Assembly (NCBI RefSeq): GCF_004916895.1
Contig: NZ_SNTZ01000010.1
Coordinates: forward strand, 46 to 64,045
Direction: 5' to 3'
Length of the DNA: 64,000 nucleotides
Origin: Flagellimonas alvinocaridis
GTDB lineage: Bacteria > Bacteroidota > Bacteroidia > Flavobacteriales > Flavobacteriaceae
Numbering within the stretch: position 1 is the first letter of the stretch; each line of letters opens with the position of its first letter. A program made the translations under genes and the position numbers. Shown here one piece after another: positions 1 to 64,000 of this stretch. The notes beneath the pieces are model-generated. The model had not been told where the DNA came from and made no database searches. It saw only the letters and a program-made list of their open reading frames with translations.

Positions 1-427
1 ATAGTCGATGTTGGCACAGTTGGCGTCCACGGTACCGGTCTTCAGTATGTTGATGTTGGGCACACAGCCGGAAAGGTCGGTGGTGGTGTCCCCGTCAAGG
101 GTGGTGTCGGAGGGATGGGACTCATCGGTGACGGTTATCGCTGGCAGCCCGAGGGCATGTGCGTCCACGGTGGCCATGTTGTCCACCTGTCCGTTGGTAA
201 GGTCGGTAGCGGTGATGGCATAGGATGCGTTAAAGACCCATGTCTCACCGATCTCCATGACCCCGGGCACGCCGTTGTCCCCGGAATCGGGTAGTGCGGG
301 CACGGCCATCAGGGGATCGGAGACCACCACGTTCTCCAAATCCTGGCTGCCGTTGTTGTTCACGGTCAGGGTATAGTCGATGTTGGCACAGTTGGCGTCC
401 ACGGTACCGGTCTTCAGTATGTTGATG
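1..427. repeat. Intragenic duplication: 55-bp identical blocks at 1-55 and 373-427
   Basis: Bases 1-55 and 373-427 are identical on reading, giving a 372-bp period, exactly 124 codons, so the protein repeat frame is kept. The remainder of the 372-bp unit is diverged. This indicates recent duplication or gene conversion within the adhesin repeat array, which probably continues outside the window. Confidence 0.9.
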
Positions 428-2154
428 CCCGGTTGGCAGCTAGACAGGTCGGTGACCGTGGGGCGGTCTTCGTCCACATTGTCAAAATCGGACCAATCTT
501 CCACGGTAATACCCAGAATAGGGTCTTCAGCAAAAACATGTCCTGTATTCTCCACTTTGCCATCCTCAAGATTTTGTGCGGTGATAACGTGAACTCCTGT
601 ATATTCCCATGTCTCATCGATTTGGAGAATATTGTCCCCATCGTCTCCAGAAACATAGGTGACGATTGGGACCAAGTCGTCCGTAACTATGACATTGTGC
701 AAGGGGTGGCCATTTCCGCTTTCATTGGTTACATAAAAGGTGTATTCTACGTTGTTACAGCTATTTTCGATGCCTTTTTTTACAATGGCTATACGGGGAG
801 CGCAGGCAGTAAGGTCGGTAACGGTTTCACGGTCTAGATCTAAGTCTGTGGGGTCTGAGGCATCTACGGAATACCGGAATGGTAATATATCCTTTATTTC
901 TGCCACCGCATACGCCTGAGTGGTGACCTGCCCTGCAATGATATCATCTTGTGTTAGGAATACCGAACCACTCATGGTCCAGGTTTCCCCGGGTTCTAAA
1001 AAACCATTAACAGCTATGCTTTCCACAACATCGGCCGCTAAAAAATCACCCAGTTGTGGGTCTTGGATTACAATATTTTGATATAAATGGGGAACATTGT
1101 TTAAATGGGTGAGGACCAGTGTGTATTCAATTTCTTCACAATCTCCAATGATTTGCGCTTCTTTTGTAAGTGCAATAGTGCCTTTTTCGCATTCAATATA
1201 GATGTCAGTAGGTGCATCATCCAATAGATTATCACGATGGGATAAATCGATTTCCAGAGCTAAGGGGTTCCCATCAACAGTTGTAGTAACCTTGACTTGT
1301 TCTAGAATAAGGAAATCACCATAGTCAGTCTGATTTAGGGGTCTTGAGGCGGTAAACTTCCAGTTTTCATCTAAGTCTAGCAGACCATTGTTATTGGTAT
1401 CCCCTGCATTAGGGTTCTCTAGAGCAAAGTTTAAGACTGGACCGAAACTGTTGCTTACATCGGTTATGGTTAGAGATTCTTTGGCCACTCCCATATGTCG
1501 AACAGAAAGTCTATATTCTATGGTTTCACAACCTGGTTGGTTGCCCCACCAATCTTTAGTTTCAACAAAAAGTAAGGTGCCGATTCGGCGACAGTTGGAA
1601 ATATCGGTAACCGTTGGGGCATCTTCATTAAACTGGTCTGGATGGGAAAGATCATTTACCGTATTTCCGGGCTGGCCAAACACCTCGGCCGTTACTGTTG
1701 CTTGATTTTGAAAGGTATCCGCGTTTAGGTCCGTGGCTGACAATGACCGAGTTGCATCCAAGTTCCAGGATTCCGCTGCATCCAAAAGCCCATTTCCGTT
1801 GATATCTCCTTGGGCAACTGTGGCAACCAAGCTGGGTACGATAAACAGGGGATCATTAACGTCGATGATACTGGTAATAATCAAGGATTCGTTATTGGTA
1901 CTTGTATTTCTAATGGAAACCGTGTAATCAATCACAGCACAATCGGAACTGAGGTTGGCGTCAAGACCTACACCAATACTGGGAACATATAACATCTCTA
2001 CGGATGCTGTTTTGGTAGGAGCAATCAGGCTTATTTTCTCCTTGGAATCCACAGCACCTCTACCCAAATGGTAAAAGGCAAGGCAGAAAAGGGCAAGCAT
2101 TAGTGCAAGTAAAGTTTTTCTATACGGTGTTGGATTTTGTTTGAGGGAGTACAT
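1..2154 (-). CDS. Large surface repeat protein (DUF11/TIGR01451-like repeats), 3' end outside window
   Basis: This frame is open for 718 codons from the ATG at 2154 to the window edge; I walked most of the frame and saw no stop. A signal-type N terminus (basic stretch, then ALMLALFCLAFYHLG) precedes five complete and one partial repeat of about 120 residues. Each repeat follows the pattern of the conserved repeat domain TIGR01451/DUF11: ...IxYTxxVxN, an aspartate-proline turn (VxDP), D/N-rich loops such as GDINGNGLLD and DTNNNGLLD that resemble calcium sites, a tryptophan after GET/AES, a YxITxxDLxxGxVxNxATV segment, and paired cysteines. Such proteins are exported and usually surface attached; a C-terminal sorting domain would lie beyond the window. 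The last repeats are nearly identical in DNA and much richer in G+C than the first ones. Function as adhesin is inferred from architecture. Confidence 0.85.
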   Translation of the reverse strand, partial: MYSLKQNPTPYRKTLLALMLALFCLAFYHLGRGAVDSKEKISLIAPTKTASVEMLYVPSIGVGLDANLSSDCAVIDYTVSIRNTSTNNESLIITSIIDVNDPLFIVPSLVATVAQGDINGNGLLDAAESWNLDATRSLSATDLNADTFQNQATVTAEVFGQPGNTVNDLSHPDQFNEDAPTVTDISNCRRIGTLLFVETKDWWGNQPGCETIEYRLSVRHMGVAKESLTITDVSNSFGPVLNFALENPNAGDTNNNGLLDLDENWKFTASRPLNQTDYGDFLILEQVKVTTTVDGNPLALEIDLSHRDNLLDDAPTDIYIECEKGTIALTKEAQIIGDCEEIEYTLVLTHLNNVPHLYQNIVIQDPQLGDFLAADVVESIAVNGFLEPGETWTMSGSVFLTQDDIIAGQVTTQAYAVAEIKDILPFRYSVDASDPTDLDLDRETVTDLTACAPRIAIVKKGIENSCNNVEYTFYVTNESGNGHPLHNVIVTDDLVPIVTYVSGDDGDNILQIDETWEYTGVHVITAQNLEDGKVENTGHVFAEDPILGITVEDWSDFDNVDEDRPTVTDLSSCQPGINILKTGTVDANCANIDYTLTVNNNGSQDLENVVVSDPLMAVPALPDSGDNGVPGVMEIGETWVFNASYAITATDLTNGQVDNMATVDAHALGLPAITVTDESHPSDTTLDGDTTTDLSGCVPNINILKTGTVDANCANIDY

Positions 2155-2455
2155 AGTTTTTGGGTTTGTAGGTTTTGGGGTTGAGAAGCCTCCATCTGTA
2201 GGGAAGTACCCCAGATGTTTTCGTTTTCAATAGGTGTAACACAAGGTTGTTGATCATGGATAGACCATTTTGTTCTCTTTTAACCTACTATATTAAGGTG
2301 TGGTCCTTTTATTTGAGGGGGTAAATTGATGGATTAGTCAATCCAATTGACGAAATGGGGTTTTGGGTTGATAAAAAAATCAACCTAAAGAAATATGGTA
2401 ATCATCTTACCCCTAGCTGAGGGCCAAAATTATGTAGTAGAAATACGTATTTAGG
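2155..2455. promoter_or_regulatory. Intergenic region between uvrA end and adhesin start, with direct and inverted repeats
   Basis: No gene is seen in these 301 bases. They lie upstream of the adhesin (start 2154) and downstream of uvrA. AATTGATGGA at 2324-2333 and AATTGACGAAATGG at 2345-2358 form a direct repeat with 21-bp period. TGGATT/AATCCA (2330-2345) is a small inverted repeat across the first copy. GGTTGAT(2366-2372)-A6-ATCAACC(2379-2385) is a perfect hairpin without a T-run, and AAATACGTATTT (2441-2452) is a perfect palindrome just after the uvrA stop. I infer a regulatory region for the adhesin; no clear TAnnTTTG element was found for it. Confidence 0.5.
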
Positions 2456-5233
2456 TCAAAGTTTTTCGGCCAAATATCTAGCAGTATGCGACGCATTGTT
2501 TTGGACCACTTCTTCTGGCGTGCCCTCGGCCACCAAATATCCACCATTTTCCCCGCCTTCGGGGCCAAGGTCTATAAGGTAGTCCGCACATTTGATGAGT
2601 TCAATATTGTGTTCGATCACAATCACCGAATGCCCCTTGGAAATGAGTTCGTCAAAGGACTTCAACAGCTTTTTGATGTCATGGAAATGCAATCCCGTGG
2701 TGGGTTCATCAAAGATGAACAAGGCTTTTTCCTTGGTGTTCCCCTTGACCAAAAAGGAGGCGAGTTTTATCCGCTGTGCCTCACCACCGGATAGGGTAGA
2801 GGAGGACTGCCCCAAGGTCACGTAGCCCAATCCCACATCCTGTAGGGGCTGCAACTTGGTCACAATTTTGTCCTGCTGGTGGGTTTTGAAGTGTGCCACG
2901 GCATCATCAATGGTCATGTTCAGGATGTCGTCAATGTTCTTTCCTTCAAACTGTACTTCCAGAATTTCTTTTTTAAAGCGTTTGCCGTCGCAGGCATCAC
3001 ACTCCAAATGGACATCGGCCATAAACTGCATTTCCACGGTAATCTCACCTTCACCCTTGCATTTTTCGCAGCGACCTCCGTCCACATTAAACGAGAAATG
3101 TTTGGCTTGGTAACCCCGCAGTTTGCTCAGTTTTTGGGAGGCAAAGAGGTTTCGGATATCGTCGTATGCCTTGATATAGGTAACCGGATTGGAACGGGAC
3201 GAACGCCCAATGGGGTTCTGGTCTACAAACTCCACATGTTTAATATGGGTATATTTGCCTTCCATGGCGGTGAACTGGCCCGCTTTTTCGCCATAACCAC
3301 CCACTTCTTTTAATATGGAGGGATATAGAATCTTCTTGACCAAGGTACTTTTTCCACTTCCGGAAACGCCCGTGACCACCGTCAACATATTTAAAGGAAA
3401 GGTGACATCTATATTTTTAAGGTTGTTCTCCCGGGCACCCTTGATTTGGATATAGCTTTTGGAATTACGACGCCCCTTGGGCACTTCAATGGCCTTGGTG
3501 CCATTTAGGTAATCCGCTGTGAGGGAATGGGCCTTCAGAATGGCTTCCAAACTTCCGGTGGCCACTACCTCGCCGCCCAAGGTACCTGCCTCGGGACCTA
3601 TATCGATGACCTCATCGGCGGCTTTCATGATGTCCTCATCGTGTTCCACCACAATTACGGTATTGCCCAAATCCCGAAGGGATAACAGTACTTCTATCAA
3701 ATTTTCGGTGTCCTTGGGGTGCAGACCAATGCTGGGCTCGTCCAGAATATACATGGACCCTACCAAGCTACTGCCCAACGAAGTGGCCAGGTTGATGCGC
3801 TGGCTTTCCCCGCCAGAGAGAGTGTTCGATTTTCGGTTGAGGGTGAGATAGCTCAATCCCACTTTGTGCAAAAAGTCCAAACGGGTGGTGATTTCCTTGA
3901 GCAAACGATTGGCAATGGTCCTGTCGTGCTCCGAAAGTTGAAGTTCCTCAAAGAAAGGAATCAACCGTTTAATAGGCAACTCAATGATATCTGAAATGGA
4001 TTTCCCGGCAATCTGCACATAATTGGCTTCGGCCCTGAGTCGTTTTCCTTTACAGACAGAACATTTTGTCTTCCCCCGGTAACGGGAGAGCATGACCCTA
4101 TTCTGGATTTTATAACTTTTCTCTTCGAGTTGTTCAAAGAATTGGTTTAGACCCGTGAAGTGCTTGTTACCATCCCACACCAGTTGTTTTTGGGGATCGG
4201 TCAGTTCAAACCAAGGTTTATGGATGGGAAAGTCGAAGGTATAGGCAGAGTTGACCAATTGGTCACGATACCAGCCCATGCTTTCTCCCCGCCATGGAAA
4301 AATGGCATTTTCATACACCGAAAGTGCGGTGTTGGGAATGACCAAGTCCTCATCAATACCGATAACGTCCCCATACCCTTCACATTTGGGGCAGGCCCCG
4401 TAGGGATTGTTAAAACTGAATAGGTGTACATTGGGTTCCAAAAACTTAAGGCCATCCAGTTCAAACTGGTTGCTGAATGTTTTGGTTTCACCATTTTCCA
4501 AATTTTCAATAGCGCATTCTCCCTTCCCTTCAAAGAAGGCGTTGTCTACCGCATTGGCCAAGCGGTTGTAAAAATCCTCATCATCCTTTATAATGATACG
4601 GTCCACCACCAAATCAAAAGTCCGACCTATATTTTCGGGTACTTGATCTATTCGGATAACATTGCCCTCATATTTTATCCTAGCGTAGCCTTGTTTGGAA
4701 AAAAGTTCCAAGGATTTTATGGGATCGCGGTCTTCCTTGATAGTCACTGGGGCCAATAACAACAGTTTGGCGCCCTCTTGCAATGACTTTATATAATTAA
4801 TGACATCGGTTACCGTATGCTTTTTTACCTCTTTTCCAGAAATGGGGGATATGGTCTTCCCGATACGGGCATATAATAATTTCAGATAGTCATAAATTTC
4901 GGTAGTAGTGCCTACCGTAGATCTTGGGTTGGTGGAGTTCACCTTTTGTTCTATGGCAATGGCTGGGGCTATACCTTTAATATAGTCTACTTTTGGTTTG
5001 TCCAGTTTCCCCAAAAACTGTCGGGCATAGGATGATAGGCTTTCCACATAACGGCGTTGCCCCTCTGCATATAGGGTATCAAAAGCCAGACTGGACTTTC
5101 CAGAACCGGACAATCCCGTGATTACCACAAGCTTATTTCTTGGGATGACCACATCGATATTCTTGAGATTGTGCAGTTTGGCACCTTTAATGATAATATT
5201 ATGCTTGGGATCTACGTTTATAGGGGTTGCCAT
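2456..5233 (-). CDS. uvrA: Excinuclease ABC subunit A (UvrA)
   Basis: 925 residues, close to the usual 940 for UvrA, the DNA-damage recognition ATPase of nucleotide excision repair; it dimerises, binds distorted DNA and loads UvrB. Two ABC ATPase halves are visible: Walker [10 protein letters not shown] near residue 40 and GVSGSGKST in the C half, signature motifs LSGGESQR and LSGGEAQR, Walker B segments [10 protein letters not shown] and [10 protein letters not shown]. Zinc-binding CxxC pairs occur at CPKC/CSVC in the insertion domain and CEKC/CDAC in the second half. The ATG start gives the standard N terminus ([16 protein letters not shown]). It is transcribed alone, away from the following sigma factor gene. 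No sign of damage in the reading frame. Confidence 0.98.
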
Positions 5234-5352
5234 CTGTTAAAATTAGATCCCCAAAGATACGATACACCTCACTTAATACGTATATTGCATCAGTTAACAT
5301 ATAAAAAAGGGCAAATCACAACATAGTTTTTTAGGTCACCTACCTAATTTTC

Positions 5353-5360
5353 TATATTTG
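5353..5360 (+). promoter_or_regulatory. Bacteroidota -7 element upstream of ECF sigma gene
   Basis: TATATTTG fits the TAnnTTTG -7 consensus of Bacteroidota primary sigma factor. It lies about 120 bases before the sigma gene start. A clear -33 TTG at the usual spacing was not seen, so the call rests on the -7 box and position only. Confidence 0.45.
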
Positions 5361-5483
5361 GGATGTAATTAAAAATCTGATAGGCCTATACAGCGATAAT
5401 TACTTTTTTACAAATAGACTAAATACCTAAAGGCTTTCCTTGAAAAAGGAAGACCCTAGATTTTAACCAAAAAAGTAATTTGT

Positions 5484-6065
5484 ATGGAACTACAGATTAA
5501 TGACTCGATATTAGTTAAGAATTACATTGCCGGAGATGAAAAGGCCCTTGAGACCTTAATTAACAGGCACAATCAACGAATTTCCAGCTTTATTTACTCC
5601 AAGGTTTTGGATCGGGATGTTGCAGAGGACATCTTCCAAGATACTTTCATAAAGGTGATCAAAACCTTGAAAAGGGGTACCTATAGCGAAGAAGGTAAGT
5701 TTTTGCCCTGGGTAATGCGGATAGCCCATAACCTTATCATTGACCATTTTCGCAAGAACAAAAGAATGCCCAAGTTCGAGGGAAGTGATGATTTCAACAT
5801 CTTTTCTGTGATTAAGGATGATAAACTCAATGTAGAGAAGCAACTTATCAAAGATCAAATAGACAATGATCTTACCTTATTGATCGAGGAATTGCCCGAA
5901 GATCAGAAAGAGGTGTTGATCATGCGAATCTACAAGGATATGAGCTTTAAGGAAATATCCGAAAACACTGGGGTTAGCATCAATACAGCTTTGGGAAGAA
6001 TGCGATATGCGCTGATCAACCTTCGAAAAATAGTAGACCGCAAGAATATCGTTTTAACGAATTAA
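5484..6065 (+). CDS. RNA polymerase sigma factor, sigma-70/ECF type
   Basis: 193 residues with the two-domain layout of ECF sigma factors. Region 2 covers roughly residues 25-95 (DRDVAEDIFQDTFIKVIKTL for -10 recognition and core binding; LPWVMRIAHNLIIDHFRK). Region 4 covers about 130-185 with a helix-turn-helix MSFKEISENTGVSINTALGRMRYAL that reads the -35 box. There is no region 1 or 3. No anti-sigma membrane protein follows; instead a 47-aa ORF begins 73 bases downstream. This pairing suggests a soluble, perhaps growth- or stress-related sigma factor rather than a FecI/FecR transport system. The regulon cannot be told from sequence. The start ATG at 5484 follows an A-rich leader typical of the phylum. 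Confidence 0.93.
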   Translation: MELQINDSILVKNYIAGDEKALETLINRHNQRISSFIYSKVLDRDVAEDIFQDTFIKVIKTLKRGTYSEEGKFLPWVMRIAHNLIIDHFRKNKRMPKFEGSDDFNIFSVIKDDKLNVEKQLIKDQIDNDLTLLIEELPEDQKEVLIMRIYKDMSFKEISENTGVSINTALGRMRYALINLRKIVDRKNIVLTN

Positions 6066-6138
6066 TAGGGCATTATATCGAACCCTGCAATATTTCCAAT
6101 CTAGCGGCGTTATCTATTTGAAACATTAATGCTAGAAT

Positions 6139-6282
6139 ATGGAAAACATTTACTCTGAAGAACAAAAAGCCGTTAGATCGGTAAAAGCTAGCAAGAAGAC
6201 CATTGATTTTTTGTTAAGCTATTCTAAATCGATTCATGTAGTTGACTACAGAAAGCATCAATTTGAAGTAACTTTAAACTGA
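6139..6282 (+). CDS. Small conserved-type protein (47 aa) downstream of the sigma factor
   Basis: An ORF of 47 codons from ATG 6139 to TGA 6282 encodes MENIYSEEQKAVRS... ending ...YRKHQFEVTLN. It is charged and soluble with no membrane segment. It lies 73 bases after the sigma factor gene, in the same direction, and is followed within 20 bases by a strong terminator, so the two probably form one transcript. Codon use looks normal for the neighbourhood. The function is unknown; a role linked to the sigma factor is only inferred from position. Confidence 0.6.
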   Translation: MENIYSEEQKAVRSVKASKKTIDFLLSYSKSIHVVDYRKHQFEVTLN

Positions 6283-6300
6283 TAGCTTCAAAAAACAGAA

Positions 6301-6328
6301 AAAAGAGCCGCTAATTGCGGCTCTTTTT
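6301..6328. terminator. Strong hairpin terminator, overlaps the 3' end of nth
   Basis: AAAAGAGCCGC (6301-6311), loop TAATT, GCGGCTCTTTT (6317-6327) with a T-run after it. An 11-bp stem with a U-tract on the plus strand terminates the sigma-factor transcript; the A-run before it gives a U-tract on the minus strand too, so it can also terminate nth. The nth stop codon (6311-6313) lies inside the stem/loop, so the hairpin encodes the last nth codons. Confidence 0.88.
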
Positions 6329-6976
6329 TGTTTTATAATAGTCATCCAATACCGTTTTTCTACCAATGGTCTTGGTGATGATGTCTTTTTCCAAATCCCA
6401 ACCCCTTGCAGGAGAATATTCCCTTCCGTACCAAATAATCTGTAGGTGCAAACGGTTCCAAATTTCTTTGGGAAACAAGCGTTTGGCATCTTTCTCGGTC
6501 TGCACCACATTCTTTCCATTGCTGAAACCCCATCGGAACATGAGTCTGTGGATATGGGTATCAACAGGAAAAGCCGGAATTCCAAAAGCTTGGGAGACCA
6601 CAACACTGGCCGTTTTATGTCCCACACTGGGTAATTCTTCCAAGAGTTCAATATTTCGTGGAACCTCACCATTGTATTTTTCAATGAGAATCTGTGAGAG
6701 CCCATGGATTCCCTTCGATTTCATGGGTGAGAGCCCCACGGGTTTTATAATTTCCCGTATTTCATCAACTGAAAGCTTTACCATATCAATGGGATTGTCC
6801 GCTCGTTCAAAAAGCAGTGGTGTAATCTGGTTGACCCGTACATCTGTACTTTGGGCCGATAGCAATACCGCGATCAAAAGCGTATAGGGGTCTTTATGGT
6901 CCAAAGGGATAGGAATGGTAGGATAGAGCTCATCCAAGGTTTTGATGGTAAAATCAATTTTTTCCTGTTTAGTCAT
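6311..6976 (-). CDS. nth: Endonuclease III-like DNA glycosylase/AP lyase
   Basis: 221 residues, the length of Nth, which removes oxidised pyrimidines and cleaves abasic sites in base excision repair. The helix-hairpin-helix motif LPSVGHKTA (residues 115-123) carries catalytic Lys121, and the catalytic Asp139 is in PVDTHIHR. The C terminus (after about residue 165) has no cysteines, so the CX6CX2CX5C [4Fe-4S] loop of E. coli Nth is absent. I believe flavobacterial homologues share this, but that is from memory. ATG at 6976 is 55 bases from the divergent bcp start. Its 3' end is built into the shared terminator hairpin. Confidence 0.95.
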   Translation of the reverse strand: MTKQEKIDFTIKTLDELYPTIPIPLDHKDPYTLLIAVLLSAQSTDVRVNQITPLLFERADNPIDMVKLSVDEIREIIKPVGLSPMKSKGIHGLSQILIEKYNGEVPRNIELLEELPSVGHKTASVVVSQAFGIPAFPVDTHIHRLMFRWGFSNGKNVVQTEKDAKRLFPKEIWNRLHLQIIWYGREYSPARGWDLEKDIITKTIGRKTVLDDYYKTKKSRN

Positions 6977-7031
6977 TTTTGTTTAATTTTGAATTATAAA
7001 TATTAAACAATAAAATAAAGACCATTCGCAT

Positions 7032-7490
7032 ATGAACATGTTAAAAGTAGGGGATAAAGTACCTGAATTTTCTTCAAAAGACCAAGATGGAAACACAATT
7101 AATCTAAGCGACTACAAGGGGAAAAAGCTTGTAGTGTTCTTCTACCCGAAGGCCAACACTCCAGGTTGCACCTTGGAAGCCTGTAATTTAAGGGACAATT
7201 ACAAGGACTTGACCGATGAGGGTTATGAACTTTTGGGGGTAAGTGCCGATACCGAACGCAAACAGGCCAATTTTAGAAATAAATACAAATTCCCGTTTCC
7301 TTTATTGGCGGATGTGGACCATACCGTGATCAACACTTTTGGGGTATGGGGACCCAAAAAATTCATGGGACGTACTTTTGATGGTATCCATAGAACCACT
7401 TTTGTCATTGATGAAGAAGGCGTGGTGGAAAAGGTCATTGAAAAAGTAAAGACCAAGAATCATGCAGCGCAGTTGTTAGGCCAGGGATAA
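7032..7490 (+). CDS. bcp: Thioredoxin-dependent thiol peroxidase (BCP/PrxQ peroxiredoxin)
   Basis: 152 residues with a single AhpC/TSA peroxiredoxin domain. It reduces hydrogen peroxide and alkyl hydroperoxides with electrons from thioredoxin. The active-site segment FYPKANTPGCTLEAC has the peroxidatic Cys46 (numbered from ATG 7032) and a resolving-type Cys51, the PrxQ spacing of five. A second ATG two codons later (7038) is equally possible and matches the family start MLKVGD. It is divergent from nth across 55 bases, so DNA repair and peroxide defence share one control region. Confidence 0.95.
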   Translation: MNMLKVGDKVPEFSSKDQDGNTINLSDYKGKKLVVFFYPKANTPGCTLEACNLRDNYKDLTDEGYELLGVSADTERKQANFRNKYKFPFPLLADVDHTVINTFGVWGPKKFMGRTFDGIHRTTFVIDEEGVVEKVIEKVKTKNHAAQLLGQG

Positions 7491-7669
7491 CTTTGATGGA
7501 TTGAGATATCGGATGTCAGACTTCCGATAAAAGACAAAACAAAAGATGCGAGAACCAAAAAGAAATCCGAAAATCTAAAATACCAACAATTTAAATTCCT
7601 CCTCAAAACTCAACTTTCAAAATAGCTTTGAATGTTCTGGCGGAACTAAATCAGAATTTGTTGAAGGAA

Positions 7670-9154
7670 TTATGCTTTTTCCTTTTCTTTTTTCTTTTCT
7701 GGAATTTCTCCTTCGGGAAGTTCTTTTTGGGAGAAAAGATGTTTTTCCTTGATGATTTCCGGAATACCCTCGGGAAGTTCATCCTCCCATCCTTTTTCTC
7801 CGTTCATTAATTTTTTCAACACATCCCTGGAGAAGATGTGCATCACATCAGGGTCATAATCAATGATGTCCATCACCTTACCATTATACTTGAAGAACTT
7901 GTAAAGTTCCTTCATTCGTGGGTGCACCTTGACATTGTTGCTGGTCATGATCTGTCCAGTTTCTGGATCTTTCATAGGGTAGAGGTACACTTTCAAATCC
8001 TTGAAGAACAGTTTTCCAAAGGCCTCCAAGATGCCGCCACTTAAGTGGCGATAGTATTTTTCATCGAAGACATCCACCAGATTGTTCACACCCATAGTAA
8101 GCCCAATGCGGGCCTTGGTGTAGTTGTTGAAATATTCCACCAACTTATAATACTCTTGGAATTTGGAGATGAGAACCGTATGTCCCAATGAGCACAACAA
8201 TTCCGCACGGTCCATGAAATCTTGTTCATCAATTTCCCCTGACGCTTTCAAATTGGACAAGGTGATTTCAAAAACCACAATGGTATTTTCAAGTTCAACC
8301 GTCTGTTCCCGGATAAAGATGTCGTATGACTTTTGGAACATGTCCATATTTACCTTGGTCACGGGCCTAAAGCTTCCCCGTAAGGCCAAAATGTTCTTTT
8401 TATAGAGGGCTGCTGCTGGCAAAAGGTTGTTGCCATCTGGCCCGAACATCACGGCATCCGTCATATCATTTTTGATCAGCTGCAAGCTCATCAATCGATT
8501 ATCTACCTCTTTGAAATTAGGACCTGTAAAATTGACCATGTCAATCTCAACGGTATCCTTGTCGATATGGTCGTATAGATATTTTAAAAGTTTTTTGGGC
8601 TTGTTGAACTTGAAATAGGCGCCATAAATAAGATTCACACCCAAAATCCCTAGGGTTTCCTGCTGTAAACGGGCTTCATTTTGTTTAAAGCGAATGTGCA
8701 GGACAATCTCATCATATTCTTTTTGATCGGGATCTAATTGAAATCGGATACCTACCCAACCATGTCCTTTGTAACGTTTGGAAAAATCGATGGTTGCCAC
8801 AGTATTGGCGTAGGTAAAGAACAGATAGTTGGGATTGTTTTCCCTGCTGATCCGTTCCTCCACCAATTGCATTTCATGGTTCAGCATTTTTTTTAAGCGG
8901 GACTGGGTCACATACCGCCCGTCTTCTTCAATCCCATAAATGGCATCACTGAAGGACTTGTCATAAGCGCTCATGGCTTTTGCAATAGTCCCTGAAGCAC
9001 CACCGGCCCTAAAAAAATGTCGAGCTGTTTCTTGTCCGGCACCTATCTCTGCAAAGGTCCCGTAAATATTTGGGTTAAGATTTATTCGAAGCGTCTTTGC
9101 CTTGATCGAAGGGATGTTTTCAAACGCATCTTCTTTGCTGAGTACAGTAGGCAT
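7670..9154 (-). CDS. Conserved flavobacterial protein of unknown function, about 494 aa
   Basis: The frame continues to 9379, but the ATG at 9154 (MPTVLSKEDAFENIPS...) is the likely start because the extension overlaps the divergent hydrolase and its promoter and is rich in unlikely residues. The protein has no signal peptide or membrane helix. Recognisable are a conserved N-terminal block (NPNIYGTFAEIGAGQE, FRAGGASGTIAKAMSAYDK) and a Lys/Glu-rich tail (PEKKKEKEKA). I recall proteins like this in many Bacteroidota annotated inconsistently (as nicotinate-nucleotide adenylyltransferase or TonB-dependent receptor); neither fits the sequence. The glycine-rich N-terminal block could bind a nucleotide, but no standard Walker or Rossmann motif is visible. 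Function unknown. Confidence 0.88.
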   Translation of the reverse strand: MPTVLSKEDAFENIPSIKAKTLRINLNPNIYGTFAEIGAGQETARHFFRAGGASGTIAKAMSAYDKSFSDAIYGIEEDGRYVTQSRLKKMLNHEMQLVEERISRENNPNYLFFTYANTVATIDFSKRYKGHGWVGIRFQLDPDQKEYDEIVLHIRFKQNEARLQQETLGILGVNLIYGAYFKFNKPKKLLKYLYDHIDKDTVEIDMVNFTGPNFKEVDNRLMSLQLIKNDMTDAVMFGPDGNNLLPAAALYKKNILALRGSFRPVTKVNMDMFQKSYDIFIREQTVELENTIVVFEITLSNLKASGEIDEQDFMDRAELLCSLGHTVLISKFQEYYKLVEYFNNYTKARIGLTMGVNNLVDVFDEKYYRHLSGGILEAFGKLFFKDLKVYLYPMKDPETGQIMTSNNVKVHPRMKELYKFFKYNGKVMDIIDYDPDVMHIFSRDVLKKLMNGEKGWEDELPEGIPEIIKEKHLFSQKELPEGEIPEKKKEKEKA

Positions 9155-9216
9155 ATCCGGTATTTTATTGTCAACAAAGTTACACTCTTCATTTAATCTA
9201 TTAAATAAATAAGTTA

Positions 9217-9224
9217 TAATTTTG
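9217..9224 (+). promoter_or_regulatory. -7 element of the MBL hydrolase gene
   Basis: TAATTTTG matches TAnnTTTG. Transcription would begin near 9230, which excludes the TTG codon at 9222 as start and makes ATG 9231 nearly leaderless, or ATG 9243 preceded by about 13 bases. Confidence 0.5.
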
Positions 9225-9242
9225 ATTTTAATGGATGACGTG

Positions 9243-10007
9243 ATGACCATTACCTTTTTGGGCACCGGAACCTCGCAGGGGATACCTGTCATTGGTAGTA
9301 AGCATCCTGTGTGTCTAAGCAAAAATCCCAAGGACAAGAGGTTAAGGGTATCTGTACTGGTTTCTTGGAAGAATTTCAATTATGTAATTGATTGTGGTCC
9401 TGATTTTAGACAGCAGATGCTAACCAATCCCATTGACCATTTGGATGGTATTTTTTTTACCCATGAACATGCTGATCATACGGCCGGCATTGATGATATT
9501 CGACCTTTTTTCTTCCGGCAAGGTGATATTCCCATTTATGCACACAAACGGGTCGTTGCTTCATTAAAACGGAGGTTCGACTATATTTTTGCTGATGAAG
9601 ACCGATATCCAGGTGCCCCTGCGGTACAGGTCAGCGAGGTACGGAAAGACGTCCCCATTGTATTGAAAGATTTGGAAGTTATTCCCATTGAGGCATACCA
9701 TAATCGACTTCAGGTTTTCGGATATCGGTTCAAGGATTTTGTATACCTGACTGATGTAAAACGGTTGGACGAGCAAGAAATATCCAAGATAAGGGGCGCA
9801 AAAATATTGGTGGTCAATGCACTTCGGGAAGAACCCCATCACTCCCATTTTAATTTGGAAGAAGCTCTTGCCTTTGCCAAAGAGGTTGGAGCCGAAAAAA
9901 CCTATTTTACGCACATTAGCCATATGTTGGGATTTCATGAAGAAGTAGAGAAAAAACTTCCTAAGAACGTACATTTGGCCTATGACAATTTGAAATTGAA
10001 GATTTAA
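9243..10007 (+). CDS. MBL-fold metal-dependent hydrolase (PhnP/RNase Z-like)
   Basis: 254 residues from ATG 9243; an in-frame ATG at 9231 adds four residues. I chose 9243 because homologues begin M-x-ITFLGTGTSQGIPVI. The metal-binding motif HEHADH is at about residues 74-79 and a further histidine follows in THISHMLGFHEE. The GTGTSQG start and HxHxDH resemble the PhnP branch, phosphodiesterases acting on cyclic phosphates, but substrate cannot be assigned. Cytoplasmic, no signal peptide. The next gene starts three bases after the stop, so the two are co-transcribed. Confidence 0.9.
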   Translation: MTITFLGTGTSQGIPVIGSKHPVCLSKNPKDKRLRVSVLVSWKNFNYVIDCGPDFRQQMLTNPIDHLDGIFFTHEHADHTAGIDDIRPFFFRQGDIPIYAHKRVVASLKRRFDYIFADEDRYPGAPAVQVSEVRKDVPIVLKDLEVIPIEAYHNRLQVFGYRFKDFVYLTDVKRLDEQEISKIRGAKILVVNALREEPHHSHFNLEEALAFAKEVGAEKTYFTHISHMLGFHEEVEKKLPKNVHLAYDNLKLKI

Positions 10008-10010
10008 ACC

Positions 10011-10505
10011 ATGAAGAACAAGATTTTTCTATACCTATTTGTATTTGCCGCCTTGTTGGCATTGTATCAATTTATAAGTGCCAGCAATCTACAGAAGGCC
10101 ATGACTGCTGATGTGGACCAGTTGCAGACCAAGGTGGAACAGCTTGAAGATTCCATTCAAAAGACCCAGTTACGATTGTTGGACATGCAGTATTTTTCCT
10201 TGGAAAACAATGATGATGCCTTGGCCTATTACGACCATCTTAATTTAGAAAACCCTGCCCGATATATCGAAGACAAATTACTGGAGACCAATGAAAAATC
10301 TGGAGACAACCCGTTAATTCCCTATGAAGGGATGGAAAGTGATTTTAAAATCAACAAGATAAAGGTGTTGAACCATAAATGGATCTTGGCAGATTTTTCG
10401 GATGGAAAATTTTGGGGTGATTTGATCATTAAATACGAGCTTAAGGATAATCTAGGAGTGGATTTCACCCTGGTAGATCATTTACTTTACACTCGAAGCA
10501 ATTAA
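10011..10505 (+). CDS. Membrane-anchored coiled-coil protein, unknown function
   Basis: 164 residues. An N-terminal hydrophobic segment (IFLYLFVFAALLALYQFI, about residues 4-22) anchors it, followed by a short coiled coil (about 30-65, heptad-like DVDQLQTKVEQLEDSIQ) and a globular C-terminal domain containing KINKIKVLNHKWILADF. It starts three bases after the MBL hydrolase gene. The last four bases overlap the end of the convergent esterase gene. Similar proteins next to this hydrolase are sometimes named hydrolase by transfer from the neighbour; nothing in the sequence supports an enzyme. Probably faces the periplasm. Confidence 0.82.
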   Translation: MKNKIFLYLFVFAALLALYQFISASNLQKAMTADVDQLQTKVEQLEDSIQKTQLRLLDMQYFSLENNDDALAYYDHLNLENPARYIEDKLLETNEKSGDNPLIPYEGMESDFKINKIKVLNHKWILADFSDGKFWGDLIIKYELKDNLGVDFTLVDHLLYTRSN

Positions 10506-11161
10506 AGGTGCTCCACCAACCACTTATGGAAGGAGTAAAAATTTTGCTGGGAAACCCCGTGTCCAATCGGAAATTCCTTATAAATATGGTCAACGCCAAG
10601 ATTTTTTAAGAAATCCGGGGTTCTTTGTGCCCATTCCAAAGGAATCACTTGGTCTACTTGACCATGGGAAGCATAAATGTGTAGGTCGCTAAAATCATTG
10701 TTCATATAGCCCTCCTTCAAAATATTTTCATCGATATAACCGCTAAGAGCAATTACATTTTTCACTTTTTCAGGATAGGAAAGTGCCACGGCATAACTGA
10801 GGATGCTTCCTTGGCTAAATCCTAAAAGGGTAATGTTTTCTGGATCTAAATCATAGGCATTAATAGCTTCATCTATAAAGCCCACGATTTTTTCACGGGA
10901 TTCCGATGCTTGTTCCGCATCGTTCCATTTACCGTGGGTCGCATCAAAATTGATGGCATACCAAGCATACCCGAAAGGGTCTAGATTATAGGGTGCCCTT
11001 GCCGAAATCACCAAAAGTTCCTCTGGCAGTTCGGAAGCAAATGAAAAGAGATCTTCTTCATTGCTGCCATACCCATGAAACATGAAAATAGCTGGTTTCT
11101 TACCGGATTCAATAGTTGATGGACGAACAAGGTATTCCAAAGATAGTGGGATGGGGGACAT
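10502..11161 (-). CDS. Alpha/beta hydrolase, carboxylesterase/lysophospholipase family
   Basis: 219 residues, the size of the YpfH/carboxylesterase 2 family. The oxyanion segment HGYGSNEEDLF is near residue 29, the nucleophile Ser116 is in GFSQG, Asp170 in HGQVDQVIP and His201 in GHGVS, giving a complete catalytic triad. No signal peptide, so it acts in the cytoplasm on short acyl esters or lysophospholipids; substrate unknown. It is the last gene of a minus-strand operon with the Tic20-like membrane protein, the dihydroorotase-like protein and the BatA-like protein. Its stop overlaps the convergent gene by four bases. Confidence 0.9.
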   Translation of the reverse strand: MSPIPLSLEYLVRPSTIESGKKPAIFMFHGYGSNEEDLFSFASELPEELLVISARAPYNLDPFGYAWYAINFDATHGKWNDAEQASESREKIVGFIDEAINAYDLDPENITLLGFSQGSILSYAVALSYPEKVKNVIALSGYIDENILKEGYMNNDFSDLHIYASHGQVDQVIPLEWAQRTPDFLKNLGVDHIYKEFPIGHGVSQQNFYSFHKWLVEHL

Positions 11162-11170
11162 GGGATGTTT

Positions 11171-11494
11171 TTAGGAAATAAAGGTAAACCATTTTTGAAA
11201 ATGCTCCCCAATAATGGGCAGGGGACTCTTCTTTCCTGATGAAGCTTGGGCGAGCCCATATACCAATAGCACTAAATACAATCCATAGAGAGGTAGGGTA
11301 AGGGATACGATTTGGCTAAAAGATAACACAATGGCCATGGCATGGAACAATAAATGTATGCCAAAGGCCTGCCTAATATGAAACCTGGCATATGCATTTC
11401 GAGGCTCCATATTCATGCTCATGGCAATCAAACAGCCCACTAAGGTGATATAAGCAACTATTGCTGTGGTTTTACCTGATTTGGCTTCGTTCAA
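11171..11494 (-). CDS. Tic20/DUF4870-like small membrane protein
   Basis: 107 residues with three to four hydrophobic segments (TAIVAYITLVGCLIAMSM; FGIHLLFHAMAIVLSFSQIV; LPLYGLYLVLLVYGLA) and conserved-type FHIRQAFG and a FQKWF end. Flavobacterial homologues are named import component or Tic20-like on weak similarity; biochemical role unknown. The codon at 11494 is TTG, six bases after the dihydroorotase-like stop, and an in-frame stop lies just upstream, so a TTG start is likely. Inner-membrane location is inferred from hydrophobicity. Confidence 0.82.
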   Translation of the reverse strand: MNEAKSGKTTAIVAYITLVGCLIAMSMNMEPRNAYARFHIRQAFGIHLLFHAMAIVLSFSQIVSLTLPLYGLYLVLLVYGLAQASSGKKSPLPIIGEHFQKWFTFIS

Positions 11495-11498
11495 AATT

Positions 11499-12752
11499 TT
11501 AGATTAAAATGTGATCATTATTGATTACCCCATAAACCTTACCTTTCATGGGCGCTCCCAAAAACATACTATTTTTGGAGGTGGATAAGATATGGTCCAC
11601 ACCGAAACTGTATTCCACTTCTGGGTCGAACAAGGTAATACAAGCCTTTTCGCCTTCCTTAATAACCAAATTCTGTAAACCAAAACGGCTATGCCCTTTG
11701 GTTAATATGGATATGGTTTCTTCCAATCCAAATATGTGATTTAGGGCCCCAAATGCAGATTCAAGACCAAGGCTACCATCGGCAGCATTATCAAACTCCA
11801 CCCTTTTTTCCTCAACATCTATGGGAATATGGTCAGAAGTAACATAATCTATAGTTCCATCTTTTATCCCTTTAATGAGGGCCTTGACATCTTGCTTGGT
11901 TCGAAGAGGTGGTGATACTTTAAAATTAGTATCAAAATCGCTGAGCATTTCATCTGTATGTACCAAATTGTGAATGGCGACACTACAGGTCACATCCAAT
12001 CCTTTTTTCTTGGCATTGGCAATCAGCTTAACAGATTCTGATGTGGAAATGGTGGGAATGTGCAATTTTCCTCCTGTATATTCCAGAATAAATAGGTCTC
12101 GGGCTATTTGAAGTTCTTCCGCCAATGATGGAATTCCCTTTAGACCCAAAGTGGTGGACATTATTCCTTCATGGGCCACTCCCACACCTTTAATATTCCC
12201 ATCTTGGGGAAAAGAAAACACTAAACCATCAAAATTTTGTGCATATTGCAAGGCAATTTTTAAAAGATTGGGATTGGCAACCTGTTTTTTAAAGTCATAA
12301 AAGGCCACTGCACCGGCATTCTTCATATCAAAAAGTTCTGCCAAATCCTTGCCTTCTCCTTTTTTGGTCAACGTACCCATAGGGTAAAGTCTTGTCGGCT
12401 TGCCGTGCCCACGCTCCTTTAAAAAGACCACATCAGAACTGGTATCGGGAACTGGCTCTGTACTGGAATAAAGGATAATGTCTGTAAAACCACTTTTTGC
12501 AGCTACATAAAGTCCATGTGCAATGGTTTCACGTTCCTCATGTCCGGGTTCGCCAAAACTTACGCCAGTATCCAGCCAACCTAGAGAGATATGGAGGTTT
12601 TTTAAATCGACCAATTTAGTGTTCGATGGCGCATCTATGGTGGCGGCAATTTTCTCAATAGTTCCTTTTTTTATAAGGATATCCCTTTTTTTCAAGTGTA
12701 GTTCCTTGTTGTCTGGGCACACTATTCTTGCAGCCTTGAGCAGAATGTTCAT
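11499..12752 (-). CDS. Dihydroorotase-like amidohydrolase, probably a pseudoenzyme
   Basis: 417 residues with overall similarity to type I dihydroorotase (PyrC), the third step of pyrimidine synthesis. The canonical DxHxHxREPG metal- and substrate-binding motif reads D61-T-G-V-S-F-G-E-P-G, so both metal histidines and the substrate arginine are lost. The later metal histidine of the HVST motif is also replaced (HIPTIST), while SDHIP keeps the Asp-His pair. I infer a non-catalytic paralogue, like the PyrC' partner that supports aspartate transcarbamoylase in Pseudomonas. The start at 12752 overlaps the upstream stop as ATGA, implying translational coupling. A true pyrC should lie elsewhere in the genome. 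Confidence 0.9.
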   Translation of the reverse strand: MNILLKAARIVCPDNKELHLKKRDILIKKGTIEKIAATIDAPSNTKLVDLKNLHISLGWLDTGVSFGEPGHEERETIAHGLYVAAKSGFTDIILYSSTEPVPDTSSDVVFLKERGHGKPTRLYPMGTLTKKGEGKDLAELFDMKNAGAVAFYDFKKQVANPNLLKIALQYAQNFDGLVFSFPQDGNIKGVGVAHEGIMSTTLGLKGIPSLAEELQIARDLFILEYTGGKLHIPTISTSESVKLIANAKKKGLDVTCSVAIHNLVHTDEMLSDFDTNFKVSPPLRTKQDVKALIKGIKDGTIDYVTSDHIPIDVEEKRVEFDNAADGSLGLESAFGALNHIFGLEETISILTKGHSRFGLQNLVIKEGEKACITLFDPEVEYSFGVDHILSTSKNSMFLGAPMKGKVYGVINNDHILI

Positions 12753-14671
12753 GGAATGAATTTTTGGATGATTACCTCTATCAGCGCAAAAAGCAACGCT
12801 AAAATAACAAACCATTTCCAATAAGCGGCAATATTACTTTCAGCGTCTAAATAGGTAAAAAGAGCTGCTATGGAGTCCTGGGTATTGGTATTGGGCAGAT
12901 TCTCAGTATCTAAATAGACCAATCGGCTTTCCGTTCTGGGATAATTAAAACTTATATTTCTTAGTTCCTCTTCTTTTTGTTTTATGGTATAGATGCCATC
13001 TTCAGTAGGATTTTCATCAAAAGTGAGTCTGACCTTATTGGGGAGATTCTGCTGTAGCGGGATAAATTCTTGATTGTCCTTTGAAATCCTTAAAATGTCG
13101 TCATGACCCATTTGTGTGGGAATATCCACCAATTCCTCCTGTCCCAATGTGTGCTGTATACGGGATTGCTGTAAACTTCGCATGGCCATATTATAAAATG
13201 TGGGAACGATTAATGGAGAACTGGTAAAATTGGAGTTTTCGGTTTCCAATGAGGACGTAAAACAATAAAAACCATTGATTCCCACCAAGAAAGGCTCGTT
13301 ATTGCCAAAGGAAAGTATCTGCGGTAGATTGGACTGCAACCTATAGTATTTTTCAACTTTTGGATATTGAAAATTGGTTACTCTTCTTTCAAAAACATTT
13401 TTATATAACGGATGGTCAAATGAAATGGAGGTTATATCAGCTCTATTTGGCACACCAGCAATTAAACTTGTATTGGAAAACCCTGAAAGAAAGTCATTGT
13501 AAGACGCCAATTCACTTTCTTCAGAGGGTATTACCACTATGGTCCCACCGCTATTTTTAAAAGAAAGAAGAATTTGTTGAAGGCTGTTGGGGACAGACCT
13601 CAAATTATCCAAAATCACCGTGTTTTGTTCATCAATGCTACTGTAGTCCAATTGATCCAAAGGAACTTTTCTGAAATCAAAATCATCTTCAGTGTATAAG
13701 CGTTTCAAATAATCACTGTTTGAGCTGCTTATGGCCAAAACCTTTACTTTTTCCTTGCGGTCGATATTAAAATAAAACTGATTGTCATATCCCAAACCAT
13801 TATCAGCAATTACCAGCCTTCCATTGATTTCATCAGTGTTGGGAATGGAAAAAATCACTTCGGATACGCCCGTGGCAGAAAACTTGGCGGCCGATTTTGC
13901 AATAAGCGAAGAACCATTATAAAGGGAAATGGGCAGTGCATCATCCTGTACTCCTCCGGATAAAAGCACAGTTAGACTGGACTGGACTGAAAAATCATCA
14001 TCCAAATAAATGGAATCTATGGAAACATTCGACAGGTTGGGTGAGCGAACAGGGACATAATAGGAATTTATGGTTGAATCCGATGTGGCTCCGTTAGATG
14101 CCATGCGCTGTTGAAAATCCGAAATAATCAGAAGATTTTTTACAGTACCGCTGGACTTTGAAAATAAAGTATTGGCCTTTAGCAGAATGTCATCCAGATT
14201 CAACTGTTTGTGGGAATACGAGAGAGACAGTAATTGGTTTTGCACGTCTTTCAGGTCTACATCCCTAAAAGAATGTTCATTGGTAAAGAGGCTAAAAACT
14301 GCCTCTCCATTAATATTTCGGATCAGGTCTTGAACAGATTTCTCCAAAAGGGATACCCCATTGTTCTTGGCCTGCATGCTGAAGGAATTGTCCAAATAGA
14401 TTACCATTTCCTTTTCTTGCAAAGCCGTTGCAGCAGAAGAAAAAGGCTGGGCAAACGCAATGATGAGTGAAGCGAGCAGCAGCAATCGAGTAGCCAGTAA
14501 AAGCCACTTTTTAAGTGTATTGCTTTTTCTGGACTCCGCCACCACTTTCTGAAGCATGGCCACATTGGTGAAAGGTGTTTTCTTGAACCGCCTTAATTGA
14601 AACAAATGGATTAAAACGGGAATGATGAGAAGAAATAGGGCCCAAAGGATTTCTGGATGTTTAAACTGCAT
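12749..14671 (-). CDS. BatA-like membrane protein with von Willebrand-type domain
   Basis: 640 residues from ATG 14671; a TTG two codons upstream is less likely. The N terminus (MQFKHPEILWALFLLIIPVLIHLFQLRR, described by residues 1-28) is the BatA/aerotolerance N-terminal domain TIGR02226 with two membrane helices (about 5-25 and 58-75). A VWA-like segment follows with YLDNSFSM (DxSxS-type metal site). A large extracytoplasmic region ends in a C-terminal membrane helix (WKWFVILALLFALIEVII). Proteins of this type are linked to stress tolerance and envelope integrity in Bacteroidota, but a specific role is unproven. It is the first gene of the four-gene operon ending at 10502. Confidence 0.9.
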   Translation of the reverse strand: MQFKHPEILWALFLLIIPVLIHLFQLRRFKKTPFTNVAMLQKVVAESRKSNTLKKWLLLATRLLLLASLIIAFAQPFSSAATALQEKEMVIYLDNSFSMQAKNNGVSLLEKSVQDLIRNINGEAVFSLFTNEHSFRDVDLKDVQNQLLSLSYSHKQLNLDDILLKANTLFSKSSGTVKNLLIISDFQQRMASNGATSDSTINSYYVPVRSPNLSNVSIDSIYLDDDFSVQSSLTVLLSGGVQDDALPISLYNGSSLIAKSAAKFSATGVSEVIFSIPNTDEINGRLVIADNGLGYDNQFYFNIDRKEKVKVLAISSSNSDYLKRLYTEDDFDFRKVPLDQLDYSSIDEQNTVILDNLRSVPNSLQQILLSFKNSGGTIVVIPSEESELASYNDFLSGFSNTSLIAGVPNRADITSISFDHPLYKNVFERRVTNFQYPKVEKYYRLQSNLPQILSFGNNEPFLVGINGFYCFTSSLETENSNFTSSPLIVPTFYNMAMRSLQQSRIQHTLGQEELVDIPTQMGHDDILRISKDNQEFIPLQQNLPNKVRLTFDENPTEDGIYTIKQKEEELRNISFNYPRTESRLVYLDTENLPNTNTQDSIAALFTYLDAESNIAAYWKWFVILALLFALIEVIIQKFIP

Positions 14672-14757
14672 TCCCAATGTTGATTGAACAAATATAGGGA
14701 TTAAAATAGTGAAGCTTCTTAAATTTTTCTGTTAAGGGAATGGTAAGACAGCATCTA

Positions 14758-15765
14758 TCAGCAAAAGAAGAAATAATCCTTCATGGGTAAATGTCCAAAC
14801 TTGGAAAAGTAACCCTTAATTTCCTTTTGGGCCGTCTCATTGGCTACAGTAACTATGCTTTGAGGAGTGTTCAAACGTTCTAAAAATTTAAAATGAACCA
14901 ATTCCTTGCCGTAGATTTTTTTTCCAATTTTCTTTGGATTGTCACACAGCCAGATAAAGTCAATTTTTTGCTTTAAAAGAGTTTTGGCAATGGACTTTCC
15001 TTTAAACCCAGCACCCCATACAACCAAAGGGCGTTCTGCATTGTGGTCCAACTTTAAGAAGTAGTGTAGTTTAATATCCAAAAAATAGTTTTGTGCATAA
15101 TGCTCATGGTTTCGGGAAGTTCTGGTATCGTAATCGCGCCATAAGTGGAGTATCTCCTTACATGGAATGATCTTTAGGTCATTTTCATAAAACCGAAAAG
15201 TAAGATCATAATCTTCTGGATATCGGTCCGGTCTAAAAGCATCGCATTTTTCAAAGTCATCTGTGTAGACCATCCAACAGGGTGAAGGGATAACACATTC
15301 TTTGTAAATCTCACTGTAATTGGAGCCTGTAGCCGTCAATTGGTTCAACCAAGATTCGTAGCGTTCATAGCCGTTACTAATGCCTCGGTCTGAAAAATAC
15401 TTCACTTGCCCAACAGCAGCATGCCCTTTTCCCGATTTTAAAAGTGATTGCACCATGACTTCCAAACGGTGGGGTTTCATAATATCATCCGAATCCATTC
15501 GGGTGACCAATTCTCCTGAACTTTCTACATATGCAGTGCGCAAAGCAGGAATAATACCGTTTCCAGAATTGTTGAGGACCTTAATCCGGTTTTCTTTTTG
15601 TACATAGGAATTTAATAATTCCAAACTCGTATCTGTTGAATGGTCATTTACAGCAAGAACTTCCCAATTGGGATATGTCTGTGCTAGGATTGAATCCAGA
15701 CATTCGGGAAGAAAATGTGCGGTATCCTTGAAGGGTATTAGAATGCTTACCTTGGGATTTTGCAT
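14758..15765 (-). CDS. Family 2 glycosyltransferase with C-terminal Rossmann-like domain
   Basis: 335 residues. Residues 1-220 form a GT-A fold glycosyltransferase: VSILIPFKDTAHFLPECLDSILAQTYP start, NDHSTD nucleotide-binding loop, MDSDD metal motif (DxD), and WMVYTDDFEK plus PEDYDLTFR as acceptor/catalytic region. Residues from about 245 (PLVVWGAGFKGKSIAKTLL) look like a GxGxxG nucleotide-binding unit with a CDNPKKIGKKIYG segment, a domain seen attached to sugar-modifying enzymes. It likely adds a sugar to an envelope glycan. ATG 15765 is clear. No glycan cluster surrounds it. Confidence 0.9.
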   Translation of the reverse strand: MQNPKVSILIPFKDTAHFLPECLDSILAQTYPNWEVLAVNDHSTDTSLELLNSYVQKENRIKVLNNSGNGIIPALRTAYVESSGELVTRMDSDDIMKPHRLEVMVQSLLKSGKGHAAVGQVKYFSDRGISNGYERYESWLNQLTATGSNYSEIYKECVIPSPCWMVYTDDFEKCDAFRPDRYPEDYDLTFRFYENDLKIIPCKEILHLWRDYDTRTSRNHEHYAQNYFLDIKLHYFLKLDHNAERPLVVWGAGFKGKSIAKTLLKQKIDFIWLCDNPKKIGKKIYGKELVHFKFLERLNTPQSIVTVANETAQKEIKGYFSKFGHLPMKDYFFFC

Positions 15766-15803
15766 ATTGCAAAGAAACTAAATCCAAAAGCAAATGCATT
15801 ATA

Positions 15804-16256
15804 TCAATCAAAAGGTAGCACATCTGGAGCAATATAATCCACTTTTGCTTTTTTACTAATAAAGACTTCTGGAGAATAATGTTGACCAAGAATTTCTTTG
15901 AAAGCCACTTTCAATTGTGGAAATTCCTCTATAAAATCGAAATAACTTGCTGACTTGGATTTTTTTATAAAATGGCGCACCATTTTTACGGAGGCTACGG
16001 TTATTGTTGTGTGAAATTTATCTCCATTGCCACACACTATGTCAAAATGTTTAATACCCGAACAGGTCTTTTCGATTGCCTTCTGTTCTCCAAAGTTTTG
16101 CAGGTATATCCATGCCAATCTAAGATGCGCTTCATGGTTGAAGAGTTTTGGATCTAATACTGCTTTTTCAAACGCTTCAATGAATTCTATATCACTAAAT
16201 TGGGAATGATGGGTATGCTTTTTAGCATACCATGGATTTGGATTTGTACAGGACAT
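15804..16256 (-). CDS. Conserved protein of unknown function (FNHEAHLRLAW family)
   Basis: 150 residues from ATG 16256; the frame extends seven codons to a TTG that I do not favour. The sequence is helical and soluble and has a striking histidine-containing block, LFNHEAHLRLAWIYLQNFG, and a later FHTTITVASVKMVRHFI segment. I recall similar short proteins in other bacteria without assigned function; the paired histidines could bind a metal or be catalytic, but this is a guess. It lies between a glycosyltransferase and a sterol-desaturase-like gene on the same strand. Confidence 0.8.
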   Translation of the reverse strand: MSCTNPNPWYAKKHTHHSQFSDIEFIEAFEKAVLDPKLFNHEAHLRLAWIYLQNFGEQKAIEKTCSGIKHFDIVCGNGDKFHTTITVASVKMVRHFIKKSKSASYFDFIEEFPQLKVAFKEILGQHYSPEVFISKKAKVDYIAPDVLPFD

Positions 16257-16324
16257 GGTATTTAATTTATGATACAACTTTGGGCAGAAAGACTCAGCGA
16301 TATATTATTTCTATTTGGGGAATG

Positions 16325-16370
16325 AAAAAATGCCACAGGAAACCTGCATCAAATGAAATTACCTGTGGCA
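16325..16370 (-). terminator. Hairpin terminator after the sterol-desaturase-like gene
   Basis: TGCCACAGG (16331-16339) pairs with CCTGTGGCA (16362-16370); on the minus strand the stem is followed by a T6 run (16330-16325). The loop is long (22 bases), but stem and U-tract position fit termination of the gene ending at 16385. Confidence 0.7.
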
Positions 16371-16384
16371 ATATGGTCAGAAGA

Positions 16385-17158
16385 TTACGCTTTCTCTGAA
16401 ACGTCTTTAAAAGTCAGCATTTCCCAAACCCTTTTAGAAGCTCCATTGTAGAAACCAGTCTCATTTGTATAGCCTTTTGGATTGTTGAAGGTTCCAAAAA
16501 TGATATCGAAAAGAGATATGTCCGAATAATTATACGCATGGATCCCTTTAGCATGGTGAATGGTATGGGCCTCTGGCCTTTGCACTATATATCCTATCCA
16601 TCTAGGTGTCTTGATATTGGCATGTTGAAAAATGGCCAAAAAAGTAGTAATCAAAATAAAGAGTGTTGCAGCTTCTGGGGTAAATCCGGCAACGACCACC
16701 AAACAAAGACTTCCCAATAGTGAAAAACCAATCATGTCCATTGGGCTAAAATAAAAAGCCCAGTAGCTGTCCATACGTTCCGCGCTATGGTGCATCTGAT
16801 GGAAAATTTTCCATAAGGTGTCATTCTTATGCATGGCATAGTGCCAAACGTACAGTCCAAATTCGTAAATCATGACCGCAACAAAAGCACCCCAACCAGC
16901 ACCTAGGGCTGTTAGATCAAATATTTGGTAATCCACCAAGTAGGTGTCCCAAATCAAGGGAAAATACGTAGATAGATAAAAAAACACCCCGAAGGATGCT
17001 AATCCTCGCAGTTTCCAATTCTTGATTTTTGGTAACTCCCGTGCTGGAAACAGGGCTTCCCAAAGCATCAATACTCCGTACATGCCCAATACAATCAAGG
17101 AGATAGGGTCTATGAGCACCTCCCACGGATTGGGCAAACTTTTAATAATTTCAAACAT
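16385..17158 (-). CDS. Sterol desaturase/fatty acid hydroxylase family protein
   Basis: 257 residues from ATG 17158 (the frame runs on to a TTG at 17197). Several membrane helices (PISLIVLGMYGVLMLWEALF; GLASFGVFFYLSTYFPLI) and the histidine clusters of the di-iron hydroxylase superfamily are present: WHYAMH, HQMHHS, and HTIHH. The family uses O2 to hydroxylate or desaturate lipids, carotenoids or fatty acids; the exact substrate cannot be read. A second member of the superfamily is at 46309. Transcribed alone with its own terminator. Confidence 0.9.
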   Translation of the reverse strand: MFEIIKSLPNPWEVLIDPISLIVLGMYGVLMLWEALFPARELPKIKNWKLRGLASFGVFFYLSTYFPLIWDTYLVDYQIFDLTALGAGWGAFVAVMIYEFGLYVWHYAMHKNDTLWKIFHQMHHSAERMDSYWAFYFSPMDMIGFSLLGSLCLVVVAGFTPEAATLFILITTFLAIFQHANIKTPRWIGYIVQRPEAHTIHHAKGIHAYNYSDISLFDIIFGTFNNPKGYTNETGFYNGASKRVWEMLTFKDVSEKA

Positions 17159-17239
17159 CTTGTCTAGTTTTAATGTGTTGTTCACCCCTATAGGCAAAAG
17201 TTTTCACCTTACATTGTAAGGAAGTTGCTGTAAGGACCA

Positions 17240-19027
17240 TTAGGTGGTCCACTCATGTTGCGTTTCTGGTTCGTAACTGCAACAAGTTCCCGTCTTTATG
17301 GAGTTGGTCAGATGCTTGGCCAATTGTGGATGTACGTTTTCAATTTTCTTGATAGAACTTCTAACCCGCCATGTAACGGCAGCCCTAGCTTTTTCAATGG
17401 AAGAACCCGTTTTTCGTATTTTGTTGTCCAGACCGGTGACTTGGGAAAGGTGCTCCATCAAAGCATCATATTCTTCTTTTAATTCATCGGCCTTTTGGGT
17501 AAATCCCATTTCTTCAGCATCGCAAATATTTATTTTTAAGGACCTGATTTTTTCTTTATACGCTTTCATGGCCCGGTCATCAATCATTGAAGTGCCACTA
17601 GTTTCAAGGACGATACCCATGAGTTCGGCACAGTGTACTTGCTCTTCTGGTTTTTCCAGTAGTTTGACAATATCATGCAATCCTTTGGAATCTTTTATAG
17701 TAACTGACTGATTTAAATAGCTGAGCTCCCATAATTCGCCATTGTCCAAGAAACTTCCTTTTGTAGTAGAGTTTGATTGACGCGCAGGGGCAGGGGACAC
17801 ATTTTTTTTTGAATACGCTCTTAATTTGTAATCCCAGAAAGGTTCCATATTGTTCTTGACCTTATAGGGATTGACCACTTTCTGCCATTCCACGGCTTTT
17901 TGGTCGGTAGGCTCATTTCCTTTGTTGATGTTCTTTCTGAACAATTCCAAATATTTTTTCCAATAGAGATTCATTTTATCATATTTGGAAAGGTGGTAGT
18001 AGGCAGCGGACATATATGCGGGAAAATCTGTCCAGATGGAAACAATGGTCACTTTCTCTCCCAATTCTATGGCTTTCTCAAAATCTCCTTTTTCAAAATA
18101 TACCAACATACCAATGGGTAGATAAGCTTCGGGCTGCAATGGATTTAGATTACGGGCTTTTAGGTATAAATCTTCCGCTTCCTGTAAATAACCCAACCAT
18201 ATGAAACAATTGGAAATGAGGATAAGGTTGTCAGCATCATTGGGATTCATCCGCAATGACTTTCGCAAAAGGTGTTCAGATTTATCGTAATCTCCCAAAT
18301 AGAGGAAGGTCCTTCCCAAAACTGCCAATGACACATAATCGGTTTCATCCAAATCAATGGCTTTCAAGGCATAATCATGAGCACCCTTTTGGCTTACTTC
18401 CCAACGATCCCATAATTGGCAACTCCATTCATTAAAATAAGAAAGCGATATTCCAGTGTAGGCCCTTGCAAACAAAGGATCTATTTTTAAAGCAGCTTTA
18501 AAATATTCCCGAGCGGCAAGATCACTTTCAACAGTACCTTTTTTTAATTCCCTGATGCCTAAAAGCCAATTTTCGTAGGCAGCAAGTTCAAAAGATTCTT
18601 TTTTGTAGGAGTAAGAGAGTAAATCATGTGCTATTTGCTGCTGCAATACACTTACCATCTGTTGGGTAATGGTATCCTCTGCATTTAAAATGGTCTCAAG
18701 ATTTTCATTATGATTTCCGGCAAAAACCACTTTTTTGTCCCTTGTCCGTACTAGTTGCACACCAATTCTGTATCCATCGCCTGATGGCCTAAAGCTGCCC
18801 GTAATAATATAATCAGCACCTAATTTGGTAATGGATTCCGTATCGGAAATGTCTGAAATACCCATAGTGGAGTATTGTGAAATGACGGATAAACCAACAA
18901 ACTTTGAAAAATTGATGATAAGATCTTCCGTGAACCCATTTATAACAGGGCTCATGTCTTTTTTTACCCCAATAATCTGAAAGGGCAATACTGCAATTGT
19001 AGTTTCCTTGTTTCCAACCAGTTCCAC
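17240..19027 (-). CDS. TPR signalling protein with TolB-like N-terminal and ATPase-associated C-terminal domains
   Basis: 595 residues from GTG 19027 (the frame extends to a GTG at 19066, which lies upstream of the likely -7 box). Residues 1-130 (TTIAVLPFQ...GFTEDLIINFSK...GADYIITGSFRPSGDGYRIGVQLVRT) match the TolB/FlgO-like domain seen beside adenylate cyclases and CadC-type regulators. Residues about 130-390 are TPR repeats. The C-terminal 170 residues (ELWELSYLNQSVTIKDSKGL...; SSIEKARAAVTWRVRSSIKKI; TGTCCSYEPE) resemble the tail of large bacterial predicted ATPases and transcription regulators. No DNA-binding or cyclase domain is visible. Cytoplasmic; role in signalling is inferred from architecture. 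Confidence 0.85.
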   Translation of the reverse strand: MELVGNKETTIAVLPFQIIGVKKDMSPVINGFTEDLIINFSKFVGLSVISQYSTMGISDISDTESITKLGADYIITGSFRPSGDGYRIGVQLVRTRDKKVVFAGNHNENLETILNAEDTITQQMVSVLQQQIAHDLLSYSYKKESFELAAYENWLLGIRELKKGTVESDLAAREYFKAALKIDPLFARAYTGISLSYFNEWSCQLWDRWEVSQKGAHDYALKAIDLDETDYVSLAVLGRTFLYLGDYDKSEHLLRKSLRMNPNDADNLILISNCFIWLGYLQEAEDLYLKARNLNPLQPEAYLPIGMLVYFEKGDFEKAIELGEKVTIVSIWTDFPAYMSAAYYHLSKYDKMNLYWKKYLELFRKNINKGNEPTDQKAVEWQKVVNPYKVKNNMEPFWDYKLRAYSKKNVSPAPARQSNSTTKGSFLDNGELWELSYLNQSVTIKDSKGLHDIVKLLEKPEEQVHCAELMGIVLETSGTSMIDDRAMKAYKEKIRSLKINICDAEEMGFTQKADELKEEYDALMEHLSQVTGLDNKIRKTGSSIEKARAAVTWRVRSSIKKIENVHPQLAKHLTNSIKTGTCCSYEPETQHEWTT

Positions 19028-19047
19028 CAGAAAATAATTGTAATGGT

Positions 19048-19055
19048 CAAAGATA
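19048..19055 (-). promoter_or_regulatory. -7 element of the TPR signalling gene
   Basis: On the minus strand TATCTTTG fits TAnnTTTG; the start would lie near 19042, leaving about 15 bases before GTG 19027. This supports the shorter start. No -33 box was recognised. Confidence 0.4.
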
Positions 19056-19151
19056 CAAAAGATCACCCATGATGGGCAGGGGAGTGGTCACACATATGGG
19101 TTATTGTGTGTGTTGCCGGTACTGTTTCATCAATGGAACAAAATCATGTAG

Positions 19152-20090
19152 TTATGGTCGAAGTTCTGTGATATCCATTTTAACCTTGTACAACCTACTA
19201 TTCCCATTTTCGTATGAATCCAAAAATTGCTTGAAATGGTCCATGTTTTCAATAGTCCCTGTGGGATTTTGAACGCGCCTACTCGTGAAGTAAAGAAGAC
19301 CGTTGGTTTCATCCATAAAAGGACAATAATCCATATATCTTGAATTTATGGGTACGGGCAATGGTTTGGCTTTGGACCACTCATCATTATCCCCCTTGAA
19401 ACTTATATAAAGATCGCCACTACCTTGACCATCTTCACGGGCATATCCGCCAAAAATTAAATAGGATTCGTCTTTGGCGATATAGGCATTGTATTCGTAG
19501 CCTTTGGAGTTGACGTTTTCACTTAAGGAAATGGGCTCGCTGTAATTACCATTTTCAAAACTGCTGAAAAAAATATCATCTTCTCCTTTGGAATCTGGTC
19601 GGTCACCCGTATAATAAAGGTTTCCATTGGCCGATACAGCTGGATAAAACTCGTTGTGCTCCGTGTTGATTGGTGTACCTATATTAATGGGATTGGACCA
19701 CTTCTGGGAGGGAGAATCTCGCTCTACATACCAAATATCAAAATCCTTGGTATCTGAGGTGGATTTATTTAGTGGTCTATTGGATACAAAATACAGTCGA
19801 AGTCCGTCTGGAGACAAAAAAGGTTCCATGTCCTTGTATTCACCTGAAAACGAAGCAATCTTAGGGGTTTCCCATTCATTACCATTCTTTGAAGACATGG
19901 AAATAACAGAAACATCTTCGGTTTGGGATTGAATGGTGAAATAGGCCTCGTTCCCATTCTGATCCATGGTAAAATCCCTGACCTTATCAAAATCTTTGAG
20001 GATAACCAATGCGGGCATAACCATGGTCTTTTCTTGGGCTTGACATGCAATTCCCCAAAAGAAAACCGCTATGAACAGATTACTTTTCAA
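19152..20090 (-). CDS. Exported PD40/TolB-like beta-propeller protein
   Basis: 312 residues. The N terminus (LFIAVFFWGIACQAQ) is a signal peptide with a possible cleavage after CQA-Q. At least four PD40-type blades are visible: MEPFLSPDGLRLYFVSNRP, EFYPAVSANGNLYYTGDRP, YNAYIAKDESYLIFGG, YCPFMDETNGLLYFTSRR. Such propellers bind proteins or glycans in the periplasm. The start codon is TTG at 20090, overlapping the GDSL gene end by 11 bases, and there is no ATG in the signal peptide, so a coupled TTG start is likely. Confidence 0.88.
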   Translation of the reverse strand: MKSNLFIAVFFWGIACQAQEKTMVMPALVILKDFDKVRDFTMDQNGNEAYFTIQSQTEDVSVISMSSKNGNEWETPKIASFSGEYKDMEPFLSPDGLRLYFVSNRPLNKSTSDTKDFDIWYVERDSPSQKWSNPINIGTPINTEHNEFYPAVSANGNLYYTGDRPDSKGEDDIFFSSFENGNYSEPISLSENVNSKGYEYNAYIAKDESYLIFGGYAREDGQGSGDLYISFKGDNDEWSKAKPLPVPINSRYMDYCPFMDETNGLLYFTSRRVQNPTGTIENMDHFKQFLDSYENGNSRLYKVKMDITELRP

Positions 20091-20775
20091 GATTTAAGGC
20101 TTTGCTGATGGCTTCACTGACCAATTTTTCCATCACGGCATATCCTTCCTTGGTTACATGGACTTCATCAGTGGTATAGGCTTTGGGCAATCCATTTCGA
20201 TCATCAGCCATTGCCGAAAAATAGTCAAGGTACATCACCCCTTGCTTATCTGTCATTTCCTTCAGTAGTTGGTTTAACTTTGGAATTTTCACATTAGGCT
20301 CAAGACCAGGTCGCCATGGATAATCGTACGCCGGCAAAACGGAACTTACGATAGGGTGTATACCATTAGCCTTGGCCAATTGCACCATGGACAGGATATT
20401 GTCCCGGATCTGTTCCAAGGTCATGGGACCCGTATTCCCGGCGATGTCGTTGGTGCCCGCTAAGATGACCACTGCTTTTGGATTTAAATTGATAACATCT
20501 TGTTGAAACCGGAGCAACATTTGGGGCGTGGTCTGCCCACTGATTCCTCGATTGATGTATGGATTATCGATAAAAAATGAAGGATTGGCATCTTCCCAGC
20601 CCTCGGTTATGGAATTGCCCATAAAGACGATGCGGCCATCTGTGTTTTTATTCTTGAGGACTTCGACATTGGCTTCCTGAAACTTTTGGAGGTTGGGCCA
20701 ATCTTGCGCTTCTAGAGCTTCGGAAAATGATATGAACGAAAGCAAAACAAGTAGTTGGATTTTTATTCTTTGCAT
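20080..20775 (-). CDS. Secreted SGNH/GDSL-family esterase
   Basis: 231 residues with an N-terminal signal peptide (IQLLVLLSFISFSEALEAQ). Block I is GNSITEGW with nucleophile Ser55, Gly80 in NRGISGQ is block II, Asn109 in AGTND is block III, and Asp203-x-x-His206 in DEVHVT is block V, so the SGNH set is complete. Homologues act on acetylated sugars or lipids, platelet-activating-factor-type acetyl esters among them; the substrate is not predictable. It is followed by the PD40 protein with an 11-bp overlap, suggesting the two exported proteins work together. Confidence 0.93.
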   Translation of the reverse strand: MQRIKIQLLVLLSFISFSEALEAQDWPNLQKFQEANVEVLKNKNTDGRIVFMGNSITEGWEDANPSFFIDNPYINRGISGQTTPQMLLRFQQDVINLNPKAVVILAGTNDIAGNTGPMTLEQIRDNILSMVQLAKANGIHPIVSSVLPAYDYPWRPGLEPNVKIPKLNQLLKEMTDKQGVMYLDYFSAMADDRNGLPKAYTTDEVHVTKEGYAVMEKLVSEAISKALNLEK

Positions 20776-20821
20776 CTATGTTTGGTTTTGCTAAAAATAA
20801 GCAAATAATCAGATTCTAAGA

Positions 20822-21088
20822 TCAGAAGAATAGATAATAGAGTAATAGTCCGAACAAGATCATGGTAAGAATTGTGTAGAAGGTTGCTTTCCTATCTTTT
20901 CGCTTGCGCTGCGCAATTTTTTTCCGAATACGCAACATATCCAGTGGAGTGGATTTTTTTAAATTCAGTTGGGTAGCAACTTCACGTCCATATACATCGC
21001 CCTTGTTTTTTAGCTTTCGCTTTTTTACCAATTCACGATTAGCCTTGAACGACTTTACTGCATCCAACATGAAACCACCACCGCCCAT
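20822..21088 (-). CDS. Small basic single-helix membrane protein, unknown function
   Basis: 88 residues: a Gly-rich start (MGGGGFMLDAVKSFKANREL), a very basic middle (KKRKLKNKGD; KIAQRKRKDRK) and one C-terminal membrane helix (TFYTILTMILFGLLLYYLFF). I recall this MGGGGFM-type protein as common in flavobacteria and often misnamed riboflavin synthase subunit beta; the sequence has no such domain. ATG 21088 is clear. It sits between the GDSL gene and the S10 peptidase. Confidence 0.8.
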   Translation of the reverse strand: MGGGGFMLDAVKSFKANRELVKKRKLKNKGDVYGREVATQLNLKKSTPLDMLRIRKKIAQRKRKDRKATFYTILTMILFGLLLYYLFF

Positions 21089-21133
21089 AGTTTTGTAGTT
21101 TACTTATTTGTAGTGAGTTACCAAATTTTGTTA

Positions 21134-21175
21134 CAAAAAAAACGGTAAAATCAGCTTGAGCCAACTTTACCGTTT
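21134..21175 (-). terminator. Terminator of the S10 peptidase gene
   Basis: AAACGGTAAA (21140-21149) pairs with TTTACCGTTT (21166-21175). Read on the minus strand the 10-bp stem is followed by a T-run (21141-21134). It follows the peptidase stop at 21199 by 24 bases. Confidence 0.85.
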
Positions 21176-21198
21176 CATTGTTTTTAGGAAATAATTCT

Positions 21199-22686
21199 CT
21201 AGTATTTGGCACTCTTTCCGTTGGCCTGTGTCCTTATAATGAACGCTCGGATATCATCATTGGCCTTTTGCAGATCTTCCCGTCTTAGGTACATCATATG
21301 CCCGGAACGGTATCCTTTAAATTCAAACCGGTCTTTCATTCGGCCACTTGGGTCTACTTGCGACATGGTATACTTTGCGGCAAAATAAGTACAGGCCCCA
21401 TCGTAATAGCCAGATTGTACCAACACATTCAAATATGGGTTTTGCGCCATGGCCTGACGAAGATTTTCCCTAACATTATCATCATCATTGTTCCATGGGT
21501 GTACTGGCCCAAACATGTTGTACTTAATATCTGTCTTAAAGTTGAGCTCTTCCTGTAAATAGTAGTTGATGGCGGGTGTGAAGCTATGTAGCCATGAGGT
21601 AAGTTCTGGGGAATAATCAGGACTGTCACCAAAAACCTGCCTATCTATCCCGAGGTATCTGCTATCCAATCGGCCAACCGTATAGGCTCCTCTATCTTTC
21701 ATCAGGGCTTTCCAGAAAAACTGGGTAGGAACGTCCAGGTTATGATCTAGGATATCTTGTTCCTTTAGACCAGTATAGTAAGCCATTTTCTGGGCCACGG
21801 CCTTCTTTTCCGCATCAGGAATAAACCCTCCTTTAGCAATGGCAGGAAGCAAGGTGTTTATGGTGTATGCTTCAACCTCTGGCAAGACTTCTAAAAGATC
21901 TTTGCTCTGCAGCGCTGAAGGAAGTGCTTTATGATGCCATGCAGTGGCAGCAAAATAGGGGAGATTTAGCGCACTGGAAACAGGGTCGTTGTCGCGGAAA
22001 ACCTTATAATCGGCAGGAGAAACCATGATGACTCCGTTCAAATACATCCATTGTTGGTTCTGAAGTGCCAAGGATAGCCCCATGACCCGGGTACCACCGT
22101 AACTTTCTCCTACAATATATTTTGGGGAACTCCATCGGTTGTTTCGAGTCACAAATGTGTTCAACCATTCGGCCAAATAGGCCGTATCTGCATTAATGCC
22201 AAAAAATCTTTCACGATCTACCTTCTCTCCGGTTTCAGGAATGGTTCTCGAGTACCCGGTGTTGGCAGGGTTTACATAAACAATATCGGTAACATCCAAC
22301 ACAGAGAAAGGATTTTCCTTTACGCCATAGGGTTGAACGGGGTATCCTTCATCATCAATCTTAAGGATTCGCGGTCCTGTGTAGGCCAAATGCATCCAAA
22401 CTGAACCGGAACCAGGCCCTCCGTTGAAAGAAATCAACAAAGGACGACTTGCGCGATCTTTCACATTGTTCCGTGTATAGTAAGTGTAGTGAAGCGCCGC
22501 AACAGGCTCCCCCATTTCGTCCCATACAGGCTGAGTACCCGTAGTGGCCGTATAGTTGATGTTGATACCGTTTATGGTAACGGCATGTTGGGTTGTAATG
22601 GTTGTATCTACGGGTATTTTTCGGTTTTGGGCAATCACAAGGGAGGAACAGAGGGCTATGCCCAGGAAGAGATAGATTTTTTTCAT
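21199..22686 (-). CDS. Exported S10-family serine carboxypeptidase-like peptidase
   Basis: 495 residues with a signal peptide (KKIYLFLGIALCSSLVIAQ). The alpha/beta-hydrolase hallmarks of peptidase family S10 are present: FNGGPGSGSVWMHL (oxyanion hole, about residue 88), YVNPANTGYSR, and GESYGG with the nucleophile Ser195. The catalytic Asp is probably in LVQSGYYDGAC and the His in GYRSGHMMYLR. It should remove C-terminal residues from peptides in the periplasm. Single-gene transcript with its own terminator. Confidence 0.93.
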   Translation of the reverse strand: MKKIYLFLGIALCSSLVIAQNRKIPVDTTITTQHAVTINGININYTATTGTQPVWDEMGEPVAALHYTYYTRNNVKDRASRPLLISFNGGPGSGSVWMHLAYTGPRILKIDDEGYPVQPYGVKENPFSVLDVTDIVYVNPANTGYSRTIPETGEKVDRERFFGINADTAYLAEWLNTFVTRNNRWSSPKYIVGESYGGTRVMGLSLALQNQQWMYLNGVIMVSPADYKVFRDNDPVSSALNLPYFAATAWHHKALPSALQSKDLLEVLPEVEAYTINTLLPAIAKGGFIPDAEKKAVAQKMAYYTGLKEQDILDHNLDVPTQFFWKALMKDRGAYTVGRLDSRYLGIDRQVFGDSPDYSPELTSWLHSFTPAINYYLQEELNFKTDIKYNMFGPVHPWNNDDDNVRENLRQAMAQNPYLNVLVQSGYYDGACTYFAAKYTMSQVDPSGRMKDRFEFKGYRSGHMMYLRREDLQKANDDIRAFIIRTQANGKSAKY

Positions 22687-22885
22687 TTTTAAGGTTAATT
22701 AGTCTAGCACTAAAAATAGGTATTTTAGGTAAAAGAACCCTTACCATCCCAAAAAATAAGGTCTTAACATTAAATTCAAGAATGCGAAACACAAAACCTG
22801 CCTAAACTTTACATTTTAACATTGATTTAAAACAAGCATAAACCAATCAACATGTAGGGCTAACTCAATCCTAAAGGTCCATCTC

Positions 22886-22893
22886 TAGTTTTG
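22886..22893 (+). promoter_or_regulatory. -7 element of the PhoX-like lipoprotein gene
   Basis: TAGTTTTG fits TAnnTTTG; initiation near 22899 would give a leader of about 27 bases before ATG 22926. No convincing -33 box. Confidence 0.4.
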
Positions 22894-22925
22894 ATAAAAC
22901 ACAAATAACCTTAAAACTAGACTTT

Positions 22926-24545
22926 ATGAATTTGAAAAAATTATTCTTTGGATTAATGCTTTCTTCCGTGGTTGCATTCGGACTTACCAGTTGTGATGGG
23001 GAAGATGGAAAGAATGGCATCGATGGAACAGATGGTATTGATGGTGTGGACGGAACCAATGGTCAGGATGGTGAAGATGGAGAGGACGGAGATGACCTAA
23101 CCGTAGCTGAACTTGTTCCACTTACCAGTTCTGTAACCCCCAATACTGTATTTGAACTTAAGGGGGAATTCAGTACCTCTGCCCAATTGGAAATGATCAT
23201 GTCCTCGGCAGATATCCTTGAATCCGATTCCACTTTTGTATATGGGGCCTACATGGATGGAGCGGCATTGTATCCTTATGAAGATGGTACATATGCCTTC
23301 ATCAACAACTTGGAAGCCGATTATTCCGTTGCCCGAATTCGTATGAACTCCGATTTGCAACCCTTGGAAGGCGATTATATCGTAAACTCTGCGGCTACCG
23401 CTTTCACAGCAATGTGTTCCGGTTCTTCAATTACTATTGAAGAGCATGGATTTGGCCCACTTTATCTTTCTGGAGGTGAATGGGGCGGAAATGCAAAAGG
23501 CGTATACAAAATCAATCCATTCCGCTCACCAGATGATAGGGTAGAGGCTGAAAGATTGCACGCACTTGGTGAATGGGCTACAGAAAATGCCGTTGCCATT
23601 GGAAAAGATGCCTATCCTACACAAACAGTTGTTTTTATGGGAGACGATGATAGCAACAACACATATCCCCAAGCACACTTTGGTATGTATGTGGGCAACA
23701 GGGGTGATCTTTACAGTGGGAAACTCTATGTGTTGAGAGGAAAGGATACCACAGAAACTGCCATTGGTGGTGGGGGTCTTAAGTTTGAAATGGGGATGGC
23801 TGAAGACGTTGAATACGATGTGGAATGGGTTGAGATGACTGAGCGCACCCTAGCCGAATTAAATCAAGAAGCCATTGACTCCGTTGCCATTGGATTCCAG
23901 AGAATTGAAGATATTGATTGGAGAAGAGGTTCCGCTGAAAATAACAGAACGGTTTTCTTCAACGCTACAGGTAGAATACGTTCCGATAACCCCGATTTGG
24001 CCAATAGAGGTACTTCCTTTGGAAGAGTGTACAAACTGGAACTTGACCCTAACAACCCCATTGGTGATGCAAAATTGACCGTTGTTGTTGATGGTGATTT
24101 GGAGGGTGGCAAAGGAGATGGTATGCACTCTCCCGATAATATTGTTGTTACAGAGAACTATGTATATGTTCAAGAAGACCCCAATGGATATGCTAATGAG
24201 AATGCAGACATTCAAGGTTATGCCAAATTGTGGCAATATGATATCGCCACAGGCACTTTTAAGGAAGTAATGGAGTGTAACCAAGTTGCTGCAGCTGGCC
24301 TCGGTATTGGTAATACGGATTCTTATTGGGAAATTACCGGTATGATAGATGTGACCGACATCATCGGAGCTTCTGAGCCTACTTTTATCGGAGGGGCCCA
24401 AGTACACGGTTGGTCTTTTGACAGTAGCAACCCTATGACATACAGGGCAGATGGAAAGAAGTTTGTGGATCCTACTGCCATTGATGAGGCTGCGGCCACT
24501 TTGGAAGGATCGTTCCTTTTCAAATTAACGGGTCTTCCCAGATAA
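22926..24545 (+). CDS. Lipoprotein with collagen-like stalk and PhoX/DUF839-like domain
   Basis: 539 residues. The lipobox LTSC places the lipidated cysteine at residue 23. Starting with residue 25 there are eleven consecutive Gly-X-X triplets (to about residue 57), nearly all acidic and free of proline, ending in a run of Glu/Asp. The remaining 480 residues resemble PhoX-type (DUF839) phosphatase propellers: QTVVFMGDDDSNN, QRIEDIDWRRG, GRVYKLELDPN, and MHSPDNIVVTENYVYVQEDPNGY, which parallels the SPDN motif of that family. PhoX enzymes use Fe-Ca cofactors to hydrolyse phosphate esters. Activity is inferred. A terminator follows, then a di-heme peroxidase gene in the same direction. Confidence 0.82.
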   Translation: MNLKKLFFGLMLSSVVAFGLTSCDGEDGKNGIDGTDGIDGVDGTNGQDGEDGEDGDDLTVAELVPLTSSVTPNTVFELKGEFSTSAQLEMIMSSADILESDSTFVYGAYMDGAALYPYEDGTYAFINNLEADYSVARIRMNSDLQPLEGDYIVNSAATAFTAMCSGSSITIEEHGFGPLYLSGGEWGGNAKGVYKINPFRSPDDRVEAERLHALGEWATENAVAIGKDAYPTQTVVFMGDDDSNNTYPQAHFGMYVGNRGDLYSGKLYVLRGKDTTETAIGGGGLKFEMGMAEDVEYDVEWVEMTERTLAELNQEAIDSVAIGFQRIEDIDWRRGSAENNRTVFFNATGRIRSDNPDLANRGTSFGRVYKLELDPNNPIGDAKLTVVVDGDLEGGKGDGMHSPDNIVVTENYVYVQEDPNGYANENADIQGYAKLWQYDIATGTFKEVMECNQVAAAGLGIGNTDSYWEITGMIDVTDIIGASEPTFIGGAQVHGWSFDSSNPMTYRADGKKFVDPTAIDEAAATLEGSFLFKLTGLPR

Positions 24546-24582
24546 TCTATTGATTTCGCATCATAACAGTTTTAAAATAAAG

Positions 24583-24609
24583 AGGTTCCCTGTTTCGGGG
24601 AACCTTTTT
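24583..24609 (+). terminator. Hairpin terminator between lipoprotein and peroxidase genes
   Basis: AGGTTCCC (24583-24590), loop TGTTTCG, GGGAACCT (24598-24605), followed by a T-run to 24609. An 8-bp GC-rich stem with U-tract, so the peroxidase either has its own promoter or depends on read-through. Confidence 0.9.
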
Positions 24610-24635
24610 GTTTCCACTTTTAAATTCATCCACCT

Positions 24636-26468
24636 ATGAGATCACCAATATACACCATCCTCTTTGCATTCTTTTTTATGATGTTGGGATCATGCAAAAA
24701 GCAAGAAGGGAATGCAAATCGTTCTACGTCAATGGATAAAGAATCCCTTTATAATGAAGATATAAGGGTACATTATTTCCAAACCTTGGACAGTGCTACA
24801 CACTATATTCAAAAAATGGACACTATAAAAAGTTTGGAAGAGAACAAGAGAAATTTTCTTAAAAGCAGGGAATGGTACAAGCGGGCCGAACCTATGATAA
24901 TTGCCTATGATTATGAAAATTACCTGTCTATGAATGCCCCCAATCTTCTTAAGGTGGAAATTGATGACTACACAGACATTAAAAGACTTAAACCCAAGAG
25001 TTATCAGGTTTTGGAGGAGCTTTTATATGGAGAGGAACCCATATCAAATCAGGAATTGGACATGGTATTAAGCTATTTACAGGCCCGTATTCCGTATATG
25101 AGAAGAAACCATATCCTATATACCCAAAGAGACCGGCATCATCTTAAGATGATTAGGGATGCCATTGTCAATATTGCCACAAAAGGCATTACCGGTTTTG
25201 ATTCGCCCATGCTGGCCAATTCATTGAATGAGGCCATTTATAATTATGAAACCATTGCCCAGATCTTGGATATTTATAAGGAAGCATTTACGGATAAAGC
25301 GTTGTTAGATCTTTGGTCCGCAGAAATTCAGAAGACCATTGAAACTTTAAAATCAGGGGACTTTGATAGTTTTGACCGCTACACCTTCATTAAAAACCGT
25401 ACCAACAGGCAATTGGGGTTGGTGAACTCAACTGCAAGAGATTGGAACATTGTCTTAAATACCTCCCGACCCTTGAATCCAACTGCTACTAATCTTTTCG
25501 ATAGGGATTTTTTCAATATCAAACAGTTTTCTATACCAGGCTCTCCGGCCATCACCCCAGAACGCATTGCTCTTGGAAAGCAATTGTTTAATGATGGAAC
25601 GCTTTCCAGTACAGACAATATAAGTTGTGCCACATGCCATATCAAAGAAAAAGCATTTACCGATGGACATCCAAAAGCCTTGGGCATCAATGGAATTGAG
25701 TTGCAACGTAATACGCCTACTTTGTCATATGCAGTATATCAGACAACAATGTTTTATGATGGTAGGGCCGATGGTCTTGAAGACCAAATTGTAAATGTGG
25801 TCAACGATGAAAATGAATTTCATATTGATTTGAACACTATTGAAAAAAAGGTAAGGGAGAACAATCTGTACAAAGTTGCATTTGACAGTTTGTACGGAGG
25901 CGAAATCACTAATTTAAACGTACGTCATGCCATTGCCACTTATATTCGGAGTCTTGCCCCCTTCAATTCCAAGTTTGATCGAAATATACAGGGAACAGAA
26001 AATTCACTGACCCATGAAGAAAGGCTAGGTTTCAACCTTTTTATGGGAAAAGCAGCCTGTGCCACTTGTCATTTCCCCCCAGCCTTTAACGGAATAGTAC
26101 CTCCCAAGTATGCAGAAACGGAGTTTGAAAACTTGGGAGTACCTAAAAATCCAAGCTTTGGACATCCTGTTTTGGATGATGACCCCGGAATGTACTATCC
26201 CTATGAAGTAGAAGAAAAACGAAATTTCTTTAAAACGGCAACGGTTCGCAATGTAGAATTGACCGGGCCCTACATGCACAATGGGGTATATAAAACCTTG
26301 GAAGAAGTAATCACGTTCTATAATGTTGGAGGAGGGCAGGGAATGGGACTAGATGTGCCCTACCAGACTTTACCTCCGGATTCGCTGAACCTGAGTGATC
26401 GTGAACAAAAAGCATTGGTAGCCTTTATGAAAACACTAACGGACAAAGAGTTTATGGATGGAAAATAA
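24636..26468 (+). CDS. Di-heme cytochrome c peroxidase/MauG-family lipoprotein
   Basis: 610 residues. A lipobox GSC (Cys20) predicts periplasm-facing membrane attachment. Two c-type heme sites CATCH are at about residues 331-335 and 475-479, the spacing of bacterial cytochrome c peroxidase/MauG, within a C-terminal catalytic half (ALGKQLFNDGTLSS...; KTATVRNVELTGPYMHNGVYKTLEEVI). The N-terminal 290 residues are an extra helical domain of unknown role, longer than classical CcpA. The enzyme either reduces peroxide or, like MauG/MbnH, oxidises residues of a partner protein. The adjacent tryptophan-containing lipoprotein at 22926 is a candidate partner; this is inference. Confidence 0.92.
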   Translation: MRSPIYTILFAFFFMMLGSCKKQEGNANRSTSMDKESLYNEDIRVHYFQTLDSATHYIQKMDTIKSLEENKRNFLKSREWYKRAEPMIIAYDYENYLSMNAPNLLKVEIDDYTDIKRLKPKSYQVLEELLYGEEPISNQELDMVLSYLQARIPYMRRNHILYTQRDRHHLKMIRDAIVNIATKGITGFDSPMLANSLNEAIYNYETIAQILDIYKEAFTDKALLDLWSAEIQKTIETLKSGDFDSFDRYTFIKNRTNRQLGLVNSTARDWNIVLNTSRPLNPTATNLFDRDFFNIKQFSIPGSPAITPERIALGKQLFNDGTLSSTDNISCATCHIKEKAFTDGHPKALGINGIELQRNTPTLSYAVYQTTMFYDGRADGLEDQIVNVVNDENEFHIDLNTIEKKVRENNLYKVAFDSLYGGEITNLNVRHAIATYIRSLAPFNSKFDRNIQGTENSLTHEERLGFNLFMGKAACATCHFPPAFNGIVPPKYAETEFENLGVPKNPSFGHPVLDDDPGMYYPYEVEEKRNFFKTATVRNVELTGPYMHNGVYKTLEEVITFYNVGGGQGMGLDVPYQTLPPDSLNLSDREQKALVAFMKTLTDKEFMDGK

Positions 26469-26483
26469 AGAGGGGCGTATGGT

Positions 26484-27248
26484 CTAAAACTTTTCGAAAA
26501 CCCCCAAACCAAAAAGGGCAAAATCGTACTTTACCGGATCCAAGGCGTCCAGTTTTCTTAAGTTTTTGTCCAGTTCGGCCAGTGCTTTGGCATCGTTTTG
26601 CTTGCGTTTGAGCAGTTTCAGCTTTCGGGCCACATTGCCCGAATGCACGTCAAGCGGACAGGAAAGTTGGCTTGGCCGTAATTGCTTCCAAAGGCCAAAG
26701 TCGACCCCAGTGTTATTGTCGCGGACCATCCAACGTAAAAACATATTGATACGTTTGGCTGCAGAACCTTTCATAGGATCTGAAATGTGCTTTGTGGTCC
26801 TTCGAGGATGGGGTAATTCAAAAAAAACCTTTTTAAAATCTGAAATAGCCAATTGTAGCGAATCCTGTCCTTGGTTCCTAGCAAAAACCGATTCCAATCC
26901 ACCCTGCGCTTTATAGATATTTTTCAGGCTGGTTACAAAATAGCCCAAGTCCTCCCCGTTAAATGTACGGTGCACAAAATGGGAAAGCATAGCCAAATCA
27001 TCGGCCGAATGGTTCATTACAAAATCGTGGGGTGTATTGCCCAACAGCTCCATCAATTTAGATGCATTGTTGATAATGCTCTTTCGGTTGCCCCAGGCAA
27101 TGGTGGCCGTTAAAAACGCACTGATTTCAATATCTTCTTTTTTTTGGAATCGATGGGGAATTTGCAATGGGTCACTCTCCAAGAATTTTGGATGGTTATA
27201 TTCCACCACTTTCTCGTCCAAAAAATCCTTTAGTTCAGATTTGGTCAT
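26484..27248 (-). CDS. TIGR02757 family protein (DUF2400)
   Basis: 254 residues from ATG 27248; the longer frame to 27263 would overlap the upstream ATPase gene. The sequence fits family TIGR02757: DEKVVEYNHPKFLESDPLQIPHRF, ISAFLTATIAWGNR, and CPLDVHSGNVARKL. The helical core and DP-H pattern are reminiscent of helix-hairpin-helix DNA glycosylase folds, and I recall that suggestion for the family, but activity is unproven. It starts four bases after the LolD-like gene stop, so they are co-transcribed. Confidence 0.88.
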   Translation of the reverse strand: MTKSELKDFLDEKVVEYNHPKFLESDPLQIPHRFQKKEDIEISAFLTATIAWGNRKSIINNASKLMELLGNTPHDFVMNHSADDLAMLSHFVHRTFNGEDLGYFVTSLKNIYKAQGGLESVFARNQGQDSLQLAISDFKKVFFELPHPRRTTKHISDPMKGSAAKRINMFLRWMVRDNNTGVDFGLWKQLRPSQLSCPLDVHSGNVARKLKLLKRKQNDAKALAELDKNLRKLDALDPVKYDFALFGLGVFEKF

Positions 27249-27252
27249 GGCT

Positions 27253-27915
27253 TTAAGAAACAATCAAACCGTCAACCATCGTTAATTTCCTGTCTGCCAT
27301 GTTGGCCAATTCAAGGTTGTGGGTCACCAATACAAAGGTTTGTCCAAATTCGTCCCGAAGCTTAAAAAATAGTTTATGCAAATTGTCCGCACTTTCAGAA
27401 TCTAGGTTGCCACTGGGTTCATCGGCCAAAACCACGGACGGATTGTTCATAAGGGAACGTGCCACGGCCACACGCTGTTGTTCTCCACCAGAGAGTTCAT
27501 TGGGTTTGTGGTGTTGACGGTCTTTCAGCCCTAAAAAATCTAGGAGTTCCATGGCTCGTTTTTCAGCTTCTTCCTTAGGTGTTTTTTTGATGAAGGCAGG
27601 AATACAGACATTTTCCAAAGCCGTAAACTCTGGCAACAGTTGGTGAAACTGAAAAATGAAGCCAATATGTTCATTGCGGAAGCGGGCCAGTTTTTTGTCG
27701 TTCAGTTGGGTAACCTCGGTGTCGTTGATCAGTAGCTTACTTTCTTGTGTATTGGATGGAGAGTCCAAAGTGCCCAAAATTTGCAACAAGGTTGTTTTTC
27801 CGGCACCCGAAGCACCAACAATAGATACCACTTCCCCTTTTTTGATTTCTAGGTCAACTCCTTTGAGAACTTTCAGGTCCCCATACCTCTTCTGAATATT
27901 TGTAGCCTTGATCAT
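27253..27915 (-). CDS. ABC transporter ATP-binding protein, LolD-like
   Basis: 220 residues, one ABC ATPase domain. Walker [10 protein letters not shown] (about residues 34-42), Q-loop [16 protein letters not shown], signature [15 protein letters not shown], Walker [13 protein letters not shown] and H-loop VTHN are all present. The [11 protein letters not shown] and EPSGNLD pattern is that of the LolD/MacB/FtsE branch, which powers lipoprotein release or efflux with an FtsX-like permease; no permease gene is adjacent here. Function in lipoprotein sorting is inferred. Confidence 0.92.
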
Positions 27916-28029
27916 GAACTGCTTCTTTAGGAAAATACATTACCTTCCTTAAAAAGCAAAGATTGGAATTTTTGCTAAGTTATTGGGCATCTTTCCGACT
28001 GATAGGGGAAAATAAGTTTTTTATCAAGA

Positions 28030-28059
28030 TTGCGAGATACTAAACTTTACCTAATTTTG
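28030..28059 (+). promoter_or_regulatory. Promoter of msrA-folE
   Basis: TTG (28030-28032), 19-base spacer, TAATTTTG (28052-28059) gives both halves of the Bacteroidota -33/-7 promoter. The start would be about 28065, so msrA (ATG 28067) is nearly leaderless. Confidence 0.65.
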
Positions 28060-28066
28060 AAACTTC

Positions 28067-28627
28067 ATGGATAAGCAAATCAATACAAATTTTGAAGAGG
28101 CCATATTTGCTGGCGGCTGTTTTTGGTGTACGGAAGCTGTTTTTCAACGGTTAAATGGAGTGGAACAAGTAGTTCCTGGCTATACGGGAGGCTCAATTAA
28201 GAACCCGGCCTATCGGGAAATCTGTACAGGACGTACTGGGCATGCCGAGGCTATCAAAATTAGTTTTGACCCTTCTAAAGTCTCTTATTCTGAGTTGTTG
28301 GAGGTTTTCTTTGCCACCCATGACCCCACTACCTTGAACAGACAAGGGAATGATGTGGGCACTCAATATCGCAGTGAAATCTTTTACACGACCCAAGAAC
28401 AAAAACAAAAAGCAGAAGAGTTTATTGCTTTGTTGGAAAAAGAACAGATTTTTGCTTCACCCATTGTAACTGCCATTTCAGAAGAAAAACCTTTTTACAA
28501 TGCTGAAGTAGAACATCAAAATTACTATAACGATCATAGGGAACAGCCGTATTGCCAGGTTATCATAGACCCCAAGATCAAAAAATTGAATGCTTATTAT
28601 TCAAATAAGTTAAATACCGCCAATTAA
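28067..28627 (+). CDS. msrA: Peptide methionine-S-sulfoxide reductase
   Basis: 186 residues. The MsrA active site [11 protein letters not shown] (catalytic first cysteine near residue 18) and [22 protein letters not shown] motifs are all present. It reduces the S-epimer of methionine sulfoxide in proteins using thioredoxin. folE begins four bases after the stop, making a two-gene operon, possibly with the small membrane protein at 29272. A consensus promoter lies directly upstream. Confidence 0.97.
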
Positions 28628-28631
28628 ATTT

Positions 28632-29231
28632 ATGTCACCATACAGAAATCTAGAAGAGTACAACATAGAAATCACCAATGAAGTAAAAGACCACTTTGCT
28701 AAAATCGTGGAGGATATTGGTGAAGATGCAGAACGGGAAGGTCTAGTAAAGACACCGGAACGTGCCGCAAAAGCTATGCTTTTCCTTACACAAGGATACA
28801 AACAAGATGCCACGGAAATCTTAAAGAGTGCCATGTTCGAAGAGAGCTATGATGATATGGTGATCATTAAGGATATCGAGGTATATTCCCTTTGCGAGCA
28901 CCATATGCTCCCTTTCTTTGGAAAGGCACATATAGCATATATTCCCAATGGACATATTGTTGGACTGAGCAAGATACCCCGTGTAGTGGATGTTTTTGCC
29001 CGCCGATTGCAGGTACAGGAGCGTTTGACCCACGATATTTTGGAATGCATCAACAACACACTAAAACCCAAAGGTGTGGCCGTGGTCATTGAAGCCGCCC
29101 ATATGTGTATGATGATGCGAGGAGTACAAAAACAAAATTCGGTTACTACAACTTCTGGTTTCAGGGGACAGTTTGAAAAAATTGAGACGCGAAATGAGTT
29201 TCTTAAACTAATCAGTTCAGATTTATCGTAA
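28632..29231 (+). CDS. folE: GTP cyclohydrolase I
   Basis: 199 residues. Zinc ligands are in [10 protein letters not shown] (Cys-x-x-His region) and AHMCMMMRG (Cys); substrate motifs [13 protein letters not shown] and QERLTHDI and the C-terminal [10 protein letters not shown] are standard. The enzyme converts GTP to dihydroneopterin triphosphate, first step of folate/pterin synthesis, as a decamer. ATG 28632 lies four bases after msrA. Confidence 0.97.
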
Positions 29232-29271
29232 GGCATTTTCCCATTTCATTTGGATTTTCTATTTTACCACG

Positions 29272-29559
29272 ATGACAGAAGAGAAAGACCCCAAGTACCG
29301 TAACCTGCTTTTAGGGATTTTGTTCGATGGTATAGGAATGCTTTCGTTCGCAATCCCAGGAATTGGTGAATTTTCAGATGTAATATGGGCTCCCATAGCA
29401 GGTTGGCTTATGACCAGGCTTTACAAGGGTAGAGTAGGGCAAGCGGCCGGTCTCATTACCTTTGCTGAAGAGCTGATTCCCGGGATGGATGTGGTGCCTA
29501 CCTTCACGTTGACTTGGATTTACACTTATCTTCTGAGCAAAAAAAAGAGCAACAAGTAA
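29272..29559 (+). CDS. Small membrane protein, unknown function
   Basis: 95 residues. Hydrophobic stretches (YRNLLLGILFDGIGMLSFAIPGIG; VIWAPIAGWLMTRLY; FTLTWIYTYLL) suggest two to three membrane segments with a glycine-rich start. The pattern GIGMLSFAIPGIGEFSDVIWAPI is a recognisable family seen in Bacteroidota but has no assigned role. It follows folE by 40 bases on the same strand. A weak inverted repeat at 29573-29602 lies after the stop. Confidence 0.8.
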   Translation: MTEEKDPKYRNLLLGILFDGIGMLSFAIPGIGEFSDVIWAPIAGWLMTRLYKGRVGQAAGLITFAEELIPGMDVVPTFTLTWIYTYLLSKKKSNK

Positions 29560-29596
29560 ATTACCTATTGCCCTTTAAAAAATTCAAATCTTCCTT

Positions 29597-31873
29597 TTAA
29601 AGCCCGATACTCAAGTTAAAGGCAATATTTCTGCCCATATTGGCAATGCCGTCGGTTTTTAATCGAGATAGGTGCGAGATGTAAGTCTTATCGAAAAGAT
29701 TGTTACCACTGACTTTGTACCCCACAAGTTGATTAAATATTTTTAATTCCCCACCAATTCCCATGTTGAATAGGCTGTAACCTGGCGTAGTTGCTTCAAA
29801 AGTGGCCACTTTATTCTGGTCAAATACGGATTGAAGTGTAGCAAAAGCATAGCTTTTGGATTTTGTTCCCTTAATCGTGTTCCATTCCACCCGCAGGGTA
29901 TTGTTCCACCGGTTTGCCGGAATCAAGGGAAGGTCTGTCTTATCTTCCAGTTCTCCAAACACCATATCAAAACTGCTCTCAAAATGAAGCCAATCCAAAG
30001 GATGTGGGTGCAAGTGAAAACCAAATTCCCCACCATATAGCTTTGCATTTTGTTGCTGAAAAACATAAATCGGGTTGTCATCCCTAAAATCTCCAGTAGG
30101 TTGCAAATAGATATAATTGCTCACACTGTTATAAAATGCGTTGGCATACACCTCGATGTGCTGGTTTCCATATTCAAGAGCCAAATCTACCTGTACATTT
30201 TGCTCACTATCCAAGTCAGGGTTTCCAATTTCCACGCGATTGGCACCACTATGTAAGCCGTTCGAGGTTAATTCGGATAAATTTGGAGCCCTAAATCCAG
30301 TGGCCAAGTTCAAACGGAACAAAATATTATCCGTTAGATCGGCTCTATACCCTACCGCAGCATTGAAGCTGTTGAAGTTTTTGTCCAAACTGGGAATGTA
30401 TTCTTCATCCCCAACAATACCACTTTCTTCCCCATTTATAGATCTAAGATCGTACCGGACCCCTAATTGTAGGTCACTCTTGTTAAAGTGAATATGTGAT
30501 GTGGCCAGTACCCCGAAATCATTGGTAATAGCATTGGGAATCAGCACTTCTTCCCCAAAATTTTCATTTTTTTGGTGCATCCCTTGTACACCAAAAATCG
30601 TGGTCATACTACCCCATTGAGGGTTAAACTGGATATTATAGTTGAATGTGCTCAAGTCCATATCCAAAGAGGGACCTTCCTCACCCTCTTCATGTTCCTC
30701 TTCGTGCCCTTCCTCTTCATGTTCTTCACCCTCTTCATGCTCGTGGTGTTCCTCAAATTCCTTTCTATCATTAAAAATATACCCGAAAGTAGCCTCAAGG
30801 CTGGATTTTCTAAAGAAAAAATTAGTTTTTGAACTCAAGATATGGGTCGCAATCTCTTGGTTGGGCAATAAAGGATCCCGTTCATTGTTCTGTACGCCAA
30901 TTTCCTCCGGAATACCCAGATTGGATTCATTATAATTATACCGTAGCTCTGTTTTGAACTTGGTTGCTTGATAGGCCACCCCAGTTTTTATGTCTGCTTC
31001 ATTAAATCTGGAATTGGTAACCCCAGTACCATCGCCCGTTTCATAATCTGCATTGGAGGCATATGCGCCCCTGACCAAAAACTTAAACTTGTTACCAGAG
31101 GTCTTAAATCCAGCATTGGCCCCATAGCCTAGTGTATTGGTAAAATAGTTTAGGTTGATGTCGCCCGAAGTCTGATTTGGTAGTTCAAAGCTTTCAGGAT
31201 TTAAGTAGAGAACTCCTCCAAGAGCATCGGAACCATAGAGCAGGGAAGCTGGGCCTTTGATAACCTCTACACTTGAAATACCGGCATCGTTGATGCCGAG
31301 GCCATGTTCGCCTCCAAATTGCTGATTTTCCAGGCGAACCCCTTGGGTATATACCAAAACCCGATTGAAGCTAAGTCCTCGAATGACCGGTTTCCCTATT
31401 CCCACTCCTGTGGAAACTGAAGTTACCCCGGGAATGGTTGCAATTCCTTCGGCTAGGGTAATTGCGCCTTCACTTTTTATTTCAGCAATTGATTTTTGCT
31501 CCACCTTCATTACGTTTTCACGTTGAAGTTTATGAAAAGGAGTAGATAGGACAACTTCATCAATCTCAATGGCCGATGCTACCATTGCATAATTAAAAGT
31601 ATTGGTACCTGAGTGAATCTGCAAGGTTGTGGAGTGGGTTTCATAACCCAAGTAGGCAACTACAAGTTTGTAAGAACCCTCCGGAAGACCTGCTATTGTG
31701 TAGGAACCATTGGTATCAGTAACCGCACCTTTTTCCAATTGGGGTATGTATACAGACACCTGTTCCAAAGGCTGTCCATTTTCCGAATCTGTTATGTTAC
31801 CTGTAACTGTGCTCTGTGCTACTATATAAAGTGGTGTCAATGCCAAAAGCATTGACGTGAATAATTGTTTCAT
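29597..31873 (-). CDS. TonB-dependent outer-membrane receptor with His-rich loop
   Basis: 758 residues. Signal peptide (MLLALTPLYIVAQ), carboxypeptidase-regulatory-like domain (about 21-100), plug domain (about 110-225: VTSVSTGVGIGKPVIRGL, VEVIKGPASLLYGSDALGGV) and a 22-strand-type barrel. An extracellular loop at about residues 374-399 is almost only His and Glu. Such loops occur in zinc receptors like ZnuD, so zinc or another divalent metal is a reasonable substrate guess. The next minus-strand genes upstream encode a His/Cys-containing small protein and a DUF6787 membrane protein, probably the same transcription unit. Confidence 0.94.
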   Translation of the reverse strand: MKQLFTSMLLALTPLYIVAQSTVTGNITDSENGQPLEQVSVYIPQLEKGAVTDTNGSYTIAGLPEGSYKLVVAYLGYETHSTTLQIHSGTNTFNYAMVASAIEIDEVVLSTPFHKLQRENVMKVEQKSIAEIKSEGAITLAEGIATIPGVTSVSTGVGIGKPVIRGLSFNRVLVYTQGVRLENQQFGGEHGLGINDAGISSVEVIKGPASLLYGSDALGGVLYLNPESFELPNQTSGDINLNYFTNTLGYGANAGFKTSGNKFKFLVRGAYASNADYETGDGTGVTNSRFNEADIKTGVAYQATKFKTELRYNYNESNLGIPEEIGVQNNERDPLLPNQEIATHILSSKTNFFFRKSSLEATFGYIFNDRKEFEEHHEHEEGEEHEEEGHEEEHEEGEEGPSLDMDLSTFNYNIQFNPQWGSMTTIFGVQGMHQKNENFGEEVLIPNAITNDFGVLATSHIHFNKSDLQLGVRYDLRSINGEESGIVGDEEYIPSLDKNFNSFNAAVGYRADLTDNILFRLNLATGFRAPNLSELTSNGLHSGANRVEIGNPDLDSEQNVQVDLALEYGNQHIEVYANAFYNSVSNYIYLQPTGDFRDDNPIYVFQQQNAKLYGGEFGFHLHPHPLDWLHFESSFDMVFGELEDKTDLPLIPANRWNNTLRVEWNTIKGTKSKSYAFATLQSVFDQNKVATFEATTPGYSLFNMGIGGELKIFNQLVGYKVSGNNLFDKTYISHLSRLKTDGIANMGRNIAFNLSIGL

Positions 31874-31918
31874 TATAAAAATTACTACGTTATTGAATAT
31901 GTTAAATCGAAACGAAAA

Positions 31919-32260
31919 CTACAATGAAACTATAGGGGGTCCTCGTAGGGCAAGAAATTCCTTTTGGTAAGGTTTAAAGAAAGAGGTGTAAAAACTGTTT
32001 TGATGACCAATAGTTGGCATTTCCACAGCAACGTATTCATAAGACGAACCAAAAAATACTTTGGATACCAAGGTGAAATCGTGGAATTCACAATGGAAAT
32101 CCGCCTCATGAATGTGCTTTGTGCCTTCAGCTATACAACGTTTTTCCTTGGAATGCTCAAAAAGAAGGTGTGTAAGCTTTAATGCAGACGGGGTGAGTAT
32201 CCCCAAGGCCAGCACAAAGGAAACAACAGCAATACTACGTTTAGAAAGCAATGAGGTCAT
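31919..32260 (-). CDS. Small exported His/Cys-rich protein beside the TonB receptor
   Basis: 113 residues from ATG 32260 (a TTG three codons upstream is not favoured). One N-terminal hydrophobic segment (IAVVSFVLALGILTPSALKLTHLLF). The middle has potential metal ligands: H28-type HLLFEHSKEKRC, GTKHIHEADFHCEFHD, a dense cluster of five His and two Cys within about 30 residues. It lies 46 bases upstream of the TonB receptor start, same strand. I infer a metal-linked periplasmic or membrane-anchored accessory to the receptor; no family was recognised. Confidence 0.78.
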   Translation of the reverse strand: MTSLLSKRSIAVVSFVLALGILTPSALKLTHLLFEHSKEKRCIAEGTKHIHEADFHCEFHDFTLVSKVFFGSSYEYVAVEMPTIGHQNSFYTSFFKPYQKEFLALRGPPIVSL

Positions 32261-32314
32261 CTTGGACAAAGTAACTTATCCAAAGACATTTTTTATGTTA
32301 ACAAAACCATAAAA

Positions 32315-32830
32315 CTAAGGAAAGAGAAAGCCTAATCCCATACGCTTCAACATTTTCTTTTCAAATTCCCAAAAGAATCTGAACTGCCCAAACAACCATC
32401 CAATTATGATAAGTATAAATTGATAAACAGGGAATATCAAAAGAATACGTGCGGTCCAATAGATAACACCATGAGTGTTATTTTCGCCCAATCCCATCCA
32501 TTCGACCAATGGTCCGGCTAGTTTTCCCGAAAGGCTTCCTGTAATGGCGAAGACAATAAAAATAGCAATCATTTCCCATTTATGGGAAACCTTCCATTTA
32601 TGTTCCAATTTTTTAAAGCACCAAAGGAAGAAACGCATCATCAGAAAATACAATCCTATTGTGGAACCTATCGTAAAAACCCATTCTATGGGACTATTAT
32701 TAAAATCGAAGGTGTGCAACAGACGTCTAGATATCCAGTAGGCGGTAAGTAAAACTAAGGCGAAGCCCAAAAAAGGGAAAAGAAGTTGCCAGTTGCTATG
32801 AATTTCCCAGCGGTTCTTTATTTTTTTCAT
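32315..32830 (-). CDS. DUF6787-type membrane protein
   Basis: 171 residues from ATG 32830. Four hydrophobic segments (WQLLFPFLGFALVLLTAYWI; WVFTIGSTIGLYFLMMRFFLWCF; WEMIAIFIVFAITGSLSGKLAGPL; WTARILLIFPVYQFILIIIGWLFG) separated by basic loops, ending in a short basic tail. I recall flavobacterial DUF6787 proteins of this form beside TonB receptors. Inner membrane; function unknown. It is the first gene of the receptor group, 54 bases before the small His-rich protein. Confidence 0.8.
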   Translation of the reverse strand: MKKIKNRWEIHSNWQLLFPFLGFALVLLTAYWISRRLLHTFDFNNSPIEWVFTIGSTIGLYFLMMRFFLWCFKKLEHKWKVSHKWEMIAIFIVFAITGSLSGKLAGPLVEWMGLGENNTHGVIYWTARILLIFPVYQFILIIIGWLFGQFRFFWEFEKKMLKRMGLGFLFP

Positions 32831-32862
32831 CGGCAAGAATGTTCCGATGCAAAAATACGGTT

Positions 32863-33321
32863 TTAAATCCTTGGAAGAAAGGGACCAAGACGCTGTTTGT
32901 ACTTCCGTTGGAAATAGACGAAGTAATTGTAGAGTTTGTAGTTTACCTCATATCCATAATCAATGTTGGGGTCATAATTGATTTGGAGCATGTAAAGGTT
33001 AGGATTGAAATTCATGGGTTGCATCACACGCCTATTCCATTCCATGACAAGAATATTGTTCCTGTTTTCCAAAAAAGGTTGGGAGTAATAGCCTTCAGGT
33101 CTGGCTATGCTCATGAGCCATGTGTAGAATCCTGGTTCAATGATGATGATTTCATATTCACTTTCCTCATCCTTGATTTCTACTTCTTTTTCTTCCTGCG
33201 AATTGAAAACAGCTTGCTCTTCATCCGAAATATCCAAGGCTTCTTTTTGTGCAGAGCAGGACATCAAAAAGCCAAAAGTGGCAACAAAGGCCACAACTAG
33301 GGATAAAATTCTCTTTTTCAT
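32863..33321 (-). CDS. DUF6146-type lipoprotein
   Basis: 152 residues from ATG 33321 (the frame extends five codons). The lipobox FLMSC and Ser after Cys mark it as a lipoprotein. An acidic linker (EEKEVEIKDEESEYE) precedes a globular domain with aromatic-rich segments (PGFYTWLMSIARPEGYYS, MEWNRRVMQPMNFNPNLY, DYGYEVNYKLYNYFVYFQ). The last fits DUF6146. Function unknown. Confidence 0.85.
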   Translation of the reverse strand: MKKRILSLVVAFVATFGFLMSCSAQKEALDISDEEQAVFNSQEEKEVEIKDEESEYEIIIIEPGFYTWLMSIARPEGYYSQPFLENRNNILVMEWNRRVMQPMNFNPNLYMLQINYDPNIDYGYEVNYKLYNYFVYFQRKYKQRLGPFLPRI

Positions 33322-33390
33322 ACGTTTAAGGTACAAAAAAAGCCATTTGAAAATTCAAACAGCTTTATTAAATATCGTTAAGGAAAGGTA

Positions 33391-34032
33391 CTATTTACCA
33401 AAAAGACCACCCAATATTCCGCCTAGACCACCTTTCTTCTGTCCGCCACTGTTCAACACCATTCCAGCCAAGTCATCAATGACACTTCCATCACCATCGG
33501 AGTCCAAAAAGGTTTCAATAAGGGATTGTTGCTTGGTAGCACTTCTACCACCACCCATAAGTCCACCCAAGAGACCGTTTAGTCCATCAGGGCTGCTTAC
33601 ATTCTGCTGACGTGTCTGTTTTCCCAGATATCCCAATAATATAGGGGCCGCAATTTTAAGGATTTGTGAAATGGTCCCAGCATCCAGGCCAGATTTGCTG
33701 CTCAGGGCGTTTTCCACTTGGGGTTGTTTTGCTCCAAAAACATGCCCCAAGATTCCGGCACCATCATCCATTACATTCTGGTCCACTCCACCACCAAAAA
33801 GACCACCCAAATCATCCAAAATACTCCCATCGTGTTTGGAAGAGAGCGCATTCATCAAGCCCTGGGCACCGCCTGGGGTAGAGGTGTTTTTTTTCATGGC
33901 TCCCATCAACAAAGGCACCGCCATGCTTAAAACATCAGCGGTTTTATTCTCGGATTGTCCAGTTTGTCCGGCCACCCCACTAATCAATTGCTTGCCCATG
34001 GGGCTATTCAGTAAATCCAATAATCCTGACAT
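33391..34032 (-). CDS. DUF937 domain-containing protein
   Basis: 213 residues, two DUF937 repeats rich in Gly, Leu and Ala: residues 1-105 (LLDLLNSPMGKQLISGVAGQTG...VPLLMGAMKKN...DDGAGILGHVFG) and 110-213 (KIAAPILLGYLGKQTR...LNGLLGGLMGGG). The VxHVFG motif appears once. YidB-like family; role unknown, sometimes linked to surface or storage. No signal peptide. The last 30 residues contain an EF-hand-like DSDGDGSVIDD, which could bind calcium. Confidence 0.9.
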   Translation of the reverse strand: MSGLLDLLNSPMGKQLISGVAGQTGQSENKTADVLSMAVPLLMGAMKKNTSTPGGAQGLMNALSSKHDGSILDDLGGLFGGGVDQNVMDDGAGILGHVFGAKQPQVENALSSKSGLDAGTISQILKIAAPILLGYLGKQTRQQNVSSPDGLNGLLGGLMGGGRSATKQQSLIETFLDSDGDGSVIDDLAGMVLNSGGQKKGGLGGILGGLFGK

Positions 34033-34108
34033 TGTATTTGTGTTAAGGTTAGAGAGACAATGTACTAAAAAAGTAGGTTTTGAACCTTCATTCAGGTGAA
34101 AAAACCTG

Positions 34109-35062
34109 TCATTTTAGCAATTTGATAACCTGTTGAGCCAATTCCAAACCAATACGCTGTTGCGCTTCTTGGGTTGATGCCCCGATATGTGGGGATAACG
34201 ATATTTTGGGATGCATCAAAATTTTGATTTCAGGTTGGGGTTCCGACTCATACACGTCCAGTCCTGCAAAGGCTAGTTTGTCATTATCCAAGGCTTCCAC
34301 CAAGGCCACTTCATCCAAAATACCACCACGTGATGCATTGATGATTCCCGCGGTAGGCTTCATTTGCGCCAATTCTTTTTTTCCGATGACATATCCATTT
34401 TGGGAAGGAACATGGATGCTTACGAAATCAGCATTTTTTAAAACGGTCTCAAGCGAACTGTTCTGCAGTTTGAACTGTACCTCTTGACCATCATAAAATG
34501 AGAGCTTTACCGTAGCTTTTTCTGTATGGTGATCATGGAACAGGACTTTCATGCCCAAGGACAAAGCTACTCTTGCGGTAGCTTCCCCTATTCGGCCGAA
34601 ACCGATGATTCCTAAAGTTTTTCCACGTAATTCTGTCCCCGAAGCATAGCTTTTCTTGAGTTGCTTGAATTGGCTATCGCCATCCAAGGGCATGTTCCGA
34701 TTGGAATCGTGCAAAAATCGAGCTCCGTTGAACATATGGGCAAAGACCAATTCTGCCACGGAGGCCGATGATGCTTCCGGAGTGTTGATTACATGAACTC
34801 CTTTTGACTTTGCATAATCCACATCAATATTGTCCATTCCCACACCGCCTCTGCCAATGAGCTGTAATCTGGGACAGGCATTTATCAAATCTTTTCGCAC
34901 TTCGGTGGCACTTCGTACCAAAAGAACAGAGATTGAATTGGTGTTGATAAAATTTACCAATTGTTCTTGGGCCACTCGGGTAGTAATCACCTCAAAACCT
35001 TCCTTTTGAAGTAACTCAATTCCCGATTGGGCTAAGCCATCATTGGCCAGTACAATATTCAT
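34109..35062 (-). CDS. serA: D-3-phosphoglycerate dehydrogenase-like D-2-hydroxyacid dehydrogenase
   Basis: 317 residues. The NAD-binding Rossmann motif is GIIGFGRIGEATARVA; catalytic region GRGGVGMDNIDVDYAKSKGVHVINTPEASSASVAEL, Glu in ...LDVYESEPQ and His in SPHIGASTQEAQ. It lacks the C-terminal ACT domain of E. coli SerA, so it is the short form. Together with serC upstream on the same strand it performs the first steps of serine synthesis from glycerate phosphate. Between them lies a broken four-helix-bundle gene. Confidence 0.93.
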   Translation of the reverse strand: MNIVLANDGLAQSGIELLQKEGFEVITTRVAQEQLVNFINTNSISVLLVRSATEVRKDLINACPRLQLIGRGGVGMDNIDVDYAKSKGVHVINTPEASSASVAELVFAHMFNGARFLHDSNRNMPLDGDSQFKQLKKSYASGTELRGKTLGIIGFGRIGEATARVALSLGMKVLFHDHHTEKATVKLSFYDGQEVQFKLQNSSLETVLKNADFVSIHVPSQNGYVIGKKELAQMKPTAGIINASRGGILDEVALVEALDNDKLAFAGLDVYESEPQPEIKILMHPKISLSPHIGASTQEAQQRIGLELAQQVIKLLK

Positions 35063-35087
35063 AGGCTTAAATTATAAGTCTTAAGTT

Positions 35088-35422
35088 TTAAATAGTTTCT
35101 TGGCTGGTTTTGACAATTTTGGTCAAAATTTTGATGATTTGCTCTATTTCTTCCAAGTACTCTTTCAAATCAAGGTCAGATAAATTGGCTTTAAGAATCA
35201 ATCGTAACCAATATCTGGATTCACGTGCTTCTTTTGAAGCTATGGCATTTTAGAAATGAAATCTTTTTTGAATTGACCTGCACCTGCTTCGGCTACATTG
35301 GCTCCAATGCTGGTGGATGAACGCAATAATTGATTGGCGAAGACATACTCGTTGTTTTCCTTCAAATTTTTAACCAACTTGATGATGCGCAACGAAAATT
35401 CAAAACTTCTTTCTTCGATCAA
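35088..35422 (-). pseudogene. Four-helix-bundle (S23 ribosomal IVS-type) gene with a frameshift
   Basis: Two adjoining reading frames together give a protein of about 111 residues of the four-helix-bundle/S23 family: frame one reads ...RSFEFSLRIIKLVKNLKE...LRSSTSIGANVAEAGAGQFKKDFISKM, and the next frame continues AIASKEARESRYWLRLILKA...to TAA at 35088-35090. One G appears missing near 35245 (ATGCCATA where ATGGCCATA would keep frame). There is also no ATG: the frame begins with TTG at 35422. Either a decayed gene or a base error; the lack of ATG favours decay. It sits between serC and serA. Confidence 0.75.
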
Positions 35423-35457
35423 TATTTAGGATTTAGAACTAAAAACTTAACACTAAT

Positions 35458-36522
35458 CTATCCTTTTTTCTCCAATTCGCTCATGATGTCGACCAAAACC
35501 CCTACACTTTCCAAGGGCAGTGCATTGTACATGGAAGCTCTATATCCTCCCACGGAACGATGTCCATTAATTCCACTGATACCCGCTTCCTTGCACATAC
35601 CATCAAAAACTTCTTTCAATCCTTCGTCGGTGATATTGAAGGTGGCATTCATAATGGAACGGTCTTCCTTTGCTGCAAAACCTGAGAATACAGGGTTCAA
35701 TTCTATTTCAGAATAGATAAGACTGGCTTTTCGTTCATTGATTTCCTCAATAGCTGCGATACCACCCAAATCTTTTAACCATTGCATGGTGAGCATAGAT
35801 ACATACACTGCAAATACAGGAGGTGTGTTGAACATACTCTCTTTACTCGCATGTACTGAATAATCCAACATAGATGGAATTTTTCGGGAAACCTTGCCCA
35901 AAACATCTTCTTTTACCACAACAAGAGTGGTCCCGGCTGGCCCCATGTTCTTTTGCGCGCCTGCATAGATTAAGTCAAACTGGGAAAAATCAAGTTGACG
36001 GGAAAAAATATCCGAACTCATGTCGCAAACCAATGGGACATTTGTTTTGGGAAATTCCTTGATCTGGGTTCCAAAAATGGTATTGTTGGAAGTAAGGTGC
36101 AAATAATCCAGGTCGGAAGGAATACTATATCCCTTTGGGATATGGTTGAAATTTTCCGCTTGGGAAGAAGCCACTTCCACAATTTCACCAAAAAGCTTAG
36201 CTTCTTTAATGGCTTTTTGACTCCAAGTTCCAGTATTTACATATCCGGCTTTCTTATCAAGCAAATTATAAGCAGTCATTAAAAACTGCATACTGGCACC
36301 CCCTTGTAAGAATAAGGCTTGGTACCCTTTGCCTTCCAGTCCCATTAGTTCAAGGGCCAAGGAGCGGGCCTTTTCCATAATGGCCACAAACTCTTTGCTG
36401 CGGTGCGATATTTCTATAAGTGATAATCCGATACCATCCAGTTCCACTACAGCTTCGGAAGCTTTTTGCATGACCTCTTTGGGCAAAATGCAAGGTCCTG
36501 CACTAAAATTGTGTTTTTTCAT
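35458..36522 (-). CDS. serC: Phosphoserine aminotransferase
   Basis: 354 residues. Start MKKHNFSAGPCILP and the phosphate loop FLQGGASMQF are standard; the PLP lysine is in YAGAQKNMGPAG and C-terminal signature GINGHRSVGGYRASMYNA is clear. The PLP enzyme makes phosphoserine from 3-phosphohydroxypyruvate and glutamate. ATG 36522 is clear. serA follows on the same strand after the frameshifted gene. Confidence 0.97.
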   Translation of the reverse strand: MKKHNFSAGPCILPKEVMQKASEAVVELDGIGLSLIEISHRSKEFVAIMEKARSLALELMGLEGKGYQALFLQGGASMQFLMTAYNLLDKKAGYVNTGTWSQKAIKEAKLFGEIVEVASSQAENFNHIPKGYSIPSDLDYLHLTSNNTIFGTQIKEFPKTNVPLVCDMSSDIFSRQLDFSQFDLIYAGAQKNMGPAGTTLVVVKEDVLGKVSRKIPSMLDYSVHASKESMFNTPPVFAVYVSMLTMQWLKDLGGIAAIEEINERKASLIYSEIELNPVFSGFAAKEDRSIMNATFNITDEGLKEVFDGMCKEAGISGINGHRSVGGYRASMYNALPLESVGVLVDIMSELEKKG

Positions 36523-36591
36523 TCCCTTATTTTAAAAAGTAAAGGTCTAAAAAAAACTTGGATCTAAAAACGGTTTTGCGAATCGGTTTCT

Positions 36592-37626
36592 TTATAGCTG
36601 AAGTAAAAATTCCAAGGTATCCACACCATCCGCATAATCATCCAGTCTAGGTTTTTGGGTATCTCCAAAGATCACTTCTCCGGATTGCGCCTCTCCAGAC
36701 ACGATACATTGGATTTGTTCCTCTTGTTCCGATAATTGGTTGCGTAATTTTTCCAATGAATCATAACGCGAGTAAAATAATGCGGCAATGGGAGAGGAGA
36801 ACCCCTCATCTTCCTTGAGCACCAAAAACCCATTGTCCAAGATTTTAAAATCACTCATTAGATAAACCGCTTTGTTATAATCGTAGTTGTTGGCGTATTT
36901 ATGTTGATGGATTACGTCTTGAAACTTAAAAACAGCCTTGTAGAACGCATCAAAATCATAGCCTTGAGGCACAAAGATTTTAGAAACATTTCGGCAACCC
37001 AGTCCATAATACCTGAAAATATCTTCACCCAAGGCTTCCAACTCGGAGTTGGATTCATTCCCTGTTAAAATAGCTACTGAACTTCTATTCTTACGTATAA
37101 TATTGGGCTTTTTTCCAAAGTAATATTCAAAATAGCGCCCTGTATTATTGCTTCCTGTTGCAATAACGGCATCAAAATTTTCCAATTTACCTTCAGTGAA
37201 TTCAATTCGTTCTGCCAGTAAGGGCTCTTGCTGAATCAAATAATCGGCAAGAAAAGGAAGCAAAACTTTATCATTGGAGGATAATTTTGCCAACACCTTG
37301 TTTCCAGAAAGCAATACACAAAGTAAATCATGGAATCCCACCAGAGGAATATTCCCTGCCATGACAATACCAATGACCTTTGGGGCGTTATCAACCTGAA
37401 AATCATATTTGGAAAGCCATTGGGATAGATTTTCATCCGTCAACAATTTGCTCCATTGTCTTAAGGCAAAGATGATGTTTTCACGGGTAAACCATCCGTT
37501 TTGCTGTTCGGCCCTGACCAATGTCTCGTTAAATGAAGAAAACGAATCATTGTCATTTTCACAAAAATCGGTGAGGTAGTTTCCAAGTTTAACAAAAGCT
37601 TTCGATATTGGGAGATGTGCCCTCAT
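36592..37626 (-). CDS. LuxC-type acyl-CoA reductase
   Basis: 344 residues. N-terminal LGNYLTDFCEN, NAPKVIGIVMAGNIPLVGFHDLLCVLLSGN and nucleotide-binding-like ATGSNNTGRYFEYYFG segments match acyl-CoA/acyl-phosphate reductase (LuxC, PF05893) of the aldehyde dehydrogenase superfamily. CRNVSKIFVP probably carries the catalytic cysteine. It reduces acyl-CoA to aldehyde with NADPH. Divergent from ferredoxin across an 85-base region with back-to-back promoters; ferredoxin could supply low-potential electrons to nearby redox steps, but direct coupling is unproven. Confidence 0.92.
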   Translation of the reverse strand: MRAHLPISKAFVKLGNYLTDFCENDNDSFSSFNETLVRAEQQNGWFTRENIIFALRQWSKLLTDENLSQWLSKYDFQVDNAPKVIGIVMAGNIPLVGFHDLLCVLLSGNKVLAKLSSNDKVLLPFLADYLIQQEPLLAERIEFTEGKLENFDAVIATGSNNTGRYFEYYFGKKPNIIRKNRSSVAILTGNESNSELEALGEDIFRYYGLGCRNVSKIFVPQGYDFDAFYKAVFKFQDVIHQHKYANNYDYNKAVYLMSDFKILDNGFLVLKEDEGFSSPIAALFYSRYDSLEKLRNQLSEQEEQIQCIVSGEAQSGEVIFGDTQKPRLDDYADGVDTLEFLLQL

Positions 37627-37630
37627 TATA

Positions 37631-37671
37631 TTTGTATACTAATTTGGTAGGGTTTATTTTTGCCAAAAATA
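37631..37671. promoter_or_regulatory. Overlapping divergent promoters of acyl-CoA reductase and ferredoxin
   Basis: Plus strand: TTTG at 37631-37634, 20-base spacer, TATTTTTG at 37655-37662. Minus strand: TATTTTTG at 37671-37664. The two -7 boxes form a perfect inverted repeat with one central base (37655-37671). The centre is also where a regulator could act on both genes. Confidence 0.6.
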
Positions 37672-37711
37672 CGCATGCTGAAATGAATCAGCACCACGGA
37701 AAAAGAAAATT

Positions 37712-38065
37712 ATGGCGATAATTATTACTGACGAATGCATTAACTGTGGGGCCTGCGAGCCAGAATGCCCCAATACTGCAATATATGAAGGAGCTGATGA
37801 GTGGCGATATAGTGATGGTACTTCCTTGGAGGGCGATGTGGTCCTTCCCAATGGAAAGGCGGTAAATGCTGATGAGGTTCAAGAACCGGTCAGTGACGAG
37901 ATTTACTACATTGCACCCGACAAGTGTACCGAATGTATGGGATTCCATGAAGAACCACAATGTGCAGCAGTTTGTCCTGTAGATTGTTGTGTTCCTGACG
38001 ATGACCATGTTGAGAGCGAAGAAGAACTTTTGGGTAAGCAGAAGTTCATGCATCCCAACGGATAG
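37712..38065 (+). CDS. 4Fe-4S dicluster ferredoxin
   Basis: 117 residues. First cluster CxxCxxxCP in [13 protein letters not shown]; the second set is split by an acidic insertion ([17 protein letters not shown]) and CTEC...CAAVCPVDC with more cysteines (PVDCCVP). Two 4Fe-4S clusters are expected; the long insert between them is typical of the flavobacterial ferredoxin. It transfers low-potential electrons in the cytoplasm. Divergent from the acyl-CoA reductase; its own terminator follows. Confidence 0.96.
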
Positions 38066-38089
38066 CCCATAAAAAACATGTAATTTTGG

Positions 38090-38118
38090 CCCGAACTTAA
38101 AATGGTTCGGGTTTTTTT
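38090..38118 (+). terminator. Terminator of the ferredoxin gene
   Basis: CCCGAAC (38090-38096), 8-base loop, GTTCGGG (38105-38111), then T7 (38112-38118). Next ATG starts directly at 38119, so the following small ORF would need its own or read-through transcription. Confidence 0.92.
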
Positions 38119-38247
38119 ATGCAAGAAAAAGAAAAAACATACAATGGTTTTTGGAAACAAGCTGGGTGTATTTTGTCATTGGTGGCCATCTTTGGTATGA
38201 TTGCACTTTTTGCCATGGGTTTTTATTTCCTGATAAAAGGGTATTAA
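38119..38247 (+). CDS. Small single-helix membrane protein (42 aa)
   Basis: ATG 38119 to TAA 38247 encodes 42 residues: a charged start MQEKEKTYNGFWKQ and one strong membrane helix (CILSLVAIFGMIALFAMGFYFLI). It lies directly after the ferredoxin terminator's T-run, an odd position for a start codon. The hydrophobic pattern and codon use look like a real protein; a role is unknown. It could also be expressed by read-through. Confidence 0.55.
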   Translation: MQEKEKTYNGFWKQAGCILSLVAIFGMIALFAMGFYFLIKGY

Positions 38248-38287
38248 AACGTTCAAAACAAAACTTCAACTTATATTTGCAGCCTTA

Positions 38288-38318
38288 ATTCAGTAATTCA
38301 GTTGGCAGTATTCAGTAA
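38288..38318. repeat. Degenerate 8-bp tandem repeat (ATTCAGTA-type)
   Basis: ATTCAGTA, ATTCAGTT, GGCAGTA and TTCAGTAA follow one another with roughly 8-bp period in the ferredoxin-ychF gap. A similar repeated style is recalled from other flavobacterial intergenic regions; whether it is dispersed in this genome cannot be seen. Confidence 0.55.
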
Positions 38319-38355
38319 GATATCTTTTATTCGAATGCTTTTAATACAGAAGTAT

Positions 38356-38400
38356 GACATCTGATAATCTGACATCTTAAAACCTAACATCTAGTATTTA
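38356..38400. repeat. 15-bp imperfect tandem repeat, three copies, before ychF
   Basis: Units GACATCTGATAATCT, GACATCTTAAAACCT and AACATCTAGTATTTA at 38356, 38371 and 38386 share ACATCT in phase with 15-bp period, ending four bases before the ychF ATG. A related inverted word, GATGTCAGAC, is at about 7512 in another intergenic gap. Confidence 0.7.
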
Positions 38401-38404
38401 GCCA

Positions 38405-39499
38405 ATGAAAGCCGGTATCGTAGGACTGCCCAATGTGGGAAAATCCACCCTCTTCAACTGTTTATCCAATGCCAAGGCGCAAAGTGCCAATTTCCCTTTT
38501 TGTACCATTGAGCCCAATATAGGTGTGGTAAATGTGCCGGATACCCGTTTGGAAAAGCTTGAAGAATTGGTTAAGCCAGAACGTGTGATTCCGGCAACGG
38601 TAGAAATCGTGGACATTGCAGGTTTGGTAAAAGGTGCCAGCAAAGGTGAAGGATTGGGCAACCAATTTTTGGGCAATATCCGTGAAACGGATGCCATTCT
38701 TCATGTGTTACGATGCTTTGATAACGATAATATTGTACACGTGGATGGTTCCGTGGACCCTATTCGCGATAAGGAGACCATAGACATGGAACTCCAATTA
38801 AAGGATTTGGAAAGCGTTGAAAAGAAGCTCGAAAAAGTTAAGCGTGCTGCCAAGACCGGAAATAAAGAAGCGCAGAAGGAAGAGGCTGTGCTAACTGCTC
38901 TGAAAACTGGTTTGGAATCGGGTAAATCGGTAAGAGCCATTGTAATAGGTGAGGAGGATAGATTGGAGTACGTAAAACCCCTCCAACTCATCACAGACAA
39001 GCCTGTAATGTATGTCTGTAACGTAGGCGAAGAAGCCGCAGCAACAGGGAATGCCTATGTAGACAAGGTAAAAGATGCTGTGGCCCAAGAAAATGCAGAG
39101 GTCATTTTTCTGGCAGTGGGTACCGAAGCCGATATTACCGAACTGGAAACCTACGAAGAACGACAAATGTTCTTGGAAGATTTGGGACTTTCAGAACCTG
39201 GTTCCGCTAAATTGATACGTGGGGCCTATCGCTTATTGGATTTGGAAACCTATTTTACTGCAGGGGTAAAGGAAGTCCGCGCATGGACCATTCCGGTGGG
39301 AGCCACGGCACCCCAAGCCGCTGGTGTAATCCACACCGACTTTGAAAAAGGATTTATTAGGGCCGAGGTCATTGCCTATGATGATTATGTAAAGCATGGT
39401 AGCGAAGCCAAGGTCAAGGAAGCTGGCCGTATGCGCGTGGAAGGCAAGGAATACATTGTTAAAGATGGCGATGTGATGCATTTTAGGTTTAACGTGTAA
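38405..39499 (+). CDS. ychF: Redox-regulated ribosome-associated ATPase YchF
   Basis: 364 residues. P-loop GLPNVGKST (residues 6-14), switch CTIEPNIGVV, and DIAGLVKGASKGEGLGNQFL identify the OBG-like GTPase/ATPase YchF, which lacks the NKxD guanine motif in favour of adenine use. The C-terminal TGS domain includes ...VGATAPQAAGVIHTDFEKGFIRAEVI. It binds ribosomes and acts in stress adaptation. ATG 38405 follows the 15-bp repeats. Confidence 0.97.
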   Translation: MKAGIVGLPNVGKSTLFNCLSNAKAQSANFPFCTIEPNIGVVNVPDTRLEKLEELVKPERVIPATVEIVDIAGLVKGASKGEGLGNQFLGNIRETDAILHVLRCFDNDNIVHVDGSVDPIRDKETIDMELQLKDLESVEKKLEKVKRAAKTGNKEAQKEEAVLTALKTGLESGKSVRAIVIGEEDRLEYVKPLQLITDKPVMYVCNVGEEAAATGNAYVDKVKDAVAQENAEVIFLAVGTEADITELETYEERQMFLEDLGLSEPGSAKLIRGAYRLLDLETYFTAGVKEVRAWTIPVGATAPQAAGVIHTDFEKGFIRAEVIAYDDYVKHGSEAKVKEAGRMRVEGKEYIVKDGDVMHFRFNV

Positions 39500-39579
39500 T
39501 CCTTGTTTTCTGATTTTTATCGAAAACTATTCCTATGCAAAAATCAAAACCCATATCTTTCCTTTCCAAACCTTAATGT

Positions 39580-41559
39580 ATGTTTAAAAAGCTTACCTAT
39601 GCCGCTTTGGCATTTTTTATTGTTTCCTGTTCCAGTTCAGATTCAACTGATGAAGTTCCAAATGAGGTAAGTTTACCTTCAGTTACAACAGCCATTCCCT
39701 CCGACATAACCGAGAATTCAGCTAATATTGGCGGTTCAATTTCTGATGATGGTGGAGCCAATATTACCGAACAAGGAGTAGTCTGGGGCTTGAGTTCCAA
39801 TCCAACAACAGCAGATAATAAGAAATCTTCTGGTTCTGGAACCACCGATTTTAAAACTTCCCTGACTGGGTTAAACGCCAACACCCAATATTTCATTCGT
39901 GCCTATGCCATAAACAGTAAGGGTGTTGCCTATGGAAACCAGCAACAGTTTACCACTTTAGAAGCTGAACCACAACAAAAGACTTATGAGGGGAGCGTGG
40001 AATTGACCACACAAAGTGAAGTAGATGATTTTGGAGCGAAAAAATATACAGAGATTACGGGTGATTTAATTATTTCTAGTAAGAACAGAATTGAAATTTC
40101 CAATATAAACTCCTTATCAGACTTGACTAAAGTTGGGGGAGGTCTTTATGTTGCTGGGAATAGCAAATTGGAAACTGTTAATGGATTGGAAAGTGTATCA
40201 ACTATAGGAGGGTATCTTTATATTTTAAGCAATGAAGCATTGATTGATTTAGATGGCCTGAGCAATCTTAGTTCGGTACATGGCCTTCAAATTAATTTCA
40301 ATTCTTCTTTAACGAGTATAACAGGGTTGAGCAAGCTAACATCGTTGGGAGAGAGCCTAATTGTCTACGGTAACGATATATTGGAGACCCTGGATGGCCT
40401 AAATCAACTGGAAGTTTTAGGCGGGGGGATTTCAATAAACGAAACGGTTAGCTTAAAAAACCTTGACGCCTTAGGTAAACTCAAAGAAATTAAAGGCACC
40501 ATCTTCATTAATAACAATCAAAGTTTAGAGAGTATATCTGGATTGGATAATTTGGATTTTGCCATTACCATTGAAATAAATAGTAATGCAGCTTTAAAAG
40601 ACATACCATTTAAAAATTTGCATCTTGTCAAAAGTTCTATATTGATTCAGAAAAATCCTAATTTGACTACAATAAATGGTTTTGAAAGTCTGGTTCAAGT
40701 TCAAAGATTGAGAATAGATTCAAATGCTATTCTTGCAAATATTCAGGGGTTTCCTTTGCTCGAGCAAGTAGATTATATTAATATTTTTACAAATCCAGAA
40801 TTAATCAATATTTCAGGGGGGGCTCTTCTGAAAAACATGGTTGCATTAGAGATTCGCAACAATCCGAAATTGATTTCCATTGATGGGTTTGAGTCATTGG
40901 AAACAGTGCAGAGCTTTAGTTTTTTCTACAATCAAGCATTGGAGCAAATAAATGGCTTTTCATCCCTAATGGAAGTTGGTGATTACTTTAATGTTTCAGG
41001 CAATTACAAACTTAAAACAATAGCGGGTTTTTCTTCAATTAATTCAATAGGGAGCCTAACGCTTACAGGAACGCTATTAGAGAGTCTAGACATGTTCTCG
41101 ACCTTACAAACAATAGGTGGAGGCATTGTAATTGGAGACAATCCAATGTTAACTAGTGTTTATGGATTCAACAATCTTGAAGAGATAAATGGTAATTTGG
41201 TTATTGGTGAAAACCCATCTTTAAATGACTTTACTGGATTATCAAATATTAAAACGATTAAAGGTGGTTTGACTATCTCAAACCTAGACAAAGTCACGAC
41301 ATTTGAAGATTTCCATTCGTTGACAACTATTCAGGGGGAATTACATATTCACTCTAATATAGGATTACTTAATTTAGATGGGTTGGAAACTCTGACGACT
41401 TTGAACGGAGATATCAGAATAAATTCAAATCCTTTATTAAGCAGCTATTGCGGTTTAGTACCCCTTATAGAAAATGGATGGCTTGGATATTCTAGTATAT
41501 ATGATAATCTATATAATCCATATCTCCGAAATATTTCGGAAAGTGACTGCAGTAATTGA
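39580..41559 (+). CDS. AT-rich lipoprotein with FN3 and receptor-L/LRR-like repeats
   Basis: 659 residues. Lipobox VSC (Cys17) then a Ser/Asp linker. Residues about 30-125 form a fibronectin-III-like domain of the bacterial ENSANIGGSISDDGGANITEQGVVWG type. The rest is over 15 short repeats of the receptor L-domain style (LESVSTIGGYLYILSN, LDGLSNLSSVHGLQI, IxGFxSLxxVxxLxIxxN) and ends with a capped Cys pair (YCGLV...SDCSN). It probably sits on the surface and binds ligands. Sampled lines are near 28-30% G+C, versus about 50% in ychF next door, so transfer or relaxed selection is likely. Confidence 0.92.
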   Translation: MFKKLTYAALAFFIVSCSSSDSTDEVPNEVSLPSVTTAIPSDITENSANIGGSISDDGGANITEQGVVWGLSSNPTTADNKKSSGSGTTDFKTSLTGLNANTQYFIRAYAINSKGVAYGNQQQFTTLEAEPQQKTYEGSVELTTQSEVDDFGAKKYTEITGDLIISSKNRIEISNINSLSDLTKVGGGLYVAGNSKLETVNGLESVSTIGGYLYILSNEALIDLDGLSNLSSVHGLQINFNSSLTSITGLSKLTSLGESLIVYGNDILETLDGLNQLEVLGGGISINETVSLKNLDALGKLKEIKGTIFINNNQSLESISGLDNLDFAITIEINSNAALKDIPFKNLHLVKSSILIQKNPNLTTINGFESLVQVQRLRIDSNAILANIQGFPLLEQVDYINIFTNPELINISGGALLKNMVALEIRNNPKLISIDGFESLETVQSFSFFYNQALEQINGFSSLMEVGDYFNVSGNYKLKTIAGFSSINSIGSLTLTGTLLESLDMFSTLQTIGGGIVIGDNPMLTSVYGFNNLEEINGNLVIGENPSLNDFTGLSNIKTIKGGLTISNLDKVTTFEDFHSLTTIQGELHIHSNIGLLNLDGLETLTTLNGDIRINSNPLLSSYCGLVPLIENGWLGYSSIYDNLYNPYLRNISESDCSN

Positions 41560-41678
41560 GCTTACAATAGGTCTTCAAGGGAGAGACATGTTTCTTTTTA
41601 GTTGAAGGAAGGTATTAATATTCACTCTACAAGCTATATCAACACCCATTGTTGATTAATTTCTTGCTTCCATACTTT

Positions 41679-41686
41679 TATTTTTG
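41679..41686 (+). promoter_or_regulatory. -7 element upstream of parE-parC
   Basis: TATTTTTG fits TAnnTTTG, with TTG 24 bases upstream (41652-41654), slightly beyond the usual spacing. Initiation near 41692 would leave a leader of about 34 bases for parE. Confidence 0.4.
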
Positions 41687-41725
41687 CCCCTAAATTTTAT
41701 ATTAGCAAGGATTAACCCTTAACAC

Positions 41726-43579
41726 ATGGCAGAAACCCAGTATACCGAGGATAATATTCGTTCACTGGATTGGAAGGAGCATATTCGTATGCGTCCCGGA
41801 ATGTACATTGGCAAATTGGGCGATGGCTCTTCTGCCGATGACGGCATCTACATTCTTCTTAAAGAGGTCATCGATAACTGTATTGATGAATTTGTCATGG
41901 GGGCCGGGAAAACCATAGAAATCAACATTAAGGACAACACCGTGCATGTTCGTGACTTTGGTCGGGGCATTCCATTGGGAAAAGTGGTGGATGTGGTCTC
42001 CAAAATGAATACTGGAGGTAAATACGATACACGTGCCTTCAAAAAATCCGTGGGACTTAATGGGGTAGGTACCAAGGCCGTGAATGCTTTGTCCAGTTAT
42101 TTTAGGGTAGAGTCTACCCGTGATGGACAATCCAAATCTGCAGAATTTGAGACAGGAAATCTTACCAATGAGGAATTTTTGGAGGAAAGTTCAAGACGGA
42201 GGGGCACCAAGGTAAGTTTTGTTCCTGATGAATCCATTTTCAAGAAATATAAATATCGCAACGAGTATGTGGAACGCATGCTCAAGAATTACGTTTACCT
42301 AAATCCAGGACTCACCATTGTCTTTAATGGCGAAAAATTCCATTCGGAAAACGGGTTAAAGGATTTATTGGAAGACAATAACAATAATGAGGATTTCCTA
42401 TATCCTATCATTCATTTAAAAGGAGATGATATTGAGGTGGCCATGACCCACAGTAAAACCCAATATAGCGAGGAATATCATTCTTTTGTCAACGGCCAGC
42501 ACACCACCCAGGGAGGAACCCACCAAGCAGCCTTCCGGGAAGCCGTGGTCAAGACCATTCGGGATTTTTACGGAAAGAATTACGATGCTTCAGATGTAAG
42601 AAAGTCAATCATTTCTGCCATCTCCATTAAAGTGATGGAACCCGTTTTTGAAAGTCAGACAAAAACCAAATTGGGTTCTACGGACATGGGAGGGGACTTG
42701 CCAACTGTGCGTACGTACATCAACGATTTTCTGGGAACACAGTTGGACAACTACTTGCACAAAAATCCGCAAACCGCTGAAGCCCTGCAGCGTAAGATTG
42801 TACAGGCTGAAAAGGAACGTAAGGAACTTTCAGGTATCCGGAAATTGGCACGTGAACGCGCAAAGAAAGCAAGTTTGCACAACAAAAAACTTAGGGATTG
42901 CCGTGTGCACCTCCAAGACATGAAAAATGAGCGACGCTTGGACACCACTCTGTTCATTACGGAAGGGGATTCTGCATCCGGCTCCATTACCAAATCCAGG
43001 GACGTGAACACACAGGCTGTTTTCAGTTTGAGAGGGAAACCCTTGAACTCCTACGGCATGTCCAAAAAGATTGTGTACGAAAACGAGGAGTTCAATCTGC
43101 TCCAGGCTGCCTTGAATATTGAAGAATCCATGGAGGATTTGCGGTACAACAATATTGTAATCGCCACGGATGCCGATGTGGATGGGATGCACATACGGTT
43201 GCTGTTAATTACCTTTTTTCTGCAATTCTTTCCGGAACTGATCAAGGAAAACCATTTGTACATCCTTCAAACCCCACTTTTTAGGGTTCGAAATAAAAAA
43301 GAAACCATTTATTGCTATAGTGAAGAGGAAAAAAGAAAAGCCATTGACAAGCTAAGTGGAAAACCAGAGATTACCCGATTTAAGGGATTGGGTGAGATTT
43401 CGCCAGATGAATTCCAGCATTTCATTGGAGATGACATTCGATTGGAGCCTGTAATGTTGGACAAAGCCATGAGTATAGACAACTTATTGCAGTTCTATAT
43501 GGGGAAAAATACTCCCGATAGACAGGAATTCATTATAAATAACCTTAAAGTTGAACTTGATTTAGTTGAAGAAAACTAA
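41726..43579 (+). CDS. parE: DNA topoisomerase IV subunit B
   Basis: 617 residues. The GHKL ATPase region includes [24 protein letters not shown] and [10 protein letters not shown]; the TOPRIM region has EGDSASGS and [11 protein letters not shown] with metal-binding acidic residues. It powers decatenation of chromosomes and passes strands together with ParC, whose gene begins 31 bases downstream. Length and missing gyrase-B insertion fit ParE rather than GyrB. Confidence 0.94.
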
Positions 43580-43610
43580 CTGTAAAACAAATAAATACAC
43601 ATCCTTCTGA

Positions 43611-46238
43611 ATGGAAGAGAACGAAGAACTGAATGATGAAGGCTTAGAGAATCAGGATACCTCCCAAGATAGCTTGGTAAAAGTTACTGGGATGTACAAG
43701 GACTGGTTTTTGGATTATGCTTCGTACGTAATCCTGGAACGTGCCGTACCAGCAATTGAAGATGGATTTAAACCAGTGCAACGGAGAATCATGCACGCTC
43801 TCAAAGAACTGGATGACGGCCGTTACAACAAGGTGGCCAACGTGGTAGGACATACCATGCAATACCACCCCCATGGAGATGCCAGCATTGCTGATGCCAT
43901 GGTTCAAATAGGGCAGAAAGACCTTTTAATTGATACACAGGGAAACTGGGGAAATATTTTAACAGGTGACGGGGCCGCCGCACCAAGATATATTGAGGCC
44001 CGGCTTTCCAAATTTGGCCTTGAGGTTGTCTATAGCCCCAAGATAACGGAATGGCAGCTATCCTATGACGGTAGAAAAAAAGAACCCATACACTTACCGG
44101 TCAAATTTCCTTTGCTTCTTGCCCAAGGTGCGGAGGGAATTGCGGTTGGGCTTTCAACCAAGATACTACCACATAATTTTATAGAACTTATTGATGCTTC
44201 CATAAAACACCTTAAAGGTCAACGGTTCACTATATATCCCGACTTTCCCACTGGCGGAATCATTGATGTGACCAATTATAATGAAGGGGTTAGAGGCGGA
44301 AAAATACGGGTCAGGGCAAAGATTTCGGCTCTGGACAAAAATACGTTGGTCATCAACGAAATACCATATGGCACCAATACATCTTCTTTAATTGATTCCA
44401 TCCTTAAAGCTAATGACAAGGGGAAGATCAAGATCAAAAAAATAGAGGACAACACAGCTGCAGAAGTTGAAATTCTGGTTCATCTGCCCAGCGGTCTTTC
44501 ACCCGATAAAACTATTGATGCCCTCTATGCATTTACCGCATGCGAATCCTCCATTTCGCCATTGGGCTGTATCATAGAGGACAATAAACCCCTGTTCATT
44601 GGGGTCAAGGAAATGCTTGAGCGATCCACGGACAATACGGTGGAGTTATTGAAATCCGAATTGGAAATTCAATTGAGTGAGTTGGAAGAGCAATGGCATT
44701 TTGCCTCCTTGGAACGAATTTTCATAGAGAATAGAATCTACCGGGACATTGAGGAAGAAGAGACTTGGGAAGGAGTGATTGCTGCCATAGACAAAGGATT
44801 GAAACCATTTACCAAGAATTTAAAAAGAGCAGTTACCGAAGAAGACATTGTCCGTTTAACAGAGATTCGCATTAAGCGTATCTCCAAGTTCGATTTAGAG
44901 AAAGCCCAACAACTTATCGATAGTTTGGACGAACGTATTGCCCAAACCAAGCACCACTTGGAACATTTGGTAGAATATGCCATAGACTATTTCAAAGAGT
45001 TGAAAAAGAAATATGGGGCTGGTCGTGAAAGACAGTCAGAGATTAAAGTTTTCGATGACATCGAGGCTACCAAGGTGGTCATTAGAAACACAAAACTCTA
45101 TGTAAACCGAGAAGAAGGTTTTATAGGAACGTCGCTTAAGCGCGACGAGTATGTAACTGATTGTAGCGATATCGATGATATTATTGTCTTTACGAAGAGC
45201 GGGGAAATGATGGTCACAAAGGTAGACTCCAAAGTCTTTGTAGGCAAAAACATCATCCACGTGGCTGTGTTTAAGAAAAAGGACAAGCGTACGGTCTATA
45301 ACATGATCTATAAAGAAGGTAAAGGGGGCTCCAGTTACATTAAAAGATTTAATGTCACCAGCATTACCCGGGATAAAATCTACCCATTGGCTGGGGACAA
45401 GGCCTCTTCTGAAGTACTTTATTTTTCAGCCAATCCCAATGGAGAAGCAGAAGTCATTACAGTACTCTTGCGGCAATCCGGGAGTATCAAAAAACTGAAA
45501 TGGGATTTGGACTTTGCGGATGTACTTATTAAAGGCAGGGCATCCAAAGGAAACTTGGTCACCAAATACAGTGTCAAGAGAATAGAATTGAAAGAAAAAG
45601 GAGTTTCTACCCTAAAACCGAGAAAAATCTGGTTTGATGATATCGTAGGGAGACTAAATGTTGATGGAAGGGGAGAACTATTGGGAGACTTTAAAGGAGA
45701 CGACTTACTTCTGGTCATAGATCAAAAAGGAACGGTAAGGACCATTCCTCCAGATTTGTCTACCCATTTTAATGAAGATATGATCGTGCTGGAAAAATGG
45801 CACCCCAAAAAACCCATATCCGTAGTGCATTTTGAAGGTGAAAAAGAGCGTTATTACCTCAAACGGTTCTTAGTGGAGAACCCCAACAAAGAAGAATTGG
45901 TAATTTCTGAGCATCCGAAATCATTTATGGAACAGGTGTCAACAGATTGGCGACCCATATTAGAGATAGAATTCGTGAAACCTAGAGGTAAAGATGCCAA
46001 ACCCAATCTTCAGGTGAATGTTGAAGATTTTATTTCCGTTAAAGGGATAAAAGCAATTGGAAATCAACTTACTACGGAAAAAGTAAAGAACATCAATGCA
46101 TTGGAACCATTACCATTTGAAGAACCCGAGGACACCAAAGCAGAGGACTTGGAAGTGGTGGATGAAGAAAGTGTGGATGTTGACAAAACCGAATCCGAAC
46201 CTAAAAAAGATAGTTCTGACCAAACCTCTTTGTTTTAA
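43611..46238 (+). CDS. parC: DNA topoisomerase IV subunit A
   Basis: 875 residues. Catalytic Tyr127 is in APRYIEARLSKFG; the winged-helix region has YHPHGDASIADAM. In this quinolone-resistance region the place of E. coli GyrA Ser83 is alanine (residue 91) with Ser at 92. Then a long coiled arm (about 380-480: HLEHLVEYAIDYFKELKKKY) and a C-terminal beta-pinwheel follow. The last 40 residues are a highly acidic tail. It cleaves and rejoins DNA with ParE; the pair is an operon. Confidence 0.95.
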   Translation: MEENEELNDEGLENQDTSQDSLVKVTGMYKDWFLDYASYVILERAVPAIEDGFKPVQRRIMHALKELDDGRYNKVANVVGHTMQYHPHGDASIADAMVQIGQKDLLIDTQGNWGNILTGDGAAAPRYIEARLSKFGLEVVYSPKITEWQLSYDGRKKEPIHLPVKFPLLLAQGAEGIAVGLSTKILPHNFIELIDASIKHLKGQRFTIYPDFPTGGIIDVTNYNEGVRGGKIRVRAKISALDKNTLVINEIPYGTNTSSLIDSILKANDKGKIKIKKIEDNTAAEVEILVHLPSGLSPDKTIDALYAFTACESSISPLGCIIEDNKPLFIGVKEMLERSTDNTVELLKSELEIQLSELEEQWHFASLERIFIENRIYRDIEEEETWEGVIAAIDKGLKPFTKNLKRAVTEEDIVRLTEIRIKRISKFDLEKAQQLIDSLDERIAQTKHHLEHLVEYAIDYFKELKKKYGAGRERQSEIKVFDDIEATKVVIRNTKLYVNREEGFIGTSLKRDEYVTDCSDIDDIIVFTKSGEMMVTKVDSKVFVGKNIIHVAVFKKKDKRTVYNMIYKEGKGGSSYIKRFNVTSITRDKIYPLAGDKASSEVLYFSANPNGEAEVITVLLRQSGSIKKLKWDLDFADVLIKGRASKGNLVTKYSVKRIELKEKGVSTLKPRKIWFDDIVGRLNVDGRGELLGDFKGDDLLLVIDQKGTVRTIPPDLSTHFNEDMIVLEKWHPKKPISVVHFEGEKERYYLKRFLVENPNKEELVISEHPKSFMEQVSTDWRPILEIEFVKPRGKDAKPNLQVNVEDFISVKGIKAIGNQLTTEKVKNINALEPLPFEEPEDTKAEDLEVVDEESVDVDKTESEPKKDSSDQTSLF

Positions 46239-46308
46239 AGTAATTTCTACCTATATTCTCAACCGAACATAATTATAAAAAATCCTAACCCCATAGCATA
46301 GATACTTT

Positions 46309-47265
46309 ATGGATTTCACCAACCCGCTGGTATATGGCGTACCGGTTTTTATTGCCTTCATCTTAGTTGAACTCACTTATAGTAAAACCCATGGAGACGA
46401 CCATCTGTATGATTGGAAGGATTTAGCCGCAAGCGGGTTTATGGGTATAGGCTCTGCCATATTGGGACCTTTGTTCAAGGTAGTTTTCGCGATTGTATTA
46501 TTTAAAGCCACCTATGCTTTTTTTAATCCCGAGATAGATGGGGTAAGGCAAAACTTGCTGGGCTATGAGTCTTTTGGTTATGCATGGTATGTTTGGATAC
46601 TTTGTCAGTTGGCCGACGATTTTACCTATTATTGGTTTCACAGGGCCAACCATGAGATTCGTATTTTGTGGGCAGCCCACATCGTACATCATTCCTCTGA
46701 TAATTTTAATTTAGGTACAGCCGTTAGAAATGGATGGTTCACAATTTTATACAAGCCTTTATTCTATATGTGGATGCCAGCTATTGGTTTTCCGCCTGAA
46801 ATGGTAGTGGTTTGTCTAGGTATTGAGGCACTATGGCAATTTCAGTTGCATTCCGTATACATCCCTAAGCTTGGTTTTCTGGAAAAGTTCTTAAATACCC
46901 ACACCATGCACCAAGTGCACCACGCCCAAAATGTTGAGTATTTGGATAAAAACCACGGCGGTTTCCTCAATATTTTTGACAAGGTATTCGGAACATGGAA
47001 AGAGCTGGATGATGACATTGATGTTAAATACGGCGTAATCCACTCTCCAAACTCCTATAATCCGGTAGTAATTCTGACCCATGAGTTCAAGGATATCTGG
47101 AATGATGTAAAGAAGGTGGATAAACTATCACACAAACTTATGTACATTTTTGGACCTCCTGGATGGAGCCATGATGGAAGCACCCTAACCGTAAAACAGC
47201 AGCAAAAACTGTTTGAAGAACATCGAGAAGCTCATCCTGAACTTGTCTACCAGCGCCCTAACTAA
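46309..47265 (+). CDS. Sterol desaturase/fatty acid hydroxylase family protein, second paralogue
   Basis: 318 residues. Membrane helices are at the N terminus (LVYGVPVFIAFILVEL; ASGFMGIGSAILGPLFKVVFAIVLF) and around FTILYKPLFYMWMPAIGF. Histidine clusters of a di-iron centre: HRANH, AHIVHHSSDN, HTMHQVHHAQN, plus YLDKNHGG. Longer than the 16385 paralogue and with a different C-terminal half (KLMYIFGPPGWSHDGS). Lipid or carotenoid hydroxylase is inferred. It ends seven bases from the convergent TerC gene. Confidence 0.93.
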   Translation: MDFTNPLVYGVPVFIAFILVELTYSKTHGDDHLYDWKDLAASGFMGIGSAILGPLFKVVFAIVLFKATYAFFNPEIDGVRQNLLGYESFGYAWYVWILCQLADDFTYYWFHRANHEIRILWAAHIVHHSSDNFNLGTAVRNGWFTILYKPLFYMWMPAIGFPPEMVVVCLGIEALWQFQLHSVYIPKLGFLEKFLNTHTMHQVHHAQNVEYLDKNHGGFLNIFDKVFGTWKELDDDIDVKYGVIHSPNSYNPVVILTHEFKDIWNDVKKVDKLSHKLMYIFGPPGWSHDGSTLTVKQQQKLFEEHREAHPELVYQRPN

Positions 47266-47272
47266 CTTTAGG

Positions 47273-48088
47273 TCAATTATTTTCGATGGTTTCCTGTTCT
47301 GGAGTTTTGTTTTTCTGCATTCTTAGATTTAAGAACTCCACCATTAAAGAGAACGCAATGGCAAAATAAAGATACCCTTTGGGTATTGCCCCAACCTCGT
47401 TGCCAAACACAACCAGATGTGATAGGTGGGCAGCTTCGGCAATCAGCATAAACCCAATAAGAATCAGAAAGGAGAGCCCCAACACTTGTATTGATGGATG
47501 ACGATTCACGAACTCCCCGACAGGGTTAGCAAACAGCATCATAATAACAACAGAGATAACCACTGCGGTAACCATAAGCACCAATGCATCTGTTGGATTG
47601 GGGGAAATTCCATTGGTCATTCCTATTGCCGTTAAAATGGAATCAAATGAAAATACAATGTTGATCACGGTAATCTGAACAATGGCGTTCGTCAAGGACG
47701 AAGACCTTGATTTTTCAACTTCACGCTCATCATGACCACGGTCCTCTATCTTTTCGTGAATTTCTTTGGTACTCTTGTACAAAAGGAACAATCCCCCAAG
47801 AAACAGGATAATAGCCTGCCAGCTAATGCCACCCGTGACCCAAGATTCATCAAGAAGCATGAAAGGTTTTTTCATCTTAGTAAGCCAGGTAATTCCAAAC
47901 AACAGTAAAATTCGCATTACCATTGCAAGTACCAACCCAATGTTGGTCGCTTTTCTTCGATCTCTTTTTTCCAGTTTGCCGGCGGCAATGGAAATGAAAA
48001 TGATGTTGTCTATCCCCAGTACAATTTCCAAGAAGGTCAAGGTTATCAAGGCCATCCAGGCATCTGGGCTGGAAAAAATTTCAAACAT
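47273..48088 (-). CDS. TerC-family integral membrane protein
   Basis: 271 residues with about seven membrane helices. The family motif EIVLGIDNIIFISI (about residues 20-33) and INIVFSFDSILTAIGM carry acidic residues in the membrane. Proteins of this family (TerC/Alx/YkoY) are metal-ion, often manganese, exporters or tellurite-linked. The loop after helix 4 is charged (HEKIEDRGHDEREVEKS). Manganese role is from the family and not shown here. ATG 48088 directly precedes the lipoprotein gene stop. Confidence 0.92.
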   Translation of the reverse strand: MFEIFSSPDAWMALITLTFLEIVLGIDNIIFISIAAGKLEKRDRRKATNIGLVLAMVMRILLLFGITWLTKMKKPFMLLDESWVTGGISWQAIILFLGGLFLLYKSTKEIHEKIEDRGHDEREVEKSRSSSLTNAIVQITVINIVFSFDSILTAIGMTNGISPNPTDALVLMVTAVVISVVIMMLFANPVGEFVNRHPSIQVLGLSFLILIGFMLIAEAAHLSHLVVFGNEVGAIPKGYLYFAIAFSLMVEFLNLRMQKNKTPEQETIENN

Positions 48089-48090
48089 GG

Positions 48091-48468
48091 TCAGTGTGTT
48101 TTATATGCGGTTCCCCTAAATTTTCGTTTGTCGCCAATGGCACTATATTCAAATGTATAAGAAGAATCCGTAGTGGTCAAGATTTTTATATGGATTGATT
48201 TTTCCTCTGCCTTACTCTTTGGGTTAATGTTCTTGAGAACATACTCACAGTCATTGATCCACCGAACTGTTGATGTGTCCTGTTTGCCTTCATAAAAATC
48301 AACTTCGGTATCCAAAGTCCTATGAAAGGTGGTTTTCTTTTCTTCACCATCAACCATGGCAGTGAAGGTAAACTCACCCGTCTTAAAATTTGCGCAATTG
48401 CGTTGTGGAGACTGACCACAGGCTATAAAGATTAAAAAAATCCCGATGGAGAAAAAGTATTTTACCAT
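48091..48468 (-). CDS. Small lipoprotein, unknown function
   Basis: 125 residues from ATG 48468; the longer frame begins with TTG. Lipobox IACG gives a lipidated Cys near residue 17, followed by a cysteine-bearing N-terminal segment (QRNCANFKTGEF) and a beta-rich lipocalin-like domain (TFTAMVDGEEKKTTFHRT...TSTVRWINDCEYVLKNI...SSYTFEYSAIGDKRKFRGTAYK). I recall related proteins misnamed DNA topoisomerase IV from their genomic neighbours; here also parE/parC is close by. Starts three bases after TerC in reverse order; possibly co-transcribed. Confidence 0.82.
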   Translation of the reverse strand: MVKYFFSIGIFLIFIACGQSPQRNCANFKTGEFTFTAMVDGEEKKTTFHRTLDTEVDFYEGKQDTSTVRWINDCEYVLKNINPKSKAEEKSIHIKILTTTDSSYTFEYSAIGDKRKFRGTAYKTH

Positions 48469-48500
48469 AGTGGCAAAGTAACGGAAAGAACTAAAGCGGG

Positions 48501-48896
48501 TCAATCATTTTTTGGGAGAAACGACTCAAAAGTGCCGTCTTCGTAAAAAACTACAATTTTTGAAGGCGCGTGAGATTTATTTTCATTCTTTGAAATTTTC
48601 TTTTTTGGCTCTTCCATATCAAAATTAGAGCTTTTAGGCAATGGTGCGGCGAACATTTCTTGACTGTCTTCAGGATCTGAGGGGAAATTTCCAATTCCCA
48701 TTAGAAGCCAATACAGATTAACGCTAGGGTAGGCGTCCACCAATTTCATTACAAAATCCAAACTAGGTTTATTGCGCCCATTGAGCAAATGGGAGATACT
48801 GGATCGTTGTACACCAATCTCATCTGCAAAGGCAGATACCGTTAAACCGTAGTGCTCCATTATTGATTGTATACGTGGAAGGATGTCGTTATTCAC
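48501..48896 (-). CDS. XRE-family transcriptional regulator
   Basis: 131 residues from GTG 48896 (alternatives: ATG 48860, or a TTG at 48968). The helix-turn-helix is about residues 9-60 (RIQSIMEHYGLTVSAFADEIGVQRSSISHLLNGRNKPS), a Cro/CI-type fold. The C-terminal half is charged and probably for dimerisation (EEPKKKISKNENKS...YEDGTFESFLP). Repeated operator-like sites flank it and overlap the start, so negative autoregulation is likely. It is one of the few specific regulators in this window. Start remains uncertain because GTG 48896 overlaps a -7-like box. Confidence 0.85.
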   Translation of the reverse strand: MNNDILPRIQSIMEHYGLTVSAFADEIGVQRSSISHLLNGRNKPSLDFVMKLVDAYPSVNLYWLLMGIGNFPSDPEDSQEMFAAPLPKSSNFDMEEPKKKISKNENKSHAPSKIVVFYEDGTFESFLPKND

Positions 48897-49135
48897 AAAT
48901 GTAAATTTATAAATTTGAAGATACACATAAATCCAATAGATGCCAGAAAACCGTTGGTTAAAATCCAATCAATATATAAGTTTTAATTCATATAATATAC
49001 TTTAAAAGTCTCTTTTACAATTAGTTGGCATTCATTCGAAATTTTTTATTCACAAATGTATCAAAGCGCATTTTCCAGTACGACATACCTGATATATTTG
49101 TAACAAATAGCTACTTTATGGAATACATTTGTAAA
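48889..49135. promoter_or_regulatory. Operator/promoter cluster between XRE regulator and M14 peptidase
   Basis: TTATTCACAAATGTA occurs twice, exactly identical and in the same orientation (48889-48903 and 49046-49060). TATTTGT-A-ACAAATA at 49095-49109 is a perfect 7-bp inverted repeat, and TACATTTGTA at 49124-49133 is the reverse-complement core of the first sites. AAATTTATAAATTT (48903-48916) is a 14-bp palindrome touching the first. TACATTTG also fits the -7 consensus, so promoter and operator overlap. A further TACTTTTG at 49148-49155 may be the M14 gene's own -7 box. Confidence 0.6.
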
Positions 49136-49178
49136 CTTTTCAAAGATTACTTTTGTATGCTTTAAGTTTAGCTACGCT

Positions 49179-50285
49179 ATGATTGAGCATTCCAAATACA
49201 AGGAGCCTAACTTAAAGGACAGGTACATTACATTAGATATGTTAATGCCCTGTTTTAAAAAAGTGGCTTCATCATCGTTAAGGGTATTGGGGAAATCTGT
49301 ACAAGGTGACCCCATAAGTGCATTTACATTGGGGCATGGTAAGCACAGAGTGCTTATGTGGTCTCAAATGCATGGAAACGAATCCACAACCACAAAGGCG
49401 GTTTGGGATATGGTAAACTATTTGCAGGGCAACGAAACGCTTGCAAAAACTATTCTTGATTCTTGTACCCTTATGGTAGTTCCCATGCTTAATCCTGACG
49501 GCGCAAAGGCTTACACAAGGGTAAATGCCAATCAGATTGATTTGAACAGGGATGCGCAACAACGCTCACAACCTGAGAGCAAGGTACTGAGAGAACTTTT
49601 TGAAGCATTTAAGCCTGATTTTTGCTTTAACCTACATGACCAGCGCACACTTTTCAGTGCTGGATCGGCTAAAAAACCGGCAACGGTTTCCTTCCTGTCA
49701 CCTGCTAGCAACGAGCAGCGTGATGTGACTCCGAGTAGGGAAGTAGCCATGAAGCTGATTGTGGCCATGAACAGGGTCTTGCAAGAGTTGATTCCAGGCC
49801 AGGTTGGACGTTATGATGATGGCTTCAATGCCAATTGCGTAGGGGATGCATTTCAAATGCAGGGTGTACCCACTATACTTTTTGAGGCAGGTCATTATGA
49901 AAAAGACTACATGCGTGAGCACACGCGAGAGTACATATTCCATGCACTCATGGCCGCTTTGGATACTATTTCCAAAGAAAAAATAGATGCGCAGCGTACT
50001 GAGGATTATTACCGGATTCCGGAAAATGAAAAATGTTTTTTTGATATTTTAATCCAAAACCCACAAACAATCAATTCTAATTTGGAAAAAGGTTCCCGTA
50101 TTGGTATCCGTTTTCAGGAAATTTTGGAAGGAAACGCAATTCAGTTTAAACCGGAGCTTGCTGAAATTGGTAAACTAGAGGGTTTTTTTGGCCATGAGAC
50201 GTTTAACTGTTTAAATAAAAAGGATTTGGAACAGCTGTCCAAGCACAATGAAATCATGGCTTTGATCAAAAGGATTGAAAAATAG
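49179..50285 (+). CDS. M14-family zinc carboxypeptidase-like protein
   Basis: 368 residues, cytoplasmic (no signal peptide). Zinc ligands of the M14 fold: His65 and Glu68 in MHGNEST, and His153 in CFNLHDQRT. A candidate catalytic Glu lies in TILFEAGHYEKDY. The N-terminal ...LGKSVQGDPI and LNPDGAKAYTR match the carboxypeptidase A-like fold. It resembles the DUF2817/succinylglutamate-desuccinylase-like branch, so the substrate may be a modified peptide or amino acid. It lies under the operator cluster of the XRE regulator, which may control it. Confidence 0.9.
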   Translation: MIEHSKYKEPNLKDRYITLDMLMPCFKKVASSSLRVLGKSVQGDPISAFTLGHGKHRVLMWSQMHGNESTTTKAVWDMVNYLQGNETLAKTILDSCTLMVVPMLNPDGAKAYTRVNANQIDLNRDAQQRSQPESKVLRELFEAFKPDFCFNLHDQRTLFSAGSAKKPATVSFLSPASNEQRDVTPSREVAMKLIVAMNRVLQELIPGQVGRYDDGFNANCVGDAFQMQGVPTILFEAGHYEKDYMREHTREYIFHALMAALDTISKEKIDAQRTEDYYRIPENEKCFFDILIQNPQTINSNLEKGSRIGIRFQEILEGNAIQFKPELAEIGKLEGFFGHETFNCLNKKDLEQLSKHNEIMALIKRIEK

Positions 50286-50360
50286 GCAGCTAACTTTTAT
50301 AACTTCTTGCATTTTATTTAAAAAAGAAGCATTTTTATTACGTTAATTTCTTTATTTAAC

Positions 50361-50368
50361 TAATTTTG
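50361..50368 (+). promoter_or_regulatory. -7 element of the Lrp-type regulator gene
   Basis: TAATTTTG fits TAnnTTTG; initiation near 50374 gives a leader of about 12 bases to ATG 50386. Another ATG five bases upstream (50381) is followed by TAA. Confidence 0.5.
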
Positions 50369-50385
50369 CTGTTAAATTCAATGTA

Positions 50386-50865
50386 ATGACCAAAGTAAAA
50401 CTAGACGAAATCGACCATCAGATATTAGATATGCTGATCGATAACACCCGTACACCCTTTACTGATATTGCTAAGAAACTGTTGATTTCCGCAGGAACAG
50501 TACACGTTAGGGTGAAGAAAATGGAAGAATCAGGAATCATCAAAGGTTCCTCACTTACATTGGATTATGTAAAGCTGGGCTACTCGTTCATTGCCTATGT
50601 GGGAATCTTTCTTGAGAAAACCCATCAGACCAAGTTTGTGCTGGAGCGGCTTAACCAAATTCCATATGTAACTGTTGCCCATATTACCACGGGTAAGTTC
50701 AATATTTTCTGTAAGATTCGGGCCAAGGACACCACTCATGCCAAAAATATCATCTTTAAGATTGATGACATTGACGGTATCAGCAGGACCGAAACCATGA
50801 TATCATTGGAAGAAAGCATCAATGACAAGAAGCGTTTGATGCATACCATTTTCAACGAACTGTAA
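50386..50865 (+). CDS. Lrp/AsnC-family transcriptional regulator
   Basis: 159 residues. N-terminal winged helix-turn-helix (EIDHQILDMLIDNTRTPFTDIAKKLLISAGTVHVRVKKMEESGII, about 6-52) and the C-terminal RAM ligand/oligomerisation domain (VGIFLEKT..., VTVAHITTGKFNIFCKIRAKD, about 70-140). Members sense amino acids such as leucine, alanine or glutamate. Genes for proline dehydrogenase and alanine dehydrogenase are within 8 kb, but a regulatory link is only a guess. Starts a short unit with the DinB-like gene 24 bases downstream. Confidence 0.95.
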   Translation: MTKVKLDEIDHQILDMLIDNTRTPFTDIAKKLLISAGTVHVRVKKMEESGIIKGSSLTLDYVKLGYSFIAYVGIFLEKTHQTKFVLERLNQIPYVTVAHITTGKFNIFCKIRAKDTTHAKNIIFKIDDIDGISRTETMISLEESINDKKRLMHTIFNEL

Positions 50866-50889
50866 TTCTACAGTTCTTTTTATCGCCTT

Positions 50890-51405
50890 ATGAAAAGTTC
50901 AGAATTACCGTCTTCTGAGTATAGTCCTTTTTACCATAAATATATACTCGCCTTGGGGGATGTATCCTTAATGGATGAACTGCAAAAGGGAAAAGAACGA
51001 TTTCTTTCCTTTTTGGAAAAACTGCCCGAAGATAAATTGGGGCATGCCTACGTCGAAGGAAAATGGACCTTGGCAGAATTGGTAGTGCATATTATTGATG
51101 CAGAAAGAGTTTTTCAATATAGAGCGCTTCGATTTGCAAGAAATGACAAGACCCCCTTACCTGGTTTCGAACAAGACGACTATGTTCCCCAATCCAATGC
51201 CTCCAAAAGAACCATAAAAGATTTGATGGAAGAGTACAAGGCGGTTCGGGACTCCACTATTTTGTTGTTTCAATCTTTTGATGAAGAGGCTTTGAAAAGA
51301 GTAGGGGTTTCCAGTGGTTCGCCCTTGAGCACAAGGGCCACGGGATTCATTATAAGTGGCCACCAAGCTCATCACCTTAAGATTATTACCGAAAGATATC
51401 TTTAG
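50890..51405 (+). CDS. DinB-family (YfiT-like) protein
   Basis: 171 residues, a four-helix bundle. Metal-binding histidines are present in the expected places: LVVHIIDAERVFQYRALRFAR (first) and ISGHQAHHLKII (two more). DinB/YfiT proteins bind nickel or zinc and include bacillithiol or other small-thiol transferases; none of the substrates is predictable here. It follows the Lrp gene by 24 bases in the same direction. Confidence 0.9.
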   Translation: MKSSELPSSEYSPFYHKYILALGDVSLMDELQKGKERFLSFLEKLPEDKLGHAYVEGKWTLAELVVHIIDAERVFQYRALRFARNDKTPLPGFEQDDYVPQSNASKRTIKDLMEEYKAVRDSTILLFQSFDEEALKRVGVSSGSPLSTRATGFIISGHQAHHLKIITERYL

Positions 51406-51414
51406 CGTAAAATT

Positions 51415-51747
51415 CTAGTATAGGCTATCATTTTCGTAATCTGAATCTGAATCCGGTTCAAAATCGGCTTCATTGTATGAGGTTTCTTCAGTTTCCATAA
51501 CCTCTTCCTTGCCAAGTTCTTTTTCTATCTTCTCCTCAAAAGTGGAAATGAAGTGGGAAAGACTTTTACTGATTTTTACCAAGTAAATGGTGTCCTCGGT
51601 TCTTACTTCAACAGCTTCGATCACTTCACCGTTTGGCTTTTTGATCGTAATGATGTCTTCATCGCCGTAACCGTAAGGATAGGAGTCAATTAGTACGGCG
51701 GCCACCTTGTGGTCCAACTTTTTGTAGTCAATTAATACTCGTTTCAT
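51415..51747 (-). CDS. Hypothetical protein with acidic tail
   Basis: 110 residues. A compact alpha/beta N-terminal part (LIDYKKLDHKVAAVLIDSYPYGYGDEDIITIKKPNGEVIEAVEVR) precedes a glutamate/aspartate-rich C-terminal tail of about 35 residues. I recognise no family. Convergent with DinB across nine bases. Real by codon pattern, ATG 51747 and size, but function unknown. Confidence 0.82.
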   Translation of the reverse strand: MKRVLIDYKKLDHKVAAVLIDSYPYGYGDEDIITIKKPNGEVIEAVEVRTEDTIYLVKISKSLSHFISTFEEKIEKELGKEEVMETEETSYNEADFEPDSDSDYENDSLY

Positions 51748-51841
51748 AATGGATAGGTTTTTATGCTATCCTAAACTATGAATTTTTAAAAATGGGGCTT
51801 CCAAAGAGTTGTAAAACGAATGTATTTAGTATACGAAGCTC

Positions 51842-52897
51842 TTATTCCCTGTAGTAAGCAAATGCTTTGTAAAAGAGTTCTACAGGCACTTTTACATCGG
51901 TAACTGCAGTTCCAATGGATTGCAATAGCACAAAATTCACATCTCCGTGCGAATTCTTTTTATCGTATTTGAGCAATTGCAAAATGGCACGGATATCATT
52001 ATCATCAAACTCTACCAAATCAAAATATTGTAAAAAGACATCTTTGATTTCCAAGAGCGACAATTTAGGAAGTCCCTTTAACTCGTGGGAAAGATATCCT
52101 TCCAAAATCATTCCAACCGCAATGGCCTCTCCGTGTAACAACGTTTTCTTGTTTGGGTTTTCCAGACAGTATGATTCTATGGCATGGCCAAGTGTATGGC
52201 CAAAATTCAAAATCTTTCTTAGTCCTTTCTCTGTAGGGTCCTCCAAGACCACTTCATTTTTAAGAGCTATAGATCGTTGTATGCACGAAGCATCGGTAAA
52301 ATTTCCGTCTGTTTTCAAGTTCTGCCAATATTCGGCATCCATGATCAACCCATGCTTCAACATTTCTGCATAACCACTGGTCACCTGTCGCGGATCCAGC
52401 GTTTTTAAAAACTCAGGAAATACCAATACCATTTGTGGTTGATTGATAACCCCGATTTGATTTTTCAATGCTCCGAGATCTACCCCCGTTTTTCCACCAA
52501 TGGAAGCATCTACCATGGAAAGCAGGGTAGTGGGAATATTTATAAAATCAATTCCCCTTTTAAAAGTTGAGGCAACAAAACCGCCCATGTCCGTAATCAC
52601 ACCTCCGCCCAAGTTAATAAGCAAACTTTTGCGGTCACCATCGAAATTTGACAATTGCTTCCACAAATCCAAGCAAGTGTAAATATGCTTGTGTTCTTCT
52701 CCAGATTTGATCTCAAAAATGTGATCAATGGGGTGGTTCAACATTTCTTTAAAGGAAGGCAAGCAATGTTCTTTGGTGTTTTCATCCACCAAAACGAACA
52801 CTTTGGAATAGTTGATTTTTGCAATATGCTGTTTTAGAGCGGCTTCTGCAAGCTGGCCCAAATGCACTTCGTATGATTGTGATTTAACGGACTCCAT
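51842..52897 (-). CDS. aroB: 3-dehydroquinate synthase
   Basis: 351 residues. GGGVITDMGGFVASTFKRGIDFINIPTTLLSMVDASIGGKTG is the NAD- and zinc-binding core (residues about 90-135), with HGEAIAVGM and the His/Glu zinc ligands GHTLGHAIE. It converts DAHP to 3-dehydroquinate in the shikimate pathway. ATG 52897; divergent from proline dehydrogenase across 91 bases. Confidence 0.96.
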   Translation of the reverse strand: MESVKSQSYEVHLGQLAEAALKQHIAKINYSKVFVLVDENTKEHCLPSFKEMLNHPIDHIFEIKSGEEHKHIYTCLDLWKQLSNFDGDRKSLLINLGGGVITDMGGFVASTFKRGIDFINIPTTLLSMVDASIGGKTGVDLGALKNQIGVINQPQMVLVFPEFLKTLDPRQVTSGYAEMLKHGLIMDAEYWQNLKTDGNFTDASCIQRSIALKNEVVLEDPTEKGLRKILNFGHTLGHAIESYCLENPNKKTLLHGEAIAVGMILEGYLSHELKGLPKLSLLEIKDVFLQYFDLVEFDDNDIRAILQLLKYDKKNSHGDVNFVLLQSIGTAVTDVKVPVELFYKAFAYYRE

Positions 52898-52933
52898 ATT
52901 TCAATTTACACCACTAAATAAAGATTATTTTTA

Positions 52934-52966
52934 TTGATAATCTTCTTGAAAGGCGACTTATATTTG
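52934..52966 (+). promoter_or_regulatory. Promoter of the proline dehydrogenase gene
   Basis: TTG (52934-52936), 22-base spacer, TATATTTG (52959-52966). Both halves of the phylum's promoter are present within accepted spacing; initiation near 52972 gives a leader of about 17 bases to ATG 52989. Confidence 0.55.
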
Positions 52967-52988
52967 GATCTTTAAAAGATTGCCAAAA

Positions 52989-54161
52989 ATGCGACCAAAT
53001 TTTGAGAATACCGCAATAGCTTTTGAGCTAAAATCGGACTCCCAACTAGAAAGGGCCTACTTTTTATTCAAAATGATTGCCAATGAACCCTTGGTTAGAA
53101 TCGGGACCGCTGTGACCAACTTTGCCATAAAGGCGCACTTGCCCGTAGAAGGCCTCATCCGGGCCACGGTGTTCGATCATTTTTGTGGTGGGGTCAGTGA
53201 AAAAGACTGTCTTCGGGTAATAGATAGAATGTATGGTAATGGTGTTTGCTCCATTTTGGACTATTCCGCAGAGGGAAAGGAAGTGGACAATCAATTTGAT
53301 TTTGCCCTGGAAAAGACTTTGGAGATTCTCTCATTTGTAAAGGAGAAGGATGCCATTCCATTTGCCGTATTCAAGCCAACTGGTTTTGGTCGATTTAAAC
53401 TCTATGAAAAGGTAAGTGCCGGGGAAAAATTAACGGAAAAGGAAACTGCGGAATGGGGTAGGATCATTGATCGATTTGAAAAAGTCTGTAAAAAAGCACA
53501 CGAACTGGAAGTAGGTCTTTTAATTGATGCTGAGGAAAGTTGGATGCAAGACGCTGCAGATGATTTGGTATTGCAAATGATGCGCAAATACAACAAAGAG
53601 AAGACCATTGTTTACAACACTTTCCAAATGTACCGGTGGGACCGAATGGATTATTTAAAGCAATTATATGATCTGGCGGCAAAGGAAGGTTTTACGATTG
53701 GGGCAAAAGTGGTTCGCGGAGCCTATATGGAAAAAGAGAATGAGCGAGCACAAGAAAAGGGATATGAGAGTCCAATTTGCAAGTCCAAACAGGAAACGGA
53801 CAATAATTTTAATGATGGGATTGCCTATTGCATGCAGCACTTGGACCGCATCACCATATTCGCTGGAACCCATAACGAGGCTAGTTGCCATAAGCTAATC
53901 GACTTGATGGAAGAGAAAAACCTTGATTCTTCCGATCAGAGTATTTGGTTTGGGCAGCTTTTTGGGATGAGCGATCATATTACATACAATTTGGCCAAGG
54001 AAGGGTACAATGCTGTAAAATATGTTCCTTATGGGCCCGTAAAGGATGTAATGCCCTATCTTATCCGAAGAGCTGAGGAGAACACATCCGTGGCTGGCCA
54101 GACCTCCAGGGAGCTGGTACTTATCCAAAAGGAACGAAAACGCAGGAAGTTGGATTCGTGA
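52989..54161 (+). CDS. Proline dehydrogenase
   Basis: 390 residues from ATG 52989 (an upstream TTG is not used). The monofunctional PRODH barrel is recognisable: IDAEESWMQDAADDL, VYNTFQMYRW, and the C-terminal YLIRRAEENTSV, whose two arginines bind the proline carboxylate. FAD enzyme converting proline to pyrroline-5-carboxylate and passing electrons to the quinone pool. The second step (P5C dehydrogenase) is not adjacent. Confidence 0.95.
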   Translation: MRPNFENTAIAFELKSDSQLERAYFLFKMIANEPLVRIGTAVTNFAIKAHLPVEGLIRATVFDHFCGGVSEKDCLRVIDRMYGNGVCSILDYSAEGKEVDNQFDFALEKTLEILSFVKEKDAIPFAVFKPTGFGRFKLYEKVSAGEKLTEKETAEWGRIIDRFEKVCKKAHELEVGLLIDAEESWMQDAADDLVLQMMRKYNKEKTIVYNTFQMYRWDRMDYLKQLYDLAAKEGFTIGAKVVRGAYMEKENERAQEKGYESPICKSKQETDNNFNDGIAYCMQHLDRITIFAGTHNEASCHKLIDLMEEKNLDSSDQSIWFGQLFGMSDHITYNLAKEGYNAVKYVPYGPVKDVMPYLIRRAEENTSVAGQTSRELVLIQKERKRRKLDS

Positions 54162-54470
54162 GTAGAGTCATTTTTATTTTAGTCTAGAAAATTTTCATTA
54201 CACTTTCCGATTACAAAATTTCCAATTCAAATGGATTTATAAATTGAATGCGCAATTTATAAATTGACAAAAAGTAGATTTTGGAGGTTTAATCCATTCG
54301 TAGACATTTATTCCATTAGATGTATTGACAATTGTTTTTCCCAATTATTAAGATTTTGAAAAGGGGAAGCAAAAGTACTTGTGTTTAATCCATTTTGGGA
54401 CTTTTGAGACCACTCAAAGTAGTACTTACAATATGTTGTGATAACATGTCAAACTATAAAACTGTACAGA
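54162..54470. promoter_or_regulatory. AT-rich gene-free region upstream of the C10 protease, with repeats
   Basis: No gene is seen. ATTTATAAATTGA occurs at 54235-54247 and again at 54255-54267 (period 20). The inner AATTTATAAATT is a 12-bp palindrome. GTTTAATCCATT occurs at 54287-54298 and 54383-54394. AAGTACTT (54373-54380) and ATGTTGTGATAACAT (54433-54447) are short inverted repeats. I infer a control region for the C10 protease operon; no convincing TAnnTTTG box was found. Confidence 0.5.
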
Positions 54471-55715
54471 ATGAGAAAACTTATCTACTTTTTAACAACA
54501 CTAAGTGTCATACCATTCGTTGCTTCTTGTTCCAATAATTTTGATTTAGATTCCAAAAATCATGAACATATAAAGTCAACCAATGATGAAATTCTAGTAG
54601 AAGATTGGTCTGACGATATTTATTTTATTTCCTATAAAGAAGCTGAGCTAATAGCCAATACATTGGTTTTTGAGGTTTTCGATTCAAAAACTGGTAAAAC
54701 TGGGTTTTCGAGTAAAAAAGTTAGAAATAAAAGGACTGTTCCAGATAAAAATAACAAATCCGCTTATCACATAATCAATTATGAAGAAGGTGGTTTCGTG
54801 GTAATTTCAGGTGACAAAAGAGAACAACCCATATTGGCATTCTCTGATGATGGTACTTTTAATTTTGCTGAAGAAATGCTGCCTGCCGGGGTTATAAGTT
54901 GGTTGGACAACACTGCTTCGGTTATTGGGAAGATTCGTGAAGAATCTATAGAAGTGGTAAATGATATTGAGAAAAGTTATGATACTACATCTATCTACAA
55001 CACCCCATGTGAAATGCAGAAAGCATTGGGCAATATATTGGCTTCCAAATGTGGTGATGGAGATTGTCAAAACCAATATTGGAATTATGGCCCGTACATA
55101 AATGCGCAATGGAATCAATGGTATGGTTTTAACAATACCCTAGACAATATAGGATGCAATAGCATAGGTGGAAGGCCTCCGTCTGGATGTGTGGCCACTG
55201 CAATTGGCCAGGTAATGAGGTATCATCAACATCCAGATAGTTATAATTGGGCGGCCATGCCATTGACGAATTCTGGTTCTAACTCGGTTTCACAATTATT
55301 AGAGGATATTGGAAATGCTGTCAACATGGATTATTCCTGTGATGGCTCAGGAGCTGAAACTTCTGATGGGGCAACAGCATTAAGAAATACATTCGGGTAT
55401 TCCACTGCCTCATTTGGCAATTGGAACCATACAACCACAAAAAGTGAAATACTTGCAAGTAGGCCAGTAATATTGGCAGGACATACAGATAAAAGCTGTT
55501 TTTTATGGTGGTGTGGGTATCAAAATGGTCATGCCTGGGTCTGTGAGGGCTATAGGTCCACTTTTTATTGCGAAATTGGTGTTCAAACGACTCATTATTA
55601 TATGAATTGGGGATGGGGAGGAACTTATAACGGATATTATGCTTACAATGGTTGGAAGCCTAATGGGTACGATTTCAAATACAATAAGAGGATGATTTAT
55701 AATATAAAACCATAA
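54471..55715 (+). CDS. C10-family (streptopain-like) cysteine protease, lipoprotein
   Basis: 414 residues from ATG 54471; an in-frame GTG at 54438 gives no sensible signal. Lipobox VASC has Cys20. Residues about 45-150 form a Spi-type prodomain (KEAELIANTLVFEVFDSKTG, YEEGGFVVISGDKREQPILAFSD). The catalytic core has nucleophile Cys240 in PPSGCVATA, His354 in NGHAWVCEGY and Asn379 in YYMNWGWGG, a complete C10 dyad with Asn/Trp support. Such enzymes (streptopain, Bfp proteases of Bacteroides) are exported, auto-processed virulence or nutrition proteases. A small lipoprotein gene begins four bases after its stop. Sampled DNA is about 33% G+C. Confidence 0.92.
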   Translation: MRKLIYFLTTLSVIPFVASCSNNFDLDSKNHEHIKSTNDEILVEDWSDDIYFISYKEAELIANTLVFEVFDSKTGKTGFSSKKVRNKRTVPDKNNKSAYHIINYEEGGFVVISGDKREQPILAFSDDGTFNFAEEMLPAGVISWLDNTASVIGKIREESIEVVNDIEKSYDTTSIYNTPCEMQKALGNILASKCGDGDCQNQYWNYGPYINAQWNQWYGFNNTLDNIGCNSIGGRPPSGCVATAIGQVMRYHQHPDSYNWAAMPLTNSGSNSVSQLLEDIGNAVNMDYSCDGSGAETSDGATALRNTFGYSTASFGNWNHTTTKSEILASRPVILAGHTDKSCFLWWCGYQNGHAWVCEGYRSTFYCEIGVQTTHYYMNWGWGGTYNGYYAYNGWKPNGYDFKYNKRMIYNIKP

Positions 55716-55719
55716 TTTT

Positions 55720-56208
55720 ATGAAACTAACAACATTCTTTTTGGCTTTTTTCGTCCTATTGGGATGCAATAATTCTGATGATAATAGTGGCGAAAGTGTA
55801 AATCTAGGTGATATACTGTTTAGATTTAATCTTGAAGATTCTTCAGGCAGAGATTTGTTAAACCCTTCTATCGAAGGAACCTTGAATACCAATTCAATTG
55901 CCCTATACGAAAAGATAAACGGAGAATACGTGCTTTTTGAAAATGACCAACTGGCCTACCCTAGAGGTTATTTGATTGATTTGACTGATGGAAAATACTG
56001 GTTTACCCCTTACTATTCAGACCATAGGCCTTATAAACATGAGCTGAGGATAGATTGGGGAAATGAGGAATCAGATTTCATCGTAGTCAACCTCGTTGAC
56101 GGAGATGGGGACTGGAAGGTTGCTACACAAGTCATTTATAACGATATCTTGGTTTGGAGTGAAAATATAAATCCAAGCGGAAGGTTTTTCACCGTGGTAA
56201 AAGATTAG
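55720..56208 (+). CDS. Small lipoprotein partnered with the C10 protease
   Basis: 162 residues. Signal peptide and lipobox LLGC (Cys16), then a Ser/Asn/Asp linker and a compact beta-rich domain (IALYEKINGEYVLFEND; YWFTPYYSDHRPYKHELRIDWG; WKVATQVIYNDILVWSENINPSGRFF). Spacing of four bases from the protease strongly suggests co-translation. In Streptococcus and Bacteroides, C10 proteases are encoded beside dedicated inhibitors; an inhibitor or immunity/anchoring role is inferred, not demonstrated by sequence, and its sequence does not obviously look like the prodomain. Confidence 0.85.
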   Translation: MKLTTFFLAFFVLLGCNNSDDNSGESVNLGDILFRFNLEDSSGRDLLNPSIEGTLNTNSIALYEKINGEYVLFENDQLAYPRGYLIDLTDGKYWFTPYYSDHRPYKHELRIDWGNEESDFIVVNLVDGDGDWKVATQVIYNDILVWSENINPSGRFFTVVKD

Positions 56209-56225
56209 TTCTTCCTGTAGGCTTG

Positions 56226-56256
56226 TCTAGATAATAAATTCTAGATGATCTTTTTT
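56226..56256 (+). terminator. Weak candidate terminator after the C10 operon
   Basis: TCTAGA (56226-56231) and TCTAGA (56240-56245) can pair around an 8-base loop; T6 follows at 56251-56256. Stem is short and AT-rich, so only a weak call. Beyond it to 56470 no gene is seen. Confidence 0.35.
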
Positions 56257-56470
56257 GACTTGGTTTGAGGGGAATTGATGATTAGAAAAAGTGCAAGAAG
56301 ATGAAAGGTTGATGTCTTAAGTATCATTTTTCTTTCTGAAACCATCGTTTTACTCCATGTTAAATTCAATCAACTTTTGTTAAAAGACATACTATATCAG
56401 TCTTTTAAGGGTAATAATTGAACGTACATGCATACTTTACTTATAAATACTTTTAATGGTCTTTTTTAGT

Positions 56471-56965
56471 CTATTGCATGTTTTTTCTGAATTCTTGTTC
56501 AATCATCTTTCTAAAAAATATTCCCGGAGTGGTTCCGGTTTTATTTTTAAATGCTTTTGTAAATACCGTCAATGAATTAAAACCATACATTTCAGCAATC
56601 TGAATCATGGATTTTGTTTTAAGCATTTCAGGGTTTTGTTGTAAATGGTCTATGGCATAGGCAATTCTAACCCCTTTCAGGTAACTTGCAAAATTTTGCT
56701 TCTTATAAACATTTATTGCTTTGGATAGATAAGCACTGTTAGTGTTCAATGTTTTTGCTAAAGATCTCTGGGTAATACGGCTATCCAAAAATCCGTTTTG
56801 AGTTTCCCAATATTCAACTTTATCTAAAATATCTTCAAGAATTTCTCTTTTAACTTTGTAATTCTGTTGTATTATATGGTCAGAAGAGGTAGAAATTTTC
56901 TCTTGGGTAGCTTTTACTACTCCATAACCAATTAAGACAAATCCAATCAACAGAAAGAAAAGCAT
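56471..56965 (-). CDS. Membrane-tethered AraC-type regulator, probably truncated
   Basis: 164 residues. A single hydrophobic segment (LFFLLIGFVLIGYGVV, residues 2-17) precedes a short linker and an AraC-type DNA-binding domain (about 65-155): SLAKTLNTNSAYLSKAINVYKK and MIQIAEMYGFNSLTVFTKAFKNKTGTTPGIFFRK. In many flavobacteria such a TM plus AraC tail is the C-terminal part of a larger protein with N-terminal TPR repeats; here the frame has a stop directly upstream, so the sensor half seems absent. It may still act as a regulator. Direct repeats upstream (57022-57054) are candidate binding sites. Confidence 0.82.
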   Translation of the reverse strand: MLFFLLIGFVLIGYGVVKATQEKISTSSDHIIQQNYKVKREILEDILDKVEYWETQNGFLDSRITQRSLAKTLNTNSAYLSKAINVYKKQNFASYLKGVRIAYAIDHLQQNPEMLKTKSMIQIAEMYGFNSLTVFTKAFKNKTGTTPGIFFRKMIEQEFRKNMQ

Positions 56966-57021
56966 ATAAATCTTCAGTTTTAATCAGAAATATAATACTT
57001 CTTTGATGTGATTAGCCTACA

Positions 57022-57054
57022 AATTGACGAATGCCCCTTTCGAATTGATGAATG
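57022..57054. promoter_or_regulatory. Direct-repeat operator upstream of the AraC-type gene
   Basis: AATTGACGAATG (57022-57033) and AATTGATGAATG (57043-57054) differ by one base and have a 21-bp period, two helical turns, as AraC dimers often bind. ATGGAAG/CTTCCAT (57088-57111) is a further inverted repeat nearby. A similar motif lies before the adhesin and the C10 protease. Confidence 0.6.
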
Positions 57055-57143
57055 GAAAAAATAAAACTTTCATCATCCAAATACAATATGGAAGCAACGC
57101 AAGTCTTCCATGGGGAGTATTTGAGTAATTGATAAAGAGAATA

Positions 57144-57500
57144 CTATTGCCTAATACTTTCAACTACAATTTTATCCGCACAATTTTGTGCTTTTAAAAC
57201 CTTACCTTCATTCTCTATGAAATAGGTTTTACAAGGCTCAGATTTGGTGTCGCTGTTGCCAAAATCTATATCGCCATCCGTTAAAAAAGCCTTTACAAGT
57301 AACGTATCCCTGAACTGTTCAGGTAGATTTTCATCAAAAACCAAGGCTTTGGACCGCATGTCCTTGAGCACCCTGCAATTGGGGAAGTAACAAAATTCTA
57401 TTCCCTCTTCACCCGATTTTTTCTTCAGAAAAAAAACCAAAAATACAATCCCAATGGACAGTCCTACCAAGTACCATCCCAAACGCCGTAAAAAAGCCAT
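57144..57500 (-). CDS. DUF4258-type membrane-anchored protein
   Basis: 118 residues. One N-terminal helix (RRLGWYLVGLSIGIVFLVFFLK) then a Cys-containing domain (EFCYFPNCRVLKDMR, EPCKTYF, QNCADKIV) resembling DUF4258. Cysteine pairs suggest periplasmic disulfides. It starts five bases before the ald stop, on the same strand; this ald-DUF4258 pairing is one I recall from flavobacteria. Confidence 0.83.
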   Translation of the reverse strand: MAFLRRLGWYLVGLSIGIVFLVFFLKKKSGEEGIEFCYFPNCRVLKDMRSKALVFDENLPEQFRDTLLVKAFLTDGDIDFGNSDTKSEPCKTYFIENEGKVLKAQNCADKIVVESIRQ

Positions 57501-57505
57501 CCGTC

Positions 57506-58705
57506 TTAGAAAATCAGAAAATTAATATCACTATAGTTTAGGCCAAACCAGTCCCCAACAGATTTATTGGTCAAAATACCGTGGTACATGTAAAGCCCGT
57601 TTCGCAATCCCTTATCAAAATGCAAGGAATGTTCCAACCCACCGTCTTCGCCAATTTTCAACAAATACGGTGTAAATATATTACTTATGGAAATGGAAGA
57701 GGTTCGCGGATAACGAGAAGGTATATTGGGCACACCGTAATGGATCACCCCAAATTTTTCGATTGTGGGTTTATTATGTGTTGTTACCTCAGAAGTCTCA
57801 AAACAACCGCCCATATCAATACTCACATCTATGACCACGGCGCCTTTTTTCATGTTTTCCACCATGGAACTGGACACTACAACCGGGGAGCGATTTTTGC
57901 CACGGGTAGCCCCAATGGCCACATCGCAACGCTTTAATGCCTTAATAAGGTTTTTTGGTTGAATGGTAGAAGTATATACGGTTCTATTAAGGTTGGTTTG
58001 AAGCTTTCGCAGCTTGGTGATCGAATTATCGAACACCTTAATATTGGCACCCAACCCCAAGGCAGACCTGGCGGCAAACTCCCCAACCGTACCGGCACCT
58101 ATAATAACCACTTCAACAGGAGGGACCCCGCTGATGTTGCCCAGCATAAGCCCGTTTCCCTTGTTGGTGGTTGCCATGAGTTCCGATGCTATTAAAATGG
58201 AAGAAATCCCTGCTATCTCGCTTAATGAGCGTACCGCTGGATAATTTCCATCCTCATCCCTTATATATTCGAAGGCAATGGCGGTAAGTCTTTTCTTGGC
58301 CATGGCCTCAAAATATTCTTTACGCTGTGTCTTTATCTGCAAAGCAGAAATTACAATGGTCTGAGGGTTCAGAAAATCAATTTCAGAAAGTGAAGGTGGC
58401 TCCACCTTAAGAATAATGGGACAAGAGAAGACTTTTTTGGTATCTCGGGTAATTTCCGCACCGGCATTGGTATAATCTATGTCCAAAAAGTTGGCGCCAT
58501 TTCCTGCACCGGACTCAATTAAGACCCTATGCCCGTTGGCAACTAGAGCATTTACAGCATCAGGGGTGAGGCAAACCCGTTTTTCTTGATATTGGTTTTC
58601 CTTTGGGATGCCAATATACAGTTCGCCCTTCTGTTTAAGAACCTCCAGAGTTTCTTCCTGGGGCAGTAATTGTTGTTTGCTAAAAGGGGACGATGGTTGG
58701 TTCAT
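57506..58705 (-). CDS. ald: Alanine dehydrogenase
   Basis: 399 residues. N-terminal GIPKENQYQEKRVCLTPDAVNAL with catalytic Lys and Glu, and NAD-binding VVIIGAGTVGEFAARSALGLGANIKVFDN. C-terminal GVPNIPSRYPRTSSISISN is recognisable. NAD-dependent alanine-pyruvate interconversion. About 30 residues longer than E. coli-type Ald at the N terminus; I keep ATG 58705. Confidence 0.93.
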   Translation of the reverse strand: MNQPSSPFSKQQLLPQEETLEVLKQKGELYIGIPKENQYQEKRVCLTPDAVNALVANGHRVLIESGAGNGANFLDIDYTNAGAEITRDTKKVFSCPIILKVEPPSLSEIDFLNPQTIVISALQIKTQRKEYFEAMAKKRLTAIAFEYIRDEDGNYPAVRSLSEIAGISSILIASELMATTNKGNGLMLGNISGVPPVEVVIIGAGTVGEFAARSALGLGANIKVFDNSITKLRKLQTNLNRTVYTSTIQPKNLIKALKRCDVAIGATRGKNRSPVVVSSSMVENMKKGAVVIDVSIDMGGCFETSEVTTHNKPTIEKFGVIHYGVPNIPSRYPRTSSISISNIFTPYLLKIGEDGGLEHSLHFDKGLRNGLYMYHGILTNKSVGDWFGLNYSDINFLIF

Positions 58706-58747
58706 AGAAAGTAAATCTGAGTATCATGCCATGGCAATCAAACAAAT

Positions 58748-59290
58748 TTACATTTTTTTTGAAAGGGTCTTCTGGCGTTGTTCCAGTTTCTCTCTTTCTT
58801 TTCGCAGCTCTTCCTTTTCCTTCAAAACTTGGAGTTCGGCATCCATGGCATCCAAATCAATACCATGAACGTGTTTATCTACCAACTTGACCCTGATAAA
58901 ATATACAATGGGAGTCACAACCATGGTAACGGCCACTACGTACATGACCTCATTCTCATCCACAATATTGGAATCGAAGGTAAGTACGGCAAACAGCTGA
59001 AAGCTGTACATGGAAATTGGGATCAGAATGGCATAGTACCACCAATTTTTGCATGTTACGAACCATACCACCAATAGTAATAATGGAACAATTTTGTTGA
59101 AATAATAATAAAAGGCTTCCCCGACATCATCAAATCCATTGGTGCCAAACTCGATGCCCAAAACAGACCATGTTTCAGCGCCTTCCGGCATGTATTTGTA
59201 CCAGTAGAATAAGATGGGGGTTACTGCGATCAGAAAAGCAAAAGCGCCTTCCATGATCAGTTTCTTACGGATACTTTTTTTGTCACTCAT
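58748..59290 (-). CDS. Membrane protein with C-terminal coiled coil, unknown function
   Basis: 180 residues from ATG 59290. About four membrane helices (AFAFLIAVTPILFYWYKYM; IVPLLLLVVWFVTC; WYYAILIPISMYSFQLFAVLTF; VMYVVAVTMVVTPIVYFIRV), followed by a charged coiled coil (about 145-178, rich in Glu, Lys and Arg). Cytoplasmic tail. No family recognised. Confidence 0.8.
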   Translation of the reverse strand: MSDKKSIRKKLIMEGAFAFLIAVTPILFYWYKYMPEGAETWSVLGIEFGTNGFDDVGEAFYYYFNKIVPLLLLVVWFVTCKNWWYYAILIPISMYSFQLFAVLTFDSNIVDENEVMYVVAVTMVVTPIVYFIRVKLVDKHVHGIDLDAMDAELQVLKEKEELRKEREKLEQRQKTLSKKM

Positions 59291-59324
59291 CACTCATGAT
59301 AACATAAAAAAGCTGATTTTATTG

Positions 59325-59361
59325 CAAAAAAAAATGGCCCTACCGTAAAATAGGACCATTT
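59325..59361 (-). terminator. Terminator after the 43-aa peptide gene
   Basis: On the minus strand the sequence around 59351-59361 pairs with 59332-59342 (AAATGG-CCTA type stem with one mismatch), followed by a T9 run ending near 59325. It lies 26 bases after the small gene's stop. Confidence 0.75.
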
Positions 59362-59387
59362 GTACTTAAGTAAAGATCGGAAAAAAA

Positions 59388-59519
59388 TTACAGCTTTCTA
59401 ATCTTAGACTTCTCGATACTAGTAGTTTGATTTTTGTCCAAATCAACTGTAGCTACTGCAACAGTCATAGCCAAAAAGGCAACACCTAGTAATCCAAAAA
59501 AAACTTTTTTAGTGTTCAT
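59388..59519 (-). CDS. Short exported or membrane peptide (43 aa)
   Basis: ATG 59519 to TAA 59388: 43 residues with a basic start (MNTKKVFFG), a hydrophobic segment (LLGVAFLAMTVAVATV) and a short polar tail (DLDKNQTTSIEKSKIRKL). A -7 box lies 43 bases upstream and a strong terminator follows, so it looks like an independent small gene. The signal-like segment with A-x-A suggests export. I recall similar short peptides in flavobacteria with no known role. Confidence 0.7.
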   Translation of the reverse strand: MNTKKVFFGLLGVAFLAMTVAVATVDLDKNQTTSIEKSKIRKL

Positions 59520-59561
59520 CGTAAAAGAGTTTTTGGTTAATAAATGAATTCATCTACAAGA

Positions 59562-59569
59562 CAAATGTA
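59562..59569 (-). promoter_or_regulatory. -7 element of the 43-aa peptide gene
   Basis: On the minus strand TACATTTG fits TAnnTTTG; initiation near 59556 gives a leader of about 36 bases. The same TACATTTG word occurs in the XRE operator cluster. Confidence 0.5.
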
Positions 59570-59694
59570 GGAAAATATTTCAACTTCACCTACACTTCAT
59601 CGATAAAAGTGGCATTTTAACGTAAAAAAAATACACTTCAACGATTCGTCGATGTTTTGATAAATGTATTGCTTGAAGATAAACGGATTGTCCG

Positions 59695-60111
59695 TTAACA
59701 AACATTTAACTCGATTGAACGTGTATTTTCATCGACAAAATGCAGGAAAATGGATACAGCATCTTCTGGCAGGAGGGATGAGATTTTTTCTGGCCATTCC
59801 ATGAAAAGCCAGGCAGAAGAACCTAGGTAGTCTTCCAGTCCCATATCCAAAGCTTCGGACTCATCATTTAATCGATAAAAATCAAAATGATAGGCCAAAA
59901 GTTTTCCATGGACGTCACTATACTCGTTTACAAGACCAAAAGTAGGACTGCTGCCAGCATCTTTGGCGCCTAATTCTTTCAACAAGGTCTTGATCAAGGT
60001 AGTTTTGCCAGCTCCCATTTGTCCGTAAAAACACAGCGTCTTATTGGGAACGGCCTTAATGAGCTGTTGTGCCACCTTTTGGATCTCTGATAATTGGAAG
60101 GTAATTTTCAA
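59695..60111 (-). CDS. tsaE: tRNA threonylcarbamoyladenosine biosynthesis protein TsaE
   Basis: 138 residues. Walker A GQMGAGKTT (residues 30-38), then SSPTFGLVNEYS and HFDFYRLNDESEALDMGLEDYL, the TsaE signature. ATPase that helps TsaBD form N6-threonylcarbamoyladenosine at A37 of tRNAs. The start codon is TTG at 60111, six bases after porX; no suitable ATG is nearby. Co-transcribed with porX, as I recall for flavobacteria. Confidence 0.94.
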   Translation of the reverse strand: MKITFQLSEIQKVAQQLIKAVPNKTLCFYGQMGAGKTTLIKTLLKELGAKDAGSSPTFGLVNEYSDVHGKLLAYHFDFYRLNDESEALDMGLEDYLGSSAWLFMEWPEKISSLLPEDAVSIFLHFVDENTRSIELNVC

Positions 60112-60117
60112 TTCAGT

Positions 60118-61662
60118 CTATTTTGCTTCCAAAACTACAAAAGGTACGATCATTTCTTCCAAAGATACCCCACCATGTTGATAGGTGTTTCTATAATAGC
60201 TCACGTAATGGTTATAATTGTTGGGATAGGCAAAGAACAAATCGTTCTTGGCAAAAATATAACTGCTGCTTAAATTAATGTTGGGCAAGTGAATGTCCTG
60301 CGGATTCTTAGATGCCAATACATCCTTATCTTCAAAAGTAAGGCTCCTACCAGTTTTGTATCTAAGATTTAGACTGGTGTCCCTGTCTCCAATCACTTTT
60401 GAGGGCTGTTTGACATTGATCGTGCCATGATCGGTGGTCAAAACTAATTTCATGCCCAAGTTCTGTGCCTGTTGAATAATTTCCAGTAGGGGTGAATTCT
60501 TGAACCAACTGAGTGTTAGCGAGCGGTATGCCTTGTCGTTTGATGCCAACTCCTTAACCACTTCCATTTCGGTCTTGGAATGGGACAGCATATCAACAAA
60601 ATTGTAGACCAGCACCGTTAAATCATTATCTTTTTGCGACCTGAAATTCTGTGCCAATTGCTTTCCCTGCTTGAGGTTGTTTATTTTATGGTATTCCCAT
60701 TTTAGGCTAAGACCGAGTCGCTTTAGCTGAGCGTCCAAAAACTGGGCTTCAAATAGATTTTTGCCTCCTTCGTCGGTATCGTTCTTCCACCAATCGGGAT
60801 ACTTTTTCTCCATATCCAAGGGCATGAGCCCAGAGAATATGGCATTTCGCGCATACTGGGTGGCGGTTGGCAAAATACTGTAATAAGCAGATTCTTGCTT
60901 CTTTTTGTAGTGGACAGACAGTGTTTCCTCAAAGGCCAACCACTGATCATAACGTAGGTTGTCTATGATGACCAACAAGGTTTTGTGTCCTTCCAATTCG
61001 GGTTGTATTTTGTTCCGAAAGAGGGTATGGGACATTATTGGACCATCTCCATTTTTGAACCAATCCCGATAGTTTTTGTCCACGAACTTTCCAAATTGTG
61101 AATTGGCTTCTGTTTTTTGGGATTCTAAGATTTCAAACATGCCAGAATCTTCAATCTCTTCCAATTGAAGCTCCCAATAAATAAGCTTTTTGTATAGTTC
61201 AACCCATTCCTCATGGGAATTTACCATAGAGAGGTCCATGGCAATTTTTCGAAATTCTTGTTGGTAATTGGCAGTGGTTTTTTCTGAAACCAAACGGGAG
61301 TTATCCAAACTCTTTTTAAGCGACAACAATATTTGGTTTGGATTTACAGGTTTTATGAGGTAATCTGCTATTTTGGAACCTATGGCCTCATCCATAATGT
61401 ACTCCTCCTCACTCTTGGTGATCATTACTACAGGTATGGAGGCATCAAGTTTTTTTATTTCGGTGAGGGTCTCCAAGCCAGAGATGCCGGGCATGTTCTC
61501 ATCTAAAAAAATAATGTCAAAAAAGGAATTTTTGAGCTCTTCAAGGGCATCTTGCCCACTTTGACTGGTAACTACTTTATAATTCTTGCCCTCAAGAAAA
61601 AGAATGTGCGGTTTTAGGAGATCGATCTCATCATCGACCCAAAGAATTGTAATCTTGTTCAT
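60118..61662 (-). CDS. porX: PorX-type response regulator with PglZ domain
   Basis: 514 residues. Receiver domain (1-120) has phospho-acceptor Asp54 in FLDENMPG, Thr82 and Lys104 (YLIKPVN). The C-terminal 380 residues are a PglZ/alkaline-phosphatase-superfamily domain (IIDNLRYDQW, TTDHGTINVKQPSKVIGDRD with metal ligands). PorX is a regulator of the type IX secretion system and gliding; the PglZ part is a zinc-dependent oligonucleotide phosphodiesterase in Flavobacterium/Porphyromonas studies as I recall. PorY, its partner kinase, is not in the window. Confidence 0.96.
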   Translation of the reverse strand: MNKITILWVDDEIDLLKPHILFLEGKNYKVVTSQSGQDALEELKNSFFDIIFLDENMPGISGLETLTEIKKLDASIPVVMITKSEEEYIMDEAIGSKIADYLIKPVNPNQILLSLKKSLDNSRLVSEKTTANYQQEFRKIAMDLSMVNSHEEWVELYKKLIYWELQLEEIEDSGMFEILESQKTEANSQFGKFVDKNYRDWFKNGDGPIMSHTLFRNKIQPELEGHKTLLVIIDNLRYDQWLAFEETLSVHYKKKQESAYYSILPTATQYARNAIFSGLMPLDMEKKYPDWWKNDTDEGGKNLFEAQFLDAQLKRLGLSLKWEYHKINNLKQGKQLAQNFRSQKDNDLTVLVYNFVDMLSHSKTEMEVVKELASNDKAYRSLTLSWFKNSPLLEIIQQAQNLGMKLVLTTDHGTINVKQPSKVIGDRDTSLNLRYKTGRSLTFEDKDVLASKNPQDIHLPNINLSSSYIFAKNDLFFAYPNNYNHYVSYYRNTYQHGGVSLEEMIVPFVVLEAK

Positions 61663-61670
61663 ATAGTAGT

Positions 61671-61678
61671 TATCTTTG
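61671..61678 (+). promoter_or_regulatory. -7 element of the HD hydrolase gene
   Basis: TATCTTTG fits TAnnTTTG; initiation near 61684 leaves about 15 bases before TTG 61700, supporting that start. It lies in a 37-base gap divergent to porX. Confidence 0.55.
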
Positions 61679-61699
61679 TTGTTCTAAAAACAAAAATCC

Positions 61700-62926
61700 T
61701 TGGTAAAAACCAATAAGCTTAACGTTTTTAACGATCCAATTTACGGTTTTATTGGAACTCCAAATGAACTTATTTTTAAACTGATCGCCCATCCTTTTTT
61801 TCAAAGGCTAAGAAGAATTTCCCAAATGGGGATGTCCTTTTTGGTGTATCCAGGAGCCCATCACACTAGATTTCATCATGCCTTGGGGAGCATGCATCTG
61901 ATGGACAGGGCCATTCAGATCTTAAAGTTAAAAGGTGTGGATATCAGTGAAAAAGAAGAGAATGGTCTTTTGTGCGCCATTTTATTGCATGATATTGGGC
62001 ACGGCCCTTTTTCACATGCCCTAGAAGGTTTTGTGGTGAAAAATCAAAGTCACGAAAGTTTGTCCCTTCAGTTCATGCAAGAACTTAACAGACAATTTAA
62101 TGGTGATTTGGATACGGCCATTGCCATTTTTAAGGGCGATTATCCAAAACCTTTTATGAACCAATTGGTGTCCAGTCAATTGGACATGGATCGATTGGAC
62201 TATCTTAAGAGGGATAGTTTTTATGCAGGGGTCACCGAAGGAAATATTAATTCGGAGCGACTCATTTCTATGCTCAATGTGGTCGATGGAAACTTGGTGG
62301 TGGAAGAAAAGGGCATATATGCCGTTGAGAAGTTTTTAATGGCCCGAAGATTTATGTACTGGCAAGTGTACTTGCACAAAACGGGACTTATGGCAGAACA
62401 ACTGTTGGTTAGGATCATGCAAAGGGCGCGTGAACTTTTGACAGGTGGCCATGCATTGCCAGCAAGTGGTTCCCTCTTGTTTTTTCTTGGAGAACCTGAG
62501 CAAGAAAAATTTGATGCCGAAGCGCTATTGAAATTTGCACAATTGGATGATGTGGATATTCTTGGAGCTATAAAGTCTTGGCAGTTTCATGAAGATTTTG
62601 TGCTTTCCAAAATGTGTGGGATGCTGCTCAACAGAAAATTATTGCACATCAAGATTAAAAATCGTCCTGCAAACCCACAAAAAATGCTAATGAAATTAGA
62701 AGAAGTCATGCAGAAGTATGATCTTTCGAAACAAGAAGCCTCTAACTTTGTGTTTCAGGGCGAAATTTCGAACAAGGCCTATAATGTAAGCAAACAGGCC
62801 ATATACATTCTTAAAAAGAATGGAAGGATAACCGATGTGCTTAAAGAGTCTGACCAGCTCAGCCTAAAGGCACTTTCCAAAACCGTGACCAAATATTATA
62901 GCTGCTACCCCAAGGAAGCTGTTTAA
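61700..62926 (+). CDS. HD-domain metal-dependent phosphohydrolase
   Basis: 408 residues from TTG 61700; no upstream ATG in frame. Histidine/aspartate residues of the HD fold: HHTRFHHALG (about 54-62) and LLHDIGHGPFSHALE with His97 and Asp98. The start NDPIYGFI-PNELIF-PFFQRLRRISQMG matches a dNTPase/SAMHD1-like branch. Probably a nucleotide hydrolase; substrate not known. Confidence 0.92.
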   Translation: MVKTNKLNVFNDPIYGFIGTPNELIFKLIAHPFFQRLRRISQMGMSFLVYPGAHHTRFHHALGSMHLMDRAIQILKLKGVDISEKEENGLLCAILLHDIGHGPFSHALEGFVVKNQSHESLSLQFMQELNRQFNGDLDTAIAIFKGDYPKPFMNQLVSSQLDMDRLDYLKRDSFYAGVTEGNINSERLISMLNVVDGNLVVEEKGIYAVEKFLMARRFMYWQVYLHKTGLMAEQLLVRIMQRARELLTGGHALPASGSLLFFLGEPEQEKFDAEALLKFAQLDDVDILGAIKSWQFHEDFVLSKMCGMLLNRKLLHIKIKNRPANPQKMLMKLEEVMQKYDLSKQEASNFVFQGEISNKAYNVSKQAIYILKKNGRITDVLKESDQLSLKALSKTVTKYYSCYPKEAV

Positions 62927-62936
62927 CAAATTTTGT

Positions 62937-62944
62937 TACTTTTG
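62937..62944 (+). promoter_or_regulatory. -7 element of lpxD
   Basis: TACTTTTG fits TAnnTTTG; initiation near 62950 would coincide with the lpxD ATG, so the transcript may be leaderless, or the gene may be read from the HD gene upstream. Confidence 0.4.
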
Positions 62945-62949
62945 CACAA

Positions 62950-63987
62950 ATGAAATTTACGGCTACCCAAATTGCAGGAATATTAGAGGGTGAAGTTGAG
63001 GGAAATCCTCAAATCGCCGTGCATAAATTATCCAAAATTGAAGAGGGTGAAAAAGGCTCTCTAACCTTTTTGGCCAATCCTAAATACACCTCTTATATTT
63101 ACTCCACCAAAGCCTCTATTACCATTGTAAATAAGGATTTTGTGCCAGAGCAATCCTTGTCTACAACTTTGATAAAAGTAGAGGATGCCTATAAATCCTT
63201 TTCCAAATTATTGGAATATTATAACCAGGTGAAGAACAATAAAGTGGGCATAGAAAGCCCTTCTTTTATATCTGGTAATGCCATTTATGGTGAAGGTTTT
63301 TACTTTGGGGCTTTCTCATATTTGGGGGAAAATGTAAAAATTGGGGACAATGTAAAAATTTACCCCAATGTATATATTGGCGATAATGTTACCATTGGGA
63401 ACCATGTCACGGTGTTTGCGGGAGCCAAAATATACTCAGAATCCATCATAGGAAATCATTGTGTAATTCATAGTGGAGTAATTATTGGTGCAGATGGCTT
63501 TGGATTCACTCCAAATGCCAATGGCGAATACAGCAAAGTGCCCCAAACCGGTAATGTTATCTTGGAAGACAACGTAGATGTAGGGGCGGGCACTACCATT
63601 GACAGGGCTACCTTGGGCTCCACCATTTTACGGAAAGGCGTAAAGCTGGACAATCAAATACAGATTGCGCACAATGTTGAAATTGGTGAGCATACCGCCA
63701 TTGCAGCGCAAACCGGTATTGCAGGGTCTACCAAAATTGGAAAAAACTGCCTCATTGGCGGACAAGTTGGAATCGTGGGCCATATAACCATAGGGGATAG
63801 GGTCAAGATTCAGGCACAATCAGGAATAGGACGGAATGTAAAAGACGACGAAGTGCTTCAGGGATCCCCTGCATTAAACTACGGCGACTTCAATAAATCA
63901 TACGTACACTTCAAGAATTTACCAAAACTGGTAAATCAAATCTCCAACATCGAAAAAAAGGTTGAAGGTGAGCAAAACAAGCAATAA
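62950..63987 (+). CDS. lpxD: UDP-3-O-(3-hydroxyacyl)glucosamine N-acyltransferase LpxD
   Basis: 345 residues. N-terminal uridine-binding domain (about 1-105), then left-handed beta-helix hexapeptide repeats (IGDNVTIGNHVTVFAG and following) with the catalytic His in QIAHNVEIG, and a C-terminal helix. It adds the N-linked acyl chain in lipid A synthesis. The stop is at 63987; fusion genes for LpxC/FabZ usually follow and would be outside the window. ATG begins 24 bases after the HD gene. Confidence 0.97.
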   Translation: MKFTATQIAGILEGEVEGNPQIAVHKLSKIEEGEKGSLTFLANPKYTSYIYSTKASITIVNKDFVPEQSLSTTLIKVEDAYKSFSKLLEYYNQVKNNKVGIESPSFISGNAIYGEGFYFGAFSYLGENVKIGDNVKIYPNVYIGDNVTIGNHVTVFAGAKIYSESIIGNHCVIHSGVIIGADGFGFTPNANGEYSKVPQTGNVILEDNVDVGAGTTIDRATLGSTILRKGVKLDNQIQIAHNVEIGEHTAIAAQTGIAGSTKIGKNCLIGGQVGIVGHITIGDRVKIQAQSGIGRNVKDDEVLQGSPALNYGDFNKSYVHFKNLPKLVNQISNIEKKVEGEQNKQ

Positions 63988-64000
63988 GCAACGCACCATT

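Follow-up and report, generated by a model that had tools for sequence, protein, structure and literature searches.

Two adjacent genes, referred to here as P1 and P2, lie on one strand of the window (the whole 64,000-nucleotide stretch of Flagellimonas alvinocaridis DNA that was analyzed), separated by 90 bases, in the arrangement given by the original prediction, which had been made from the letters alone. Their features, together with those of the flanking and intergenic DNA, are as follows.

22886..22893, + strand: TAnnTTTG box TAGTTTTG upstream of P1, read from the sequence
22926..24545, + strand: P1, PhoX-type phosphatase-like lipoprotein of 539 aa (sequence, predicted structure and alignment)
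22992..22994, + strand: predicted lipid-anchor Cys23 of P1 (lipobox read by eye; C23 conserved in all 77 aligned rows)
22998..23096, + strand: eleven Gly-X-X triplets of P1, residues 25-57, Asp-rich and free of proline
23142..24542, + strand: PhoX beta-propeller domain of P1, residues 73-539 (Z of 24.7 over 381 residues to 4a9v)
24575..24613, + strand: terminator-like hairpin between P1 and P2 (RNA fold z of -4.5)
24636..26468, + strand: P2, lipoprotein of 610 aa with M75-like and MauG-like di-heme domains
24729..25454, + strand: M75 (EfeO/EfeM/imelysin) domain of P2, residues 32-273 (Z of 22.1 over 228 residues to EfeM 7q1g)
25005..25016, + strand: Q124-V-L-E127 of P2, a QxxE where M75 proteins have HxxE (motif listing)
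25548..26459, + strand: MauG/MbnH-type di-heme domain of P2, residues 305-608
25626..25640, + strand: first heme motif of P2, CATCH, residues 331-335 (C331, C334 and H335 invariant in the P2 alignment)
26058..26072, + strand: second heme motif of P2, CATCH, residues 475-479 (C475, C478 and H479 invariant in the P2 alignment)
26319..26321, + strand: Tyr562 of P2, at the position of the MauG axial ligand Tyr294 (phmmer alignment to MauG; 34 of 34 rows)

The lipobox of P1 reads GLTSC, with C23, and Gly25 opens the triplet run, which does start two residues past the lipid Cys, as had been noticed. The tether shows the Gly-X-Y repeat of collagen-like proteins in 11 triplets, with no proline among its 33 residues; the Pfam Collagen model scores 24.8 bits against P1 (E = 1.8e-5), just under its cut-off of 27.2, and also matches 22 of the 28 rows of P1 relatives, in which the tether runs from about 8 to 12 triplets. 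A short Gly/Asp linker replaces it in the relatives L021, L022, L024, L028, and L029, and L031 carries a different insert at this place. Because several relatives have such other connections, the triplet tether appears dispensable, and its role as an essential part of P1 is ruled out. It is probably disordered; in the predicted model of P1, pLDDT is below 50 at residues 16-56.

The predicted structure of P1 has PhoX as its first match among solved structures (Foldseek E = 1.3e-15) and aligns with Pseudomonas fluorescens PhoX (4a9v) at an rmsd of 3.3 over the 381 residues; a PhoX profile alignment extends across residues 207-422 (E = 3e-14). The candidate metal/phosphate residues C164, E220, R326, E328, D404, and E469 are found in 77 of 77 aligned rows and H494 in 76 of 77, with E220, R326, E328, and D404 placed by profile alignment and C164, E469, and H494 by motif only. 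These residues correspond to the Fe/Ca site of the P. fluorescens enzyme (C179, E273, R385, E387, D479, E532, and H551 in its numbering). The fold match and the conservation of this site bear out the PhoX-like domain proposed originally, even though no sequence profile above its cut-off gives P1 a name: the Pfam PhoX model PF05787 leaves P1 itself unmatched at the cut-off and, with an E limit of 10, matches 3 of the 28 rows of relatives, the best of them at 4.9e-7. A PDB profile search with alignment A1 matched nothing, and hhalign with a narrow alignment led nowhere. The PDB sequence matches of P1, to a chain called Exotoxin A (E = 0.0038) and to MtrC (E = 0.053), were weak, and the latter was used for the tether only. 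The Tat pattern was found in none of 49 P1-type proteins; P1 carries a lipoprotein signal instead.

P2 has the lipobox MLGSC, with C20, and matches CCP_MauG at E = 1.2e-44, with two CxxCH motifs at residues 331-335 and 475-479. It is thus, as expected, a di-heme protein with an extra N-terminal domain (approximately residues 28-297), and that domain, which had gone unrecognized, has the M75 fold, i.e., the two four-helix bundles of the M75/EfeO-imelysin superfamily, with Z scores of 22.1, 22.0, 22.0, 21.7, 20.8, 19.4, and 19.2 to seven M75 entries. An EfeO/imelysin fold points to iron. The HxxE motif of M75 is absent from P2, with QxxE or QxxD in all rows inspected, and this changes the classical metal site; Q124 and E128 are invariant across 34 rows, and an M75 branch without the His, IPPA, is already known (described in the available part of PMC3143127). 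In the di-heme half, for which MbnH and MauG are the top sequence and structure matches, Y562 provides the axial Tyr, instead of Met, that is characteristic of MauG.

The TAnnTTTG motif, which has the form of the Bacteroidota -7 promoter box, occurs in 30 of 34 regions upstream of P1 genes, the window included (shuffle mean, 3.0), and a T-tailed hairpin in 27 of 33 P1-P2 intergenic regions, again with the window included. A Pho box of TTWAMH repeats (11 bp) in 5 of 34 upstream regions (shuffle mean, 2.4; maximum, 6) and one of the cyanobacterial type in 2 of 34 (shuffle, 0.2; maximum, 2) were rejected as unsupported. TTAAC-type sites are seen in 16 of 34 of these regions (shuffle, 5.5; maximum, 12), and no Rfam element reached the gathering threshold in 22600-26700. 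The genes flanking the pair are on the opposite strand (21199-22686 and 26484-27263) and, judged by reading alone, are not Ftr1-like; neither an iron permease nor a TonB receptor gene was recognized directly beside the pair. A gene that reads as TonB-receptor-like lies 3 kb further, on the other strand (29597-31873).

Co-occurrence of the two genes in other genomes, which had been set beforehand as the check on the prediction, was found: the pair is retained in 32 of 32 uncut loci, and P2 accompanies 67 of the 69 relatives of P1 detected in 299 genomes of the family (matches above 200 bits, short matches over the tether region alone being excluded), the relatives in these counts not being independent of one another. 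Given this co-occurrence, a functional link between P1 and P2 is well supported. The pairing extends to other phosphatases. A phosphatase is encoded within three genes of 50 of the 56 P2 genes read in the phylum sample, mostly of the PhoX type and also of the purple-acid type, and a second sample adds PhoD and PF04185; the partner swaps are confined to these phosphoesterases. A tree of 101 P2 proteins (7 labeled P1 by hand and 16 taken from loci that had been selected for carrying P1) has at least six partner changes with both PhoX labels merged, fewer being forced by its starred branches; proteins of 480 aa or less were omitted (L216 and L234 from the phylum loci; L115, L119, and L130 from others). 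PhoX types make up 76 of the 184 ORFs adjoining P2 versus 6 of 592 other ORFs. For the PAP, PF04185, and PhoD models, the counts are 8 of 184 versus 1 of 592, in a test that is partly circular because these models were built from the Pfam-named neighbors themselves; L124 was placed in the PAP set by model only. Among 30 best-match loci of CCP_MauG genes other than P2, none has a phosphatase model match within 1.5 kb, and 29 lack the M75 domain. Searches of the open-access PMC literature turned up no mention of P2 next to PAP or PhoD, and the one for MbnH/MbnP listed nothing on phosphatases.

The paired phosphatases also share a mode of export. All 27 canonical PhoX genes in the phylum sample lack an adjoining P2 and encode a Tat-type signal, and the strict Tat pattern is found in none of 88 phosphatases from P2-bearing loci; for L132 and L231, whose N-termini look misplaced, the signal calls are unreliable. 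Three PhoX-type proteins (L238, L239, and L267) have neither the strict Tat motif nor P2. Since Tat versus Sec also divides two PhoX clades, the difference may reflect a single event. According to the part of PMC4223295 available, PhoX, PhoD, and PAP are Fe3+ enzymes, and Tat export has been speculated to let PhoX and PhoD acquire iron in the cytoplasm. The control loci, like those of CCP_MauG, were covered for 1.5 kb on either side. With PF16656, a PAP-model match was obtained in 16 of 30 loci; some of these matches were weak, the N-termini were mostly Sec-like, and P2 was found in the flanks of none. P2 was likewise absent from 30 of 30 PhoD loci, in 25 of which even a loose Tat pattern was unmatched. 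PAP and PhoD are thus mostly without both Tat signal and P2, which indicates no general need for P2 and rules out that all Sec-exported iron phosphatases require it.

Our tentative preference, held at somewhat less than even confidence, is that P2 is a dedicated extracytoplasmic maturation enzyme for the Sec-exported P1 and may serve to activate it. It draws on the folds, the conservation of the PhoX site, the genetic linkage, the partner swaps, and the absence of Tat signals in the paired phosphatases. It is also favored by the EfeUOB precedent of an EfeO-type protein paired with a heme peroxidase, by PhoX, PhoD, and PAP being Fe3+ enzymes, and by the published lack of detectable activity of F. 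johnsoniae PhoX expressed without its MauG-like neighbor (PMC8812569). P1 would be an active phosphomonoesterase of the PhoX type (Fe3+/Ca2+). In contrast to classical PhoX, it would exit the cell unfolded through the Sec/lipoprotein pathway, its Asp-rich Gly-X-X tether keeping it at a distance from the membrane. P2 would act on it by iron insertion or oxidation: the M75 domain could dock on P1 or pass iron to it, and the peroxide-using, MauG-type di-heme center could oxidize this iron or maintain its ferric state, the PhoX center thereby being assembled outside the cytoplasm. We know of no iron use by PF04185 enzymes. Against maturation stand the altered M75 metal site, the PAP and PhoD proteins without P2, and L238, L239, and L267, which do without Tat or P2; moreover, what EfeO/M itself does is described as unclear in the literature (PMC3143127/PMC9174327, as far as available).

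The main rival, unlikely in our judgment, is a MauG-like side-chain modification, in which P2 would oxidize Tyr, Trp, or Cys side chains of the phosphatase to form a crosslink or protein-derived cofactor on which activity depends, with M75 as the docking part. Such a modification has been proposed for Flavobacterium PhoX (PMC8812569, in its available part), and it would agree with MbnH and MauG being the best matches of the di-heme half, with the invariant Tyr562 at the MauG Tyr294 position, and with Y255, Y369, Y414, C164, and W496 of P1 being invariant in 77 rows. However, W496 is the sole invariant Trp of P1, the others being mostly variable, and the second paired PhoX group, judged by eye, has W218 and W292 of L111 as its invariant Trp residues, with no Trp in the motif corresponding to the W496 surroundings. 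Conservation therefore appears to give little support to the suggestion, made at the outset, that P2 oxidizes Trp or Tyr of P1. Partners of unrelated folds offer no evident common target, and P2 falls far under the cut-offs of the curated MauG and MbnH equivalog models (TIGR03791, 177.4 of 443.85 bits; TIGR04039, 198 of 362.85 bits). In addition, MauG Trp93 and Trp199 are replaced in P2 by Tyr374 and the invariant Lys472, although MbnH, too, has Lys at the latter position.

It is improbable, in turn, that the two proteins scavenge jointly without contact, the phosphatase freeing organic (possibly iron-bound) phosphate at the surface and P2 handling the released iron or peroxide in parallel. 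Both are predicted lipoproteins, and the available text of the sources has M75 proteins as part of iron-uptake systems (PMC3143127, PMC9174327) and both Flavobacterium johnsoniae genes induced by phosphate depletion (PMC8115612). That published induction is by phosphate depletion, though; the genes directly beside the pair do not read as an iron permease or a TonB receptor, and parallel functions would not require such tight one-to-one linkage. Least probable of all is that P2 shields the surface as a general peroxidase that removes peroxide, with phosphatases adjoining it through shared regulation only. The di-heme domain of P2 is indeed a homolog of the cytochrome c peroxidases of bacteria, but peroxidases carry Met at the MauG axial Tyr position, where P2 retains the Tyr; the absence of phosphatase matches within 1.5 kb in 30 of 30 other CCP_MauG loci and the swapping of partners among phosphatases also argue against it.

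Should P2 be a maturation factor, it would bear on the extracellular assembly of an iron-calcium enzyme that does not fold before export. PhoX is a widespread phosphate route of marine and soil bacteria, and iron has been argued to limit it. The M75-MauG partner would be a concrete candidate for the factor missing from inactive Flavobacterium PhoX expressed alone (PMC8812569, available part) and would suggest a role of imelysin-type domains beyond iron uptake. A further, rather doubtful possibility is that P2 types form an unrecognized class of maturases that act on phosphatases outside the cytoplasm, combining EfeO and peroxidase in a single chain to load or oxidize iron in surface phosphatases of several unrelated folds, and that they freed Bacteroidota PhoX from Tat, allowing lipoprotein and type IX secretion display.

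By description, the pair resembles F. johnsoniae Fjoh_2478 (PhoX-like) and Fjoh_2477 (MauG-like), an operon that joins the gene of a divergent PhoX-like lipoprotein to that of a MauG-like cytochrome peroxidase (PMC8115612, PMC8812569, both available in part). These genes are strongly induced by phosphate depletion (PMC8115612, same part), in keeping with the surface phosphate chemistry that the original prediction had offered as its other option. F. johnsoniae PhoX placed in Pseudomonas putida without the MauG-like gene had undetectable activity, and a MauG-made cofactor was suggested (PMC8812569, same part). The operon and the cofactor idea are thus already published. Unlike the present analysis, the available portions of these accounts name no M75 domain, other phosphatase pairing, or Tat/Sec split; relative to the open-access PMC literature, the phosphatase link of the M75 fusion and the partner swaps appear to be new.

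P1 is similar to P. fluorescens PhoX (3zwu, 4a9v) in its fold over residues 73-539 and its mapped active-site residues and differs in Sec/lipoprotein export, the Gly-X-X tether, the partner gene, and an identity of only ∼20%. Its tether is like the short Gly/Asn/Asp tether found just past the lipid Cys of MtrC-type lipoproteins (7o7g; E = 0.053), whose cargo is unrelated. The N-domain of P2 shares its fold and its tie to a heme peroxidase with EfeUOB/EfeO, EfeM, Algp7, and imelysins (M75). For iron uptake, EfeUOB pairs an EfeO-type protein with a heme peroxidase (PMC3143127, PMC9174327), and PMC3143127 describes imelysin-like/peroxidase fusions to which P2 can be likened, with no phosphatase context given in the available text of the latter paper. 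Unlike EfeO, EfeM, and imelysins, P2 has QxxE for HxxE, a fused MauG-type di-heme domain, and a phosphatase neighbor, and no EfeU was seen adjoining. With MbnH/MbnP and MauG/methylamine dehydrogenase it shares a di-heme domain with an axial Tyr and a partner gene product, but it adds the M75 domain, and its partners are phosphatases rather than MbnP or MADH.

The two genes considered here lie on the same strand, and the genes flanking them are both on the opposite strand:

Window 22926-24545, + strand: P1, a PhoX-type phosphatase-like lipoprotein of 539 aa with a Gly-X-X stalk after the lipid Cys23
Window 24575-24613: strong terminator-like hairpin (RNA fold z -4.5) within the 90-base P1-P2 gap
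Window 24636-26468, + strand: P2, a 610-aa lipoprotein with an N-terminal M75 (EfeO/EfeM/imelysin) domain, the N-domain, and a MauG/MbnH-type di-heme domain

The AlphaFold model of P1 (28 rows; mean pLDDT 82, stalk < 50) is a propeller whose top PDB matches are PhoX structures (Z 24.7, 381 residues, 20% identity), followed by lactonases and DFPase (Z 23 over ∼270 aligned residues). The gap in Z is small, and PhoX is singled out for this predicted fold by the greater alignment length, by its rank in Foldseek (best non-PhoX match only at E 6e-6), and by the sequence profiles, in which 77 P1 rows match 27 canonical PhoX proteins at E 3e-14 (residues 207-422) and the other P2-paired PhoX group at E 1.8e-18. 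With canonical PhoX numbered by phmmer alignment to 3zwu, PhoX residues E273, R385, E387, and D479 correspond in the profile alignment to P1 E220, R326, E328, and D404, while C179, E532, and H551 were matched by motif to C164, E469, and H494. All of these P1 residues are invariant among the 77 rows except H494 (76 of 77); in the other paired PhoX group, the corresponding residues C157, E242, E322, D423, and E492 are found in 35/35 proteins and H511 in 34/35. In PhoX, the mapped positions belong to the Fe/Ca site.

Residues 305-608 of P2 group with MbnH (6e1c) and MauG, both by sequence and by fold. Tyr562, invariant in 34 diverse rows, aligns with MauG Tyr294, and the invariant Glu394 aligns with MauG Glu113; MauG Trp93 corresponds to P2 Tyr374, and MauG Trp199 falls in the region of P2 Lys472, where MbnH likewise has Lys. 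The di-heme half of the model is of low confidence, with several stretches at pLDDT < 50, as expected for a model without hemes. The N-terminal half is predicted well and matches EfeM, EfeO, Algp7, and imelysins at Z 19-22; the inspected rows carry QxxE or QxxD in place of the HxxE motif.

The P1 tether consists of 11 Gly-X-X triplets, rich in Asp and devoid of proline; in relatives the triplets number roughly 8 to 12 or are absent. Numerous other Flavobacteriaceae frames, often of ∼200 aa, match P1 solely over the signal and Gly-X-Asp tether region (e.g., G177:C91:12455-12634 and G026:C1:198212-198421), so that the tether, judged from sequence, looks like a family-wide surface linker rather than a PhoX feature.

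Contigs of relatives held 33 P1 loci, of which one was cut within P1 (L001); P2 directly follows P1 in the remaining 32 of 32. By P1 identity, Flagellimonas olearia (95%) is the closest named relative among those loci whose P1 is complete. A TAnnTTTG box lies upstream of P1 in 30 of 34 regions. A hairpin followed by a T-rich tail recurs, with changing sequence, in 27 of 33 P1-P2 gaps (window included), so P2 output is probably below that of P1. Among 69 P1 relatives (> 200 bits) in the family sample of 299 genomes, 65 are directly followed by the N-domain, and two more pairs (G075, G282) were found on reading the DNA. The two unpaired genes (G040, G262), whose loci are L135 and L136, are each a second P1 copy and lack P2; next to the L135 copy lie genes for a 1218-aa metallophosphatase-domain lipoprotein, which also matches ShlB weakly, and for an NhaA antiporter.

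The same sample contains 26 N-domain matches without an adjoining P1. The 23 regions read, covering 25 of these, encode PhoX proteins (those scanned, in L111, L112, L115, and L132, carry type IX sorting tails), purple-acid type phosphatases (PAPs; L116, L120, L124), a PF04185 protein (L114), and PhoD with laminin-G (L127, L128); no phosphatase was seen in L110. P2 genes occur as tandem pairs beside the PhoD-laminin-G proteins of L127 and L128 and beside a 2033-aa frame without a Pfam match in L110.

A wider N-domain profile matched 64 of 395 Bacteroidota genomes. We kept 66 matches with E < 1e-13, leaving out four near 1e-3, and fetched 58; the other eight were six known pairs, a duplicate contig (G674:C65), and G406, which was left out. 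The 58 regions yielded 56 P2 proteins of > 480 aa, with a phosphatase as immediate neighbor for 47 (30 P1-type, 15 other PhoX, 2 PAP) and two or three genes away for another 3; none was found near the other 6 (L196 and L207, both at contig ends, L211, L213, L229, and L237). Across all fetched regions, chosen ones included, P2 lies near a phosphatase in 85 of 94, or 86 if a PhoX gene cut at the L232 contig end is included. A fasciclin-domain protein follows P2 in L146 (8688-9812), and a similar-sized frame does so in L145; a leucine-rich-repeat gene separates PhoX from P2 in L225 (7365-8285), as does a frame of similar size in L231 (7302-8204). The P2 tree was built by a quick method; 29 of its 98 inner branches are open, and L235 and L114 sit on long branches. 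With all PhoX taken as one state, this tree requires at least 6 changes of partner; if only its starred branches are counted, two changes are forced for PAP and one for PhoD.

Other CCP_MauG genes served as controls: their 30 best-match loci, with 1.5-kb flanks, gave no phosphatase model hits and one weak M75 match. PF05787 occurs in 60 of the 395 genomes. All 27 matches of > 210 bits (L240-L266) start with a Tat-type motif (22 RR, 5 SRK), and 26 of these genomes lack a match to the wider N-domain profile; in the remaining one (G383), the N-domain lies elsewhere, adjoining a P1-type gene. PhoX matches of 34-160 bits were within three genes of P2 in 19 of 23 separate cases, the exceptions being G032, G329, G591, and G552 (PhoX and P2 on different contigs in the last). 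Among 93 phosphatases (49 P1-type, 35 PhoX, 6 PAP, 1 PF04185, 2 PhoD), 88 of them in loci with P2 and five without an adjoining full-length P2 (L117, L135, L136, L238, L239), the strict Tat pattern was found in none and a loose one in a single protein (L239). A rule of either Tat or P2 is contradicted by L238, L239, and L267, which have neither a strict Tat motif nor P2, and by many PAP and PhoD control genes with neither.

The conserved iron-type PhoX site, the iron-uptake-type M75 fold, the MauG-type oxidizing centre, and neighbors that are mostly phosphoesterases, the majority from families known as ferric enzymes, are best fitted by P2 being a maturation factor for phosphatases that would act outside the cytoplasm. 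Because the rule fails for PAP and PhoD and the HxxE motif is altered, we consider this reading somewhat less than an even bet. Its main rival is a MauG-made cofactor, put forward by the authors of PMC8812569. The same paper describes F. johnsoniae PhoX as inactive when expressed in P. putida, which fits the maturation reading; misfolding or mislocation is also named there as an explanation. In PMC4223295, the authors of the PhoD structure speculate that PhoX and PhoD use Tat since iron must be inserted inside; the Bacteroidota PhoX proteins of the P2-paired kind are non-Tat, with P2 present.
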